From: Gammaproteobacteria bacterium
Lineage (GTDB): Bacteria; Pseudomonadota; Gammaproteobacteria; Burkholderiales; Gallionellaceae
DNA: 64,000 nucleotides
Assembly: GCA_018813765.1 (NCBI GenBank)
Contig: JAHJBC010000006.1
Span: 1 to 64,000 of the forward strand
Reading direction: 5' to 3'
Below, piece after piece: positions 1 to 64,000 of the stretch. The notes under the pieces were generated by a model that saw nothing but the letters and a program-made list of their open reading frames with translations, searched no databases and had not been told where the DNA came from. Position 1 is the first letter of the stretch. Every line of letters begins with the position of its first letter. Position numbers and translations under genes: made by a program.

Positions 1-1
1 A

Positions 2-727
2 ATATTTGCCCAAACCTGCAAGCGATTCAACTGGGTCTGCCATGCGTGGTGCTTGATGGACAACCACTACCACATCGTCGTCGAAACCATCGAGGGCAAC
101 CTTGCCCAGGGCATGCGCCACCTCAATGGCGTCTATACACAAACCTTCAATCGCACACACAAGCGCGTCGGCCATGTTTTTCAAGGGCGATACAAAGCCA
201 TCATCGTTGAGAAGGACGGGTACCTGCTGGAGTTGGCACGTTATGTGGTTCTCAATCCCTTACGCGCCGGGATGGTGAAGGATATTGCCGACTGGCAATG
301 GAGTTCCTATGCGGCCATGCTCGGGATCCAGCCCGCGCCGGAATGGCTGCAGACCGACTGGATACTCGGCCAATTTTCACCACAGCGCCGCCGGGCGATC
401 AACCTGTATATCGACTTTGTCCGCGCCGGAGTCGGATTGCCGAGCGTGTGGGAGCAGCTCAGCGGCCAAGTGTTCCTCGGCTCGGACAGGTTCCTCAAAC
501 GCATGCAGGCGATGACGGACAAGGCCGCCATCGGCGAAATCCCGCGCGCACAACGCCGCCCCGTAGCCAAGCCCCTGGACTTCTATCAAACCAAACATCG
601 AGATACCAAAACCGCAATGGCCGCTGCCTACGCCACCGGCGATTACACCCTGCAAGCAATCGCTGATTATTTCGGGGTGCACTATGCTACGGTTAGCAGA
701 GCGGTTAAGAAGGGTGAAGAGCCATGA
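2..727 (+). CDS. REP-associated tyrosine transposase (RAYT), 5' end missing
   Basis: Single-strand transposase-like protein of the Y1/HUH (IS200-related) superfamily. The reading frame is already open at the left edge and reads through VCHAWCLMDNHYH, so the TTG/ATG near base 53 is internal and the true start lies outside the window. Seen: an HUH motif (NHYHIVV), the family signature RVGHVFQGRYKA, a probable catalytic-tyrosine segment ARYVVLNPLRAG, and a C-terminal helix-turn-helix (DYFGVHYATVSRAV). Known for the family: RAYTs act on short REP palindromes with a GTAG/GGAG tetranucleotide, and several such palindromes occur in this window. Whether this protein mobilises any of them is inference. 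Confidence 0.88.
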   Translation: MFAQTCKRFNWVCHAWCLMDNHYHIVVETIEGNLAQGMRHLNGVYTQTFNRTHKRVGHVFQGRYKAIIVEKDGYLLELARYVVLNPLRAGMVKDIADWQWSSYAAMLGIQPAPEWLQTDWILGQFSPQRRRAINLYIDFVRAGVGLPSVWEQLSGQVFLGSDRFLKRMQAMTDKAAIGEIPRAQRRPVAKPLDFYQTKHRDTKTAMAAAYATGDYTLQAIADYFGVHYATVSRAVKKGEEP

Positions 728-809
728 GTGGTTGTGGGTGCTATATTGCAAGACCTGACCCCGTGACTGTTCCGAGTATGCGCAAGCCATCATTACAGGA
801 GAAGAACTC

Positions 810-2585
810 ATGTTCATTATGGATGTACCGGCAGTTCCGCCGCAGGTCACCCCCATCGTGTTGGTGCAGGCAGGAGGCACCTCGAACACCGCACCGCAGA
901 CGGACTATATCCTCAAAGATTGCCAGGAGACAGAACACACCGGGGATCCAAGTTCGGCCCTGCGCGGCGTTGACCCGGCTGGTTTGGTAAGGGATTACAT
1001 TATGGGTCAGAGAGGTGATGGTAAGCCCATTGATATAGGCTTATTCAAGCCCTCACTATTGCAGGGCACGAGCCATGGAAAAATTACCGAAGGAGTATCA
1101 AATTATGGAAGGGTAGCCTATCGCTACGACCCCGAACCCGGTTTTTACGGAAATGACGAAGCCGTGTTCATGGTCGAATTTGAAGGCAAGCGTTATAAGT
1201 TCATATTGCAGATCAAAGTGATGGAATATGTGCCCGACGATACGACCTGTCCCCCGCCCAAACTCATCAAGGTCACCAAACCTTCTTCGGGCGCATCCGG
1301 TTTGGGCGCGGGCTATAACCTTGGCTCCGTCGGTGTTACCTTTTCTGACCTCGCCGGTGGCGCGCTTGGCCAAACCATCGGCTCTACCATCACCCTCGAC
1401 ACCAACGCCGCCGGCTTCAACTGGTTCATCGACCCCACCCCTGGCCAGAACGAAGAATGGCTCCCCACCAGCAACCCCAACGAATGGGTAGCGAAGGAGG
1501 GCAGTTCGGCAGCGGGCAAGATGGACATGCTCTCCGTATTGCTGCACGAATACGGTCATGCCTTGGGCATTGACCACAGCGCGGATAGCCACGACTACAT
1601 GGCCACCACGCTGACTGCGGGTGTGCGCAGGTTGCCGAGTGCGGAGGAGATGGCGTTGATGCAGCAGTTGCTGGGGCAGGTGAAGGCGACGTTTGCGGAG
1701 TCTACCCCCACCCCAACCCTCCCCCTGCAAGGGGGAGGGGGCTTCCCGACGCTGCCGCTGGGCACCAGCTTCATCGGCTTCCTCGGCCTGTTGCGCAGCA
1801 GCCGTTATGGCGGCGTGAGCATTGCACCGGACGCCAGCACACTGGTCACCCAATACGACTGGGCAGCCAATGCCACCCTCACCAATGGCAGCCTCAACGC
1901 TGCCGATGGCTGGAGCACACAGGGCAGCGTCAACATCGGTAATGGCGCCGCAGTCATGAACGAAGTCTCCGCCAGCCAGACCCGCCTGAGCCAGGTCTTC
2001 CTGACCAGCCCGACGGACCGCTTCCTGAGCTTCACCCTCAGCGGCACCGCGCTCGATGACTTGAACGGCGCTCCCGACGACGCCTTCGAAGTCGCCCTGC
2101 TGGACGCCAACACCGGCGCATCGCTGCTGGGCGGCACCGGCCAGACCCGCACCGACGCCTTCCTCAACCTGCAAGCCGATGGCACGCAGAACCTGGCCAA
2201 CTGCGTCACCTGCATCAACAATGCCGACGGCAGCCGCACCTACCGCGTCGACCTGGCCGGAGTACCCGCAGGCGTAGCCGCCAACCTCAGCTTCGACCTC
2301 ATCGGCTTCGGTGGGAATGGCAGCCACGTGACAGTCAGCGACGTACGCCTCTCCGGCTTGCCGCAACTGCACGACGAAGCCGCCACCCTGCTGGAAGACG
2401 GCACACTCGCCTTCGATCCGTTCGCCCAGGTGGACAACGCCGCCGTGCTGCAACTCGGCTCGCACGTTGTGGACCAACCGGCCCACGGCGCAGTCACCGT
2501 CAATGCCGACGGCACCTTCGTCTACACCCCGCAGGCTGATTACTTCGGCACCGACAGACGCACCTCCGACACGTTACTGACGTAG
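810..2585 (+). CDS. Matrixin-like metalloprotease / cadherin-like repeat protein, truncated
   Basis: The 591-residue protein starts at an ATG behind AGGAGA. Near residue 245 it has HEYGHALGIDH followed by a short segment ending in DYMA, the HExxHxxGxxH zinc site and likely Met-turn of matrixin/metzincin peptidases. The N-terminal part and the last 60 residues resemble cadherin-like/Ig-like repeats (GFYGNDEAVF; DGTFVYTPQADYFGTD). After the catalytic region sits a Pro/Gly-rich stretch (TPTLPLQGGGG) that is a translated palindromic repeat. The reading frame breaks exactly where a cadherin-like repeat should continue, and a further repeat remnant lies downstream, so this is probably the front part of a larger extracellular protein gene that has decayed. 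No classical signal peptide is visible, as for type I-secreted proteins. Confidence 0.7.
   Translation: MFIMDVPAVPPQVTPIVLVQAGGTSNTAPQTDYILKDCQETEHTGDPSSALRGVDPAGLVRDYIMGQRGDGKPIDIGLFKPSLLQGTSHGKITEGVSNYGRVAYRYDPEPGFYGNDEAVFMVEFEGKRYKFILQIKVMEYVPDDTTCPPPKLIKVTKPSSGASGLGAGYNLGSVGVTFSDLAGGALGQTIGSTITLDTNAAGFNWFIDPTPGQNEEWLPTSNPNEWVAKEGSSAAGKMDMLSVLLHEYGHALGIDHSADSHDYMATTLTAGVRRLPSAEEMALMQQLLGQVKATFAESTPTPTLPLQGGGGFPTLPLGTSFIGFLGLLRSSRYGGVSIAPDASTLVTQYDWAANATLTNGSLNAADGWSTQGSVNIGNGAAVMNEVSASQTRLSQVFLTSPTDRFLSFTLSGTALDDLNGAPDDAFEVALLDANTGASLLGGTGQTRTDAFLNLQADGTQNLANCVTCINNADGSRTYRVDLAGVPAGVAANLSFDLIGFGGNGSHVTVSDVRLSGLPQLHDEAATLLEDGTLAFDPFAQVDNAAVLQLGSHVVDQPAHGAVTVNADGTFVYTPQADYFGTDRRTSDTLLT
1704..1746. 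repeat. Palindromic CCCCCTGCAAGGGGG repeat inside a coding region
   Basis: CCCTCCCCCTGCAAGGGGGAGGG is a near-perfect palindrome within the matrixin-like gene. It keeps the frame open and adds a TPTLPLQGGGG-like linker between the protease domain and the following region. Similar G/C-block palindromes occur after ppsA and between hypA and hypB. Confidence 0.65.
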
Positions 2586-2598
2586 TCAGCCGTTTGCG

Positions 2599-2655
2599 GG
2601 ATAACCAGCCACTTGCCAGCTTGCTGGCTTAGTGGAATGGCTGGTAGTTCCATCA
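2599..2655 (+). repeat. 57-bp hairpin element, copy 1 (covarying stem)
   Basis: The element forms CCACT-T-GCCAGC-TT-GCTGGC-TT-AGTGG, a double stem-loop. An inverted second copy at 32421-32477 has the same length and 51 of 57 identical bases. Four of the six differences form two compensatory pairs (C-G to G-C in the lower stem, A-T to C-G in the upper stem). A GTAG sits 3' of the hairpin. It lies just after the point where the matrixin-like frame breaks. Confidence 0.75.
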
Positions 2656-2711
2656 GGAGGTGCTATGCGGCTACTCCCGCACCAGAGGGTTCCAACCCAC
2701 CGTGTCGTGGC

Positions 2712-2822
2712 CGCACCTACACGCCGGACCACAACTACAACGGCGTGGACAGTTTCACTTACAAGGTGAACGATGGCTTGCATGTGCCATGCAACCGGGC
2801 GGTTCAGGTACGTCCGCTATGA
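2712..2822 (+). pseudogene. Remnant of a cadherin-like repeat
   Basis: The frame reads RTYTPDHNYNGVDSFTYKV and then NDG, a textbook end of a cadherin-like/VCBS-type repeat, and stops soon after with an unrelated tail. It has no start codon or ribosome site of its own that makes sense. Together with the truncated gene upstream it suggests an internally deleted large repeat protein, with the 57-bp hairpin at the junction. Confidence 0.6.
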
Positions 2823-2829
2823 GAGTTGG

Positions 2830-3126
2830 CTACTTTCGTGATTTCCAGCTTCGGGGATCGCGGCTGCCGTGCATGATCGCCACAACAATCACCGCGTAAG
2901 GATTGACTCTGTAATACACCCCGAAAGGAAACCGGCGCATCAAAGCGCGGCGGGTGTTTCTGTGCATCAGGGGATAGAGTAACGGCGATTCTGCGATAGT
3001 CGACAAACTAGCCAGCGCCTCATCGAGAAACTGGCGGCCCAGTCCGACGCTTTGTTTCTCATACCAGATGGCAGCATCTTCAAGATCAAGTTCGGCCTCC
3101 GGACGGAGGCGAATCTCCAGCGTCAT
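2830..3126 (-). CDS. parE: RelE/ParE family toxin
   Basis: This 98-residue basic protein has the ParE pattern: an N-terminal RLRPEAELDLEDAAIWYE, a central PLLYPLMHRNTRRALMRRFP, and a C-terminal YYRVNPYAVIVVAIMHGSRDP strand pair. Known ParE toxins act on DNA gyrase and RelE toxins cleave mRNA; which applies here cannot be told. It overlaps the 3' end of the antitoxin gene by four bases (ATGA), the usual antitoxin-first arrangement. Likely autoregulated by the complex. Confidence 0.85.
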   Translation of the reverse strand: MTLEIRLRPEAELDLEDAAIWYEKQSVGLGRQFLDEALASLSTIAESPLLYPLMHRNTRRALMRRFPFGVYYRVNPYAVIVVAIMHGSRDPRSWKSRK

Positions 3127-3332
3127 AACTTGCGTTTGATGTCTGCCAATACGTCGGCTAACAGGCGCCCGCTTTTCCCATCTGTCTCGTAGGCGTCCAG
3201 GCGCTGATCGAGCAAGGCCCGCTGTTCGGCGCTCAGGGGCAGCGCCTTCTGGTCGTTGGCAATGCTGTCCCAGATATCCTCGACCATTCTGATCCGCTCT
3301 TCGACCGGGATTTCCTGCAAGGCTATGTTCAT
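3123..3332 (-). CDS. Addiction-module antitoxin (CHP02574 type)
   Basis: A 69-residue acidic protein whose residues IPVEERIRMVEDIWDSIA and LPLSAEQRALLDQRLDAYE match the small unstable-antitoxin family that partners RelE/ParE toxins. It precedes and overlaps the toxin gene. A clear AAAGGTATG lies before the start. Presumed role: binding and neutralising the toxin and repressing the operon. Confidence 0.83.
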   Translation of the reverse strand: MNIALQEIPVEERIRMVEDIWDSIANDQKALPLSAEQRALLDQRLDAYETDGKSGRLLADVLADIKRKL

Positions 3333-3424
3333 GGCATACCTTTCGTGTGATGGCGAACTGCCAGTTTAGCGCAGTCGGTGGAAAACGTGGGATTGGAGGT
3401 TTTGGTTGCGACCTTTATCCTGAA

Positions 3425-4354
3425 TCAGGCCTCCGGCGCCTCGATGCCGTACACCTCGCGCAGGATATCGACGAAGCGCCGCGCCTGCGGCGACAGGAAA
3501 CGGCCCTTGCGCAGCACCAGGCCGTAGCCGCGTTGCGGGAAATATTCGTTGAGCGGGATGCGTGCCAGTTTTTCGTGGCCGGTGAGGCAGATGTCGGTGA
3601 CGATGGAGATGCCCATGCCCAGCTCGACGTATTTCTTGATGACTTCCCATCCGCCCGCCTCCAGGTTCACCATGAAGGTCAGGTTGTGCTGCTGGAACAC
3701 GTATTTCACCATGCGCCAGGTGGAGAGGTGGCGCGGCGGCAGGATCAGGCCGTACTGGCTGATCTCTTCCAGCGTCACGCTGGTCTTCTTGGCCAGCGGG
3801 TGGCCGAGTGGGACGATGAGTACCGGATCGAAGGTTGCCACCGGCTGGTAGGTGATGTCGTCGGGCACGTCCAGCATGGAGCCGACGGCGAAGTCGATCT
3901 CGTCGGCGCGCAGCATCTTGAGGCCGTCGCGTCCGGTGACGTTGTGGATCTTGAGCTGGATGCGCGGATGCGCGGCGACGAAACGGCGCACGGCTTCCGG
4001 CAGGATATACAGGATGGTGGATTCGCCCGCCCCGATGTTGAGTTCGCCGGATTCCAGCCGTCCGTGCTGCGCGGCGAAGTTCTCCTGCAGTCCGTCTATG
4101 CCCTTCACCAGAGGTTCCGCAAGTGCGTACAGGGTTTCTCCATCGGGAGTAAGCTTGAGAACCGGGCCGCGTCGTTCGAACACGGTCACGCCCAATTCGC
4201 GCTCCATCGCCTGGATCTGCAGGGTCACCGAGGGCTGGCTGAGGAACAGTTTCTGCGCCGCCAGGGTGATGCTGCCGGTGCGTACGACCTCGCAAAAGGC
4301 GCGCATCTGCTTGAGTCTGTTGTTTTTGTAGTAGCTTTGCTTGTCTGTCGTCAT
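3425..4354 (-). CDS. LysR-family transcriptional regulator
   Basis: A 309-residue LysR-type regulator. The N-terminal winged helix-turn-helix is visible as GSITLAAQKLFLSQPSVTLQ followed by AMERELGVTVFERRG; the rest is the substrate-binding effector domain. It is divergent from rnfB and separated by about 230 bp, the classic LysR layout, so the Rnf/oxidoreductase/PEP synthase unit is the likely target. The effector cannot be read from sequence. A 15-bp AT-rich dyad close to its start is a candidate operator. CbbR- or CysB-like specificity is possible but not established. Confidence 0.9.
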   Translation of the reverse strand: MTTDKQSYYKNNRLKQMRAFCEVVRTGSITLAAQKLFLSQPSVTLQIQAMERELGVTVFERRGPVLKLTPDGETLYALAEPLVKGIDGLQENFAAQHGRLESGELNIGAGESTILYILPEAVRRFVAAHPRIQLKIHNVTGRDGLKMLRADEIDFAVGSMLDVPDDITYQPVATFDPVLIVPLGHPLAKKTSVTLEEISQYGLILPPRHLSTWRMVKYVFQQHNLTFMVNLEAGGWEVIKKYVELGMGISIVTDICLTGHEKLARIPLNEYFPQRGYGLVLRKGRFLSPQARRFVDILREVYGIEAPEA

Positions 4355-4383
4355 CGTGTTTCCATGGCGTAATGGGCGCCCGG

Positions 4384-4398
4384 TATTAATTATTAATA
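4384..4398. promoter_or_regulatory. Candidate LysR operator in the LysR/rnfB intergenic region
   Basis: TATTAAT-T-ATTAATA is a perfect 7+1+7 dyad and contains the T-N11-A pattern typical of LysR sites. It lies about 30 bp upstream of the regulator start and 190 bp upstream of rnfB. No convincing -35/-10 pair was found in this gap. Confidence 0.4.
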
Positions 4399-4584
4399 GT
4401 CATGATTGAAACAATTGATTCGCGGAATAATTGTAGCTTGTTTAACCTGTGACCAGAAAATAAAAACAGCAGCAATTCAATGGTGTCCTGAATCAAACTT
4501 ACGTCAGGTGGGGCGTAGATAAGTGTAGCGCAGGAGGGCCGGTCTGTCGGTTCTCCGGGCGCATTTATTGCGGCGGGGAGAGGC

Positions 4585-5466
4585 ATGGAAGCGATTTACA
4601 GCATCATCATCACTGGAGCATTCATGGCCGTCCTCGGTGGCCTGCTTGCGCTTGTGCTGGCGATCGCGAGCAAGAAGCTGTATGTCTACGAAGACCCGCG
4701 CATCGAGCAGGTCGAAGAGTTACTCCCCCATTCCAATTGCGGCGCCTGCGGCACAGCGGGCTGCCATAACTTCGCCGAAAAGCTCGTCACGGGCGAGCTC
4801 GAACCTGCGCGTTGCACCGTCAACGCGCCCGATCATAACGTGGAGATCGCCGGATTGCTGGGCGTCGCCCTGGGCGATGTCGAGAAGCGCGTGGCACGGC
4901 TGGCCTGTGCCGGCGGCAAGCATGTCGCCACCATGCGTGCCAAATACGCGGGACTTTCTTCCTGCCGCGCCGCGACGGTTGCGGGCGGCGGCGGCAAGAG
5001 TTGCGCCTGGGGCTGTCTCGGCCTCGGCGACTGCGCCGACGTGTGCGATTTCGACGCCATCACCATGGACGTCCATGGCCTGCCGGTGGTCGATGTCGAC
5101 AAATGCACCGCCTGCGGCGACTGCGTCGATATCTGTCCCAAGGATCTGTTCTCGCTGCATGTGTTGTCGCACAAACTGTGGGTGGCCTGCCGCAACGAGG
5201 ACGACGGCGATGCCGCCGAGGCCGCCTGCGAAGTGGCCTGCACCGCCTGCGAACGTTGCGTGGTCGATGCCGCCCCCGGTCTCATCCATATGGAACGCAA
5301 CCTGGCCGTGATCGATTACGCAAAGAATGAAGCGGCTGTCCGCAAGGCGATAGAACGCTGCCCCACGGGCGCGATCGTCTGGCTCGAAGGCGGCCGCATC
5401 GTCAAGGGAAAAGCCGCTAAGAAAATCATCCGTATCGAACCATTACCCGTCACCAATGAAGTCTAG
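4585..5466 (+). CDS. rnfB: Rnf electron transport complex subunit B
   Basis: This is the iron-sulfur subunit linking ferredoxin to the membrane part of Rnf. The 293-residue protein has an N-terminal membrane helix (about residues 5-28), the four-Cys Fe-S domain signature PHSNCGACGTAGCHNFAEK near residue 50, and ferredoxin-like clusters (CAWGCLGLGDCADVC; CTACGDCVDICPKD). Further cysteines follow (CEVACTACERCVV). It starts behind GGGGAGAGGC. Unusually it is first in the cluster and separated from rnfC by the giant oxidoreductase gene, which it precedes by nine bases. It is longer than the E. coli protein (about 190 residues), as in bacterial RnfB forms with extra clusters. Confidence 0.93.
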   Translation: MEAIYSIIITGAFMAVLGGLLALVLAIASKKLYVYEDPRIEQVEELLPHSNCGACGTAGCHNFAEKLVTGELEPARCTVNAPDHNVEIAGLLGVALGDVEKRVARLACAGGKHVATMRAKYAGLSSCRAATVAGGGGKSCAWGCLGLGDCADVCDFDAITMDVHGLPVVDVDKCTACGDCVDICPKDLFSLHVLSHKLWVACRNEDDGDAAEAACEVACTACERCVVDAAPGLIHMERNLAVIDYAKNEAAVRKAIERCPTGAIVWLEGGRIVKGKAAKKIIRIEPLPVTNEV

Positions 5467-5475
5467 GGAGAAATC

Positions 5476-10391
<4,916 letters not shown>

Positions 10392-10392
<1 letters not shown>

Positions 10393-11852
10393 TGAAAGCC
10401 GAAGTGAAGCTCGACGATCTGCCGCTACAGGACGGGGAAGGACGCAAGCCGTCCGCTGCCCCCGCCCGCAGGGAACGCGCCGCGCATGCGGGGCGACGGT
10501 CCCTGCTGTTCCGGCTCGCCTCGCTGTTCCGCAGCAAGGGCACCTTCGCGCACGGCATCCATCCGGCTTACCACAAGGAGACCGGCAGCCTGCCGATCCG
10601 TCGCCTGCCGTTCGCTTCGCACCTGGTCGTGCCGCTGGCGCAGCATATCGGCAAGCCGGCGCTGTGCTGCGTGAATGTGGGGCAGGAAGTGTCGCGCGGC
10701 GAAGTTATCGCCACGGCGGACGGCCGCATCTCGCTGCCGGTGCATGCACCGGCCACCGGCGTGGTGGAAGCCATCGGGCTGATGCCTGCCGCCAGCGGCA
10801 AGATGGAGGAGTGCATCACCCTCCGCGTGTACCAGGCCGACGGCCAGGAGGTGCGCGTACGCAAGCCGCGCGATGTCGATGCGATGAACCGCCAGGAACT
10901 GCTGGCCGCGATCCAGCACACCGGTCTCTGCGGCTTGGGCGGGGCGACCTTTCCCGCCCACGTCAAACTTGATGTGCCCGCAGAGATGGGGATAGACACG
11001 CTGGTGGTGAACGGCGCGGAATGCGAACCCTTCCTCACCTGCGACCACCGCATCATGGTGGAGCGCACGCAGGACCTCATGCGCGGCATCCGTTACGCGA
11101 TGCGTGCCAGCGGCGCGCCGCGCGCCATCATCGGCATCGAGGACAACAAACCCGACGCCATCGCCGCGATTGCGGCCGCGCTGCCGGACGACGGCAGCAT
11201 CAGCGTGCAGGCGCTGGAGACCAAATACCCGCAGGGCGCGGAAGACACGCTTATCTATGCCCTGCTCGGGCGCGAGATCCCGGCAGGGCAGCGTCCTGCC
11301 GCCGTCGGCGCACTGGTCAACAACGTGATGACGCTGGCCTATCTGGGCCGCCTGCTGCCCGCGGGCGAAGGCCTGGTCGAACGCGTGCTGACCGTGGCAG
11401 GCCCGGCGGTCGAGAGTCCCGGCAACTACATCGTGCCCATCGGCACACCGCTGCGTTTCCTGCTGGAGCAGGTAGGTGCCACGAGCAGCGCGAAAGAGAT
11501 CATCCTCGGCGGGCCGATGATGGGCATGACCGTCTCCTCGCTCGATGTGCCGGTGACCAAGGGCACCTCCGGCGTGCTCGCTTTCGCCGCTGCGGCCACG
11601 GCGGGCGAGGCACCGCGCGTCTATCCCTGCATCGGCTGCGGCGAGTGCGTCAAGGTCTGCCCGCGCTTCCTCAATCCGGCACAGCTCGGCCTGCTGTCGG
11701 GCAAGCGCGAATATGTCGAGATGGCCGCTCAGTTCAACCTCGACCGCTGCTTCGAGTGCGGCTGCTGCAGCTATGTCTGTCCCTCGCACATCCCGCTGGT
11801 GCAGCAGTTCCGCGTCGCCAAGGCATACAACAGGAAGAACCCGGTCACATGA
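10392..11852 (+). CDS. rnfC: Rnf electron transport complex subunit C
   Basis: NADH-facing subunit of Rnf, 486 residues. Its ATG overlaps the oxidoreductase stop (TGATG), so translation is probably coupled. After a basic N-terminal extension of about 55 residues comes the typical HGIHPAYHKETGSLPIR, a biotin-like fold region, the flavin/NADH-binding domain (NGAECEPFLTCDHRIM), and two ferredoxin clusters near the C-terminus (CIGCGECVKVCP; CFECGCCSYVCP). The polar N-terminal extension before the canonical start is longer than in E. coli RsxC. All expected cluster cysteines are present. Confidence 0.92.
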
Positions 11853-12889
11853 GCATGGAACTCCGTACTTCTCCACATTTAGTCAGCGACCGTAGCGTCG
11901 AACGCATCATGAAGCATGTGGTGCTGTCGCTGCTGCCGGTGTGCGCCTTCTCGGTCTGGCAATACGGCCTGTCCGCACTGGCGCTGTTGCTGGCCGTCAC
12001 CGCGACCTGCCTCGCCACCGAGCGCCTGTTCAACCGCGCCGCCGACCAACCCAGCACTCTGGGTGACTGGAGTGCGACCATCACCGGCGTGCTGCTGGCG
12101 CTGACACTGCCGCCCGCCTTTCCGCTGTGGATGGGCGCGGTGGCCGGATTCGTCGCGATAGCGATCGGCAAGGTGCTGTTCGGCGGCCTCGGCTGCAATG
12201 TGTTCAACCCGGCGCTGATCGGCCGCGCCTTCGTGCAGGCCTCTTTCCCGGCCGCCATCACCACCTGGGTGCCTGCGTTCTCGGCGCAGCGTTTCACCGA
12301 ATTCGCGCCGACCACCTTCACTGTACCGCTGATGATCCCGCCCGATGTCGCCGACTGGGTCAAGCAGCAGGCCGTGGATGCATTCACCGGCGCGACGCCG
12401 CTGGCACGCTGGAAATTCGAGAACGTCACCGCTTCGGCCTGGGATTTCCTGAGCGGCGCGGTGACGGCGTCCGCGGGCGAGACCTCGGCCATCCTGATCC
12501 TGGCGGGCGGCATCTATCTCGCCGCGCGCAAGTTCATGGACTGGCGCATCACGGTCGCGGTGCTGGGTTCCGCCGCGCTCACCGCATGGCTGTTCCAGAT
12601 GGTTGACCCGAGTCATTACCCGTCGCCGACCTTCGTGCTGCTGTCCGGCGGCCTGATGCTGGGTGCGGTGTTCATGGCGACCGACATGGCGACCTCGCCG
12701 GTGACGCCGCTGGGCGTGTGGATATACGGCGCGGTGATCGGCGTGGTGACGGTGATGATCCGGTACTTCGGCGGACTCACGGAAGGCGTGATGTACGCCA
12801 TCCTGTTCGCCAATGCGATGGCGCCGCTCATCGACAAATACACCCAGCCGCGCGTGTTCGGCGCGCGGCAGCAAGGGAAGAAACAATGA
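11849..12889 (+). CDS. rnfD: Rnf electron transport complex subunit D
   Basis: Integral membrane subunit (346 residues, about nine hydrophobic helices). The N-terminus RTSPHLVSDRSVERIM is characteristic of RnfD/NqrB. The covalent-flavin site appears as DAFTGATPLA, in which the threonine of the (S/T)GAT motif carries FMN by a phosphoester bond. It forms part of the electron path and probably the ion channel. The start overlaps the rnfC stop by four bases and its stop overlaps rnfG, consistent with one transcript. Confidence 0.93.
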   Translation: MSMELRTSPHLVSDRSVERIMKHVVLSLLPVCAFSVWQYGLSALALLLAVTATCLATERLFNRAADQPSTLGDWSATITGVLLALTLPPAFPLWMGAVAGFVAIAIGKVLFGGLGCNVFNPALIGRAFVQASFPAAITTWVPAFSAQRFTEFAPTTFTVPLMIPPDVADWVKQQAVDAFTGATPLARWKFENVTASAWDFLSGAVTASAGETSAILILAGGIYLAARKFMDWRITVAVLGSAALTAWLFQMVDPSHYPSPTFVLLSGGLMLGAVFMATDMATSPVTPLGVWIYGAVIGVVTVMIRYFGGLTEGVMYAILFANAMAPLIDKYTQPRVFGARQQGKKQ

Positions 12890-13563
12890 ACGAGCCTGTT
12901 CCAGTCCATACCACCCCGAGCGGGAAGATGATCGCCACCATGGTGCTGGTCGCCAGCATCTGCGGCGTGCTCATCGTCGGCGCCTTCGAAGGCACCGCGG
13001 ATGCCATCGCCGAGAACAAGCGCATCCTGCTCGAACGTGCCGTGTTCAAGGTGCTGCCGGGCGCTGCCAGCGTGCGCGAGTACGCCGCGACCGCCACCGG
13101 CGTGCAGATGCTGGCGGCGGGTGCCGCGCTGCCGGAAGGCGGCATCAAATTCTATGCGGCCTACGACAAGGCGGGTGCGCTCAAGGGCATCGCCGCCGAA
13201 GCCGCGGGCAAGGGTTACGCCGATACGGTGCGCGTGCTGTACGGCTACGACGCTGAGCGCCAGGTCATCATCGGCATCGGCCTGGTGTTCTCGCGCGAGA
13301 CGCCCGGCATCGGCGACAAGATCGTCACCGACCAGGCCTTTTTGCAGAATTTCGTGGCGCTGGACGTGCGCCTGAACGAAGAGATGTCCGCGCTGGCCAA
13401 TGCGGTGAAGGTGGTCAAACACGGTACCAAGCAGAATGCCTGGGAGATCGACGCCATCGCCGGGGCCACCATCACTTCCAAAGCGGTCGGACGCGGCATC
13501 AACGAGAGCGCGCAGAAACTGTTGCCGAAACTGGTTCCGCATATCGGAGAATTGAGATCATGA
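12886..13563 (+). CDS. rnfG: Rnf electron transport complex subunit G
   Basis: A 225-residue periplasm-facing flavoprotein anchored by one N-terminal helix (MIATMVLVASICGVLIVG). The FMN attachment motif DAIAGATITSKAVG is near the C-terminus, as in NqrC/RnfG, with alanine where many have serine before GAT. Middle segments GIGLVFSRETPGIGDKI match the family (ETPGLG core). The ATG overlaps the rnfD stop. It passes electrons between the RnfD flavin and the rest of the complex. Confidence 0.92.
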   Translation: MNEPVPVHTTPSGKMIATMVLVASICGVLIVGAFEGTADAIAENKRILLERAVFKVLPGAASVREYAATATGVQMLAAGAALPEGGIKFYAAYDKAGALKGIAAEAAGKGYADTVRVLYGYDAERQVIIGIGLVFSRETPGIGDKIVTDQAFLQNFVALDVRLNEEMSALANAVKVVKHGTKQNAWEIDAIAGATITSKAVGRGINESAQKLLPKLVPHIGELRS

Positions 13564-14204
13564 GCCTGCCGAACAAAAACGACGAGGGCATCACCTTCGA
13601 CACCTTCATGGAAGGCGTGTGGCGCCAGAACCCGGTGTTCGTGATGGTGCTGGGCATGTGCCCGGTCATGGCGGTCACCGTTTCCGCCATCAACGGCATC
13701 TCGATGGGCATCGCCACCACCTTCGTGCTGGTCAGTTCCTGCCTGCTGGTGTCGCTGATCCGCCATCTGGTGCCGAAGGAAGTGCGCATCGCCACCTACA
13801 TCGTGATCATCGCCACCTTTGTGACGCTGGTCGATTATTTCATCCAGGCCCTGAGTCTGGCGCTGTACGAGGCATTGGGCGCCTTCATCCAGCTCATCGT
13901 GGTGAACTGCATCATCCTCGGCCGCGCCGAAGCGCATGCTTCCAAGAACCCGCCGCTCAAGGCGGTGGTCAATGCGCTGGGCATGGGCGTGGGTTTCACC
14001 ATCGGCCTGTTCGCGCTGGGCGGCGTGCGCGAGATCCTCGGCGCGGGCAAGCTGTTCGGCGTCACACTGTTCGGCGACCAGTTCCAGCCCTGGGTGGTGA
14101 TGGTGCTGCCGCCGGGCGGTTTCTTCGTGCTGGGCGGCTGGCTGCTGTTGTTCGCACTGTTCCGCGGCAAACCGGCGACGGAAGGAGGGCACACCCATGG
14201 ATGA
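13560..14204 (+). CDS. rnfE: Rnf electron transport complex subunit E
   Basis: A 214-residue polytopic subunit with about six helices, homologous to NqrD. It shows the family's WRQNPVFVMVLGMCPVMAVT near the N-terminus and VVNCIILGRAEAHASKN in the middle; the conserved cysteines in these half-helices bind an intramembrane Fe-S centre together with RnfA. It ends with a short His tail (GGHTHG). It overlaps rnfG and rnfA, so it is tightly packed in the operon. Confidence 0.93.
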   Translation: MSLPNKNDEGITFDTFMEGVWRQNPVFVMVLGMCPVMAVTVSAINGISMGIATTFVLVSSCLLVSLIRHLVPKEVRIATYIVIIATFVTLVDYFIQALSLALYEALGAFIQLIVVNCIILGRAEAHASKNPPLKAVVNALGMGVGFTIGLFALGGVREILGAGKLFGVTLFGDQFQPWVVMVLPPGGFFVLGGWLLLFALFRGKPATEGGHTHG

Positions 14205-14781
14205 GCCGTTGAGCCTGATCTTCATCAGCACCCTGCTGGCGAACAACTTCGTGCTGGCGATGTTCCTTGGTCTGTGCCCCTTTCTCGGCGTGTCGGGGCG
14301 TTTGAACACTGCCTTCCCGATGGGTCTGGCGACCATGTTCGTGATGCTGGTGGCATCGCTGTGCGCCTATGGATTGAACCTGCTGCTGGACTATTTCCAC
14401 CTCGAGTTCCTGCGCCTGATCTCCTACATCGTGGTGATCGCCTCGTCGGTGCAACTGGTCGAGATGGTGCTGAAAAAATTCAGTCCGGCGCTGTTCCGCG
14501 CGCTGGGGATCTTCCTGCCGTTGATCACCACCAACTGCGCGATCCTGGCGGTGGCGCTGTTCCAGACCGCGCGCGACTACAGTTTCGCCCAGTCGCTGGT
14601 GTTCGCACTCGGCGCCGGCGGTGGCTTCATGCTGGCGCTGGTGCTGATGGCAAGCTTGCGCGAACGCCTGCAACTGGCCAACGTGCCGACGCTGGTGCAG
14701 GGCACCGCCTTGTCGCTGATCCTGGCCGGCCTGCTGTCGCTGACCTTCATGGGCTTCGCCGGCATGGGGAGCCTGGAATGA
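14197..14781 (+). CDS. rnfA: Rnf electron transport complex subunit A
   Basis: A 194-residue polytopic subunit, homologous to NqrE and the partner of RnfE. Visible signatures: FISTLLANNFVLAMFLGLCP and LPLITTNCAILAVALFQ, containing the two conserved cysteines that hold the intramembrane cluster. About six helices. It is the last canonical rnf gene here; no rnfH was seen. Its stop overlaps the start of the following small gene. Confidence 0.93.
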   Translation: MDEPLSLIFISTLLANNFVLAMFLGLCPFLGVSGRLNTAFPMGLATMFVMLVASLCAYGLNLLLDYFHLEFLRLISYIVVIASSVQLVEMVLKKFSPALFRALGIFLPLITTNCAILAVALFQTARDYSFAQSLVFALGAGGGFMLALVLMASLRERLQLANVPTLVQGTALSLILAGLLSLTFMGFAGMGSLE

Positions 14782-14963
14782 TCTATCTGAAGACCGTGCT
14801 GATCGTGTTCGGCCTGCTCGCGGGCTGGCTGGCCGTCCGCGCAGTCGCGCGCTGGTATGCGGCGCGCCATCCCGAGTTCGGCGAGTTGCGCGAAGAGGGA
14901 GAGGGTTGCGGTTGCGGCAACCACAAGTGTGGCACCGACCAGTGCAAGCGCGAGTCGCATTGA
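14778..14963 (+). CDS. Small Cys-rich single-helix membrane protein ending the rnf run
   Basis: A 61-residue protein that starts on the rnfA stop (AATGA overlap). It has one N-terminal helix (LKTVLIVFGLLAGWLAVRAV) and a C-terminal cysteine cluster, GCGCGNHKCGTDQC. The design recalls small Cys-rich assembly factors such as NqrM, which helps Na+-NQR maturation, but the sequence is not NqrM as I know it. A role in delivering iron to the RnfA/RnfE intramembrane cluster is an inference from position and shape. Confidence 0.72.
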   Translation: MIYLKTVLIVFGLLAGWLAVRAVARWYAARHPEFGELREEGEGCGCGNHKCGTDQCKRESH

Positions 14964-14969
14964 GCATTT

Positions 14970-15029
14970 TGTAGGTGCGAATTTATTCGCACAAGCAAAG
15001 GAAAATGTGCGAATAAATTCGCACCTACA
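14970..15029. repeat. REP pair, GTAG-GTGCGAAT family, copy 1
   Basis: GTAGGTGCGAATTTATTCGCAC is followed by its inverted partner after about 14 bases, giving a BIME-like pair. Each unit is GTAG plus a GTGCGAAT/ATTCGCAC hairpin. It separates the Rnf cluster from ppsA and could stabilise or uncouple the upstream mRNA. A second copy lies after erpA. Confidence 0.85.
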
Positions 15030-15063
15030 GTAACAACGCAGTTCAACTTAACAGGAGAAAGTC

Positions 15064-17439
15064 ATGCAAGCGTACGTCATTCCATTCCAGTCTCTGGGGC
15101 TCGCCGACATCCCGGAGGTGGGCGGAAAGAACGCATCGCTGGGCGAGATGATTTCCAACCTGAGTTCGTCCGGCGTCCATGTGCCCGGCGGTTTCGCCAC
15201 CACGGCGCAGGCCTACCGCGATTTTCTCGCGCATGAGGGGCTGGACAAGCGCATCGAACAGGCACTGTCAAAACTGGATGTGGAAGATGTCTCCGCACTG
15301 GCCGAAGCCGGGCGCAAGATTCGCGGCTGGATCGTCGAAGCGCCGCTGCCCAAGCGCCTGGAAGAAGAGATTCGCAGCCATTACGCAAAACTCTCCGCCG
15401 AAGGCGAGGGCAGCTTTGCCGTGCGTTCCTCGGCCACGGCGGAGGATTTGCCGGACGCTTCCTTTGCCGGACAGCAGGAGACCTTCCTCAACATCCACGG
15501 CATCGACAACATCCTGCACGCGATCCGCGAAGTGTTCGCCTCGCTCTACAACGACCGTGCCATCTCCTATCGCGTACACAAGGACTTCACCCACGCCGAT
15601 GTGGCGCTGTCCGCCGGTGTGCAGCGCATGGTGCGCTCCGACCTGGGCGCCTCCGGCGTGATGTTCACGCTCGACACCGAATCCGGTTTCCGCGATGCGG
15701 TGTTCATCACTTCTTCCTGGGGTTTGGGGGAGATGGTGGTGCAGGGCGCGGTGAATCCCGACGAGTTCTACGTGCACAAGCCGCAATTGCAGGCCGGGTT
15801 CCCCGCCGTCATCCGCCGCGCGCTCGGTTCCAAGCAGCAGCGCATGGTGTTCGACGCGCAGCGTTCCGCCGGGCGCTCATGCCGCATCGAGCCAGTACCG
15901 GCCGCTGACCAGCAGCGTTTCTCGCTCAGCGACGAGGATGTGCTGCAACTGGCGCGTTACGCCGTCTCCATCGAGCAGCACTACGGTCGCCCGATGGATA
16001 TCGAGTGGGGCAAGGATGGCATCGACGGCAAGCTCTACATCCTGCAGGCGCGTCCCGAGACGGTTAAATCGAACGCGGGCAGCGGCGGCACGGAGAAATT
16101 CCGCCTGCACCAGCGCGGCACCGTGCTGGTCGAAGGCCGTGCCATCGGGCAGAAGATCGGCAAGGGCCGCGTGCGCATCGTTGAAAGCACTGCCGAGATG
16201 GACAAGGTGCAGGCAGGCGACGTGCTTGTCACCGACATGACCGACCCGAACTGGGAGCCGGTGATGAAAAAAGCTTCCGCCATTGTCACCAACCGCGGCG
16301 GCCGCACCTGCCACGCCGCCATCATCGCACGCGAGTTGGGCATCCCCGCCATCGTCGGCTGCGGCGATGCCACCAGCGCGTTGCAGGACGGCGAGACCGT
16401 CACCGCTTCCTGCGCCGAGGGTGATACCGGTTATGTCTATCACGGCGATCTGCCGTTCGAGGTGGCGGTGCACAGCGAGGAAGAACTGCCACCCATCCCG
16501 GTCAAACTCATGCTCAACGTGGGCAATCCCACGCTGGCCTTCGAGTTCGCGCAACTGCCGTCGGCGGGCGTCGGCCTGGCGCGGCTGGAATTCATCATCA
16601 ACAACCTGATCGGCATCCACCCGCGCGCAGTGCTGGAGCACGACAAGCTGCCGAAGACATTGCATGAAGCCGTGCTGCAACGCGCCGCCGGTTATGCCAG
16701 TCCGGAAGCGTTTTACGTCGAGAAGATCACCGAAGGCGTGTCCACGCTGGCGGCCGCGTTCTGGCCCAAGCCGGTGATCGTGCGCATGTCCGACTTCAAG
16801 TCGAACGAGTACCGCAAGCTGCTGGGCGGCGACATCTACGAGCCGCTGGAAGAGAACCCGATGATCGGTTTCCGCGGTGCGGGTCGTTATGTCGCGGCGA
16901 ACTTCAGCGAATGTTTCGAGCTGGAATGCCGCGCCATGAAGCGCGTGCGCGAGCAGCTCGGTTACACCAATGTCGAGCTGATGATCCCCTTCGTGCGCAC
17001 CGTGAAAGAAGCGCAGGAAGTCGTCGCCACGCTGGCGAAGCACGGCCTCAAGCGCGGCGAGAATGGCCTGCGCCTCATCATGATGTGCGAGATCCCATCC
17101 AACGCGCTGCTTGCGGAAGAGTTCCTGCAACACTTCGACGGCTTCTCCATCGGCTCCAACGACCTGACGCAACTGACATTGGGACTGGACCGCGATTCCA
17201 GCCTTGTGGCGGACCGTTTCGACGAGCGCGATGCGGCGGTGAAGTCCTTGCTGAAGATGGCGATCACCACCTGCAACCGTTTGAACAAATATGTCGGCAT
17301 CTGCGGACAGGGTCCTTCCGACCACTTTGATTTCGCCGAGTGGCTGGTCGAGACCGGGATTCAGACCATGTCGCTGAACCCCGACACGGTTGTAGAAACA
17401 TGGCGCAAGCTGGCCAATAAAGGAATTGCCGGGAAGTAA
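15064..17439 (+). CDS. ppsA: Phosphoenolpyruvate synthase
   Basis: Converts pyruvate + ATP + water to PEP + AMP + Pi. 791 residues, the normal length. Order: N-terminal ATP-grasp domain ([20 protein letters not shown]), the swivelling phosphohistidine domain ([17 protein letters not shown], catalytic His), and the C-terminal PEP-binding barrel ([28 protein letters not shown] with the catalytic Cys). It starts behind AACAGGAGAAAG. It follows the Rnf/oxidoreductase genes by about 100 bp containing only a REP pair, so joint expression is likely. In that setting it would drain pyruvate made by reductive carboxylation into gluconeogenesis. Confidence 0.96.
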
Positions 17440-17537
17440 TTCTTGGCGACCACGGCAGCCGGATCGAGATGAGTCCGACTGCCGCAATCTCCAACCGGAC
17501 ACGCAACGTGCCCGGGATCATCAGTAAGCGTTTTCCA

Positions 17538-17585
17538 GCCCCTCCCCCATCCCACTCTCCCCTTTTGGGGGGAGGGGTCTTTTTT
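17538..17585 (+). terminator. Terminator after ppsA
   Basis: CCCCTCCCC pairs with GGGGAGGGG and is followed by TCTTTTTTG. The inner bases are themselves a G/C-block palindrome of the repeat type seen elsewhere in the window. Confidence 0.65.
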
Positions 17586-17957
17586 GATCATTTATAAAAC
17601 TTTGATCATTAGAAAATCGCGACTGCATTATTAGATTATCAGAATACTTGAAATTAATGCGTGCAATGTGGGCTTTAGACCATGTTTTTAATATGGTAAA
17701 GCGGTGACTTATCTGGTTTTCGCCCGTTCAGGCATCGCCTCATTCCCGAATTTTCCTAGCGCAATTTGATTGCATTGCTGTGACACCGGCACACTGCTGT
17801 AGCGCTGGAGACACAGTTGCGTGAATTTTTTGTTACCCGGCAGGTTTTGGAAATTTCCGCGACAGAATCCGCGCCGAATTCTCGTTTGAGGGAATTTGCC
17901 TGAATGCGCTGGCGGCGCTGGCTGCCGGTGAAACCAACCTGAATAGGAGCAATCAAG
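17586..17957. other. Intergenic region upstream of the porin gene
   Basis: About 370 bp without a convincing gene. The first half is AT-rich and contains a TGATCAT direct repeat and a small ACCAT...ATGGT dyad; a long 5' leader for the porin is plausible. I could not identify a clear promoter. AGGAGC lies ten bases before the porin ATG. Confidence 0.5.
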
Positions 17958-19046
17958 ATGCAAAAGAAACTCATCGCATTGGCTGTGGCCGCTGCATTTT
18001 CCGCCCCGGCATTTGCCGATAACGCCAACTTCACCTTCTACGGTACCGCAGACCTGTCCTATGACATGGTCAATACCGGCACCGCCGCGAACGGCACCAA
18101 GGGCACCACCAAGCGCGTGGTTTCCAGCAACGTGTCCAAGTTCGGCTTCAAGGGTGCCGAGGATCTGGGGGGCGGTCTGGCTGCCGTGTGGCAGATTGAG
18201 CAGCAGATCAACATCGACGACGCCGCCAAGAATACCTTCGCCAGCCGCAATACCTTCGCCGGCCTGAAGGGCGACTTCGGCACCGTGCTGCTGGGTATCC
18301 ATGACACTCCCTACAAGCTCACCACCCGCAAGCTGGACGTGTTCGGCGACAGCATCGCCGATAACCGCGCACTGCTGGGTGGCATTACCGGCACCTCGGC
18401 AGCTGCCGCTTTCGACGGTCGCCAGAACAACGTGCTGGCCTATATCAGCCCGGCCATGAGCGGACTGACTGCTGCCATCGCCGCAGTCAACCTGACAGAA
18501 GGTAACAAGCTGGACACCGACGAGTCGGGTAGCGCCCTGAGTCTGGGCCTCATGTACAGTGCCGCACCGTTCTACGCTGGCCTGGGCTATGAGAAGCATT
18601 CCCTGGACCATGTGGCCGTGGGTGCCAGCGAAAAAGCGACCAAGGTCGGCTTCGGCTTCAGCCAGGACATGTTCTCGGTCGGCGCGGTGATCGAGAAGAC
18701 CACCGACAACCTCGCTGCAGCGCAGGAGAACAAGTACGGCCACTCTGCCGTTTACCTCTCCGGCAAGATGAAGGTGGGTAGCGGTGCGGTCAAGCTGGCT
18801 TACGCGAAGGCTGGCGAGATCGGTTCTGGCGCTGCCAAGGTTGCCAACAGCGGTGCCTCGATGCTGTCCGTCGGTTACGACCACAAGATGAGCAAGCAGA
18901 CCACGCTGTATGCACTGTACTCCAAGCTCAGCAACGACGATGCTGCCGCGTACAAATTCACGCAGAACTCCGGCGCGAGCAGCACACTGGCAGGTACCGG
19001 TGCTTCTCCGTCTGTTGTCTCCCTGGGCATGAAGCACACCTTCTAA
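17958..19046 (+). CDS. Gram-negative porin
   Basis: A 362-residue outer-membrane beta-barrel of the betaproteobacterial general porin family. The signal peptide is QKKLIALAVAAAFSAPAFA, with cleavage after AFA. The first strand NFTFYGTADLSYDM, the GFKGAEDLGGGLAAVWQIE segment, and the C-terminal strand ending SLGMKHTF with terminal Phe (the barrel-assembly signal) are typical. Substrate preference cannot be told. It is a monocistronic unit with its own terminator. Confidence 0.92.
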   Translation: MQKKLIALAVAAAFSAPAFADNANFTFYGTADLSYDMVNTGTAANGTKGTTKRVVSSNVSKFGFKGAEDLGGGLAAVWQIEQQINIDDAAKNTFASRNTFAGLKGDFGTVLLGIHDTPYKLTTRKLDVFGDSIADNRALLGGITGTSAAAAFDGRQNNVLAYISPAMSGLTAAIAAVNLTEGNKLDTDESGSALSLGLMYSAAPFYAGLGYEKHSLDHVAVGASEKATKVGFGFSQDMFSVGAVIEKTTDNLAAAQENKYGHSAVYLSGKMKVGSGAVKLAYAKAGEIGSGAAKVANSGASMLSVGYDHKMSKQTTLYALYSKLSNDDAAAYKFTQNSGASSTLAGTGASPSVVSLGMKHTF

Positions 19047-19075
19047 GCTGCAGCCACACCGCAGTCGGGAAGTTC

Positions 19076-19104
19076 AAACGGACACCTTCGGGTGTCCGTT
19101 TTTC
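19076..19104 (+). terminator. Rho-independent terminator after the porin gene
   Basis: AAACGGACACC-TTCG-GGTGTCCGTTTTTC: an 11-bp stem closed by a stable UUCG tetraloop and followed by a T run. Confidence 0.93.
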
Positions 19105-19162
19105 ATTTGACAGCCGGCATCCGATTGCCTATACATGCACTCATGGCAAACAGGAGAACACC

Positions 19163-19789
19163 ATGCTGAATCTGGACAGGCTGATCATCGAATTCGACAA
19201 GGGCTTGCGCACGCTTCTGGCCAAAGCGCCGACCGCGCGTCCCTATCCCGACGCCGACATCCCCGATGCGGCGATGAGCGAGGCGGAGAAGAAACATGCG
19301 GCTGCGCTGATGCGCATCAACCATACCGGCGAGATCTGCGCGCAGGCCCTGTATCAGGGGCAGGCGCTGACCGCCAAGGATCCGGCGGTGGAAGCAAAAC
19401 TGAATCACGCCGCGTGGGAAGAGACCGAACACCTGGCCTGGACATCGCACCGCGTGTACGAGCTGGGTGGGCGGCTGAGCCTGCTCAACCCGATCTGGTA
19501 CACCAGTTCGCTGGCGCTGGGCGCGCTGGCAGGTGCCCTGGGCGACAAGTGGAACCTGGGATTTCTGGCCGAGACCGAGCGCCAGGTGGGCTCGCACCTG
19601 CAACATCACCTCGATACCTTGCCGCAACAGGATGCGAAAAGCCGCGCCATCGCGCAGCAGATGTATGTGGACGAGGTCGGACACTCCGATATGGCGGTGG
19701 AGCTGGGCGCGGCGGAATTGCCGTTGCCGGTGAAGCTGGCGATGAGGGGGATGTCGAAGGTGATGACGAAGACGGTTTATTGGGTCTGA
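19163..19789 (+). CDS. coq7: 2-polyprenyl-3-methyl-6-methoxy-1,4-benzoquinol hydroxylase (Coq7)
   Basis: Diiron monooxygenase of ubiquinone biosynthesis, which adds the C6 hydroxyl to demethoxyubiquinol. 208 residues. The carboxylate/His ligands are visible in ALMRINHTGEICAQALYQGQ, WEETEHLAW and YVDEVGHSDMA. It begins behind AACAGGAGAACACC. Presence of Coq7 indicates aerobic ubiquinone synthesis and fits a betaproteobacterium. No operon partner is evident. Confidence 0.95.
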   Translation: MLNLDRLIIEFDKGLRTLLAKAPTARPYPDADIPDAAMSEAEKKHAAALMRINHTGEICAQALYQGQALTAKDPAVEAKLNHAAWEETEHLAWTSHRVYELGGRLSLLNPIWYTSSLALGALAGALGDKWNLGFLAETERQVGSHLQHHLDTLPQQDAKSRAIAQQMYVDEVGHSDMAVELGAAELPLPVKLAMRGMSKVMTKTVYWV

Positions 19790-19807
19790 TCGTCCCGGCG
19801 ATAGATT

Positions 19808-19862
19808 TGTAGGTCGGGTTTCAACCCGACGCCGTTTGTCGGACTGAAGTCCGACCCACAGG
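19808..19862. repeat. REP pair, GTAG-GTCGGGT family
   Basis: TGTAGGTCGGGTTTCAACCCGAC followed by TCGGACTGAAGTCCGACCCACA: two inverted hairpins, each with the GTAG or GTGG-type end. It lies between the convergent coq7 and OsmC-like genes and may also serve as a terminator. Confidence 0.8.
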
Positions 19863-19875
19863 GGAATATGGCGTC

Positions 19876-20292
19876 CTAAACTTCCACGATCTCGAAATCG
19901 TGCGTCACCTCGGCCACCTTCCCCAGCATGATCGAAGCCGAACAGTATTTCTCGGCGGAAAGATGCACGGCGCGGTCGACCTGTTCGCGCTTGAGGCTCT
20001 TGCCGGTGATGACGAAGTGCAGGTGGATTTTGGTGAAGATCTTGGGGTCGGTATCGGCCCGTTCGGACTGAATGTCCACCACGCAGTCGGTGATCTGCTG
20101 GCGCCCCTTTTTCAGGATGGTCACCACGTCGTAGGCGGTGCAGGCGCCGGTGCCGAGCAACAGCATCTCCATCGGTCGCGGGCCGAGGTTGCGGCCGCCG
20201 CCGGCGGGCGGACCGTCCATCAGCACGGCATGGCCGCTTTCCGTTTCGCCCAGGAACGAGACTTCCTCAACCCATTTGATGCGAGCTTTCAT
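19876..20292 (-). CDS. OsmC family protein (YhfA-like)
   Basis: A 138-residue OsmC/Ohr-fold protein. It carries ARIKWVEEVSFLGETESGH at the N-terminus, the loop RPMEMLLLGTGACTAYDVV with the first conserved cysteine, and SAEKYCSASIML with the second. Members with these two cysteines reduce peroxides, but the YhfA branch is functionally unclear. Starts behind GGGAGACAGC. Downstream of YdcF-like on the same strand with a 55-bp gap. Confidence 0.88.
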   Translation of the reverse strand: MKARIKWVEEVSFLGETESGHAVLMDGPPAGGGRNLGPRPMEMLLLGTGACTAYDVVTILKKGRQQITDCVVDIQSERADTDPKIFTKIHLHFVITGKSLKREQVDRAVHLSAEKYCSASIMLGKVAEVTHDFEIVEV

Positions 20293-20346
20293 GTGCTGTC
20301 TCCCAAGTAGGCCGTCTCGCTACCTTTTTGTCGGGGATGACGGCGG

Positions 20347-21105
20347 TCATGATTTTATCCGATACCAGACTATCCCGATCAACTCGTGCATGAATATTCT
20401 GCTGTTGCGCAGTGCAGAGGGATTCGGCATGAAAGTCAGCAGATCGATCCTGTAGCGCGTGGTGTAGGCGGTGGGTACCGGGATGACCTTGAATCCCGCC
20501 TTCTCAAAGACTGACAACGCGCGCGGCATGTGCCAGGCGTGGGTGACCAGATAGATGCGGTCGATTCCCACCGATTTGAGCGTCTCCCGGCTCAGACGGG
20601 CATTCTCCAGCGTGTTGTTCGACCCGTCCTCCGTCCATCGCACCGTCACGTTGAATTCCTGCTCCAGCACCCGTTTCATCTGCGCCGCCTCGGATTCATC
20701 GTTGCCGAGGGGCTTGCCGCCTGTGACCAGGATCAGCTTCCCGGTCTCGCGCTGCAGCCGGGCGCCGAAGCGCAAGCGTTCCAGTGTGTAGCTGCCCACG
20801 GTATCGCCGCCATATTCCGGCGCGTGGAAATAGGTGCCACCGCCCAGCACGACAATGGCATCGGCCTGTTGCACTTTCGTGTCGATGGCATGCGGCTCGC
20901 CCTCGATGGCATGCATCAGGGCATCGGCAACGAATGGGGTGGACAGCAGCCACAGCAACGCAACAGAAGAAGTGAGCAGCACCCGCGCGAGCAGCGGGCG
21001 TTTGTGCCACAGCCACAAGCCCAATGCGGCAAGCAGCAGCAGGTTGAGCGGGGGTAATAAAAATGCGGCGATAAAGTTGGTCAAGAACCAGGTCATGGCA
21101 GGCAT
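20347..21105 (-). CDS. YdcF/ElyC family protein (DUF218)
   Basis: A 252-residue protein with two N-terminal membrane helices (roughly residues 5-50) and a DUF218 domain: ADAIVVLGGGTYF, LILVTGGKPLGNDESEA, ENARLSRETLK and YLVTHAWHMPRALSVFEKAG. ElyC, the best-known relative, affects envelope polysaccharide/undecaprenyl-phosphate metabolism. The exact function is unknown. It is divergent from the phospholipase-like gene and shares a short intergenic region with Pho-box-like repeats. Confidence 0.88.
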   Translation of the reverse strand: MPAMTWFLTNFIAAFLLPPLNLLLLAALGLWLWHKRPLLARVLLTSSVALLWLLSTPFVADALMHAIEGEPHAIDTKVQQADAIVVLGGGTYFHAPEYGGDTVGSYTLERLRFGARLQRETGKLILVTGGKPLGNDESEAAQMKRVLEQEFNVTVRWTEDGSNNTLENARLSRETLKSVGIDRIYLVTHAWHMPRALSVFEKAGFKVIPVPTAYTTRYRIDLLTFMPNPSALRNSRIFMHELIGIVWYRIKS

Positions 21106-21139
21106 CCGGAATTAGTGCGTCGCATTATCGCAGAACGCG

Positions 21140-21168
21140 CTGTCACAAATGAATCATCGGGTTGTCAT
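21140..21168 (+). promoter_or_regulatory. Pho-box-like triple repeat
   Basis: CTGTCAC-AAAT-GAATCAT-CGGG-TTGTCAT: three 7-mers at an exact 11-bp period, the geometry of PhoB boxes (consensus CTGTCAT). The outer two match 6 of 7 and the middle one 4 of 7. It lies between divergent genes for YdcF-like and phospholipase-like proteins. No phoB gene is in the window, so the assignment rests on pattern only. Confidence 0.45.
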
Positions 21169-21202
21169 CATGGCTTCGCATGGTGCGGCGAAACTGCGCG
21201 GC

Positions 21203-22069
21203 ATGGAAAAGGCATTGAGACACTGGCGCTGGTTGTTCCCGCTGCTGCTGTTCAGCGGCGATGCGCTTGCCTGGGGCTTGTACACCCATGTCTATTTCGC
21301 CCAGTTGCTGTTGTGGGCGGTTCCGCTCACCGATCCGCGCTTCCGCAAGGCTGTCATCGCTTATCCCAAACTGGTGCTGGCCGGCGCCTGCCTGCCCGAT
21401 CTCGCGCTGCTGAGCGAGCGCCCTTGGGGCGAGCCATTCTCCACCACGCACCAGTGGCAGCGCGCGCGCAAGCTGCTGGACGATGCCAGGAGCGACGAGG
21501 AATACGCGCTGTCGCTGGGCTTCGTCAGCCACCTGCTGGTGGATGTGATCGCGCACAACCACTTCGTCCCCGCGCACGAAAAGATGTGGGGCAATGTGCC
21601 CGTGCTTACGCATGCGGCCTGCGAGTGGGCGATGGATATGCATATCCGCAAGCAGCTGTTTGCCCAGCCCGGTGAGTTGATGGATGCACATCGCAAGGAA
21701 CTGGCGGACTATGTCGCGCAGCATTTCGATTGTCCACAGCCCATAGCAAAACGCGGCGTGGGTATGCTGGCCGGGGCGGAGAATCTGTTGCGCTTCAGTT
21801 GCCTGTCAGAGCTGAGCTATCGCGTGGCGGGCGCGCTCGATGGTCACATGCAGCGCCGCTTCAATTATTACCTGAGCGAGACCAGCGCGCGCCTGGTCCA
21901 TATCGACCGCATCCTGTCCGGCGAGGAGCCGGTGTGGGATGCCAATCCCGATGCCGACGATCCGCAGGTGCGGCGGCGCATCGAGCTGGTCACCCCGCTG
22001 CAGTTGCGGCACCGCATCCCGCTACCGCAGGATGTGTTCAGTATTCAGTCGGTAGTCGCTAGACGTTAG
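21203..22069 (+). CDS. Zinc-dependent phospholipase C-like protein
   Basis: A member of the zinc-dependent phospholipase C / S1-P1 nuclease-like fold. Motifs: WGLYTHVYFAQ just after a hydrophobic leader (HWRWLFPLLLFSGDALA), DLALLSERPWGEPFSTTHQ, and GFVSHLLVDVIAHNHFVP, which supplies metal-binding His/Asp. I chose the ATG at 21203 because it gives a signal-peptide-like start; upstream in-frame ATGs at 21149 and 21170 fall in the Pho-box-like repeats. No strong ribosome site is visible for any. It probably cleaves phospholipid head groups or phosphodiesters in the envelope. Confidence 0.75.
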   Translation: MEKALRHWRWLFPLLLFSGDALAWGLYTHVYFAQLLLWAVPLTDPRFRKAVIAYPKLVLAGACLPDLALLSERPWGEPFSTTHQWQRARKLLDDARSDEEYALSLGFVSHLLVDVIAHNHFVPAHEKMWGNVPVLTHAACEWAMDMHIRKQLFAQPGELMDAHRKELADYVAQHFDCPQPIAKRGVGMLAGAENLLRFSCLSELSYRVAGALDGHMQRRFNYYLSETSARLVHIDRILSGEEPVWDANPDADDPQVRRRIELVTPLQLRHRIPLPQDVFSIQSVVARR

Positions 22070-22119
22070 TCGTTAGTTGGCGGACAACACCAAGCTGCAA
22101 CATTTCAATTCAGTCGCAA

Positions 22120-22650
22120 TTAGAGCAGCAGTGAAATTCCCGCGATCGCCGCTCCCAGCGCCGCACCCGCCAGCACATCGCTGGGATAGTGCAACCCGAG
22201 GATAGGACGCGAAAGTCCGACCAGCGTCGCGAATGGGACCACCAGCCAGAACAGGCCGGGGTAGTAGGCCAGCACGACGATGCTGAATGCGGCTGCGTGC
22301 ATGGTGTGGCCGGAGGGGAAGCTGAACTGGTCCAGCGTCTTACCCACGCATTTGATAGCGGGGTAGACGTTGAACGGGCGCGGACGCAGCGTTTTGCCCT
22401 TGATGAATTTGTACAGCAGGGTGCCGAGCAGGCCAACGGCGATCATGTGCAGCACGGCGGGCAGGGCGGCGGCGCCATCCTCCAGCAGCAGTACGATCAT
22501 CAGGGTGTACCAGAACACGCCGTCGCCGAGGCGGCTGGCGAAACGGAACAGGTTGCGCACCGTGAAGCTGCGGCTCTGCCGGTTGCAGAACGCGCACAGC
22601 TCAGCGTCCCAGGTCTTAATCTGCTGCAGCTGCAAGTTCAGGTTGGCCAT
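22120..22650 (-). CDS. PAP2-family phosphatase
   Basis: A 176-residue membrane phosphatase of the type-2 phosphatidic acid phosphatase family. The three motifs are visible: KGKTLRPRP, FPSGHTMHA and SRPILGLHYPSDVLAG, the last containing the catalytic His/Asp. About five helices. I used the ATG preceded by GGGAGTCAA. Its start overlaps the 3' end of the glycosyltransferase gene, so the two are co-translated. Likely substrates are phosphatidic acid or undecaprenyl pyrophosphate. Confidence 0.88.
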   Translation of the reverse strand: MANLNLQLQQIKTWDAELCAFCNRQSRSFTVRNLFRFASRLGDGVFWYTLMIVLLLEDGAAALPAVLHMIAVGLLGTLLYKFIKGKTLRPRPFNVYPAIKCVGKTLDQFSFPSGHTMHAAAFSIVVLAYYPGLFWLVVPFATLVGLSRPILGLHYPSDVLAGAALGAAIAGISLLL

Positions 22651-23830
22651 GTTTGACTCCCTGTGCACGTACGGTGTCATACAACACCGTTTCCATCTGA
22701 CCCATGATGTGCTCCCAGGTCAGCGATTCCACCGTCTCGCGTGCTGCGACGCGGATGCGTTGCACGCGTTCCATATCGGAGATCAGCCCGCGCGCTTGCG
22801 CGACGAAGGCATCGGTGTCGGCGAACGGCGCCAGCAGGCCGTTCACGTCGTGGCGGATATGCTGCTGCGCGGCGGCATAGTCATAGGCGACCGTCGCCAG
22901 CCCGCTGGCCATCGCCTCGACGGTGACGTTGCCGTAGGTCTCTGTGAGGCTGGGGTAGAGGAAGATGTCGCCCGAGGCATAGTGCTGCGCCAGCGGCTCG
23001 CCGGTCTGCATGCCGGCGAAGATCACATGCGGATGCTGCTTCTCCAGCTCGGCGCGCGCGGGGCCGTCGCCCACAACCACCATCCGCGCCAGCGGGTTGA
23101 CCTTGCGCATCTGCTCAAAGGCCTGGATGACCACATTCAGGTTCTTTTCCGGCGCGATGCGGCTCACCAGCATCACCACCGGCGTATCCTCGCCCGCGTT
23201 CCAGGAAGCGCGCAGTTCACTGTTGCGCTTGGCGGGATGGAACAGTTCCGCATCCACACCGCGAGAGACCACCAGCACGTTTTTGTAGCCCTCGAACTCC
23301 AGTTGCTGCTGCAGCGAAGCGGTGGGCACCAGCGTGCAAGCCGCCTTGTTGTGGAAATGGCGCAGATAGGCGGCGATGGGCTTCTTCAGCAGGCCGATGC
23401 CGTAGTGCTGCGAATAATTGTGGAAGTTGGTGTGGAAGTCCGTGCTCACCGGGATGCCCAGTTTGTGCGCGGCGGACAGCGCCGACCAGCCCAGCGGGCC
23501 TTCGGTGGCGATGTGCACGATATCGGGACGCTGCTGTTTCCACAGCTTAGTCAGCAGGCCCTTGGCGGGCAGTCCGGACTTCAGTTCGGGGTAACCGGGG
23601 ATGGGCATACCGGAGACCAGCGTCTCCTGGTAGCTCTCTTCCTTCGCCGCCTCATCCTGCTTGCTCTGGCGCGGCCGCACCATGTGGATGCGGTGCCCGC
23701 GCCGGAGCAGGCCGTGCACCATGCGGCCGATGGTGATGGCGACGCCGTTCACCTCCGGGATATAGGTTTCGGTGACCAGTGCGATGTTCAGCGGCCGGAA
23801 CGTATCGGGTATGTAGTCTGGTGTATTCAT
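22616..23830 (-). CDS. GT4-family glycosyltransferase
   Basis: A GT-B fold glycosyltransferase of about 404 residues. N-terminal LVTETYIPEVNGVAITIGR and DFHTNFHNYSQHYG, the nucleotide-sugar region VVMLVSRIAPEKNLNVVIQA, and the C-terminal FLYPSLTETYGNVTVEAMASG with the EX7E motif match PimB/MgtA/SqdX-like enzymes that glycosylate lipids. The second ATG (23830) has AGGATG at suitable distance; the ATG nine bases earlier is also possible. Overlap with the PAP2 gene suggests diacylglycerol generation coupled to glycolipid synthesis, which is inference. Confidence 0.9.
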   Translation of the reverse strand: MNTPDYIPDTFRPLNIALVTETYIPEVNGVAITIGRMVHGLLRRGHRIHMVRPRQSKQDEAAKEESYQETLVSGMPIPGYPELKSGLPAKGLLTKLWKQQRPDIVHIATEGPLGWSALSAAHKLGIPVSTDFHTNFHNYSQHYGIGLLKKPIAAYLRHFHNKAACTLVPTASLQQQLEFEGYKNVLVVSRGVDAELFHPAKRNSELRASWNAGEDTPVVMLVSRIAPEKNLNVVIQAFEQMRKVNPLARMVVVGDGPARAELEKQHPHVIFAGMQTGEPLAQHYASGDIFLYPSLTETYGNVTVEAMASGLATVAYDYAAAQQHIRHDVNGLLAPFADTDAFVAQARGLISDMERVQRIRVAARETVESLTWEHIMGQMETVLYDTVRAQGVKHGQPELAAAAD

Positions 23831-23983
23831 GTCGTGCATCCTGCCGCCGCAATATGAATATTTGATTAAAGTTAATTGAATAGATATTGACAGTCCGCAA
23901 TCTATGTATCTAATTGTAATTAAACGGTAATGTGTTGCGGTTAAACTAATCCCGCCTATCTACGCTCTGAATACAACTTTCAA

Positions 23984-25852
23984 ATGCATCAAGCACTACT
24001 CCCCAAGAGCCGCATAACCGAACGGGTTATTCCCGCGCTGAAGGAATTGCGTGCCGAGGCGATCGCCCTGGAACGTGAGTTCGAAAACGAGATCGATCAT
24101 GTCCCTCCCGGATACCGGGCGAGCGCGGGCAATCTGCTTCATTATCTGGCACTGCGGCAGAGCGATATTCGCGCTCTGCAGCAGGATCTCGCGCTGTTGG
24201 GGCTCAGCCGGTTGGGCAGGTCGGAGGCGCATGCCTTGAGCAGCATCGATGCCGTGCTGGAGGCGGCTTGCGCACTGGCCGGACTGTCGCGCGCAACCAG
24301 GGACCGGCCGAACTCGGTCGACATCAAGACCGGCGAAACCTATTTGAACGAACATGCAAGGAAGCTGCTGGGTGAGCCGTGTCAGAAACATGGCACGCGC
24401 ATCATGGTGACCATGCCCGGCGAGGCGGCACATGATGCCGGCCTGGTGCGTGATCTGGTGGAAGCCGGAATGAACGTCATGCGGATCAATTGTGCGCACG
24501 ATGATGCCCAGGCATGGCTGGCGATGATAGGCCACTTGCGTGCGGCGGAACGCGAGTCGAACAGGAGATGCAAGGTGCTGGCGGATATGGCGGGGCCGAA
24601 ACTGCGGACCGGCAGCATCCGCGCTGTCGACCGACTAATCGAGATCAAGGTCAAGCGCGATTTCCGCGGGAACATCAATGAGCCGACTGCGGTATGGCTG
24701 ACACCGCGCGAAGATTCGCAGACGCCCGCGTTCCCGGTGAAAGCGACATTGCCCACTGACAGGGAGGTACTCGCGGCGGCACAGGAGGGCGACAAGCTTA
24801 TCGCGGAGGACTCCCGCGGCGTGACCCGCGTCCTGACACTGGCGACGCGCAATGGCGATTCCTGGCTGGCGCATTGCCATCAGCACGCCTATATCGCGGA
24901 GGGGGCGTGGTGCGGTCTTTATCGCAACGACGAGATGATCGCGCAGGATCGCATTTCGCCCATTCCCGAGGTGTTCCAACCCATCCTGCTGCATGTCGGT
25001 GATGAACTGCGGGTCACCCGCAGTACCGAGTTGGGCTCGCCTGCGGTATTCAAGGGCGGGCAACTACTGCACCCGGCATCTATCCCCTGCACGCTCGACG
25101 AGGTGTTCGAATCGGCACAGGCGGGGCAGCCGATCTGGTTCGATGACGGCAAGATAGGCGGGACTATCCGTGCCAACGAAGGCGACCATCTCCGGGTGGA
25201 GATCACCCAGGCATCGCCGCAAGGCAGCAAACTCGCGCCGGAGAAGGGCATCAATCTGCCGCAGACGGATATGGACATTCCCGCGCTGACGAAATGCGAT
25301 ATCACCAACCTGACAGTGCTGGCACCGCATATCGATCTGGTGGGTCTCTCGTTCGTGCGCAGTTCGCAGGATGTAACGGCACTGCATCAGCTGCTGGATG
25401 CGCGTGGGCACCATCATCTAGGCACGATACTCAAGATTGAGACCGCACAGGCGTTCGAAGATCTGCCGATGATTCTGCTGACGAGTATGCGCCGCCCGCC
25501 GGTCGGCGTAATGGTGGCGCGCGGCGATCTCGCGGTAGAAGTGGGTTTCGAAAGATTGGCCGAGGTTCAGGAAGAGATACTCTGGATGTGTGAAGCGGCC
25601 CACATCCCGGTCATCTGGGCGACACAGGTACTGGAGAGCATGGCCAAGAGCGGCATGCCATCACGCGCCGAAGTCTCCGATGCCGCGCTGTCGATACGCG
25701 CCGAATGCGTCATGCTCAACAAGGGGCCGTACATTGTAGAAACGCTGCGCTTTCTTGGCGGAGTGCTTGATCGGATGAGCGGCCATCAGGTCAAGCGTCG
25801 TCCGACGATGCGGCGCTTGTCCATATCGCAGTTGCCGAACCGGGAGCAATGA
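23984..25852 (+). CDS. Pyruvate-kinase-like protein with long N-terminal extension
   Basis: A 622-residue protein of the pyruvate kinase barrel family. After an all-helical N-terminal region of about 140 residues come AGMNVMRINCAHD, AGPKLRTGS, WFDDGKIGG, LVGLSFVRSSQDV, GTILKIE, VMVARGDLAVEVGFE and IWATQVLESM, so the substrate, metal and catalytic-Lys segments look kept. The segment before FDDGK is about 80 residues longer than the usual B domain, MLNKGPYI replaces the usual MLSGETA, and the C-terminal allosteric domain is absent. Probably a distinct subfamily; activity is uncertain. No good ribosome site precedes the start. Confidence 0.82.
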   Translation: MHQALLPKSRITERVIPALKELRAEAIALEREFENEIDHVPPGYRASAGNLLHYLALRQSDIRALQQDLALLGLSRLGRSEAHALSSIDAVLEAACALAGLSRATRDRPNSVDIKTGETYLNEHARKLLGEPCQKHGTRIMVTMPGEAAHDAGLVRDLVEAGMNVMRINCAHDDAQAWLAMIGHLRAAERESNRRCKVLADMAGPKLRTGSIRAVDRLIEIKVKRDFRGNINEPTAVWLTPREDSQTPAFPVKATLPTDREVLAAAQEGDKLIAEDSRGVTRVLTLATRNGDSWLAHCHQHAYIAEGAWCGLYRNDEMIAQDRISPIPEVFQPILLHVGDELRVTRSTELGSPAVFKGGQLLHPASIPCTLDEVFESAQAGQPIWFDDGKIGGTIRANEGDHLRVEITQASPQGSKLAPEKGINLPQTDMDIPALTKCDITNLTVLAPHIDLVGLSFVRSSQDVTALHQLLDARGHHHLGTILKIETAQAFEDLPMILLTSMRRPPVGVMVARGDLAVEVGFERLAEVQEEILWMCEAAHIPVIWATQVLESMAKSGMPSRAEVSDAALSIRAECVMLNKGPYIVETLRFLGGVLDRMSGHQVKRRPTMRRLSISQLPNREQ

Positions 25853-26041
25853 ATCGCCTTGTTTTGCAGCTAATGACGTTCACAAGAAGCCATATATCCT
25901 GAAAGCACTGGATTGTCAGGACGACAACATGAGGCGCATGGCGGCCCGCCAGGACAAGAAGAGGTTTAGCGCATGAGTTGAAAATGGCCAGCACCTTCGA
26001 TCTGATGCAGGGCTGAGCGGGCGGGTGACTTGCTGCTGACC
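25853..26041. other. Intergenic region without visible features
   Basis: About 190 bp between convergent genes. I see no gene, tRNA, strong terminator or named repeat in it. Confidence 0.5.
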
Positions 26042-26299
26042 TCAGGATTGTTGATCGGTCTTGCGCCGTTTCTGTTTTTTTTCGATCTTATTGTTCAATT
26101 CCTGCATATTTCTGCGCCATTCTTCCAGTTGTTCGTCTTCCAGTTCAAGCTGGATCGCCAGTGCCTGTTCACGTGTCAGTTTCTCATTTTGAAGGCGGCC
26201 TGGAAGTTTGCCGATCATTCTGGAAAGCAGGCGTTCTGCTTCGTCTTCGGACAGCTCGCGGGCTTTGGCTTCGTACTCGGGTTTGCTCATCTTGCTCAT
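26042..26299 (-). CDS. Small charged hypothetical protein
   Basis: About 85 residues, highly charged, predicted largely helical/coiled coil: KPEYEAKARELSEDEAERLL, then EQALAIQLELEDEQLEEWRR and a Lys/Arg-rich tail (KIEKKQKRRK). The ATG at 26299 has AAAGGAATG upstream at good spacing. It follows dgkA closely on the same strand and may be cotranscribed. I do not recognise a family. Confidence 0.65.
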   Translation of the reverse strand: MSKMSKPEYEAKARELSEDEAERLLSRMIGKLPGRLQNEKLTREQALAIQLELEDEQLEEWRRNMQELNNKIEKKQKRRKTDQQS

Positions 26300-26316
26300 T
26301 TTGGCATTCCTTTCAT

Positions 26317-26706
26317 TCAACTCAGCAGGACCAGTCCCCACACTACTACCACATTAACCAGACTCACCAGCACCGCCGAACTGCCAATGTCCTTGGCGCG
26401 CTTGGCGAGGTCGTGGTTCTCCAGCGAGATGCGGTCCACAGTGGCCTCGATGGCGGAGTTGATCAGTTCGATCATGATCACCAGCAGCACGCTGCCAATC
26501 ATCAGCGCTTTGCCGATAAAGCCCACAGGCAGCCATAGCGCCAGCGGGATGAGGATGATGGCGAGCAGCACTTCCTGGCGGAAGGCATCCTCGTGCTTGT
26601 AGGCGGCGCGGAACCCGGCCAGCGAGTAGCCGAAGGCGTTCCATAGCCGGATCAGGCCGGTCTTGCCTTTGTAGGGACTTTCCACATTCACTCCTGTTGT
26701 TGACAT
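26317..26706 (-). CDS. dgkA: Diacylglycerol kinase (DgkA type)
   Basis: A 129-residue integral membrane kinase that phosphorylates diacylglycerol to phosphatidic acid. It shows the small trimeric DgkA layout: surface helix GLIRLWNAFGYSLAGFRAAY, KHEDAFRQEVLLA, and the catalytic segment IELINSAIEATVDRISLENH followed by KRAKDIGSSAVLVSL. Length agrees with E. coli (122). It is downstream of olsA-olsB on the same strand. Confidence 0.95.
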   Translation of the reverse strand: MSTTGVNVESPYKGKTGLIRLWNAFGYSLAGFRAAYKHEDAFRQEVLLAIILIPLALWLPVGFIGKALMIGSVLLVIMIELINSAIEATVDRISLENHDLAKRAKDIGSSAVLVSLVNVVVVWGLVLLS

Positions 26707-26774
26707 CAGCACTGTACCAAAAAAATGCGCACCGGGAGGTGCGCGAGTAGAGGAGTAAAGCAAACGGTCGTGTC

Positions 26775-27533
26775 TTAGGTCGCTTGGCGCATAAAATGTT
26801 TTGCATAGCGCGCGTTCAGTCGCGACACCGGCAACAGGATGAACAGGTCGGCGCAATTGAAGTCCGGGTCCCAAGCCGGTTCGCTGGCGACATAGGCGCC
26901 GAGGCGCAGGTAGCCCTTGATCAGCGGCGGGACGATGACTTCCAGATTCTGGTTCAACGATTCCAGCGGTAGCGGGCAGTGCGGGAACACGCGGTATTCA
27001 GCGGGTGCGGCATGCAGTTTGTGGATCTTGTTGTACACGCTGGCGGCGTAGTGGCCGCCGTCACCCATGCTGATGCTGGCGCAGCCGATCAGGTATTCGT
27101 GGTTGTGGCGGGTGATGTAGTCGGCCAGTCCGCTCCACAGTTGCGTGATGGTGGCGCCGTCGCGGTAATCCGGGTGCACGCAGGAACGGCCGACCTCGAC
27201 CATGCGGTCGCGCAGATGATGCAGGCGCGACAGGTCGAACTCGGTTTCGGAGTAATAGCCGCCGGCGATATAGGCCTGCTCAGGCGGCAGGATGCGGTAG
27301 GTGCCGACCACTTTTTCATTGCTGTGGTCGCGCACCAGCAGGTGGTCGCAGAACTCGTCGAAGCGGTCGATGTCCAGTCCGGTCTCGGCGCTGGGCAGCT
27401 TCGCGCCCATTTCTTCTCCGAACACCTTGTAGCGGATGCGCTGCGCCTCGGCGATCTCGGCAATGGAATGTGCCAGGCCGAAGCTGAGCCTGCGCTGGGG
27501 TTCCTGGGCTTGCTGGCGGATCAGGTCTAACAT
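26775..27533 (-). CDS. olsB: L-ornithine N-acyltransferase (OlsB type)
   Basis: A 252-residue GNAT-like acyltransferase. ITQLWSGLADYITRHNHEYL, IGCASISMGDGGHYAASVY and RMVEVGRSCVHPDYRDG match the OlsB/hemolysin-like acyltransferase family, which transfers a 3-hydroxyacyl chain from ACP to ornithine, giving lyso-ornithine lipid. The olsA-like gene lies 11 bp upstream on the same strand, completing the pathway. Product identity as ornithine lipid rests on this pairing. Confidence 0.85.
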   Translation of the reverse strand: MLDLIRQQAQEPQRRLSFGLAHSIAEIAEAQRIRYKVFGEEMGAKLPSAETGLDIDRFDEFCDHLLVRDHSNEKVVGTYRILPPEQAYIAGGYYSETEFDLSRLHHLRDRMVEVGRSCVHPDYRDGATITQLWSGLADYITRHNHEYLIGCASISMGDGGHYAASVYNKIHKLHAAPAEYRVFPHCPLPLESLNQNLEVIVPPLIKGYLRLGAYVASEPAWDPDFNCADLFILLPVSRLNARYAKHFMRQAT

Positions 27534-27543
27534 CGTCTTGCTC

Positions 27544-28359
27544 CTATCGTGTCGATGGGAGCAGGTTACTTTCCGTATGTTGCGCGGGGGTTAAGACGAT
27601 ATGAAAGTTGTGTGAATCGGTAGTTGCAAGTGCGGCACTGATCTGCTTGTGTGCGGCACGCGTGAGCGCGCGCCGGTCCATGCTGACGGCTTGCAGGGAC
27701 GGTGTCGCCATCAGGCGCACATGCAGTTCCGGCGTACACAGAATGTTCCACATCGAGGCGCCGAACGACAATTCGTCGATATAGGCGGCGGCGGTGCTGC
27801 GCATCCCCGACTCGTCCTGATAACGGATGGCGACGGGGAATACCTGCGCGCCGGCATCGATGGCGGGCTGCAATAGCGATGAGTGGAAATGCGCGACATG
27901 CGAGCCGTCGGTGGTGGTGCCCTCGGGAAAGACCGCCAGGCATTCGCCGCTTTGCAGCAATGAGACCAGTTGCACGTTCATGCGCGCCGCGTCGCGCGCC
28001 TTGCCGCGCTCGAGGAATAAAGTCTGGGCGCGGGCGCACAGCCAGCCGATGACGGGCCAGCGCCGTACCTCGGACTTGGCGACGAAGCGCATCGGCACGA
28101 CGGCGTTCAGCACGAACACATCCAGCCAGGAGATGTGGTTGGTGACGATGAGACCGTGATGCAGTCCGTGCAGCGCATCGTCTGCGGCGATATCCACCCT
28201 CACGTTGAAGATGGCCAGCAATCCGGTCGACCAGTTCTGCAGGATGCGGCGGCGCACGTCGCGGGAAAACCAGGGAAAGGAGATCGCCAGGGTGAGGCCG
28301 TAGCCGATGTGCAGGGCCAGTCGTGTGGCGCGGAAGAGGGCGACAAATTTATGTATCAA
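27544..28359 (-). CDS. olsA: Lysophospholipid/lyso-ornithine-lipid acyltransferase (OlsA type)
   Basis: A PlsC-family acyltransferase: LIVTNHISWLDVFVL carries the NHxxxxD catalytic motif and AVFPEGTTTDGSHV the FPEGT motif. Paired with olsB it would acylate lyso-ornithine lipid. The open frame extends upstream to 28458, but that part is only the translation of a REP pair, so I placed the start at the TTG at 28359 with CGGGAAA upstream (271 residues). Start choice is uncertain; the family call is firm. Confidence 0.82.
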   Translation of the reverse strand: MIHKFVALFRATRLALHIGYGLTLAISFPWFSRDVRRRILQNWSTGLLAIFNVRVDIAADDALHGLHHGLIVTNHISWLDVFVLNAVVPMRFVAKSEVRRWPVIGWLCARAQTLFLERGKARDAARMNVQLVSLLQSGECLAVFPEGTTTDGSHVAHFHSSLLQPAIDAGAQVFPVAIRYQDESGMRSTAAAYIDELSFGASMWNILCTPELHVRLMATPSLQAVSMDRRALTRAAHKQISAALATTDSHNFHIVLTPAQHTESNLLPSTR

Positions 28360-28389
28360 AATATTTCCCGATTGCTGGAAAAGGTTTGT

Positions 28390-28450
28390 GGGAGCGCCGA
28401 CGTCCCGTCGGCATGGTTCAAAAAACTGCCGGCGAGACGCCGGCGCTCCC
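28390..28450. repeat. REP pair, GGAG-CGCCGACG family, copy 1
   Basis: GGGAGCGCCGACGTCCCGTCGGCA and an inverted partner GCCGGCGAGACGCCGGCGCTCCC. Two more copies sit before hyaA and before hyaF. In this copy the second arm reads CCGGC in place of CCGAC on both sides of its stem, so pairing is preserved. Confidence 0.88.
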
Positions 28451-28454
28451 ATAC

Positions 28455-28589
28455 TCAATCGGCAGACAGCACCGAGAACACCGAGAACGTGCAGTAATAC
28501 TCCAGCGTTTTTCCAAACCCCCGTGTGAACAGCAGGGAGCGAAAACTGTATTCGGTGGCATCGATACGCTTAGCGGTAAATCGTTTCAT
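28455..28589 (-). CDS. Possible 44-residue small protein after the c-di-GMP gene
   Basis: ATG preceded by AAGGAGTACAAC overlaps the stop of the EAL/GGDEF gene and encodes MKRFTAKRIDATEYSFRSLL and a short tail ending in a repeat-like TFSVFSVLSAD. The ribosome site is strong, but nothing else supports it and the 3' half may be derived from a repeat. Confidence 0.25.
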   Translation of the reverse strand: MKRFTAKRIDATEYSFRSLLFTRGFGKTLEYYCTFSVFSVLSAD

Positions 28590-30360
28590 GTTGTACTCCT
28601 TCGGGTTTGGCAACGGCTGTGCGCTGCTCGATGAACAGGCTGTTGCCGGGGATCTTCTTCGCCATCTTCTTGGCCTCGCTCATCGCGGCCGAGACATCAT
28701 GGTGCGACTGGAACTGGCCGGGCGCCACCTGGGTCGCGCCGATGGACAGGCTGGTGAGCGGATGGAACTTCACCGTGCCGTCGCGCCCTTCGCTGCTGTA
28801 GCCTCCCTCGACCAGATGTTCCTCCCGGAACATCAGCGAGGCGGCCTGCTCGAAGGAACGCAGTGCCTGTTCGCAACGCGTCCGCCAGTCGCGGCTCTGC
28901 ATCAGCAAAATGAAATCGTCGCCGCCGATATGGCCGATGAAATCCAGCTTGGGGTCGCAGGCCCAGCTCAGGATGCGGCCGGTGAGCTGGATCATCTCGT
29001 CGCCCTTGCGGTAGCTGTAGGTATCGTTGAACGGCTTGAAATGGTCGAGGTCGCAATAGCAGGCGATGAATGGGGCTTCCGCCTGCAACAGGCGGTCGAT
29101 GTGTTCGTTGATCGGCACGTTGCCGGGCAACAGGGTAAGCGGGTTGGCGTAACGCGCTGCCTCCAGTTGCATCTGGGTCAATTCGCGCAGCAGGTCCTGA
29201 CCCGAGGCGACGCCGATGTAGCGCCCGTTCTCGGTGATGATGAAACCATCGGCGAAATGGCGGCTGTCGGCCTCGGCCAGGAAATGACTGAGCTCCGCGA
29301 TGGGCATGTTCCTCTCGACCAGCAGCGGCTCGCCCGGGATGACCTCGGCGCAGGGCTTCTTGCCGTGCAGCTCGCGCTGGAACGGTTTGGCATAGCGGTC
29401 GAGGAAGTGATAGCGGTTGATGAGTCCGAGCGGGACGCCGTTCCTGACGACCGGGATGATGTGCAATGTTGAGCTGGCGTAGAAGCGCTGGAACAGCTGG
29501 TCGATCAGCGTATCCGGCTGTACCGGTTCGACATAAGTCAGCAGCTTGTGCGCGCGCGTCTGTGAACGGTTAAGCAGGGCGACTTCGGGGAAGACGGCGA
29601 TGTTGGACGAGTTGATGATGCGACTGGTCTCGGTGGACGCCAGCAGCGGCGGTGTGGGGCTGGGGCGCGAGATGAAATAGCCCTGGCCGAGCGCGATACC
29701 GATGTCTTTCACCACACGCAGCTCGGCTGCGGTCTCCACGCCTTCGGCGATGACCTTTGTGTCGCAGCTCTCGGCGATATGCTGGATGGATTTGAGGAAC
29801 TGCAACTTGATCGGGTCGTGATCCACGCCCTGCACGAAATGCATGTCGATCTTGATGAACTCCGGGCGCAGCTCCGACCACAGGCGCAGGCTGGAAAAGC
29901 CTTCGCCCAGATCGTCGATGGCGATCTGGAAACCCATGGCGCGGTAGTGCAGCAGAGCGCTGCGCATTCCCTCGAAATCGAAGGTCGGCTGGTTTTCGGT
30001 GATCTCGATGATTACGCGTCCCGGATCGAGGCCGATCAGCTGCAGGAACTCCAGCGTGCGGCCGTTGCGGAAGCTGGGGTTGGTCAGCGTCTCCGGGCTG
30101 ACATTGAGGAACAGGAAGCCGGGCAGGTTCTGCCGCGCGAACGCCTCCAGCACGGTCTGGCGCGACAGCATCTCCACTTCCACCTGCAATCCCTGCTGCT
30201 CGGCCGCGCCGAACAGGTTGACCGGCGAATGCAGCGGACTGTCCGCCGGACCGCGTATCAGCCCCTCGAAGCCCAGGAACTCGCCGCTCTTGAGATCGAT
30301 GATGGGCTGGAACAGCGCGCTCAGGCGGCGCTGCTCGATGATTTCGCGGAGTGGCGTCAT
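28570..30360 (-). CDS. EAL-CBS-GGDEF cyclic-di-GMP protein
   Basis: About 596 residues from the ATG behind GAGGAGCAAGCC; an ATG at 30453 (GGAGGACAT) would add 31. The order is unusual: EAL domain first, a CBS pair in the middle, GGDEF last. EAL residues look complete (FEGLIRG, FLNVSPE, EITENQ, AIDDLGEGFSSL, FIKIDM, VIAEGVET, ALGQGYFISRP). The GGDEF site reads GGDDF, a variant that can still be active. It may make or degrade c-di-GMP, with the CBS pair sensing a nucleotide. Divergent from the alpha/beta hydrolase gene. Confidence 0.9.
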   Translation of the reverse strand: MTPLREIIEQRRLSALFQPIIDLKSGEFLGFEGLIRGPADSPLHSPVNLFGAAEQQGLQVEVEMLSRQTVLEAFARQNLPGFLFLNVSPETLTNPSFRNGRTLEFLQLIGLDPGRVIIEITENQPTFDFEGMRSALLHYRAMGFQIAIDDLGEGFSSLRLWSELRPEFIKIDMHFVQGVDHDPIKLQFLKSIQHIAESCDTKVIAEGVETAAELRVVKDIGIALGQGYFISRPSPTPPLLASTETSRIINSSNIAVFPEVALLNRSQTRAHKLLTYVEPVQPDTLIDQLFQRFYASSTLHIIPVVRNGVPLGLINRYHFLDRYAKPFQRELHGKKPCAEVIPGEPLLVERNMPIAELSHFLAEADSRHFADGFIITENGRYIGVASGQDLLRELTQMQLEAARYANPLTLLPGNVPINEHIDRLLQAEAPFIACYCDLDHFKPFNDTYSYRKGDEMIQLTGRILSWACDPKLDFIGHIGGDDFILLMQSRDWRTRCEQALRSFEQAASLMFREEHLVEGGYSSEGRDGTVKFHPLTSLSIGATQVAPGQFQSHHDVSAAMSEAKKMAKKIPGNSLFIEQRTAVAKPEGVQHETIYR

Positions 30361-30523
30361 GGCTTGCTCCTCGGCGAGCCGCAGGGGCGGTTTCGCCAAA
30401 AACTGCGCGCGGGCAGTGGTGCGGTACTTTTCCAAAGGTAGAATGCCGGGCATATGTCCTCCAGAGTCCCGAACTTGGGGAACGGACGATAGCTTGCGGT
30501 TGTTACGCGGATATGACGGGGAA

Positions 30524-31666
30524 ATGATGGAATTACTTGGTTTGCGACACCGGCCCTCGGGCGAGAACGTCCGCTTCGCGGCTGCGGGGCTGTCCTTCGC
30601 GGAATATGTGCGGCGCACGAAGGAAATGCTGTGGCAACTGCATGCGGGCAAGAACGAGCAGGAACAATACGTCACGGGCAATGCACCTTTTGAATTATTG
30701 CCTGAGGGGGAGTTCGAAAAGGGACGCGACAAACCGTTCCGTCGCGGCGTGCTGCTGGTGCATGGTCTGTCTGATTCACCCTATCACATGCGCCATCTGG
30801 CGGCATTCTTCCGGCGCAACGGCTTTCGCGTGATGGCGCTGCTGCTGCCGGGGCACGGCACCCAACCCGGCGATCTGTTGCACATGCACTGGCAGGAGTG
30901 GGCCAGGGCGGTGGCCTGGGGGGCGGACAAGCTGTCGGAGGAAGTGGATGAACTCTATCTGGGCGGCTTTTCGGCCGGTGCTGCGCTGAGTGTGCTGCAG
31001 GCATCGCGCGATCAACGCGTGCGCGGCCTGTTCCTGTTCTCCCCCGCCTTCGAGATCACCGCGCGGGCGAAGTGGGCGAACCTGCACAAGTTCTACAGTT
31101 GGCTGTTGCCCAAGGCTGCATGGGTGAGCACGATGCAGGATCGCGACTTATATAAATATGAATCGTTCTGCAAGAATGCCGCGGCGCAGATGTATGCGTT
31201 GACGCAGGCCCTGCCGCAGGGCGAAGTGGATATCCCGGTGTTCGCCGTCGCCAGCGCCGACGATGCCACCGTGAACTCGGCGGCGACCCTGCGCTTCATG
31301 CAGCGGGCGACACATTCCTGCAGCAAACTGCTGTGGTACGCGACGCAAAAGACCGAACTGCCGAAAGTGGAATGGGTGAACAGCGCGGTGCCGGAACAAC
31401 GCATCCTTTCCAGCGCGCACACCGCCATCGTCATCCCGCCGGACGACGAGCAATACGGCGCGGCGGGCGGCTACGAGAACTGCCTGCATTATCTGCCGCA
31501 CGACAAGGCGGGCTACAACGCCTGCCGCGCGCGCGCGGCGGAAGTGTGGCACGGCGAAGTGCACGAAAAGAACCTGCAGCGCGGATTGCTGCGCCGCCTG
31601 ATGTACAACCCGCACTACGCAGCGATGGAAGCCTCCATGCAGAGATTCATCGAGTGTCTGCCATGA
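30524..31666 (+). CDS. Alpha/beta hydrolase (lysophospholipase-like)
   Basis: A 380-residue hydrolase. VLLVHGLSDSPYHMRHLAAF supplies the oxyanion-hole HG, LYLGGFSAGAALSVL the nucleophile-elbow serine (GFSAG), and late SADDATVNSAAT and SSAHTAIVIP the likely Asp and His. Such proteins often cleave monoacylglycerols or lysophospholipids. Its stop overlaps the start of the glycerophosphodiesterase gene, which supports a role in lipid turnover. No signal peptide. Confidence 0.85.
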   Translation: MMELLGLRHRPSGENVRFAAAGLSFAEYVRRTKEMLWQLHAGKNEQEQYVTGNAPFELLPEGEFEKGRDKPFRRGVLLVHGLSDSPYHMRHLAAFFRRNGFRVMALLLPGHGTQPGDLLHMHWQEWARAVAWGADKLSEEVDELYLGGFSAGAALSVLQASRDQRVRGLFLFSPAFEITARAKWANLHKFYSWLLPKAAWVSTMQDRDLYKYESFCKNAAAQMYALTQALPQGEVDIPVFAVASADDATVNSAATLRFMQRATHSCSKLLWYATQKTELPKVEWVNSAVPEQRILSSAHTAIVIPPDDEQYGAAGGYENCLHYLPHDKAGYNACRARAAEVWHGEVHEKNLQRGLLRRLMYNPHYAAMEASMQRFIECLP

Positions 31667-32409
31667 ACAGGACGCTGATCTACGCCCATCGCGGCGCCAA
31701 CCGGGAAGCAGGCGAGAACACGCGCACCGCGTTCGACAAGGCGCTGGCCTATCCCATCGACGGCATCGAGACCGACGTGCAACTGAGCCGCGACGAAGTC
31801 GCCGTGCTGTGGCATGACCGCGACCTGAAGAAGCTGCACCTGCCCGGCAAACACATCGACGACTACGACCACGCGCAGTTGCGCGAGATGGATTTCGCCG
31901 CACATTTTGAAGGTGCGGCGCGCGAGGGAGTGATGAGCCTGCAGGAATTTCTCGCCGTCTACCGCATGCGTTGCCGCCTGCTGCTGGAGATCAAGTTGCG
32001 CGATTGGGAAAGCCCGGAGCGTCGCGAACTCAAGGTGCGGCAGACGCTGGCGCTGGCGGGAGGCGTGAGGGACGGTCGCGTGCTGGCTTCCTCTTTCAAT
32101 TTGGACGGGCTGGTCTATGCGCACTCTGTGGCGCCTGATTTCCCGCTGGTGTTCAATCTGGAGCCCGAGCATCAAGCCGACTTCGCGCAGCGCGCGCTGC
32201 TTGCCAACCCGTTCCTGCACGGCCTGTGCGTGCATATCGATACTCTGGACGAAGGCATGATGGGCGTGGTGCGCGAGCGCGGCAAGTCCATCGCCGTCTA
32301 CACCTGCAACAGCGACGAAGAGATCGCCCGCGCGCTGGGGCTGGGGGTGGATGTGCTGATCAGCGACGTGCCTCAGAAGGCATTGCAGATGAGGAGTGCA
32401 AAATCCTGA
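31663..32409 (+). CDS. Glycerophosphoryl diester phosphodiesterase
   Basis: Hydrolyses glycerophosphodiesters to glycerol-3-phosphate plus alcohol. A 248-residue TIM-barrel protein with AHRGANREAGENTRTAF, GIETDVQLSRDEVAVLWHD, LLEIK and a C-terminal GVDVLISDVP, all family hallmarks. No signal peptide, so cytoplasmic (UgpQ-like). ATG overlaps the hydrolase stop. GlpD follows after a repeat-filled 190-bp gap and can use its product. Confidence 0.93.
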   Translation: MNRTLIYAHRGANREAGENTRTAFDKALAYPIDGIETDVQLSRDEVAVLWHDRDLKKLHLPGKHIDDYDHAQLREMDFAAHFEGAAREGVMSLQEFLAVYRMRCRLLLEIKLRDWESPERRELKVRQTLALAGGVRDGRVLASSFNLDGLVYAHSVAPDFPLVFNLEPEHQADFAQRALLANPFLHGLCVHIDTLDEGMMGVVRERGKSIAVYTCNSDEEIARALGLGVDVLISDVPQKALQMRSAKS

Positions 32410-32420
32410 TAACCCGTCAT

Positions 32421-32477
32421 TGATGGGACTACTAGCCATTCGACTAAGCCCGCAAGCGGGCAAGTCGCTGGTTATCC
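32421..32477 (-). repeat. 57-bp hairpin element, copy 2 (inverted, covarying stem)
   Basis: The reverse complement begins GGATAACCAGCGACTTGCCC and folds as CGACT-T-GCCCGC-TT-GCGGGC-TT-AGTCG. It matches the copy at 2599-2655 over its full length, with compensatory changes in both stems. Confidence 0.75.
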
Positions 32478-32580
32478 GGCGAAGGCCGGAATCCAGCGCA
32501 GTAATTCAAATATGCTTTGAAATTTGTCCTCGCCATGCGAGGAATGTTGGATTAACTGGATTCCGGCCTTCGCCGGAATG
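32475..32580. repeat. Inverted repeat pair, CCGGCGAAGGCCGGAATCCAG family
   Basis: TCCGGCGAAGGCCGGAATCCAG and CTGGATTCCGGCCTTCGCCGGA face each other about 60 bp apart between the glycerophosphodiesterase and glpD genes. It directly abuts the 57-bp hairpin, so the whole intergenic region is repeat DNA. Confidence 0.85.
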
Positions 32581-32599
32581 ACGAAAATATTGAGGGCAA

Positions 32600-34159
32600 A
32601 TGAAACGAAATTTCTCGGCACTGCAAGACGACTTCGACCTGCTGGTCTGCGGCGGCGGCATCTACGGCGCATGGACGGCTTATGACGCGGTGTTGCGCGG
32701 ACTCAAGGTCGCGCTGGTGGAGCAGGGCGACTGGGCAAGTGCGACCTCGTGTTCGTCCAGCAAACTGATCCACGGTGGCCTGCGCTATCTGGAGACCTTC
32801 GATTTCAAGCTGGTACGCAAGGCGCTGAAGGAGCGCCAGATGCTGTTACATATCGCGCCGCATCGTGTGTGGCCGTTGCGCTTCGGCGTGCCGGTGTATG
32901 CCGACAGCCGCAACGGCATGCTGAAGCTGAAAGCGGGACTGACGCTGTACGACACGCTGGCGGGGTTTCCCGGCGAACCCATGCGCCACCATCATTTCCT
33001 GAAGCAGGAATTCTCCGGACGTTTCCCTTTCCTGCACGATGCCGACCTGAAAGGCGGCTTCACCTACGGCGACGCGCAGACCGACGACGCGCGGCTGGTG
33101 CTGGAACTGGTGGCCGGTGCGATCGGGCATGGCGCGGTGTGCGTGAACTACGCCAGGCTGCTTGAATGGAATGAAGAGGACGGCAAGGTTTGCGGCGCTA
33201 CCGTGCAGGACGGGGTTGGCGGCGATACGGTGTCTGTGAACGCCAGGCAATGCGTCAGCAGCGCCGGCCCCTGGACGGCTGCGACCGCACAAGGTCGCGC
33301 ATGGTGCCGTCTGAGCAAGGGCATCCACCTGGTGCTGCCCGCATTGCCCGCGCAGGAAGCCGTTTTGCTCACGACCAAGGCGGACGGGCGCGTGTTCTTC
33401 ATGATCCCCTGGTACGGGCGCACGCTGCTCGGCACCACCGACACGGATTACCGTGGCGCCATCGATCATGTAGCCGTCGATGCGGAAGAGGTTGATTACC
33501 TGCTGGCCGCCGCCAACGACTACCTGAAGACGGCGTGGACGAGGGCGGACGTCATCGGCAGCTACGCCGGGTTGCGAGCCATGCGGCAGAGCGATGCCGC
33601 CCATCCTTCCTCCGTCAGCCGCGACTGGGAATTGAAAACGGCCGCTAATGGTGTGCTGCATGTGGTCGGCGGCAAGCTCACCTCGTCGCGCGAGGACGCA
33701 GCCGTCATCGTCGACAGGGTGTGTGCGCAGCTCGGTCTGGATACCGTTTGCGCGACGCAGGACAGGAGGCTGCCGTGGAAACCGCAGCAGGATTTTTCTG
33801 CCTGGACGACGGCGATGACGGAGGAGGCGCAGCGCTTGGGCATCGATGCGGAAAGCGTCGGGTGGCTGCTGCGCCGCCACGGCGAGCGTGCCGTGCAAGT
33901 GTTCCGCATCGTCGAAGATACGCCGCAACTGGCGGCACGCATCATGTCCGATCTGCCATTTATCCATGCCGATCTGGTGTTCTGCGCCGGTGACGAGATG
34001 GTGCAACACCTGTCCGACCTGTTGCGCCGCCGCATGCCGTTGCTGATCCTGGCGAAGCTGGATGCGCAAGCACTGAGCCGACTGGCCGAACTGGTCGCGC
34101 CGCAACTGGGCTGGGATCCGGAAAGGCGCGCGCGCGAGGTGGAGGCGTGCGGCAAATGA
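32600..34159 (+). CDS. glpD: Glycerol-3-phosphate dehydrogenase (FAD, respiratory)
   Basis: Oxidises glycerol-3-phosphate to dihydroxyacetone phosphate and reduces quinone. 519 residues. Visible: dinucleotide fold LLVCGGGIYGAWTAYDA, the family signature SSKLIHGGLRYLE, and IPWYGRTLLGTTDTDY, GGKLTSSREDA. It would recover carbon from glycerophosphodiesters released by the two upstream genes. Its stop overlaps the kinase gene. Confidence 0.93.
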   Translation: MKRNFSALQDDFDLLVCGGGIYGAWTAYDAVLRGLKVALVEQGDWASATSCSSSKLIHGGLRYLETFDFKLVRKALKERQMLLHIAPHRVWPLRFGVPVYADSRNGMLKLKAGLTLYDTLAGFPGEPMRHHHFLKQEFSGRFPFLHDADLKGGFTYGDAQTDDARLVLELVAGAIGHGAVCVNYARLLEWNEEDGKVCGATVQDGVGGDTVSVNARQCVSSAGPWTAATAQGRAWCRLSKGIHLVLPALPAQEAVLLTTKADGRVFFMIPWYGRTLLGTTDTDYRGAIDHVAVDAEEVDYLLAAANDYLKTAWTRADVIGSYAGLRAMRQSDAAHPSSVSRDWELKTAANGVLHVVGGKLTSSREDAAVIVDRVCAQLGLDTVCATQDRRLPWKPQQDFSAWTTAMTEEAQRLGIDAESVGWLLRRHGERAVQVFRIVEDTPQLAARIMSDLPFIHADLVFCAGDEMVQHLSDLLRRRMPLLILAKLDAQALSRLAELVAPQLGWDPERRAREVEACGK

Positions 34160-35556
34160 TCGCGGCGATCGCGCTTGATCTGGGCACGACCAGGATCAAG
34201 GCCGGGCTGGTGGCGCAGGATGGCACGCCGGGCAATATCGTTTCGCTGCATGCACCCGTCATCGCTGCAGAAGGCGGGCGCTATGAAAGCGATGCGCTGG
34301 CCTATGCCGAAACCGTGGACGCGGTGTTGCGGGAATGCCTGGCACAAGCGGCGGAACGTTATTCCCTTGGCATGTGCAGCCAGCGCTCTTCCTTCGTGGT
34401 GTGGGCGCGCGCCTCCGGTCATCCGGTCACGCCGCTGATCTCCTGGCAGGACAACCGCGGCGCGGCAAGTTGCGAAGCTTTGCGCGAACAGGAAACCGTC
34501 ATCCGCGAACTCAGCGGGCTGCCGCTGACTCCCTATTACCTTGCGCCCAAGCTGCGCGTGCTGATGAACGAGTTGCCGCAGATGCGTGAGCGGCTGCTGA
34601 GCGGCGAATGGCTGCTCGGTACACTGGACACATTTCTCATCTGGCGCTGGACGGGAGGCAAGTCTCATGTGACCGATGTCTCGATGGCGGCGCGCACGCT
34701 GCTGATGGATGTGCATACGCGCTGCTGGTCGCCCGTGCTGTGCGAATTGTTCGGCGTTCCGCTGTCCGCTTTGCCGCAGATCGAGGCATCCGCCGGGCTG
34801 GGGCTGGCCCTAGACAACGGTCTGACCCTCAATTCCAGCATGGCCGATCAGTCTGCCGCGCTGGTGGCCACCCTCGCCGCAGGGCGGGCGGAAGCCATGG
34901 TCAATCTCGGTACGGGCGGTTTCGTCGCCTGCTATTTACCCGAAGGGAAAAACGCGCCGGACGGCTATCTGCAGACGCTGGTCTGGCAGGAGGGCGGCGG
35001 GCAGGTGCATAGCGCGTGCGAGGGCACACTCAATTCCATCGCGGCCGCGCTGTCGCCCTATCGGGACGAAGACTGCACGGTCGGGGAATTGGGGAGTGAT
35101 GATATCTATTGCCTGGCCGAGCCCAGCGGACTAGGTGCGCCGTATTTCCGCGGCGACCTTGGAGTGACCTTCTCCGTGCCGGTCGATGACTTGCCGCCCA
35201 GACGCATCGCCGTGCTGCTGCAGGAAGGCATCATCTTCCGCGTGGCGCGGATACTGGAGGATATGCACTGTGAATTCGGCATCGAACGCGTCTTCCTTTC
35301 CGGCGGATTATCCAGACGACCATGCCTGCAACAGGGGATTGCCCGTTGCTCGCCCTGTGAGTGCTACCGCTTGAGCGGGGCGGATGCAGGGCTGGCCGGG
35401 GCGGCCCGGCCAGCGTCTGGAGGGGCTGGCGGAGCTGCAACAGGGGCCGAAAAGATCGGGTTGAGTCCAGACACGGCGCGCCTGCGCGAGAAATATCGTC
35501 GCTGGAAGGTCTGGATGGACGGATTGCTGGCAGCCCCGCCGGTCAGGGGCGAATGA
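34156..35556 (+). CDS. FGGY-family carbohydrate kinase
   Basis: A 466-residue actin/hexokinase-fold kinase: ALDLGTTRIKAGLVAQDG phosphate loop, ISWQDNRGA, GTLDTFLIWRWTGG, DQSAALV and LSGGLSR. The ATG overlapping the glpD stop has GGAGG ten bases upstream; a GTG nine bases earlier is possible. The partnership with GlpD suggests glycerol or a related polyol as substrate, but the adenosine-binding C-terminal part is diverged (ADAGLAGAARPASGG), so specificity is open. Confidence 0.82.
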   Translation: MIAAIALDLGTTRIKAGLVAQDGTPGNIVSLHAPVIAAEGGRYESDALAYAETVDAVLRECLAQAAERYSLGMCSQRSSFVVWARASGHPVTPLISWQDNRGAASCEALREQETVIRELSGLPLTPYYLAPKLRVLMNELPQMRERLLSGEWLLGTLDTFLIWRWTGGKSHVTDVSMAARTLLMDVHTRCWSPVLCELFGVPLSALPQIEASAGLGLALDNGLTLNSSMADQSAALVATLAAGRAEAMVNLGTGGFVACYLPEGKNAPDGYLQTLVWQEGGGQVHSACEGTLNSIAAALSPYRDEDCTVGELGSDDIYCLAEPSGLGAPYFRGDLGVTFSVPVDDLPPRRIAVLLQEGIIFRVARILEDMHCEFGIERVFLSGGLSRRPCLQQGIARCSPCECYRLSGADAGLAGAARPASGGAGGAATGAEKIGLSPDTARLREKYRRWKVWMDGLLAAPPVRGE

Positions 35557-35563
35557 CAAAGGT

Positions 35564-35592
35564 TTGACAGTGCCGGAGGTCTCGCATAGAAT
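35564..35592 (+). promoter_or_regulatory. Sigma-70 promoter of rplM-rpsI
   Basis: TTGACA, a 17-bp spacer and TAGAAT lie about 50 bp before rplM; the -10 is followed by a GC-rich stretch (GCGCGCCC) as expected for a stringent-controlled ribosomal promoter. Confidence 0.85.
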
Positions 35593-35639
35593 GCGCGCCC
35601 TTCGCAGTCCGTTATCCATTTTTAGTTTTAGGAAATGCC

Positions 35640-36077
35640 ATGAAAACATTTTCCGCAAAGTCGCACGAAGTCCAGCACGACTGGCTGCTGGTCGACGCTG
35701 CTGACAAGATCCTGGGCCGTCTGGCCAGCCAGATCGCTATCCGCCTGCGCGGCAAGCACAAGGCCATCTACACGCCGCACGTCGACACCGGTGACTTCGT
35801 CGTCGTCGTCAACGCCGACAAGCTGCGCGTGACCGGCAACAAGGCACAGGACAAGATGTACTACCGCCACACCGGCTACCCCGGCGGTATCTACGAGACC
35901 AACTTCACCAAGCTGCAACAGCGCCATCCGCAGCGCGTGCTGCAAAAGGCCGTGCGCGGCATGCTGCCGAAGGGGCCGCTGGGCTATGCGATGCTGAGCA
36001 AGCTCAAGGTCTACGGCGGTGCGACCCATCCGCACACCGCGCAGCAACCCAAACCCATCGATCTGTTGAAGGCTTAA
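35640..36077 (+). CDS. rplM: 50S ribosomal protein L13
   Basis: A 145-residue large-subunit protein (142 in E. coli). [47 protein letters not shown] and [18 protein letters not shown] are the standard L13 landmarks. Starts behind TTTTAGGAAATGCC and is followed two bases later by rpsI, the usual pair. Confidence 0.98.
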
Positions 36078-36079
36078 TC

Positions 36080-36472
36080 ATGAGCGTGACTTATAACTAC
36101 GGAACGGGCCGTCGCAAGAGCGCAGTGGCACGTGTGTTCATCAAGCCGGGCAAGGGCGACATTACCGTCAACGACAAGCCTATCGACGTGTTCTTCTCGC
36201 GCGAGACCGGCCGCATGGTCGTGCGTCAACCGCTGGAACTGACTGAGATGGTCGGCAAGTTCGACATCATGGTCAACGTGTCCGGCGGCGGCGAATCCGG
36301 CCAGGCCGGTGCAGTGCGCCACGGCATCACCCGCGCGCTGATCGATTACGACGCATCCCTGAAGCCGACCCTGAGCCAGGCCGGTCTGGTTACCCGCGAT
36401 GCACGCGAAGTCGAGCGCAAGAAGGTCGGCTTGCGCAAGGCGCGTCGCAGGAAGCAATTCTCCAAGCGCTAA
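36080..36472 (+). CDS. rpsI: 30S ribosomal protein S9
   Basis: A 130-residue small-subunit protein. [37 protein letters not shown] and the basic tail [12 protein letters not shown], which reaches the ribosomal P site, are complete. Cotranscribed with rplM and closed by a strong terminator. Confidence 0.98.
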
Positions 36473-36492
36473 GTCGCTGGATGCAGGACAGG

Positions 36493-36518
36493 AAAGGCCG
36501 CCAAAGGGCGGCCTTTTC
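36493..36518 (+). terminator. Rho-independent terminator after rpsI
   Basis: AAAGGCCGCC-AAA-GGGCGGCCTTTTC: a GC-rich stem followed by TTTTCATTT. Confidence 0.92.
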
Positions 36519-36553
36519 ATTTATCATTCGCAGGTGTGTTTGAAGGATAGAAC

Positions 36554-37582
36554 GTGCTGAAGATCGGAATCGTAGGCGGTACAGGTTATACCGGAGTCGA
36601 ATTGCTGCGGCTGCTGGCGGCGCATCCGCAAGCGGAACTGCGCGTCATCACTTCGCGTGCCGATGCGGGTTCCAAGGTCAGCCAGATGTTCCCCAGCCTG
36701 CGCGGTTATGTCGATCTTGAATTCACCCATCCCGACCAGGCGCATCTCGACCAGTGCGACGTGGTGTTCTTTGCCACGCCCAACGGCATCGCCATGCAGC
36801 AGACGCGCGAGTTGTTGGATGCGGGCGTCAAGGTCATCGACCTCGCGGCCGACTTCCGGATAAAAGATATCGCAGTGTGGGAGAAATGGTATGGCATGAC
36901 CCATGCCTGTCCCGACCTGGTGGCAGAGGCTGTGTACGGCCTGCCCGAAGTGAATCGTGACAAGATCAAACAGGCGCGGCTGGTGGCCAATCCCGGTTGT
37001 TATCCAACTGCGGTGCAGCTGGGCTTCATCCCGCTGCTGGAAGCCGGCGTCGTCGAGGAAGGTTCGCTCATCGCCGATTCCAAGTCCGGCGTATCCGGTG
37101 CTGGGCGCAAGGCCGAGGTGCATGCCCTGTTCGCCGAGGCGGGCGACAACTTCAAAGCCTACGGCGTGGCCGGCCACCGGCATCTGCCCGAGATCAAACA
37201 GGGCCTGGCCAACGTCACCGGCAACCCGGTCGGACTCACCTTCGTGCCGCACCTGACGCCGCTGATTCGCGGCATCCATGCCACGCTGTACGGACGCATC
37301 AAGAAGGACATCGACCTGCAGGCGCTGTTCGAACAGCGCTATGCCGGCGAGCCTTTCGTCGACGTGTTGCCTGCGGGCAGCATGCCGGAGACGCGCAGCG
37401 TGCGCGGCGCCAACATGTGCCGCATCGCGGTGCACAGGCCGCAGGGCGGCGACACCGTGGTGGTGCTGTCGGTGATCGATAACCTGGTCAAAGGCGCGGC
37501 GGGTCAGGCGGTGCAGAACATGAACATCATGTTTGGCTTGCCGGAATCCGCCGGTCTGCAAATCGTTCCACTGTTACCCTGA
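36554..37582 (+). CDS. argC: N-acetyl-gamma-glutamyl-phosphate reductase
   Basis: Third step of arginine (ornithine) synthesis. 342 residues from a GTG start behind [26 protein letters not shown] is the NADP-binding loop, [14 protein letters not shown] carries the catalytic cysteine, and AGHRHLPEI the active-site His region. Its stop overlaps the next gene. Ornithine made here could also feed the ornithine-lipid genes, though no regulation links them. Confidence 0.97.
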
Positions 37583-38349
37583 TGGCACCGTTGATCCGTA
37601 GATTCCGCCGCAAATTCAGCATTTCCGCGACCAAACTGGCGGTGCGTCCGCATGTTGCCTGGTATGTACGCTGGGGGCTGGCGCTGCCATTTGTGGTGGT
37701 GATCGGCTGGATGGTCTGGTGGGCCTACGATTACGGCCTGGAACTGGCGGGCTATCATCGCGGGCAGGCGGAAAAGGAATTGGCCGAGCTGCGCGAGCGG
37801 GTGGTGTTGCTGGAGGTCGATAACGGCAAGCTGGCGAATGAAGTCGCCGCCTACGAGCGCCAGATGCAGATCGAGCGTGCCGCAGATGTCGAGGTCGGGT
37901 TGCAGATGAAGAACCTGAACGACGAGAACACGCGCCTGAAGGAGGATCTGCTGTTCTTCCAGAACCTGCCGCTGACCGGTTCGCGCGAGGCCGAACTTTC
38001 CATCCACAGATTGAAGATAGAACCCGATAACCTGCCAGGGGAATACCATTGCCGCATGCTGCTGGTGCAGAGCGTGCAGCAGCGCGGCAGGGAGTTCCGC
38101 GGCAGCCTGCAACTGGTGGTGAATGCCGAACTGGATGGCGAGAAAGTAGTGCTACAATTCCCCGAGCAGGATTCGCAACTGGGAGAAGAGCCATATCTCC
38201 TGAGCTTCAAGTATTACCAGCGCATCGACAAGGTCTTCCGGCTTCCGCCGGAAATGAAGATCGAAAGTGTCCAGGTCAGAGTGTATGAAAGAGGGGCGAG
38301 CGAGCCCAAGACCAAGCAGACAGTCGATCTGATCGACCCTTTGACATAA
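37582..38349 (+). CDS. Membrane-anchored coiled-coil protein (DUF6776-like)
   Basis: A 255-residue protein with one N-terminal membrane helix (GLALPFVVVIGWMVWWAY near residues 32-50), a coiled coil (about 65-130; ELRERVVLLEVDNGKLANEV) and a C-terminal beta-rich part facing the periplasm. It overlaps argC and is followed by a bactofilin gene 13 bp later. That arrangement recurs in betaproteobacteria, so it may be a bactofilin partner in cell-shape or envelope work. The family assignment is from memory of the architecture. Confidence 0.78.
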   Translation: MAPLIRRFRRKFSISATKLAVRPHVAWYVRWGLALPFVVVIGWMVWWAYDYGLELAGYHRGQAEKELAELRERVVLLEVDNGKLANEVAAYERQMQIERAADVEVGLQMKNLNDENTRLKEDLLFFQNLPLTGSREAELSIHRLKIEPDNLPGEYHCRMLLVQSVQQRGREFRGSLQLVVNAELDGEKVVLQFPEQDSQLGEEPYLLSFKYYQRIDKVFRLPPEMKIESVQVRVYERGASEPKTKQTVDLIDPLT

Positions 38350-38362
38350 GAGGAGAGCAAGC

Positions 38363-38770
38363 ATGTTCAGCAGCCGAAACAGCAAACCACAGAACCGCAT
38401 CGATTCTCTGGTGGGTATCGGAACCAAGATCGAAGGCAATGTGCATTTCAGCGGCGGGCTGCGCGTGGACGGCGAGATTGTCGGCAATGTGGTTGCTGAT
38501 CCCGCCAAGCCGAGCACATTGGTGCTGAGCGAGCAGGCGCGGGTGGACGGCGAGATCAGGGTCACGCATCTGGTGATGAACGGCACGGTGGTCGGCCCGG
38601 TGCATGCGGCGGAATATCTGGAACTTCAGAGCAAGGCCAAGGTCACTGGTGACGTGTATTACAAGACGCTCGAGATCCAGTTGGGCGCAATCGTCGAGGG
38701 CAGGCTGATCCATCTGGCGGAAGCGGAAGACAAGGTAGTGGCATTCAAGCTCGGCACGGCCGAGTCATAA
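38363..38770 (+). CDS. Bactofilin (polymer-forming cytoskeletal protein)
   Basis: A 135-residue right-handed beta-helix protein. IDSLVGIGTKIEGNVHFSGG and LRVDGEIVGNVVA are typical bactofilin repeats, continuing through GEIRVTHLVMNGTVVGPVHA. The N-terminus (MFSSRNSKPQ) is short and polar. It starts behind AAGAGGAGAGCAAGC. Bactofilins form filaments involved in shape or positioning. Confidence 0.93.
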   Translation: MFSSRNSKPQNRIDSLVGIGTKIEGNVHFSGGLRVDGEIVGNVVADPAKPSTLVLSEQARVDGEIRVTHLVMNGTVVGPVHAAEYLELQSKAKVTGDVYYKTLEIQLGAIVEGRLIHLAEAEDKVVAFKLGTAES

Positions 38771-38794
38771 TCAAACCATTTATTAGGAGGCAAT

Positions 38795-39145
38795 ATGAAT
38801 ACAGCGACCGATATGCAGGACCCGCTGCTGTTTACCGACAGTGCGGCCAACAAGGTGAAACAACTCATCGAGGAAGAAGGTAATTCCGAACTGAAGCTGC
38901 GCGTGTTCGTCAGCGGCGGCGGATGTGCCGGTTTCCAGTATGGCTTCACCTTCGACGAGGTGGCCAACGAGGACGACACCGTGATGAGCAAAAACGGTGT
39001 GCAACTGCTGATAGACCCGATGAGTTTCCAGTATCTGGTCGGAGCAGAGATCGACTACACCGAAGGCTTGGAAGGTTCGCAGTTCGTCATTCGTAACCCG
39101 AATGCGACCACCACCTGCGGTTGCGGCTCGTCGTTCTCGGCATAA
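38795..39145 (+). CDS. erpA: Iron-sulfur cluster insertion protein ErpA
   Basis: A 116-residue A-type carrier that passes [4Fe-4S]/[2Fe-2S] clusters to apoproteins. The three conserved cysteines are present: one in [12 protein letters not shown] and two in TCGCGSSF near the C-terminus. Begins behind TTAGGAGGCAAT. The organism has a large Fe-S demand (Rnf, the giant oxidoreductase, hydrogenase). Confidence 0.96.
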
Positions 39146-39168
39146 GCGGACAGGAAGTTGAAGCAAGT

Positions 39169-39196
39169 ACGGGGCGCGCAAGCGCCCCGTTTTTTT
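39169..39196 (+). terminator. Rho-independent terminator after erpA
   Basis: ACGGGGCGCGCAAGCGCCCCGTTTTTTTG: GC-rich stem followed by seven T. Confidence 0.93.
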
Positions 39197-39221
39197 GTCC
39201 ACGAAAAGTATTTACCGGTTT

Positions 39222-39279
39222 TGTAGGTGCGATTTATTCGCACTGATACGGGCTATGTGCGAATAAATTCGCACCTACA
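39222..39279. repeat. REP pair, GTAG-GTGCGAAT family, copy 2
   Basis: TGTAGGTGCGATTTATTCGCAC then GTGCGAATAAATTCGCACCTACA, the same pair as before ppsA. It lies between convergent erpA and anmK. Confidence 0.85.
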
Positions 39280-39319
39280 AATACAGTCGAATAATGTTGA
39301 ATCCGGGGAAGGTGTTGGT

Positions 39320-40420
39320 TTATGCCGGGTAGATCGCGCCCAGCACGCAGGGGTGTTTCGCACCCGTGACCGCAGGCAGGTTGCCCGGCATCAGGTGCAT
39401 CGTCTGCTGCGCCAGCCAGGCGAAGGCGATGGCTTCCATCCAGTCGGCGGCGATGCCGAGTTCATCGGTTTTCATGACGCGGCATTGCGGCAACGCACCT
39501 CGCAGGTACGACACCAGCGCAATGTTGTGTGCACCGCCGCCGCACAGGTAGAGTTCCTGCGTTCCCGGACAATGCTTGCGCAAGGCAACGGCGATGCTTT
39601 CGCCCGTCAACGCCAGCAGCGTCAACTGCACGTCCTTGGGCGATTCATCCCCGTTCAGATGTTGTTGCAGCCATTCCAGATCGAACAGGTCGCGTCCTGT
39701 GCTTTTGGGCGGCGCCGCGGAGAAGTACGGCTCGGCCAGCAATCGTTGCAGCAACGCGGGAATCGCTTTGCCGCTGCGTGCCCATGCGCCGTCCTTGTCG
39801 TAAGGCTTTCCCTGATGCCGGGCGATCCACGCATCCATAAGCAGGTTGCCGGGGCCGGTATCGAAGCCGGTCGTGGTCTTGCCGGGGGCGAGGTCGGTGA
39901 TGTTGGCGATGCCGCCGATGTTGAGGATGACACGATGCACATCCGGATGGCGCAGCACATGGTCATGGAATGCCGGAACCAGCGGCGCGCCCTGGCCACC
40001 CGCCGCGATGTCGCGGCTGCGGAAATCGCCCACCACATGGATTCCGGTCAGCTCCGCCAGCAGCGCGCCGTTGCCGAGCTGGACGGTGTAACCGTGTTCA
40101 GGGCGATGGCGCACGGTCTGTCCGTGGCAGCCGATGGCCTGTACCTGAGCGGCGTTCACACCCGCTTTCTTCAGTAGCGCCAGCGTGGCGTCGGCATACT
40201 CGCGCGCGAGTCGGTTGGCGATGAGATGCGACTGGTGCAATTCGTTGCCGGAAACCTGATGCAACGCGAGCAGCGCTTCCTTCAGCGGTTCCGGATAGGG
40301 CTGGTAATGCGAGGCGAGCAGCCTGGGGGTGGCTTGCGAGAGATCGGCCAGCACGGCATCGACACCGTCCAAGCTGGTGCCGGACATGATGCCGATAAAT
40401 AGATCCGGGGAATTGTTCAA
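39320..40420 (-). CDS. anmK: Anhydro-N-acetylmuramic acid kinase
   Basis: Recycles cell-wall anhydroMurNAc to MurNAc-6-phosphate. 366 residues with IGIMSGTSLDGVDAVLADL, GCHGQTVRHRPEHGYTVQLG, NIGGIANIT and FDTGPGNLLMDAW. It starts one base after the M23 peptidase stop, so the two wall genes form an operon. Confidence 0.97.
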   Translation of the reverse strand: MNNSPDLFIGIMSGTSLDGVDAVLADLSQATPRLLASHYQPYPEPLKEALLALHQVSGNELHQSHLIANRLAREYADATLALLKKAGVNAAQVQAIGCHGQTVRHRPEHGYTVQLGNGALLAELTGIHVVGDFRSRDIAAGGQGAPLVPAFHDHVLRHPDVHRVILNIGGIANITDLAPGKTTTGFDTGPGNLLMDAWIARHQGKPYDKDGAWARSGKAIPALLQRLLAEPYFSAAPPKSTGRDLFDLEWLQQHLNGDESPKDVQLTLLALTGESIAVALRKHCPGTQELYLCGGGAHNIALVSYLRGALPQCRVMKTDELGIAADWMEAIAFAWLAQQTMHLMPGNLPAVTGAKHPCVLGAIYPA

Positions 40421-40421
40421 G

Positions 40422-41720
40422 CTAGTCCAGCTTGGCGATGCGCGTGTGGCGCAGCATGTCCAGACGCGCGAACTGGTCGCGGGTTATTTCCGTGAAGGTC
40501 TCCATCAGGCCCGGAGGAACCGGCTTGCCGTCAGGCAGTGCCACCTTCAGCGGGTCGCGCTGGACGCCACCGTGCTGGAACTCGTAATGCAGGTGCGGGC
40601 CGCTGGTCAGGCCGGTCATGCCGACGTAGCCGACGATCTGCCCCTGTCCCAGGCGCTGCCCCTTCTTGATGCCGCCGGCGAAGCGCGACAGGTGTCCATA
40701 CACCGTGGTGAAGTTGCCCTGATGGTTCACCTTCACCACATTGCCGTAGCCGCCCTGCTTGCCGACGAAGGAGACCACGCCGTCGCTGGTGGCCCTGACC
40801 TTGGTGCCGATGGGTGCTGCGTAGTCCACACCCTTGTGCGCGCGCCACTTGTTCAGCACCGGGTGGAAGCGCGAACGCGAGAATCCGGAACTCACGCGCG
40901 AGAACTCGATGGGCGAGCGCAGGAAAGCCTTGCGCATGCTCTTGCCGTCCGGGCTGTAATAATCGCCGGTGAACTCGGTGGTCTGGAACCAGGCGGCGCG
41001 GTAAGTGCGGCCCTGGTTGACGAACTCGGCGGACTGGATGCGGCCGGTGCGCACGGACTCGCCGTTGACGTAGCTCATCTCGTACACCACCGTGAAGCTG
41101 TCGCCCTTGCGCAGGTCGCGGTGGAAGTCGATGTCGCCACCGAAGATCTCGGCCAACTGGTTGGCTGCCGGGTCGGGCAGGTCGGCCTCGTCGGTCGCCG
41201 CATACAGGCTGCTCTTGATCTCGCCGGTGCGGATCAGCACGCGCTGCTCGGTCACGGCGGGCAGCTCGCGCTTTTTGAAATCATCGCCCGATCTTTCGAT
41301 GACGACCTGGCTGGTGCCGTTATCAAGGAAGCGCAATGCCAGCAATGCGCCGTTGGCGTCCGTTTCGGCTTGCACTTCCCTGCCTGCCGCGAGTTGCCGC
41401 AGTCCGGCGGCGGCCCTGCTCTTGCGCAGGTAGTCGCTGGCAGCCTGGTCATCCACGTTCAGCCGGCGCAACAGTTCGGCGATGGTATCGCCGCGCTGGA
41501 TGCGCTCGTTGTGCCAGAAGGTGGTGGCGGAAGGTTTGGCTGAAGCGAATTTGGGAAGGGTGATGTCTTCGAGTACGGTCTTTTGATTGCGCAGGCCGCT
41601 GTCGGTTTGCGGCATGATGCCGAACGCCGTCACCACCCCCAGCAAAGGCAAGGTGGAGAGCGTAACAAACCAACGCAGCTTCATTTTGTGCGCGTGGGAC
41701 AAGGTGTTTTGCGGTAACAT
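40422..41720 (-). CDS. M23 family peptidoglycan endopeptidase
   Basis: A 432-residue secreted or membrane-anchored LytM-type peptidase. N-terminal helix (FVTLSTLPLLGVVTAFG), an OapA/LysM-like region (IQRGDTIAELLRRLNVD), then the catalytic domain with HKGVDYAAPIGTKVRA (HxxxD zinc site) and GPHLHYEFQ (HxH). Likely a MepM-type cross-link hydrolase. It is divergent from tyrS and upstream of anmK. Confidence 0.93.
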   Translation of the reverse strand: MLPQNTLSHAHKMKLRWFVTLSTLPLLGVVTAFGIMPQTDSGLRNQKTVLEDITLPKFASAKPSATTFWHNERIQRGDTIAELLRRLNVDDQAASDYLRKSRAAAGLRQLAAGREVQAETDANGALLALRFLDNGTSQVVIERSGDDFKKRELPAVTEQRVLIRTGEIKSSLYAATDEADLPDPAANQLAEIFGGDIDFHRDLRKGDSFTVVYEMSYVNGESVRTGRIQSAEFVNQGRTYRAAWFQTTEFTGDYYSPDGKSMRKAFLRSPIEFSRVSSGFSRSRFHPVLNKWRAHKGVDYAAPIGTKVRATSDGVVSFVGKQGGYGNVVKVNHQGNFTTVYGHLSRFAGGIKKGQRLGQGQIVGYVGMTGLTSGPHLHYEFQHGGVQRDPLKVALPDGKPVPPGLMETFTEITRDQFARLDMLRHTRIAKLD

Positions 41721-41880
41721 TCGCGCCTCCCAAGGCGGGCTGTGCTTGTGAATGACCGTACATCTTTATCGGCAAACACAAGGACTTGCTTAATTTTTTA
41801 GGGCGCCACTCTAACAGAAAGCGGCATCCCCTCAAATCCGCAAGGGCACAAAGCTGGATACGGAAAAGCGGTCTTTCGAC

Positions 41881-43077
41881 ATGAGTCAACAAGAAATCCT
41901 CAATCAAATCAAGCGCGGCAGTGACGAGCTGCTGATCGAATCTGAACTGGTCAAGAAGTTGGAGCAAGGCCGCCCGCTGCGCATCAAGGCCGGATTCGAC
42001 CCCACCGCCCCCGACCTGCACCTCGGCCACACCGTCCTGCTCAACAAAATGCGCCAGTTGCAGGACCTCGGTCACCATGCCTTGTTCCTGATCGGCGACT
42101 TCACCGGCATGATTGGCGACCCCACCGGCAAAAACGCCACGCGCCCGCCGTTGACGCGCGAGCAGGTACTCGCCAATGCGCAGAGTTACAAGGAGCAGGT
42201 GTTCAAGGTGCTCGACCCGGCCAAGACCGAAGTCGTGTTCAACTCCACCTGGATGGACAAATTCAGCGCGGTCGACTTGATCAAGCTGGCAGCTACCCAC
42301 ACCGTGGCCCAGATGCTGGAACGCGACGACTTCGGCAAACGCTATAAAGCCAGCCAGCCCATCGCCATCCACGAATTCATCTACCCGCTGGTGCAAGGCT
42401 ACGACTCCGTCGCGCTCAAGGCCGACATCGAACTCGGCGGCACCGACCAGAAATTCAACTTGCTGATGGGGCGCGAATTGCAACGGCACTATGGACAGCC
42501 GACACAGTGCATACTCACCATGCCGCTGCTCGAAGGACTGGATGGCATCAACAAGATGTCCAAATCGCTGGGCAACTACATCGGCGTCACCGACGCACCC
42601 ACCGACATGTTCGGCAAGGTCATGTCCGTATCCGACGACCTGATGTGGCGCTACTACGACCTGCTCTCCTTCCGCAGTTTGGCGCAGATCGCCAACTTCA
42701 AGGAAGAAGTGAACGGCGGCCGCAACCCGCGCGACATCAAAGTGTTGCTGGCGCAGGAGATCGTCGCCCGCTTCCACTCGCAAAAAGCCGCCGAAGACGC
42801 GCTGGCCGAATTCGAAGCCCGTTTCCAGAAAGGCGTGCTGCCGGACGACATGCCCGAAATATCCGTCGCCAGCACCGACGGTCACATCGCCATCGCCCAC
42901 CTGCTCAAACAGGCCAACCTCGTTGCCAGCACCTCGGAGGCATTGCGCATGATCGAGCAGGGCGGCGTCAAGCTCGATGGCGAAAAGGTCAGCGACAAAG
43001 CGCTGAAACTCAAGGCGGGTGTCGTGGTGGTGGCGCAGGTCGGCAAACGCAAGTTCGGGCGCGTCACCGTCGGTTGA
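41881..43077 (+). CDS. tyrS: Tyrosyl-tRNA synthetase
   Basis: A 398-residue class I synthetase of the TyrRZ-like type. HIGH-like motif [13 protein letters not shown], the tyrosine-binding [17 protein letters not shown], the KMSKS motif [10 protein letters not shown], and a C-terminal S4 RNA-binding domain ([19 protein letters not shown]). No strong ribosome site is seen before the ATG. Confidence 0.97.
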
Positions 43078-43120
43078 GGTGACGGACAGCGTCCGCTGTC
43101 CGTCCTGAAGCCGGGTAGTT

Positions 43121-43720
43121 TTACTCTTCTTCGTCCAGGTTCTCGTATTCGCGCGGCAACAGATGCGCGATGCCCTTGTGGCAATCGATGCAGGTCTTGC
43201 CGGCGTCCTTGGCTTTCATGTGGCGTTCGAAGATCGGCATCTTGTCCACCGATTTGCGCATCGCTTCAAAAGAATGGCAGTTGCGGCATTCGCGCGAATC
43301 CGTCCTTTTCATGCGATCCCACTCGCGCGTTGCCATCTCCATGCGGTGTTCCTCGAACTTCTCCCGCGTATCGATCGAGCCGGTGAGCTTTCCCCACAGT
43401 TCGCGGCTGGCCTTGACCTTGCGGATCAGCTTGTAGCCCCAGCTCTTGGGTACGTGGCAATCCGAACAGGTGGCGCGCACGCCGACCCGGTTCGAATAGT
43501 GGATGGTCTTCTTGTATTCCGGAAAGATGTTGTCGCGCATCTCGTGGCAGGAGAGGCAGAACTCCGGTTCGTTGGTCGCCTCCATGGCGGTATTGAAGGC
43601 GCCCCACAGGATAATGCCCGCGAACAGACTGACGAAACTGATTAGAAGCACCGGATAGCGATTGCTTGGCTGGCAGAAAAAGTTGCAAGCCTGTTTAAAG
43701 ATGCCTGTCTTGTTACTCAT
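43121..43720 (-). CDS. NapC/NirT (CymA-like) tetraheme cytochrome c
   Basis: A 199-residue inner-membrane quinol dehydrogenase with one N-terminal helix (VLLISFVSLFAGIILWGAF) and four CXXCH heme sites: CLSCH, CSDCH, CRNCH and CIDCH. EFCLSCHEM with its Met is typical of the first NapC/NrfH/CymA heme. It passes electrons between the quinone pool and a periplasmic partner. No reductase or outer-membrane conduit gene lies beside it, so the partner is encoded elsewhere. In iron-oxidising relatives such proteins can run from periplasm to quinone. Confidence 0.92.
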   Translation of the reverse strand: MSNKTGIFKQACNFFCQPSNRYPVLLISFVSLFAGIILWGAFNTAMEATNEPEFCLSCHEMRDNIFPEYKKTIHYSNRVGVRATCSDCHVPKSWGYKLIRKVKASRELWGKLTGSIDTREKFEEHRMEMATREWDRMKRTDSRECRNCHSFEAMRKSVDKMPIFERHMKAKDAGKTCIDCHKGIAHLLPREYENLDEEE

Positions 43721-43919
43721 TCAGTCGATCCCCCGCTCGAATAAATCGAAATCATTCAATTATTCTGATTTTTATTAGGTTTCTTGAGTAAAACCCCTCT
43801 GGGCGGCATGATAGCTTAAGAGTCGACAGGCAAGACCACACTTGAAAGGCAGGTACGCCGCTGCGCGCGGGGCCAGGCCGGATGGCAGGGAATACCCCCG
43901 AACGGCCGGAAAATATCGG

Positions 43920-43948
43920 TTGTGTAATAAACCGTTGTTTTGTAGAAT
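43920..43948 (+). promoter_or_regulatory. Sigma-70 promoter of rpsU operon
   Basis: TTGTGT, 17 bp, TAGAAT, followed by the GC-rich discriminator CGCGCCC, about 40 bp before rpsU. It resembles the rplM promoter in this window. Confidence 0.75.
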
Positions 43949-43985
43949 CGCGCCCTCGAATTTTTGGTTAAGGGTAGTTAAGTTC

Positions 43986-44198
43986 ATGACAACCGTACGT
44001 GTTAAAGAGAATGAGCCGTTCGAAGTGGCGATGCGCCGCTTCAAGCGTTCCGTGGAAAAGACCGGTCTGCTGACCGAACTGCGCGCCCGCGAGTTCTACG
44101 AGAAGCCCACCGCAGAACGCAAGCGCAAGCTGGCCGCCGCCGTCAAGCGCCACTACAAGCGCCTGCGCAGCCAGACCCTGCCGCCCAAGCTGTACTGA
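43986..44198 (+). CDS. rpsU: 30S ribosomal protein S21
   Basis: A 70-residue basic protein with the S21 landmarks [34 protein letters not shown] and a C-terminal [12 protein letters not shown]. First gene of the macromolecular synthesis operon. The upstream in-frame extension is not used, since S21 starts at this ATG. Confidence 0.98.
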
Positions 44199-44266
44199 TC
44201 CGTTTCGCATACGACGCCGCAATCCGAGGGGTTGCGGCGTTTTGCTTTTGTTCGAAGAGGTAATCC

Positions 44267-44713
44267 GTGAGTCTCAAGCAGCAGATCACCGAAGACATGA
44301 AGAACGCCATGCGCGCCAAGGAAACGGCACGCCTCGGCGCGATCCGCCTGTTGCTGGCCGCCATGAAGCAGCGCGAAGTCGACGAGCGCATCGAACTTAA
44401 CGACGCTGATATTGTTGCGATCATTGAAAAAATGCTCAAGCAGCGCCGCGACTCCATCACCCAGTACAAGGCCGCCAACCGCCAGGACCTGGTCGACGTC
44501 GAAGAATTCGAAGTCACCGTGCTGCAGGGCTATATGCCGCAGCAACTGAGCGAAGACGAGATCAAGGCCGTCATCGCCGAAGTCATCGCCGCCACCGGTG
44601 CCGCCGGTCCGCAGGATATGGGCAAGGTGATGGGCGCGATCAAGCCCAAGTTGGCAGGCAAGGCCGACATGGGTAAGGTATCCGGCCTGATCAAGGCGCA
44701 ACTCACAAAATAA
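44267..44713 (+). CDS. yqeY: GatB/YqeY domain protein
   Basis: A 148-residue helical protein with LKQQITEDMKNAMRAKETAR, LRLLLAAMKQREVDERIEL-like text and GAAGPQDMGKVMGAIKPKLA, the YqeY tail that resembles the tRNA-binding tail of GatB. GTG start behind GAAGAGG. Its place between rpsU and dnaG is the usual beta/gamma arrangement. Precise role unknown. Confidence 0.93.
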   Translation: MSLKQQITEDMKNAMRAKETARLGAIRLLLAAMKQREVDERIELNDADIVAIIEKMLKQRRDSITQYKAANRQDLVDVEEFEVTVLQGYMPQQLSEDEIKAVIAEVIAATGAAGPQDMGKVMGAIKPKLAGKADMGKVSGLIKAQLTK

Positions 44714-44721
44714 TTGTAGTC

Positions 44722-44803
44722 ACCCGTTCGGGCTGAGTAGGGGCGGAGCCCCGTATCGAAGCCTCCCTCGATACGGCCTGCGGCCTACTCGGGACGAACG
44801 GTA
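44722..44803. repeat. Long palindrome between yqeY and dnaG
   Basis: CCGTTCG...CGAACGG ends enclose TGAGTAGG/CCTACTC and GTATCGA/TCGATAC arms around a short AGCCTCCC loop, giving one 80-bp near-perfect hairpin. It belongs to a dispersed repeat type and sits within the rpsU-dnaG-rpoD operon. Confidence 0.85.
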
Positions 44804-44847
44804 GTAGGGTATTCTTCGATAAATCAATTCAAAAGTTCGAGGGCGGA

Positions 44848-46581
44848 GTGATTCCAAAAAGTTTCATTCAGGATCTGCTCAACCGCCTCGACATCGTCGA
44901 TGTCATCGAGCGTTACGTCCCGCTCAAGAAGGCCGGCGCCAACTACGTCGCCTGCTGTCCCTTCCACACCGAGAAATCCCCGTCGTTCACCGTCAGCCAG
45001 AGCAAGCAGTTCTATCACTGCTTCGGCTGCGGCGCGCACGGCACCGCCATTGGTTTCGTCATGGAACACACCGGCATGGGCTTCGTCGAGGCGGTGGAAG
45101 ATCTGGCCAAGAGCGCAGGCATGACTGTTCCGCGCGAAGCCTCCAACATCCCGCAGCACAAGGTCGCGCCCGATCTCTATGACCTGATGCAGACCGCCAC
45201 GCGCTACTACCGCGAACAACTCAAGATCACCCCGCGCGCCATCGACTACCTTAAACGCCGCGGCCTTTCCGGCGAAGTCGCCGCGCGTTTCGGCATCGGC
45301 TACGCGCCGGACGACTGGCAGAACCTCAAGGCTGCCGTGCCCGACTATCAGGATGCCTCGCTGGTCGAGACCGGCCTGGTGATCGCGGGCGAGGAGGGTA
45401 AACGTTACGACCGCTTCCGCGACCGCATCATGTTCCCCATCGTCAACGTGCGCGGGCAGGTCATCGGCTTTGGCGGGCGCGTACTCGACAAGGGTGAGCC
45501 GAAGTATCTGAATTCGCCCGAGACCACACTGTTCGAAAAAGGCCACGAACTCTACGGACTGTTCCAGGCGCAGAAAGCCATCCGCGCCCAGCAGCGCGTG
45601 ATCGTGGTGGAAGGCTACATGGACGTGGTCGCCCTCGCGCAGCATGGCGTGGAATACGCCGTCGCCACGCTGGGCACTGCCACCACGCCTTTCCACGTGC
45701 AGAAGCTGTTGCGCCTGTGCGACCAAATCGTGTTCTGCTTCGATGGCGACAAGCCCGGCCAGAAAGCCGCCTGGCGTGCGCTGGAGAACGCGCTGCCGCA
45801 TTTGCAGGACGGCAAGCGCCTCGGGTTTTTATTCCTGCCCGAAGAGCACGACCCCGACACCTACATCCGTGAATACGGCCATGATGCATTCGAGCACGAG
45901 CTCGACAACTCGTTGCCGCTCTCCGGCTATCTGCTGCGCCAGCTCGTCGCCGAAGTGGATTTGAAAACGCAGGAAGGCAAGAGCACCTTGCTGAAGAACG
46001 CCCAACTGCTCATCACCGCCATCACCGCACCCACCACCGCCCTGCTGTTGCGCAAGGAAGTGGCCGCGCTGGCGGGTGTGACGCAGGCGGAACTGGAAGC
46101 TCTGTGGTCCGTCAAACCGGTCGCCGCGCCGCAAAGACCCGCGCCGCAAAGGGCGAAGCGGGCCGCGCCCTCCGGATTGCGTACCCTGTTGCGCTGTCTG
46201 GTGATGAACCCGGAACTGGCGCGAGAACTGCCGACCGACTGGTCGGCCGAGGGCAATGAGGCTGCCGCCATCGCCGCGCTGGCTGACTGGCTGCGGGAGG
46301 GGGCGGACGAAGTCAGCACCGCCGCGCTGATCCAGCACTTTCAGGGCACGGTGCACGAAGCCGCATTCGCCGTGGCGCAGGGCGAGATCATGCATCTTGG
46401 CGCGGATTACGACGCCGCCGCCGACTTTGCGGGCCTGTTGCGCAAGATGCAGCGCGACGCGATAGAAAGCGAGATGTCGGCCTTGCTGGCAAAGGGGTTG
46501 GGCGGCATGAGCCAGGCCGAACGCGAGCGGCACGAACAGCTCAAACAGGCATTGCAGCAACTGAAGTCGCAAACGGACTGA
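44848..46581 (+). CDS. dnaG: DNA primase
   Basis: Synthesises RNA primers at the replication fork. 577 residues. The CHC2 zinc finger is intact ([21 protein letters not shown]), then the toprim core ([44 protein letters not shown]), and a C-terminal DnaB-interaction helical domain. Translation starts at a GTG right after GAGGGCGGA; no better ATG is available. Confidence 0.97.
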
Positions 46582-46666
46582 AAAATCACCCGTCAGGCAC
46601 GTAAATTGCAGGCCCGGAGACATCCGAAAAACGAAGCTAAGTTGCGGAAAAGCCGTAGAAATCGGG

Positions 46667-46672
46667 TATAAT
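46667..46672 (+). promoter_or_regulatory. Likely -10 element of an internal rpoD promoter
   Basis: A perfect TATAAT followed by a GC-rich discriminator about 80 bp before rpoD. The best -35 candidate is TTGCGG with a 19-bp spacer, which is weak. Confidence 0.6.
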
Positions 46673-46750
46673 CCGCGCCCTTTTGGCGGCACCACTTTTT
46701 TATGTGTGCCCCGCATTACGAGTACGAATCAACTTTTAGGAATCCTCAGC

Positions 46751-48715
<1,965 letters not shown>

Positions 48716-48721
48716 GCCAAC

Positions 48722-48798
48722 GGGCCCTTAGCTCAGTTGGTTAGAGCAGAGGACTCATAATCCTTTGGTCCGCGGTTCAAGTCCGCGAGGGCCCACCA
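48722..48798 (+). tRNA. tRNA with CAU anticodon (probably tRNA-Ile2; possibly Met)
   Basis: A 77-base cloverleaf with CCA encoded: acceptor GGGCCCT/AGGGCCC, D arm GCTC...GAGC, anticodon arm GAGGA-CTCATAA-TCCTT, T arm CGCGG-TTCAAGT-CCGCG. The anticodon is CAT. The layout (TTAGCTCAGTTGGTTAGAGCA, GGACTCATAATCC) resembles E. coli tRNA-Ile2, whose C34 is changed to lysidine by TilS, more than elongator tRNA-Met. Confidence 0.95.
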
Positions 48799-48804
48799 AC
48801 AAAT

Positions 48805-48836
48805 AAAAAGCCTCGCAGCGATGCGAGGCTTTTTGT
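48805..48836 (+). terminator. Rho-independent terminator after rpoD/tRNA
   Basis: AAAAAGCCTCGC-AGCGAT-GCGAGGCTTTTTG, bidirectional in form, closing the rpoD-tRNA transcript. Confidence 0.93.
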
Positions 48837-48896
48837 TTGGCGGCTTGACCGATACTTGATTGTCGAAAGCCCGTGTCAGGGCACATTTGATTCGGA

Positions 48897-49106
48897 CTAA
48901 TAATGCGGCGGCCTCTCATTCGCCGCCGACCTGCCGTCACTCCCCGCTTCGGCCAGCCCGCGCAACTCATTTGCCAGCGCTTCGCAGATCGCTTCCAGCC
49001 GCTCTATCTTCAGTTGCTGCTGATAGACAGTTTTGTTCAGTTCTTCGAGCTGGTCTTCCTGGAAGGTGATCTTGGCTTCGATGTCGATCAAGCGTTCTTC
49101 GTTCAT
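48897..49106 (-). CDS. slyX: SlyX family protein
   Basis: A 69-residue coiled-coil protein: RLIDIEAKITFQEDQLEELN and VYQQQLKIERLEAICEALAN. It ends with PPHY, the typical SlyX tail. Function unknown; it is found beside slyD in enterics but not here. Confidence 0.9.
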   Translation of the reverse strand: MNEERLIDIEAKITFQEDQLEELNKTVYQQQLKIERLEAICEALANELRGLAEAGSDGRSAANERPPHY

Positions 49107-49176
49107 GGGGCGTTCCTGGGTGTTCGGCGCTGGGCGATGGTTGGCATTCTAGCGTGCGGGAGTGCAGGCGTCCTCG

Positions 49177-49635
49177 TCATTCCAGGTCGGCGGGTTTGGC
49201 GCGCATTTTGGCGGCGATATAGTCTCTGTGGGGGATGTAGAGCAGGTCGGAGATTTTTCGCATCAGGTGGTTCTCATGTGCGCTGATCTTGCCGTCGGCA
49301 TAGGCAACCTGCCACATGTATTCGATGATGCGGATCTTTTCGGCCGGTTGCAGTTCGCGGTTGATGATGGACGTGAACTGATGGAAATCGTTGGCGGCAC
49401 TTGCCGTCCGGTGGCCCAGTTCGGTCAGATGCGTCACTTCCACATCTGACAGGTGGAACTTTTCCTTGAGTATCTTCAGTATCTCATCCTGCTCCTGGAT
49501 CGCCATATCGGCATCCGATTTCATCACTTCGATCAGCAGCACGGCAGTCGCCAGTTGCAGGGTGTTTTCCGGGCGGCTTTCTGCGCTGGCGGGAACGATG
49601 ATGGCGGACAGGAAGTTGTTCAGTCTGTTCAGCAT
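49177..49635 (-). CDS. TerB-like (tellurite-resistance domain) protein
   Basis: A 152-residue all-helical cytoplasmic protein. Acidic metal-binding-type motifs of the TerB domain are present: VLLIEVMKSDADMAIQEQDE and QVAYADGKISAHENHLMRKI. Isolated TerB-like proteins are common and usually uncharacterised; the name does not imply tellurite resistance. Confidence 0.87.
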   Translation of the reverse strand: MLNRLNNFLSAIIVPASAESRPENTLQLATAVLLIEVMKSDADMAIQEQDEILKILKEKFHLSDVEVTHLTELGHRTASAANDFHQFTSIINRELQPAEKIRIIEYMWQVAYADGKISAHENHLMRKISDLLYIPHRDYIAAKMRAKPADLE

Positions 49636-49799
49636 GGCTAATTGTTCAATCGTCTCAATGTTGCAGGGCGTTTCCTGGTCGCGTCATTTTACAGCTTGTC
49701 GCCGTGCTGGTCGCTTTGCCGTATTGCTTGCGGCAAAGATAAATGCCAAGCTTCATTCGGTTTTGCTTGCAGCCCGAAAATTTCTGGAGGGTTATCGTG

Positions 49800-51026
49800 A
49801 TGAATCATAATTCTTTGCAGTACCGGGCTATTCGGCTATTTCGGTGTGTCGGTTTCGCGCTGCTGTTGCCCTGTGCCTTGCCGGTGCAGGCGGGCACGCA
49901 GGCGCTGGCCAACGAGAAACAGAAGCTGACGGTGGAAGGCAAGAGCCGGTCGGTGCGCGTGCCCAAGGGGTATCTGCTGGAATGGCTGGGCGGCATGGAT
50001 GGGCCGCGCATGTTGACCTTTGCGGCGAATGGCGATCTGTTCGCGGGTTCGCGCTCGGGCAGGGTGTATCGCCTGCCGCCGCCCTATACGAAAGCAGAAG
50101 TGCTGGTGGAACTGGGCGATTATCCGCACAGCGTGGCGTTCCGACCGGGCGAGATTTTGATTGCACGCACACATGGGGTGTATCGCGCGCCCTACAGTGA
50201 GGGCCAGTCGCGCATCGCGCGCGACGATGTGTCGCTGTTGGCGGCATTGCCGGGCGGCGCCGGGCACGACAGCCGCACCGTGGGCGTGGGGCCGGACGGG
50301 CGCGTGTATGTGAGTCTGGGCATCAAGTACAACTGCAGCGACCAATTCGTCGGTGTGTCTTATCCGCCGGATGACCAGCGCGGCGGCGTGATGGTACTGC
50401 GCGAGCGCGACGATGAAGCGGACTGGGTGCCTTACGCTTCCGGCCTGCGCAATCCGGTGGGCTTCGCCTGGCAACCGGACACGGGCGTGATGTTCGCCGG
50501 CAACAACGGGCCGGACCATCTGGGTTACGACCTGCCGCCGGAATATTTCAGCCGTCTGGATGCGGGATCCTTCCACGGCATGCCGTGGTTCCAGTACGAC
50601 GGCAAACAGTTGCAGCGCGACGATTGCGTGGAAAGCACACCGCCGCGCCCCATCAACGAAGTGATGCCGCCAGTGGCGACCTTCCCTTCGCGCAATGCGC
50701 CGTTGGGTGTGACCTTCGTGCCCAAGGGTGCGATGGAAGTGCAACTGGAACTCGATGCGGTAGTCGCGCTGCATGGCTCATGGGGTACCAAGCCCGGCGG
50801 TGGATTCATCGGCCGCTCGTCCACGCGTCGCCCGCCCAAACTGGTGGTGGTGCGCTTTCAGGACGGACAAGCCGTGCGCGTGGACGATCTGGTCACCGGT
50901 TTCCAGTTACCTGACGGCAAACGCTGGGCCAGACCGGCCGGCGTGGCGGTGGGGCCGGACGGGGCGCTGTATTTCAGCAGCGACAGCGAGACGAACGGCT
51001 TGTTCAGGTTGAAACGGGTGAGGTGA
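49800..51026 (+). CDS. Secreted glucose/sorbosone dehydrogenase-like beta-propeller
   Basis: A 408-residue protein with a signal peptide (GFALLLPCALPVQAG) and a six-bladed propeller of the soluble PQQ-dependent sugar dehydrogenase type: GGMDGPRMLTFAANGDLFAG, HDSRTVGVGPDGRVYVSLG, GLRNPVGFAWQPDTG, ALHGSWGTKPGG and GVAVGPDGALYFSSD. It begins behind GGAGGGTTATCGTG. PQQ dependence is family knowledge. No link to the hydrogenase that follows is evident. Confidence 0.85.
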   Translation: MNHNSLQYRAIRLFRCVGFALLLPCALPVQAGTQALANEKQKLTVEGKSRSVRVPKGYLLEWLGGMDGPRMLTFAANGDLFAGSRSGRVYRLPPPYTKAEVLVELGDYPHSVAFRPGEILIARTHGVYRAPYSEGQSRIARDDVSLLAALPGGAGHDSRTVGVGPDGRVYVSLGIKYNCSDQFVGVSYPPDDQRGGVMVLRERDDEADWVPYASGLRNPVGFAWQPDTGVMFAGNNGPDHLGYDLPPEYFSRLDAGSFHGMPWFQYDGKQLQRDDCVESTPPRPINEVMPPVATFPSRNAPLGVTFVPKGAMEVQLELDAVVALHGSWGTKPGGGFIGRSSTRRPPKLVVVRFQDGQAVRVDDLVTGFQLPDGKRWARPAGVAVGPDGALYFSSDSETNGLFRLKRVR

Positions 51027-51041
51027 TCCGCAGAAATAGAT

Positions 51042-51104
51042 GGGAGCGCCGACGTCCCGTCGGCATGGGTTTGTTCGATTAGCCGACGAGACGTCGGCGC
51101 TCCC
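51042..51104. repeat. REP pair, GGAG-CGCCGACG family, copy 2
   Basis: GGGAGCGCCGACGTCCCGTCGGCA and the inverted GCCGACGAGACGTCGGCGCTCCC, between the sugar dehydrogenase and the hydrogenase promoter region. Confidence 0.9.
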
Positions 51105-51192
51105 AAAGCATGCCGAAGGTTCCAATTTGAAGAAGAATTTCTTCACGCAGATTTCACATTCACCTCAATCATTGGCATCTCTTCTCACGCGT

Positions 51193-51215
51193 GTCCATGC
51201 GCATGTTGTGGACAT
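51193..51215. promoter_or_regulatory. Candidate activator site TGTCCA-N11-TGGACA upstream of hyaA
   Basis: An interrupted dyad about 120 bp upstream of the sigma-54-like element, at the distance used by NtrC-family activators such as HoxA/HupR. No activator gene is in the window, so this is pattern-based. Confidence 0.35.
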
Positions 51216-51253
51216 GTACCTTCCGTTCGTTCCTGATCTCCGAGTGTTCCGGT

Positions 51254-51274
51254 TACCCATTCAAAAAATGGGTA
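51254..51274. promoter_or_regulatory. Candidate operator dyad TACCCATT-N5-AATGGGTA
   Basis: A perfect 8-bp inverted repeat with a five-base A-rich centre, about 60 bp upstream of the sigma-54-like element and 160 bp from hyaA. It could be an activator or repressor site; it has no T run and is not a terminator. Confidence 0.45.
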
Positions 51275-51334
51275 TTCGATCTCGTCCCCTCTGAATGCCC
51301 CGTTGCATAAGGCTTTTGCGCCATCCCGTCCGCG

Positions 51335-51350
51335 TGGCACGGAAGTTGTT
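51335..51350 (+). promoter_or_regulatory. Sigma-54-like promoter upstream of hyaA
   Basis: TGGCACG-GAAG-TTGTT matches the -24/-12 consensus TGGCACG-N4-TTGCW except that the -12 GC reads GT. About 90 bp upstream of hyaA. Membrane-bound hydrogenase operons of betaproteobacteria are known to be sigma-54 dependent. Confidence 0.6.
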
Positions 51351-51436
51351 TAGTAGCGCATGCAGGAATGATCTTTTGCCGGTTCGGGTGGAAGGTCGCT
51401 GGAGGGAGCCTGACAAAAAACAACGGGAGAAGATCA

Positions 51437-52522
51437 ATGTCCACTGAAACGTTCTATGAAGTGATGCGGAGGCAGGGTATCTCGCGTCGCAGCTTTCTTA
51501 AATTTTGCAGCCTGACTGCCGCGTCGCTGGGGCTGGCCCCGACCATGGCGCCGCAGATCGCGCATGCGATGGAGACCAAACCGCGCACGCCGGTGATCTG
51601 GCTGCACGGTCTGGAGTGCACCTGCTGTTCCGAATCGTTCATCCGTTCCGCGCACCCGCTGGCGAAAGACGTGGTGTTGTCGATGCTCTCGCTGGATTAC
51701 GACGACACGCTGATGGCCGCCGCCGGACACCAGGCGGAAGAGATCATCGCCACCATCCGCGAAAAATACAAAGGCAACTTCATCCTCGCGGTGGAAGGCA
51801 ACCCGCCGCTGAACGAGGACGGCATGTTCTGCATCCACGGCGGACGTCCGTTCGTGGAAGTGCTCAAAGAGACCGCGGCCGATGCGAAAGCCATCATCTC
51901 CTGGGGTGCATGCGCATCCTGGGGTTGCGTGCAGGCGGCCAAGCCGAATCCGACGCGTGCCACGCCGGTACACAAAGTCATCACCGACAAACCCATCATC
52001 AAGGTACCGGGCTGTCCGCCCATCGCCGAGGTGATGACCGCAGTCGTCACCTACATGCTCACCTTCGACCGCATCCCCGAGCTGGATCGTCAGGGCCGAC
52101 CCAAGATGTTCTACGGCCAGCGCATCCACGACAAATGCTACCGCCGTCCGCACTTCGACGCGGGCCAGTTCGTCGAAGCGTGGGATGACGATGCCGCGCG
52201 CAAAGGTTACTGCCTCTACAAGATGGGCTGCAAAGGTCCCACCACCTACAACGCCTGCTCCACCGTACGCTGGAACGGCGGCGTGTCCTTCCCCATCCAG
52301 TCCGGTCACGGTTGCATCGGTTGCTCGGAAGACGGCTTCTGGGACAAAGGCGGCTTCTACGAGCGCGTCACCGACATCAAGCAGTTCGGCGTGGAATCCA
52401 ACGCCGATGCGGTGGGCGGCACCGTGGCGGGTATCGCGGGTGCGGCAGTCGTTGCGCACGCGGCAGTCAGCGCGCTCACCAAGGCGCTCGATAAGAACGA
52501 TCAGAGCAAGGGAGGCAAATAA
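51437..52522 (+). CDS. hyaA: [NiFe] hydrogenase small subunit (oxygen-tolerant type)
   Basis: Fe-S subunit (HupS/HoxK) of a membrane-bound uptake hydrogenase, 361 residues. A Tat signal is seen ([10 protein letters not shown], then [15 protein letters not shown]). The proximal-cluster region reads [20 protein letters not shown] and [18 protein letters not shown]: both contain the extra cysteine that marks oxygen-tolerant group 1d-type enzymes with a [4Fe-3S] cluster. Later cysteines for medial and distal clusters ([28 protein letters not shown]) are complete. A C-terminal Ala-rich helix ([17 protein letters not shown]) anchors it. Confidence 0.97.
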
Positions 52523-52524
52523 TC

Positions 52525-54324
52525 ATGTCAGCTTACGAAACCCAGGGCTTCAAGCTCGACAATAGCGGCAAGCGTGTGGTGGTCGATCCGGTCTGCCGCA
52601 TCGAAGGTCACCTGCGCGTCGAAGTGAACCTCGACAGCAACAACGTGATCCGCAACGCGGTCTCCACCGGCACCATGTGGCGCGGACTGGAAGTGATCCT
52701 CAAGGGCCGCGACCCGCGCGATGCCTGGGCCTTCACCGAGCGCATCTGCGGTGTCTGCACCGGCACGCACGCGCTCACTTCGGTGCGCGCTGTGGAAGAT
52801 GCGCTGGCGATCGATATCCCCGAGAACGCAAACACCATCCGCAACCTGATGCAGTTGAACCTGTATGTGCACGATCACCTGGTGCACTTCTACCACCTGC
52901 ACGCGCTGGACTGGGTGGATGTGGTGAGCGCGCTCAAGGCGGATCCGAAGAAGACTTCGGAACTGGCGCAGAGCATCTCGTCCTGGCCGCTGTCGTCGCC
53001 CGGCTATTTCCGCGATGTGCAGAACCGCCTGAAGAAGTTCGTCGAATCCGGCCAGCTCGGCCCGTTCAGCAACGGCTACTGGGGCAGCCCGGCGTACAAG
53101 CTGCCGCCGGAAGCGAACCTGATGGCGGTGACGCACTATCTCGAAGCGCTCGATTTCCAGAAGGAGATCGTCAAGGTCCACACCATCTTCGGCGGCAAGA
53201 ACCCGCACCCGAACTGGCTGGTGGGCGGCGTGCCCTGCGCGATCAATGTGCACGACACCGGAGCCGTCGGCGCGATCAACATGGAACGCCTCAATCTGGT
53301 GAAGAGCATCATCGACCGCAGCAAGGAGTTCGTGGAGAAGGTGTACATCCCCGATCTGCTCGCCATCGCTTCGTTCTACAAGGGCTGGGGTTACGGCGGC
53401 GGTCTGTCGTCGAAGAACATCCTCTCCTACGGCGACATCCCGCAGCGCGCCAACGATTACGAAGCGCCCAATCTGCTGCTTCCGCGCGGCGCGATTATCA
53501 ACGGCGACCTGTCCAAGATCCACGCGGTGGATCTGCGCGATCCCGAGGAGATCCAGGAATTCGTCAATCACTCCTGGTACAAGTACGCCGACGAGAGCAA
53601 AGGCCTGCACCCGTGGGACGGCGTCACCGAGCCGAACTACGCACCCGAAGGCCCGAACTTCAAAGGCACGCGCACCAAGATCGAGGCGCTGGACGAGAGC
53701 GGCAAATATTCCTGGATCAAGGCGCCGCGCTGGAAAGGCAACGCCATGGAAGTCGGCTGCCTGTCGCGCATGGTGCTGGGTTATGTGCAGCCCAAGCAGT
53801 ATCCCTTCATCAAGGACACCATCGACAGCGTGCTGCACAAGCTCGATCTGCCGGTGACCGCGCTGTTCTCGACACTGGGCCGCACCGCGGCACGCGGCAT
53901 CGAGACGCTGTATTGCGCCGACCTGCAGGTGCAGCAGTTCGACAAGCTGATGGCCAGCCTGAAAGCGGGTGACACTTCCACCGCCAACGTCGAGAAGTGG
54001 GAGCCAAGCAAGTGGCCGAAGGAGGCGAAGGGCGTGGGCTTCACCGAAGCACCGCGCGGCGCGCTGGGTCACTGGATCAAGATCAAGGACACCAAGATCG
54101 ACAACTACCAGTGCGTGGTGCCGACCACCTGGAACGGCAGTCCGCGCGATGCCAAGGGACAGATCGGCGCGTTCGAGGCTTCGCTGATGAACACGCCGCT
54201 GGCCAAAGCCGACCAACCGCTGGAGATACTGCGCACCCTGCACAGCTTCGACCCCTGCCTCGCGTGTTCAACACACGTCATGTCGCCGGACGGGCAAGAG
54301 ATGAGCAAGGTCACGGTCCGCTAA
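52525..54324 (+). CDS. hyaB: [NiFe] hydrogenase large subunit
   Basis: Catalytic subunit (HupL/HoxG), 599 residues. The NiFe site cysteines are [10 protein letters not shown] near residue 73 and DPCLACSTH near 576; a 15-residue tail after that His is the piece removed by the maturation protease. The N-terminal [10 protein letters not shown] is also standard. It starts two bases after the small-subunit stop behind GGGAGGCAAA. Exported with the small subunit through Tat. Confidence 0.98.
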
Positions 54325-54345
54325 CGCGCACGAAAGGAGACTGTC

Positions 54346-55050
54346 ATGTCAGCAAAAACTGAAGTCGACGAAGCGGCGCTCACCGCGGCGGGCAACACGG
54401 TGTACGTGTACGAGGCCCCGGTGCGTGCCTGGCACTGGATCAACGTGCTGTGCATCATCACGCTGAGCATCACCGGCTGGTTCATCGCCAGCCCGCTGCC
54501 CAGCGTGAGCGGCGAGGCGAGCGAGAACTTTTTGATGGGCTACATCCGCTTCGCGCATTTTGCGGCGGGTTATGTGTTCGCCATCGGCCTGCTGGTGCGG
54601 CTGTACTGGGCGTTCGTGGGCAACCACCACGCGAAGCAGTTGTTCATGCTGCCGGTGACCGACAAGAAGTGGTGGGCCGGGATGGCCAAGGAGATACGCT
54701 GGTATCTGTATCTCGAAAAACAGCCGAACAAATACATCGGCCACAATCCGCTCGGGCATTTGTTCATGTTCTGTGCCATCACGCTGGGCGGTACCTTCAT
54801 GCTGGTCACCGGCTTCGCGCTGTACGGCGAAGGCGCGCAGGAAGGGCACTGGTCGCACTGGTTGTTCACCAGCTGGGTCATCCCGCTGTTCGGGCAGAGC
54901 CAGGCGGTGCACAGCTGGCATCACCTCATCGCTTGGGGCATCGTGGTGTTCGTGATCCTGCATGTATACACGGCGATCCGCGAAGACATCATGTCGCGCC
55001 AGACCATGATCAGCGCGATCATCGACGGCAAGCGCACTTTCCGTGAGTAA
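54346..55050 (+). CDS. hyaC: Hydrogenase b-type cytochrome subunit
   Basis: A 234-residue di-heme membrane subunit linking the hydrogenase to quinone. Four helices; heme-ligand histidines in APVRAWHWINVLCI, YIRFAHFAAGYVFA and HSWHHLIAWGIVVFVILHVY. It matches the Ni/Fe-hydrogenase cytochrome b family and follows hyaB by about 20 bp with AAAGGAGAC. Confidence 0.96.
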   Translation: MSAKTEVDEAALTAAGNTVYVYEAPVRAWHWINVLCIITLSITGWFIASPLPSVSGEASENFLMGYIRFAHFAAGYVFAIGLLVRLYWAFVGNHHAKQLFMLPVTDKKWWAGMAKEIRWYLYLEKQPNKYIGHNPLGHLFMFCAITLGGTFMLVTGFALYGEGAQEGHWSHWLFTSWVIPLFGQSQAVHSWHHLIAWGIVVFVILHVYTAIREDIMSRQTMISAIIDGKRTFRE

Positions 55051-55095
55051 AGGGTCAAGTCTTCCCTTGCGGCAACCTTCCCTTAAGATCGAGCA

Positions 55096-55425
55096 ATGCC
55101 GCAAGAGTTGAGAGCAAACGCGGGCGAACGCCCGCGTTTCTTTTGGGCCGCCCCGCGCGCGCCCGTCCATCCCGGGCAGTTTCTCGACTCCCGGTATCTG
55201 CAACCCGGCCACATCTCGCAAGAGGCGCTGGCCGCGGCCCTCGGCATCTCCCGCCGCCGCATCAACGAGCTGGCATGTGGTAAGCGCGCTGTCACCCCCG
55301 ACACGGCAGTGCGGCTGGCCCTGCATTTCGGCACGGATGTGGCGTTCTGGCTGGAGATGCAGTTCGGCTGGGACCTGCATCAGGCGCAACAACTTTACTA
55401 TCGTAAGGTTAAGAATCGGGTGTAG
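55096..55425 (+). CDS. HigA-like XRE-family DNA-binding protein, no toxin partner
   Basis: A 109-residue protein. HPGQFLDSRYLQPGHISQEA, AAALGISRRRINELACGKRA and DTAVRLALHFGTDVAFWLEM are the HigA/VapI antitoxin helix-turn-helix pattern. No HigB-type toxin lies on either side; it stands alone between the structural genes and the maturation genes of the hydrogenase. It may have been taken over as a regulator of this cluster. The start codon has only a weak ribosome site. Confidence 0.82.
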   Translation: MPQELRANAGERPRFFWAAPRAPVHPGQFLDSRYLQPGHISQEALAAALGISRRRINELACGKRAVTPDTAVRLALHFGTDVAFWLEMQFGWDLHQAQQLYYRKVKNRV

Positions 55426-55524
55426 TGTCTCGGTACTGGCAAGCTAATATCCACATATAAATACTCGGTTTAGGGCGCTGCCGAGTAACTTGTTAATTTC
55501 AATAATAAAAAGGTTTATTGCGGC

Positions 55525-55540
55525 TGGCATGAGTCGTGCT
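55525..55540 (+). promoter_or_regulatory. Sigma-54-like promoter upstream of hyaD
   Basis: TGGCATG-AGTC-GTGCT has GG and GC exactly ten bases apart, the invariant sigma-54 spacing. It lies about 30 bp before hyaD, so the accessory genes may have their own promoter matching the one before hyaA. Confidence 0.5.
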
Positions 55541-55557
55541 GTTACACGGGGTGTAAC
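55541..55557. promoter_or_regulatory. Perfect dyad GTTACAC-GGG-GTGTAAC before hyaD
   Basis: A 7-bp perfect inverted repeat placed between the sigma-54-like element and the GGGAGG ribosome site. It could bind a regulator (the HigA-like protein is a candidate) or fold in the mRNA leader. Confidence 0.5.
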
Positions 55558-55571
55558 AAGGGAGGATGAAT

Positions 55572-56183
55572 ATGAAAAAAACAGAATTGCTGATACTCGG
55601 AATCGGCAACATCTTGTGGGCAGACGAAGGTTTCGGCGTGCGCTGCGTCGAGGCGATCAGCGCCGCTTACGAGTTCGATCCCAACGTGACTGTGCTGGAC
55701 GGCGGCACCCAGGGCCTCTACCTGCTTCCCTTTATTGAAGACGCGCGCCGCCTGATCGTGTTCGATGCCGTGGATTACGGCAAGACGCCGGGCGAGATGG
55801 TGATCGCGAAGGACGGCGAAGTGCCGCGCTTCATGGGTGCGAAGAAGATGAGCCTGCACCAGACCGGCTTCCAGGAAGTCATCGCCTGCGCCTCGCTGGC
55901 CGACCGCCTGCCCGAAGCCATGACGCTGATCGGCGTGCAACCCGAGCAACTGGAAGATTTCGGCGGCAGCCTGCGCGATGTGGTCAAGGCGCAGATCCCG
56001 CGCGCCATCGAGATCGCGCTGCTGCAGATGCGGCAGTGGGGCATCACCTACGCGCCGCGCCGTTTGCAAACGGTCGACAAGCACCAGCATGTGTTGAGCA
56101 TGGACGAGTACGAAGCGGGCAGGCCTTCGGAAGAACTTGCCTGCCGTTTCGGCGACGAGCGCTTCATTCCGGGATCGGTCTGA
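55572..56183 (+). CDS. hyaD: Hydrogenase maturation protease
   Basis: Endopeptidase that trims the large-subunit C-terminus after nickel insertion. 203 residues. LILGIGNILWADEGFGVRC carries the first nickel-sensing acidic residue, IVFDAVDYG the second, and MSLHQTGFQEV the conserved His. I chose the second ATG because GGAGG lies six bases before it and touches the first. Confidence 0.95.
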   Translation: MKKTELLILGIGNILWADEGFGVRCVEAISAAYEFDPNVTVLDGGTQGLYLLPFIEDARRLIVFDAVDYGKTPGEMVIAKDGEVPRFMGAKKMSLHQTGFQEVIACASLADRLPEAMTLIGVQPEQLEDFGGSLRDVVKAQIPRAIEIALLQMRQWGITYAPRRLQTVDKHQHVLSMDEYEAGRPSEELACRFGDERFIPGSV

Positions 56184-56184
56184 C

Positions 56185-56493
56185 ATGTGTCTCGGCATCC
56201 CCATGCAAGTCCTCGAAGTGCACGAAACCACCGCGCTGTGCGAAGGCCGTAACGGCCGACAGTTGATCAACACCATGCTGGTTGGCAAGGTGCAAGCCGG
56301 ACAGTGGCTGCTCACCTTTCTAGACGCCGGGCGCGAGATCATCGATGCTGAACAGGCCGCGCTGGTGAACGACGCACTGGACGGATTGCAGGCGGTGGCC
56401 GATGGCGGCGAGATGGATATGGATAGATTCTTCGGCGATCTGGTGAACCGCGAACCGCAGTTGCCGGAATTTTTGAGAAAGGAAAACGCATGA
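56185..56493 (+). CDS. hypC: HypC/HupF-family hydrogenase chaperone
   Basis: A 102-residue OB-fold chaperone starting MCLGIPMQVLEV, where Cys2 is essential for carrying the Fe(CN)2CO unit with HypD. It is longer at the C-terminus than canonical HypC (about 80-90), resembling the dedicated HupF/HoxL paralogue. A separate general HypC may be encoded beyond the window. It overlaps the next gene. Confidence 0.92.
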   Translation: MCLGIPMQVLEVHETTALCEGRNGRQLINTMLVGKVQAGQWLLTFLDAGREIIDAEQAALVNDALDGLQAVADGGEMDMDRFFGDLVNREPQLPEFLRKENA

Positions 56494-56972
56494 GCGAGAC
56501 AGTGGAATTTGCGGCAGTACGCGCGGCGGAGATGAAGGCGGGTTTCAACAAACTGCTGGAACGCCTGCGCGCGCAGAGCAAGATCACGCTGCTGGACGAG
56601 GAAGGGCTGGAATCCTTCGTCATGGCGGGCGGCGACGGCATGGTGCTGTTCACGCAGGAACCCGACCAGCAACCCGAGACCTGGGACGTGGCGGTTATCC
56701 TGCCCGAAGTGCTCAAGCTGACCGGCGACAGACTGCGCGCCGCGATCATCTCGCCCGAACTGGCGCGCAAGGAGAAGGCGCGCTTCGGCATCACGCGCTG
56801 GCCCTCGCTGGTGTTCGTGCGCGACGGCGACTATGTCGGCGTGATCGACGGCATGCGCAACTGGGAGGAATACACACGCGAGATTGCGGCCATGATGAAC
56901 AAACCGACGGGGCGTGCGCCGTCGGTGGGGATTCCGGTGATGGCGGCGGGTGAACCGTCGGCTTGCAATTAA
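56490..56972 (+). CDS. hyaE: HyaE/HupG hydrogenase expression protein
   Basis: A 160-residue thioredoxin-fold chaperone without a CXXC site. WDVAVILPEVLKLTGDRLRA, KARFGITRWPSLVFVRDGDY and GVIDGMRNWEEY match HyaE/HoxO/HupG, which protects or checks the Tat-targeted small subunit. ATG overlaps the hypC stop. Confidence 0.9.
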   Translation: MSETVEFAAVRAAEMKAGFNKLLERLRAQSKITLLDEEGLESFVMAGGDGMVLFTQEPDQQPETWDVAVILPEVLKLTGDRLRAAIISPELARKEKARFGITRWPSLVFVRDGDYVGVIDGMRNWEEYTREIAAMMNKPTGRAPSVGIPVMAAGEPSACN

Positions 56973-56983
56973 AAACAGGCTTT

Positions 56984-57047
56984 GTGGGAGCGCCGACGTC
57001 CCGTCGGCAAGGATGTTTGAATGTGCCGACGAGACGTCGGCGCTCCC
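56984..57047. repeat. REP pair, GGAG-CGCCGACG family, copy 3
   Basis: The same pair as before hyaA, now between hyaE and hyaF inside the maturation gene run. Confidence 0.9.
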
Positions 57048-57071
57048 AAACAACATAATAAGGAGCAGACC

Positions 57072-57947
57072 ATGATGAAAGAATTCCCCCTCCCCGTCGT
57101 TGCCGTCGGCCCCGGTTCCCAACCCGAAGAAGACGAGTCGCTGCAATACTTGCCATTGCCCAGCGCGATGATGACTTTTGCGCTGCCGGTGATCAACGAC
57201 GAGGCCGATCCTGCGCTGATGGCGGAGGCATGTCGCATCGTTGAAAGACTGCGCGACGAGATGCAGGCCACGCCGCTGGATTCGGCGACCATACCGACCA
57301 TGGAGTTGCAGGGTATGGATGCCGATGTCGTACGCCTGCTCAACCAGACCATGGGCGAGGGCGAGGTGAGCATCGCGGTGCGCGGCTCGGGCCAGTACCG
57401 TATCCAGGAGACAGTGTTCGCCGGGGTTTGGCGCGTGCACGAATTCGCCACCGACGGACGCCTGATCGGCGACACCCTCATGGCCTGCGCGATCCCGCCC
57501 ATGGTGGAGCAATGGGCGCAGGACGGGGTGTCGCTGGAGTGCTCCATCCCGCAGCAGCAAGCGGGGCTGATGAACGCGCCGGCCGTGCTGACCGAGATCG
57601 TCGGCAAGGCCAAAGGATACAAGGCAGGCGATGCGGCGCATGTGATCAACCTGACGCTGCTGCCGATGTCGCCGGAGGACATCGATTGCCTGACACAGAC
57701 GCTGGGCGCGGGCGCGGTGACTATCCTGTCGCGCGGCTACGGCAACTGCCGCATCACCAGCACCAGACTGCCGCACGTGTGGTGGGTACAATACTTCAAC
57801 AGCATGGATACGCTGATCCTCAACACCGTCGAAGTCGGCGGCGTGCCGGAAGTAGCGCAGGCTTCGACGGAAGACTACGAGGACAGCATGGAACGGCTGG
57901 GCGAGTGGCTGCAGGTGATGCAGGCGACGGAGAATGTGGACGACTGA
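57072..57947 (+). CDS. hyaF: HyaF/HupH hydrogenase expression protein
   Basis: A 291-residue protein needed for small-subunit maturation. It begins with KEFPLPVVAVGPGSQPEEDE, typical of HupH/HoxQ, and has LEYLPLP-like LQYLPLPSAMMTF, GEVSIAVRGSGQYRIQETVF and a C-terminal repeat of the same fold (GAVTILSRGYGNCRITST, VWWVQYFNSMDTLIL). Strong AAGGAGCAGACC before the ATG. Confidence 0.92.
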   Translation: MMKEFPLPVVAVGPGSQPEEDESLQYLPLPSAMMTFALPVINDEADPALMAEACRIVERLRDEMQATPLDSATIPTMELQGMDADVVRLLNQTMGEGEVSIAVRGSGQYRIQETVFAGVWRVHEFATDGRLIGDTLMACAIPPMVEQWAQDGVSLECSIPQQQAGLMNAPAVLTEIVGKAKGYKAGDAAHVINLTLLPMSPEDIDCLTQTLGAGAVTILSRGYGNCRITSTRLPHVWWVQYFNSMDTLILNTVEVGGVPEVAQASTEDYEDSMERLGEWLQVMQATENVDD

Positions 57948-57948
57948 T

Positions 57949-58167
57949 ATGGCGATGTTCGAAGGGTCTTTCCTCGGCGACAACGAAAAACTGTCCGATG
58001 ATGCGGCGCGGATGGAATGCGGAATCTGCTGGGAGGTGTACGATCCTGTCCTGGGCGATCCGGTTTGGCAGATTGCGCCGGGTACGCCGTTTTCGCAGTT
58101 GCCTGAGCACTGGACCTGCCCGAATTGCGATGCGCCCAAGCATAAATTTATGGTGGAGAACGCGTGA
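57949..58167 (+). CDS. hupI: Rubredoxin of the hydrogenase cluster (HupI)
   Basis: A 72-residue rubredoxin with the two metal loops CGICWEVYDP and CPNCDAPK. Hydrogenase-associated rubredoxins (HupI/HoxR) are linked to making or protecting the small-subunit clusters in air. It directly follows hyaF. A start 15 bases upstream is possible but would overlap hyaF. Confidence 0.93.
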   Translation: MAMFEGSFLGDNEKLSDDAARMECGICWEVYDPVLGDPVWQIAPGTPFSQLPEHWTCPNCDAPKHKFMVENA

Positions 58168-58311
58168 ATTCAAATTCAGCTAGGTACGGACACAGATATA
58201 CGCGGTGGAACAACTTCATTAATGTTCTACGCAGACCGGAATATCCCCTCTGTAACAAGGGGAGAGGCGCGGCGAGACGGTTCTCGTACGTGCCTGGCTC
58301 AATGGATTGCC

Positions 58312-58833
58312 ATGACTATTGATCCTGCCGGAAAACTGGAAGCGGTATTCAGCGACATCGCCGCCACGCGCATGGCGGGCCTGCCGATCTGTAACGAGGC
58401 GCTGCGCGTCGAAGCGGTGGGTTTTCGCGAGTGGCAGGGGCATTGGGTGGGTGTGCTGGTCACGCCGTGGACAATCAGTCTGGCGCTGATGCCGGGCGAA
58501 GGCGGGCCGCTGAAGACATTGGGGCCGGACGAGAAGATGAGCTGGGAATTCCCTTCCGGCAAGTACGAGTTCATGGGACTTAACGAACCGGCGCTGGGCA
58601 CCTGCCAGACCTGTTCGCTGATCTCGCCGGTGATCCATATCGAACGGCATGAGGATGCGGTGGCGGTGGCGGAGCAGGTGATGACGGCCTTGTTCGCCGT
58701 GGACAAGCCGGATGTGATCCGCGACGAGGAGCGCAAGCAGATGTTCGAGGCGGCGCGCATGAAGGGCGAGCCGGTGGCCGCCCAGGAGGTTTCGCGGCGC
58801 GATTTCCTGCGCGGCGCTTTTTTGGGGATGTAG
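58312..58833 (+). CDS. hupJ: [NiFe] hydrogenase assembly chaperone HybE/HupJ
   Basis: A 173-residue chaperone: RMAGLPICNEALRVEAVGFR, GVLVTPWTISLALMPGEGGP, KMSWEFPSGKYEFMGLNEPA and LGTCQTCSLISP match HybE/HoxT/HupJ. The last residues, VSRRDFLRGAFLGM, look like a twin-arginine motif but sit at the C-terminus. An in-frame ATG at 58222 would add 30 residues without family support. Confidence 0.88.
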   Translation: MTIDPAGKLEAVFSDIAATRMAGLPICNEALRVEAVGFREWQGHWVGVLVTPWTISLALMPGEGGPLKTLGPDEKMSWEFPSGKYEFMGLNEPALGTCQTCSLISPVIHIERHEDAVAVAEQVMTALFAVDKPDVIRDEERKQMFEAARMKGEPVAAQEVSRRDFLRGAFLGM

Positions 58834-58837
58834 CTGG

Positions 58838-59914
58838 ATGGATGCAGGCAAGTTGACGCTGGGTGTGGTGTGGGACGGCGAGTCGGTCGTGGCGACGGAG
58901 ATCACTTCCACGCGGCCGATGGCCGCACAGGTGCTGAAAGGCAAGACGCCGACACAAGTGGTGCAGATCGTGCCGCTGCTGTTCAGCGTGTGCGGACGGG
59001 CGCAGGGCGCGGCGGCCAGCGTCGCATTACTGGCGGCGATGCGCGAGGAAAGTCCCGCGGTCGCGGCGATGGAACGCAGCATCGTGTGCGAGGCCTTGCA
59101 GGAACATCTCTGGCGCATGATGCTGGACTGGCCCGACCTGCTCGGCATCCCGCAGGACGACAAGCAGTTCGCCCGCTGGTTCGCGATGTTGCGCAGCATC
59201 GGTATGGGTGAGGCGGAATTGGCGGGCTTCCGCCACGAGTTTGAGCGCGATGCGCTGGGCATGACGACGGCGGAATGGCGCAAGATGACGACATACGCCG
59301 GGGTGCAGGCGTGGTGGCGCAAATCGGAAAGCGTGCTGGCGCGGGTATTGTCCAAGCTGGACGGATTGCAGCAGAGCCGCAACACCCGCAACGAGGCGCG
59401 TCTGCTGCCGGCCTGGTCGGCGGCCGAGGCCTTGCAGGCCTGTACCGGGAAGTGGGATGTACGATTCGCGGCGCGGCCGGAATGGCTGGGCGCGGCGGCG
59501 GAGACGGGCGCGTGGAGCTACCACGCCGACAGCCCGCTGTTGCGCGACGTATGGCAGCAGAGCGGCTCCAAGGCGCTCACGCGCGTGCTGGCGCGGTTGC
59601 TGGACATGGTCGAACTGGCCGGCGGCACTGCCGCACCGCGCCTGAGCATGGCGAGCCCGGCAGCCGACGAAGGTGTCGCGGCGGTGCGCACCGCGCGCGG
59701 CCTGCTGCTGCATCGCGTGCGGCTGGACGGCGATATGGTGGCGGACTACCAGATCATCGCGCCGACCGAGTGGAACTTCCATCCGGCCGGGTCGTTTGCG
59801 CAGGACCTGTGCGGTCTGGCGGAACACGACGGCGGGCTGCTGGAGTTCCGCGCGCAGATCGAAGTGATGTCGCTCGATCCCTGCGTGGTGTACGAGGTCG
59901 AGATAAGAGGATGA
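58838..59914 (+). CDS. hupK: HupK hydrogenase expression/formation protein
   Basis: A 358-residue protein distantly resembling the hydrogenase large subunit but without its NiFe cysteines: PTQVVQIVPLLFSVCGRAQG is a relic of the L1 region and LEFRAQIEVMSLDPCVVYEV of the L2 region (DPC). HupK/HoxV is thought to act as a scaffold for cofactor assembly. Its stop codon lies inside the left end of a 184-bp inverted-repeat element. Confidence 0.88.
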   Translation: MDAGKLTLGVVWDGESVVATEITSTRPMAAQVLKGKTPTQVVQIVPLLFSVCGRAQGAAASVALLAAMREESPAVAAMERSIVCEALQEHLWRMMLDWPDLLGIPQDDKQFARWFAMLRSIGMGEAELAGFRHEFERDALGMTTAEWRKMTTYAGVQAWWRKSESVLARVLSKLDGLQQSRNTRNEARLLPAWSAAEALQACTGKWDVRFAARPEWLGAAAETGAWSYHADSPLLRDVWQQSGSKALTRVLARLLDMVELAGGTAAPRLSMASPAADEGVAAVRTARGLLLHRVRLDGDMVADYQIIAPTEWNFHPAGSFAQDLCGLAEHDGGLLEFRAQIEVMSLDPCVVYEVEIRG

Positions 59915-60094
59915 GCGCCTCTGAAAAGCCAAAGTTCTAAGCAAGACAAGGCGCGAGCAAAAAATCGCGACGCGGCATATATACAATATGTGAGGAGTGA
60001 TTTTTTGAGAGCAACGCAGTATTGCGACGAAGTGGGTCAAGCAGGCAATCCGCGAAGCGGATGCTCGCAAATTTGGATTTTGAGAGGCGCTCAT
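59911..60094. repeat. 184-bp MITE-like element with 26-bp inverted ends
   Basis: ATGAGCGCCTCTGAAAAGCC at the left end and its inverted match at the right end agree at 23 of 26 positions. Between them an internal GCAAAAAATC/GATTTTTTGA hairpin is visible. The left end supplies the hupK stop and the right end runs into the hypA start. No transposase is encoded. The total length and structure fit a non-autonomous element. Confidence 0.75.
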
Positions 60095-60434
60095 GCATGA
60101 GATGTCGCTGGCCGAGGGTGTGCTGCAAATAATCGAAGACTCGGCAAAGACGCAGAACTTCAGCCGCGTGAAAACGGTGTGGCTGGAGATCGGCCAACTG
60201 GCGGGCGTGGAAATCGAGGCGATGAAGTTCTGTTTCGACGCGGTGACGCGCGACAGCATCGCGCAGGACGCGAAACTGGAGATCATCGCCACGCCGGGGC
60301 AGGCCTGGTGTCTGCACTGTGCCGAGGTGGTGAACGTGCAGGCGCTGTACGATGCCTGTCCCAAGTGCGGCAGCCATCAGGTGCAGGTCACGGGCGGCAA
60401 CGAGATGCGGGTGAAAGAACTGGATGTGGAATGA
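60093..60434 (+). CDS. hypA: Hydrogenase nickel insertion protein HypA
   Basis: A 113-residue nickel metallochaperone: MHEMSLAEGVLQIIED with the nickel-binding His2, and a zinc site formed by CLHC and CPKCGSHQ. It works with HypB. The ribosome site GAGAGGCGCTC is contributed by the end of the inverted-repeat element. Confidence 0.96.
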   Translation: MHEMSLAEGVLQIIEDSAKTQNFSRVKTVWLEIGQLAGVEIEAMKFCFDAVTRDSIAQDAKLEIIATPGQAWCLHCAEVVNVQALYDACPKCGSHQVQVTGGNEMRVKELDVE

Positions 60435-60465
60435 ACGCTAAGAGAGTGCCTGCAGCCCTGAATAA

Positions 60466-60571
60466 GCCCCCCTTTGCAAAAGGGGGGTGGGGGGGATTTG
60501 CGGCAGGATGAATTATTGAAGTCCGTAAAATCCCCCTCCCGTCCCCCTTTTGCAAAGGGGGAAGCTGATGG
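60466..60571. repeat. CCCCCTTTGCAAAAGGGGG repeat pair between hypA and hypB
   Basis: GCCCCCCTTTGCAAAAGGGGGG and a second, CCCCCTTTTGCAAAGGGGG, about 55 bp later, with a spacer holding ATCCCCCTCCC. Each is a strong hairpin by itself. Confidence 0.85.
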
Positions 60572-60615
60572 CGGATGTCGGAACGATATTGGTTTCAGTT
60601 TGAAGGAGATGCAAG

Positions 60616-61632
60616 ATGTGTAACGTATGCGGTTGCGGTGCGGGCGAGACGACCATTGACGGCAAGGCGGTCGAACACGGTCACGGCGGACATTTCCATG
60701 TGCATGCCGACGGCACGGCACACGATCACGACCATTCGCACGATCATGATCACAACCATGAGCACGCGCAGGCGAAGCACATGCACTACCACCTGCACGA
60801 GGACGGCAGCTCGCACGAGCATGTGCATGACCATCTGCACGGCCACGACCACCATCACGATCATGCGCACGACCACAGCCATTCGCATGCGGACGGTTCG
60901 GTGCATTACGGTCTGGGTCCAGCAGGCGCGCACGCGCCCGGCCTGAGCCAGTCGCGCATGGTGAAGATCGAGCAGGACATCCTTTCCAAGAACGACAGCT
61001 ACGCCAACGACAACCGCGCGCAACTGGCCGAGCACGGCATCTTCGCGCTCAACCTGGTATCCAGCCCCGGCTCGGGCAAGACCACGCTGCTGGTGAAGAC
61101 CATCGAGGCGCTGAACGGCCAGTTGAAACTGGCGGTGATCGAGGGCGACCAGCAGACCGACAACGATGCCGCGCGCATCCGCGCCACCGGCGCACCCGCT
61201 TTGCAGATCAACACCGGCAAGGGCTGCCACCTAGACGCTTACATGGTGGGCAAGGCGATGACGCAGCTGCAACTGGCCGACGACAGCCTGCTGCTGATCG
61301 AGAACGTCGGCAACCTGGTGTGCCCGGCGAGCTTCGATCTGGGCGAAGCGCACAAGGTCGCCATCCTCTCGGTGACCGAGGGCGAGGACAAACCGCTCAA
61401 GTATCCCGACATGTTCCGCGCCGCCGATCTGATGCTGCTTAACAAGTGCGACCTGCTGCCCTATCTCACTTTCGATGCCGACCTCGCGGTCGCCAACGCG
61501 CGCCGCGTGAATCCCGATATCAAAGTGATCCGCACCTCCGCCACCAGCGGCGAGGGCATGAACGAGTGGCTGGACTGGATCAGGGCCGGTTGCAAGAAGG
61601 CGGTAGACAGAAAATCGATCGATGGCAGATAA
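60616..61632 (+). CDS. hypB: Hydrogenase nickel incorporation GTPase HypB
   Basis: A 338-residue GTPase. The N-terminal high-affinity nickel motif appears as [11 protein letters not shown], followed by an exceptionally His-rich stretch (about residues 22-95, for example [15 protein letters not shown] and [17 protein letters not shown]) that can store nickel. Then [15 protein letters not shown] (P-loop), [24 protein letters not shown] (metal-binding Cys/His), [16 protein letters not shown] and [10 protein letters not shown]. Strong GAAGGAGATGCAAG before the ATG. Confidence 0.97.
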
Positions 61633-61692
61633 AGGGTGGTAAACGTAGGATGGGTGGAGCGTAGCGATACCTATCGAAAAAACATGAATCGC

Positions 61693-61792
61693 AAAACCAA
61701 TAAACCAGCCACAGAGAACACAGAGATCACAGAGAGTGCAGCATTGGTTTTTCTCTGTGAGCTCTGTGTCCTCTGTGGCAATAGTCGGTTTT
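61693..61792. repeat. CCACAGAGAACACAGAG inverted repeat between hypB and hypF
   Basis: AACCAGCCACAGAGAACACAGAG and the inverted CTCTGTGTCCTCTGTGGC close to hypF, with AAAACC/GGTTTT outer ends. It forms a long hairpin occupying most of the gap. Confidence 0.8.
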
Positions 61793-61802
61793 AAAGGCAA
61801 TC

Positions 61803-64000
61803 ATGATCCACGCGCAGATCAGAGTCTCGGGGCAGGTGCAGGGAGTGGGCTTCCGCCCCTTCGTGTACCGGCTCGCCAATGAACTCGGTCTGAATGGCTG
61901 GGTGCGCAACGACAGCGAGGGCGTGGAGATCACGGTCGAGGGCAAGCAGCCGCAGGTGATGCAGTTGATCGAACGGCTGCAAAGCGATTCGCCCGCGCTG
62001 GCGCGCGTGGAGAAAGTCACCCACGATCTTTCAGGGAAAACCACCGGCCTGCTGGGCTTCTGCATCACCGAAAGCAAGCACGGCAAGGTACTCACCGGCA
62101 TCACGCCGGACATGGCGATCTGCCCCGAGTGCCTGTCCGAGATGTTCGACCCGTCCAACCGGCGCTACCGCCATCCCTTCATCAACTGTGTCCACTGCGG
62201 TCCGCGCTATACGATCACCGCGCGCCTGCCTTACGACCGCGTCAACACCAGCATGGCCGGGTTCAAGCAGTGCCAGGCCTGTCAGCTTGAATTCGACACG
62301 CCTTCCACGCGCCGATTCCACGCGCAGCCGAACGCCTGCCCCAAGTGCGGCCCGCGCCTGAAGATGCTCGATGCGGATTGGAAAACTGTCGCCAGCGACG
62401 ATCCCGTTGCGTCGACGGCCGTACTCATCAAGGCGGGGCGCGTCGTTGCCGTCAAAGGCGTCGGCGGCTTCCATCTGGTGTGCGATGCGCGCAACGCGGC
62501 GGCCGTGGCACGCTTGCGCGGCGGCAAGCAGCGCGAGGAGAAGCCGTTCGCGGTGATGGTGCTGAACACGCTTTCCGCGCGGCACTACGCGCAGTTCCGC
62601 GAACAGGATGCCGCGCTGCTGGAGACGGGCGAGCGTCCCATCGTGCTGCTGCGCCAGTCGAATGCCTGCGCGACCGAGTTGCAGGGCATCGCACCGGGCC
62701 TCTCCGGCATCGGCCTGATGCTGCCGTACACACCGCTGCAATATCTGCTGTTCCACGAATTGCTGGGTCAGCCGGAAGGCACGGACTGGCTGCGGCAGAA
62801 GACCACGCTGGCGTTGGTGATGACCAGCGCCAATCCCGGCGGCGAGCCGCTGGTAAAGGACGATACCGAGGCGCGTGCGTCGCTGTCCGGGCTGGCCGAT
62901 GCCTTCCTCACCCACGACCGCGACATCCTGCACCGCTGCGACGACAGCGTGATGAAGTGGCAGGGCAAGGCGCCGACCTTCGTGCGCCGCGCGCGCGGCT
63001 ATACGCCGCGCCGCATCAAGCTGCCCTACACCGGCCCGTCGGTGCTGGCCTGCGGCGGCTGGCTGAAGAACACCGTTTGTCTCACGCGCGGCGACGATGC
63101 CTACGTGTCGCAGCATATCGGCGACCTTGATCATGCAGGATCGCGCGCGATGCTGGACGAGACGGTCGAGTACCTGTGCGACATCCTCGACGTGCTGCCG
63201 CAAGCGGTGGCGCACGACCTGCATCCCGATTTCTACAGCACCCAGTTCGCGCAGGCCTATGCCGCGCAGCGCAACTTGCCGCTGTTCGCCGTGCAGCATC
63301 ACCACGCGCATATCGCGGCAGTCGCGGCCGAGCACCGTGTCACCGAACCGGTGATCGGACTCGCGCTCGATGGCGTCGGTCTTGGGGCGGACGGCGGCGC
63401 GTGGGGCGGCGAGTTGTTGCAGGTGACAGGCACGCAATGCGAGCGCATCGGGCATCTTGCGCCGCTCACCCTGCCGGGCGGCGACCGCGCCGCGCGCGAA
63501 CCCTGGCGCATGGCGGCGGCGGCGCTATTCGAGATGGGCCGCGCCGAAGAGATCGCGCGCCGTTTCCCCGGTCAGGCCGGGTCGGCACTGATGGCCGACA
63601 TGCTGCAGCGCAAACTGAACTGCGTGGAGACGAGCAGCATGGGACGCTGGTTCGATGCGGCCGCCGGTTTGCTCGGCGTGAAAGAGATGCTGGATTACGA
63701 GGGGCAGGCGGCGATGCTGCTGGAGGGATTGGCCGAACGACACGGCAAGGTTGCGCCGCTTGCGCAAGGCTATATCCATACCGCGCAGAGCGAACTGGAC
63801 CTCCGGCCTCTGCTGGCACATCTCGCCGACTGCAAGGATGCGGGCTACGGCGCGGCGCTGTTCCATGCCACGCTGGCCGAAGGCCTGTGCGGCTGGGTAC
63901 AACTCGCTGCCGGTCGCACAGGGATCAAGCATGTCGCGCTGGGCGGCGGCTGCTTCCACAACAACATCCTGACGCAGTCGTTGACCGACAGTCTCACTAT
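61803..64000 (+). CDS. hypF: Carbamoyltransferase HypF, 3' end beyond window
   Basis: Makes the cyanide ligands of the NiFe site from carbamoyl phosphate. About 732 codons are present with no stop before the edge. Order: acylphosphatase domain (SGQVQGVGFRPFVYRLANEL), zinc-finger pairs (CPEC, CVHCGPRY, CQAC, CPKCGPR), YrdC-like domain (KGVGGFHLVCDARN; MTSANPGGEPLV), and the Kae1-like domain (VQHHHAHIAAVAAEH, GLALDGVGLGADG, LGGGCFHNN). Family length is about 750-770, so only the last few dozen residues are missing. Confidence 0.96.
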   Translation, partial: MIHAQIRVSGQVQGVGFRPFVYRLANELGLNGWVRNDSEGVEITVEGKQPQVMQLIERLQSDSPALARVEKVTHDLSGKTTGLLGFCITESKHGKVLTGITPDMAICPECLSEMFDPSNRRYRHPFINCVHCGPRYTITARLPYDRVNTSMAGFKQCQACQLEFDTPSTRRFHAQPNACPKCGPRLKMLDADWKTVASDDPVASTAVLIKAGRVVAVKGVGGFHLVCDARNAAAVARLRGGKQREEKPFAVMVLNTLSARHYAQFREQDAALLETGERPIVLLRQSNACATELQGIAPGLSGIGLMLPYTPLQYLLFHELLGQPEGTDWLRQKTTLALVMTSANPGGEPLVKDDTEARASLSGLADAFLTHDRDILHRCDDSVMKWQGKAPTFVRRARGYTPRRIKLPYTGPSVLACGGWLKNTVCLTRGDDAYVSQHIGDLDHAGSRAMLDETVEYLCDILDVLPQAVAHDLHPDFYSTQFAQAYAAQRNLPLFAVQHHHAHIAAVAAEHRVTEPVIGLALDGVGLGADGGAWGGELLQVTGTQCERIGHLAPLTLPGGDRAAREPWRMAAAALFEMGRAEEIARRFPGQAGSALMADMLQRKLNCVETSSMGRWFDAAAGLLGVKEMLDYEGQAAMLLEGLAERHGKVAPLAQGYIHTAQSELDLRPLLAHLADCKDAGYGAALFHATLAEGLCGWVQLAAGRTGIKHVALGGGCFHNNILTQSLTDSLT

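What the first reader, a model, noticed from the sequence alone, without database searches (positions are those of the whole stretch)
4585..17439. Rnf complex wrapped around a pyruvate:ferredoxin oxidoreductase and followed by PEP synthase
Seen: rnfB, oxidoreductase, rnfC, D, G, E, A and a Cys-rich small gene are packed with overlaps, and ppsA follows after 100 bp. Splitting rnfB from rnfC with the oxidoreductase gene is unusual and implies joint function. Known: Rnf exchanges electrons between NADH and ferredoxin using ion-motive force; the oxidoreductase can carboxylate acetyl-CoA when ferredoxin is reduced; PEP synthase makes the step effectively one-way. Inference: a dedicated machine for driving pyruvate synthesis (acetate or acetyl-CoA assimilation, or CO2 fixation) by reverse electron flow, possibly in an oxygen-respiring lithotroph. 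The opposite direction, catabolic pyruvate oxidation with energy recovery, is also possible.
Basis: partly seen in the sequence, partly recalled or inferred. Interest (0 to 1): 0.72.

Follow-up and report, generated by a model that had tools for sequence, protein, structure and literature searches.

The report
Pyruvate enzyme wired to ion pump
A Gallionellaceae-type bacterium carries a pyruvate-splitting (or pyruvate-making) enzyme, with its own ferredoxin attached by a flexible tether, inside the genes of an ion-pumping membrane complex; the same unit recurs in many other bacteria and may let respiring microbes drive a hard carbon reaction with their membrane voltage.

Summary
Confirmed at the stated coordinates: rnfB - PFOR - rnfC-D-G-E-A - a small Cys-rich gene, with ppsA 100 bp on; a divergent LysR gene (3425-4354) precedes it. 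The host is Gallionellaceae-type, with RuBisCO. The order is no local oddity: in the best 80 of 569 matching stretches from a scan of 84,980 species' genomes, rnfB lies directly upstream in 78 of 79 testable loci and rnfC directly downstream in 68 of 68. The unit also sits on large plasmids of Persicobacter (Bacteroidota) and Gemmatirosa (Gemmatimonadota). I read it as PFOR hard-wired to Rnf: an ion-coupled, reversible pyruvate/acetyl-CoA:NAD(H) oxidoreductase. Direction is open. Synthesis is favoured here by ppsA, a PDH elsewhere, no isocitrate lyase found and an rTCA-like gene set; the oxidative reading, in print for the Solemya velum symbiont, stands. Two further Rnf clusters, one near nifH, make nitrogenase supply an unlikely main role. 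New variant of a known kind.

The parts
3425..4354 (-). divergent LysR-type regulator, 309 aa, upstream of rnfB
   Evidence: LysR_substrate 2.6e-45, HTH_1 6.1e-21; 90% identical to the one in L034; a LysR cluster on the minus strand upstream of the unit in 28 of the 80 loci (one member scanned besides the window's)
4585..5466 (+). rnfB, 293 aa, long polyferredoxin type; 20 conserved Cys, enough for five [4Fe-4S] clusters (inferred)
   Evidence: NF005504 1.2e-68, below its cut-off; TIGR01944 68.5 of 68.7; 9eri_B 7.6e-55; 8ahx_B 2.5e-11; each of the 20 Cys in 82 or 83 of 83
5476..10392 (+). PFOR-type 2-oxoacid oxidoreductase with fused C-terminal ferredoxin, 1638 aa
10078..10140 (+). flexible linker (PFOR residues 1535-1555)
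   Evidence: pLDDT < 50 at model residues 836-856; pLDDT < 50 at 38-55 of the C-terminal model, residues 1537-1554; residues 1521-1560 are the least conserved block, 0.49
10141..10389 (+). tethered single-cluster ferredoxin domain (residues 1556-1638; C1567, C1570, C1573, C1609)
10392..11852 (+). rnfC, 486 aa
   Evidence: TIGR01945 473 bits, cut-off 246
11849..12889 (+). rnfD, 346 aa
   Evidence: TIGR01946 311 bits, cut-off 207
12886..13563 (+). rnfG, 225 aa, FMN-binding domain
   Evidence: PF04205; TIGR01947 80.9 bits, below the 102 cut-off
13560..14204 (+). rnfE, 214 aa
   Evidence: TIGR01948 226 bits, cut-off 213
14197..14781 (+). rnfA, 194 aa
   Evidence: TIGR01943 241 bits, cut-off 229
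14778..14963 (+). 61-aa protein, hydrophobic N-terminal stretch and Cys-rich tail; no Pfam or NCBIfam match; found after rnfA in many loci
   Evidence: no family; tblastn match within 500 bp after rnfA in 42 of 61 testable loci, 48 of 61 if a motif search is added
14970..15029 (+). long hairpin with perfect 23-base arms (REP-like; the arm recurs at 39257-39279) between the rnf unit and ppsA
   Evidence: z = -7.5
15064..17439 (+). ppsA, phosphoenolpyruvate synthase, 791 aa
   Evidence: TIGR01418 1161 bits, cut-off 740
17555..17577 (+). terminator-like stem with T tail after ppsA
   Evidence: 10 such sites in the region against 10.5 in shuffles, so weak

Best explanation
The genes encode one electron-transfer unit: a PFOR whose ferredoxin is covalently tethered, serving the RnfB polyferredoxin of a dedicated Rnf complex. 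Together they act as an ion-coupled, reversible pyruvate/acetyl-CoA:NAD(H) oxidoreductase. SHOWN (sequence and models): gene order, fusion, linker, conserved Cys, co-conservation. INFERRED: electrons run TPP - three PFOR [4Fe-4S] clusters - tethered cluster - RnfB clusters - membrane subunits - RnfC FMN - NAD(H), while H+ or Na+ crosses the membrane. INFERRED, weaker: in this host the net flow is towards pyruvate (NADH plus membrane potential drive acetyl-CoA + CO2 to pyruvate, drawn off to PEP by PEP synthase), with the oxidative, energy-conserving direction available when NADH or membrane potential is low. With recalled potentials (about -0.50 V for pyruvate/acetyl-CoA+CO2, -0.32 V for NAD) the uphill step costs about 31-39 kJ per 2 e-, near what two ions (an assumed number) pay at 0.15-0.20 V, 29-39 kJ, so the unit would sit near equilibrium.
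Against: No biochemical data; no contact of the tethered ferredoxin with RnfB was modelled. The PFOR is below the curated PFOR equivalog cut-off (428 against 911), so pyruvate as substrate is inferred. The genome also has an ordinary-size PFOR (1217 aa, L114) and an OGOR-like enzyme, so soluble routes exist. ppsA is not linked in 35 of 56 loci, isocitrate lyase is present in 31 of 50 other carriers and the ATP-citrate-lyase domain in only 1 of those 50; the C10 gene set of this genome also has a citrate synthase; so the synthetic reading does not generalise simply. Carriers without a RuBisCO match exist (5 of 77; 2 of 14).
Confidence: 0.62

Rival explanations
1. Oxidative reading: the unit oxidises pyruvate to acetyl-CoA and CO2 and Rnf turns the extra energy into NADH plus an ion gradient, an energy-saving alternative to PDH for anoxic or micro-oxic periods or for using stored carbon.
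For: Proposed by the Solemya velum symbiont authors for the same gene order (PMC4287430, passages); ferredoxin to NAD is a known direction of Rnf (start of the abstract of PMC7414866 in the listings); 5 of 77 carriers examined have no whole or fragmented aceE (G066, G107-G110), where PFOR might replace PDH.
Against: 72 of 77 carriers have aceE, whole or in pieces. A PEP synthase beside it points away from catabolism, although PEP synthase can in principle run backwards.
Confidence: 0.4
2. Nitrogen-fixation support: the unit makes reduced ferredoxin for nitrogenase from pyruvate and/or NADH.
For: nifH co-occurs in the genus (24 both, 3 fused PFOR only, 1 nifH only, 6 neither; G001 counted as nifH-positive on two pieces) and in the order sample (8 of 14 carriers against 31 of 236 others, Fisher p 0.0003), an odds ratio as high as that of RuBisCO.
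Against: Only 19 of 50 other carriers have nifH over cut-off. The genome has a separate rnfABCDGE cluster 18 kb from nifH. The 14 order-sample carriers fall in 4 families, so the counts are not independent.
Confidence: 0.1
3. Co-regulated but not physically coupled: the tethered ferredoxin is a buffer and electrons pass by the diffusible ferredoxin pool to any Rnf.
For: Rnf and PFOR are linked by soluble ferredoxin in fermenters (recalled); two other rnf clusters in the genome could use the same pool.
Against: Ferredoxin fusion in 82 of 82 complete copies, with rnfB and/or rnfC beside the PFOR in each of the 80 named loci and in the 4 further relatives.
Confidence: 0.25

Closest known systems
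Rnf complexes with long RnfB (PDB 9eri and 7zc6; recalled as Acetobacterium woodii and Clostridium tetanomorphum)
   Same: six subunits; long polyferredoxin RnfB (7.6e-55 and 9.4e-48)
   Different: here a PFOR with its own ferredoxin is encoded between rnfB and rnfC; those use soluble ferredoxin (recalled)
rnf2 cluster of the Solemya velum symbiont (PMC4287430, passages read)
   Different: in the passages read the authors mention neither a fused ferredoxin, nor ppsA, nor wide conservation; they propose pyruvate as electron donor
Homodimeric PFOR of Moorella thermoacetica and Desulfovibrio africanus (PDB 6cin, 1b0p)
   Same: domain order, TPP motifs, cluster Cys, fold of the catalytic half
   Different: distant (ordinary PFORs are about 26-30% identical over the matched part); two insertions of about 95 and 108 residues (gaps) and a tethered ferredoxin; D. 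africanus ferredoxin I, the best fold match to that domain, is a separate protein there (recalled)
Pyruvate:NADP+ oxidoreductase of Euglena and Cryptosporidium (recalled; one search found no paper)
   Same: PFOR with its electron acceptor fused to the C-terminus
   Different: a diflavin reductase instead of a ferredoxin; no ion pump
Rnf1 of Azotobacter vinelandii (PMC12174285 passages)
   Same: Rnf run in reverse to make reduced ferredoxin in a respiring bacterium
   Different: serves nitrogenase; no PFOR in the passages seen; its RnfB (8ahx, organism recalled) is short and a weak match (2.5e-11)

Membership tests
Rnf complex (RnfABCDGE) | all six subunits encoded together | tested here: met
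   C, D, E, A over curated cut-offs; G (80.9 of 102) and B (68.5 of 68.7) below TIGR cut-offs but matched by Pfam FMN_bind and by solved RnfB
Rnf complex (RnfABCDGE) | ferredoxin:NAD oxidoreductase activity coupled to H+ or Na+ | not testable with these tools
   needs biochemistry
Pyruvate:ferredoxin oxidoreductase (homodimeric, NifJ type) | POR_N, PFOR_II, POR, Fe-S and TPP domains in one chain with the Cys of three clusters | tested here: met
Pyruvate:ferredoxin oxidoreductase (homodimeric, NifJ type) | score over the curated equivalog cut-off TIGR02176 | tested here: not met
   428 against 911 bits; hence filed as a divergent PFOR-like member of the superfamily, not as the NifJ equivalog
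Pyruvate:ferredoxin oxidoreductase (homodimeric, NifJ type) | pyruvate as substrate | tested here: inconclusive
   YPITPS and an Arg aligned with Moorella PFOR; residue roles recalled
Single-cluster ferredoxin (C-terminal domain) | CxxCxxC...C ligand set and ferredoxin fold | tested here: met
PEP synthase | over the TIGR01418 cut-off | tested here: met
   1161 against 740 bits
Nitrogenase-linked Rnf | linked to nif genes, or always with nifH | tested here: not met
   19 of 50 carriers with nifH over cut-off; another rnf cluster is the one near nifH
NqrM-type maturation factor (small Cys-rich gene) | match to a known Pfam family | tested here: not met
   no Pfam family at E <= 0.1 (that NqrM is in Pfam is recalled)

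The most novel reading that the evidence does not exclude
The fused PFOR is a true extra subunit of this Rnf: an ion-translocating pyruvate:NAD+ oxidoreductase in which the usual diffusible ferredoxin is replaced by a tethered one. Keeping the low-potential electrons on a leash would allow PFOR chemistry, including membrane-potential-driven pyruvate synthesis, in bacteria that respire oxygen or nitrate or run light-driven chains.
Probability: 0.45. Interest if true: 0.8.

Novelty: new variant of a known kind. Interest (0 to 1): 0.6.

Why it matters
If right, it is a carbon-carbon bond reaction coupled to an ion pump through a tether, and a candidate answer to how respiring and phototrophic autotrophs pay for ferredoxin-level carboxylation. 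The tether makes the idea directly testable (remove the ferredoxin domain; co-purify). It may give a function to one of the Rnf complexes that the Gallionellaceae pangenome paper calls of unknown function in these iron oxidisers (PMC10734462, passages), and it shows that counting PFOR and Rnf genes alone does not tell the direction of flow.

Tried and rejected
Nitrogenase support was tested and demoted, not excluded. PDH replacement was tested and rejected for most carriers (only the homodimeric aceE type was searched, not E1 alpha/beta). Strict dependence on the Calvin cycle: RuBisCO is enriched (12 of 14 carriers against 99 of 236 others in the order sample, Fisher p 0.0016; 46 of 50 other carriers), but the 14 fall in 4 families, exceptions exist, and the background includes weaker matches (about 1e-44 to 1e-70) that may be RuBisCO-like proteins, so I do not claim it. 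The rTCA link: ATP-citrate-lyase domain in 7 of 80 genomes, so at most a local partner. A known identity for the small Cys-rich protein: no match. A named type for the divergent LysR regulator: NCBIfam gave only LysR models below their cut-offs for the one member scanned. Co-inheritance by Mantel correlation (r 0.77-0.94) is expected from shared descent and was not used. My first script for the small gene read wrong frames in at least 3 loci; one search replaces its count. My ORF pick missed the LysR gene of the window at first; found. In the Foldseek search of the long model the ferredoxin match was weak (rank 41, E 0.17) and gave no range, and the second look ended at model residue 813; the domain was therefore folded alone (best Foldseek E there 0.015). 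Literature searches that gave no further report of the fused ferredoxin or of the wide conservation: (listings; passages of seven papers read); subscription papers are mostly not held.
Full report
What is there. The window is bases 1-64000 of contig C12 of a 3.14 Mb, 99.8% complete genome. The closest named loci (PFOR about 77-91% identical in the first rows) bear titles such as Gallionellaceae, Gallionella, Sideroxydans and Sideroxyarcus, so I call the host Gallionellaceae-type. From rnfB to the small Cys-rich gene they are one tight string (9-bp gap, then overlaps of 1-8 bp). ppsA follows after 100 bp that hold a long hairpin whose arm recurs once elsewhere in the window, so co-transcription of ppsA is open. 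A terminator-like stem follows ppsA, but such sites are no commoner than in shuffles. A divergent LysR regulator (3425-4354) precedes rnfB.

How general it is. A scan of one genome for each of 84,980 species gave 569 stretches that encode a relative; the best 80 were fetched. rnfB is directly upstream in 78 of 79 testable loci; in the exception, Rhodoblastus (L093), rnfB is at the other end of the cluster. For rnfC my script's distance rule passed 50 of 68 testable loci; the 18 others, printed in the same output, all have an rnfC match starting between -141 and +36 bp of the PFOR end, so I count 68 of 68. Two more distant order-level relatives (57-58% identical) and two plasmid hits, Persicobacter (59%) and Gemmatirosa (51%), have the PFOR, the ferredoxin domain and rnfC-D-G-E-A beside it; in Persicobacter rnfB is again at the far end. 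Among the 15 of 32 plasmid records listed there is a clear gap between these two and ordinary PFORs (26-28%). ppsA lies within 2.5 kb after rnfA in 21 of 56 testable loci, in Gallionellaceae-type and gammaproteobacterial records. Within the flanks, clusters of mechanically called ORFs, one member of each scanned, show a LysR regulator (28 loci), a PpsR-type PEP synthase regulator (12), an FNR-like protein (12) and ApbE (4). The small gene follows rnfA in 42 of 61 testable loci by tblastn, 48 of 61 with a motif search added.

Genome context. In the genus, 22 of 27 genomes with the fused PFOR have three rnfC matches, 4 have two and 1 has one; the 7 without it have one each, but only one of the 7 is at least 90% complete. 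In this genome one other rnf cluster lies 18 kb from nifH and one is a plain rnfABCDGE cluster on C12. The genome also has an ordinary-size PFOR of 1217 aa and, on contig C10, OGOR-like, Hdr-like, transhydrogenase, ATP-citrate-lyase/citryl-CoA-synthetase-like, aconitase, isocitrate dehydrogenase and citrate synthase genes, an rTCA-like set besides RuBisCO.

Which way it runs. 80 genomes were searched, 77 of them carriers. aceE: over cut-off in 70 of 80, in pieces in 5 more, none in 5; 72 of 77 carriers. RuBisCO: 73 of 80, 72 of 77 carriers. Isocitrate lyase: 0 of 30 in the genus, 31 of 50 elsewhere. ATP-citrate-lyase domain: 7 of 80. nifH over cut-off: 19 of the 50 carriers outside the genus. 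Order sample of 250: RuBisCO 12 of 14 carriers against 99 of 236, nifH 8 of 14 against 31 of 236; the carriers come from four families, so neither figure is independent evidence, and nifH is as enriched as RuBisCO. These fit an autotroph that already has PDH and uses this second enzyme mainly the other way, most of all where ppsA and ATP-citrate lyase are present; they do not exclude oxidative use. Energetics from recalled potentials put the reaction near balance, which is why I call it reversible.

Literature (passages only, except where listings are named). PMC4287430 already describes PFOR between rnfB2 and rnfC2 and suggests pyruvate as donor. PMC10734462 finds Rnf in iron-oxidising Gallionella and Sideroxydans, absent in Nitrotoga, function unknown. 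PMC6593406 argues for PFOR carboxylating acetyl-CoA during storage-polymer use in sulfur-oxidising symbionts. PMC11636981 describes rTCA genes clustered with Hdr-Flx, pntAB and Rnf in Endoriftia. PMC4914600 names PFOR and ppsA as a possible CO2-fixing continuation after ATP-citrate lyase in Thiomargarita and discusses Rnf separately. PMC12174285 and PMC9012536 do not mention this unit in the passages seen. I found no report of the tethered ferredoxin in the searches named under Tried and rejected.

Verdict. Real, widespread, partly known as a gene order, with a fused ferredoxin that I found nowhere reported in what I could search and that turns a gene-neighbourhood guess into a concrete wiring hypothesis. 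Coupling is likely; direction is undecided, with a lean to synthesis in this host.

Noticed in passing
G000 contig C10: L120, L115, L119 (for example L119:1449-2729 and 2839-5541): An rTCA-like gene set (OGOR-like enzyme, Hdr-like proteins, ATP-citrate-lyase/citryl-CoA-synthetase-like pair, aconitase, monomeric IDH, pntB, part of PPDK, citrate synthase) in a Gallionellaceae-type genome that also has RuBisCO; the citrate-binding domain is in 6 of 30 genus genomes. One search found no paper under the terms tried. It resembles the dual-pathway set described for Endoriftia.
   Followed up: partly
14778-14963: A 61-aa protein with a hydrophobic start and a Cys-rich tail after rnfA in many carriers; no known family. 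A role in making or anchoring the Rnf iron-sulfur clusters is a guess.
   Followed up: partly
14970-15029 and 39257-39279: REP-like palindromic element; three exact copies of its 23-base arm in the window.
   Followed up: partly
23984-25852: A 622-aa protein with a pyruvate-kinase barrel domain only, a few kb from ppsA; an ORF cluster of similar length (622-623 aa) is in 3 fetched loci (L036, L044, L045), not compared with it directly.
   Followed up: no
L104:7044-7685: Adenylate kinase gene upstream of the unit; its ORF cluster is in 6 loci, several titled Thiodiazotropha. PEP synthase makes AMP, so the neighbour may matter.
   Followed up: no
G000 C9:164000-174410 (L114): An ordinary-size 1217-aa PFOR in the same genome, so two different PFORs coexist.
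   Followed up: partly
L123, L124: The unit sits on plasmids of about 1.07 and 1.11 Mb in Persicobacter and Gemmatirosa, which suggests horizontal transfer.
   Followed up: partly
L121, L122 (G217, G312): Two order-level carriers, 57-58% identical, have the unit but no RuBisCO match in the same sample.
   Followed up: partly
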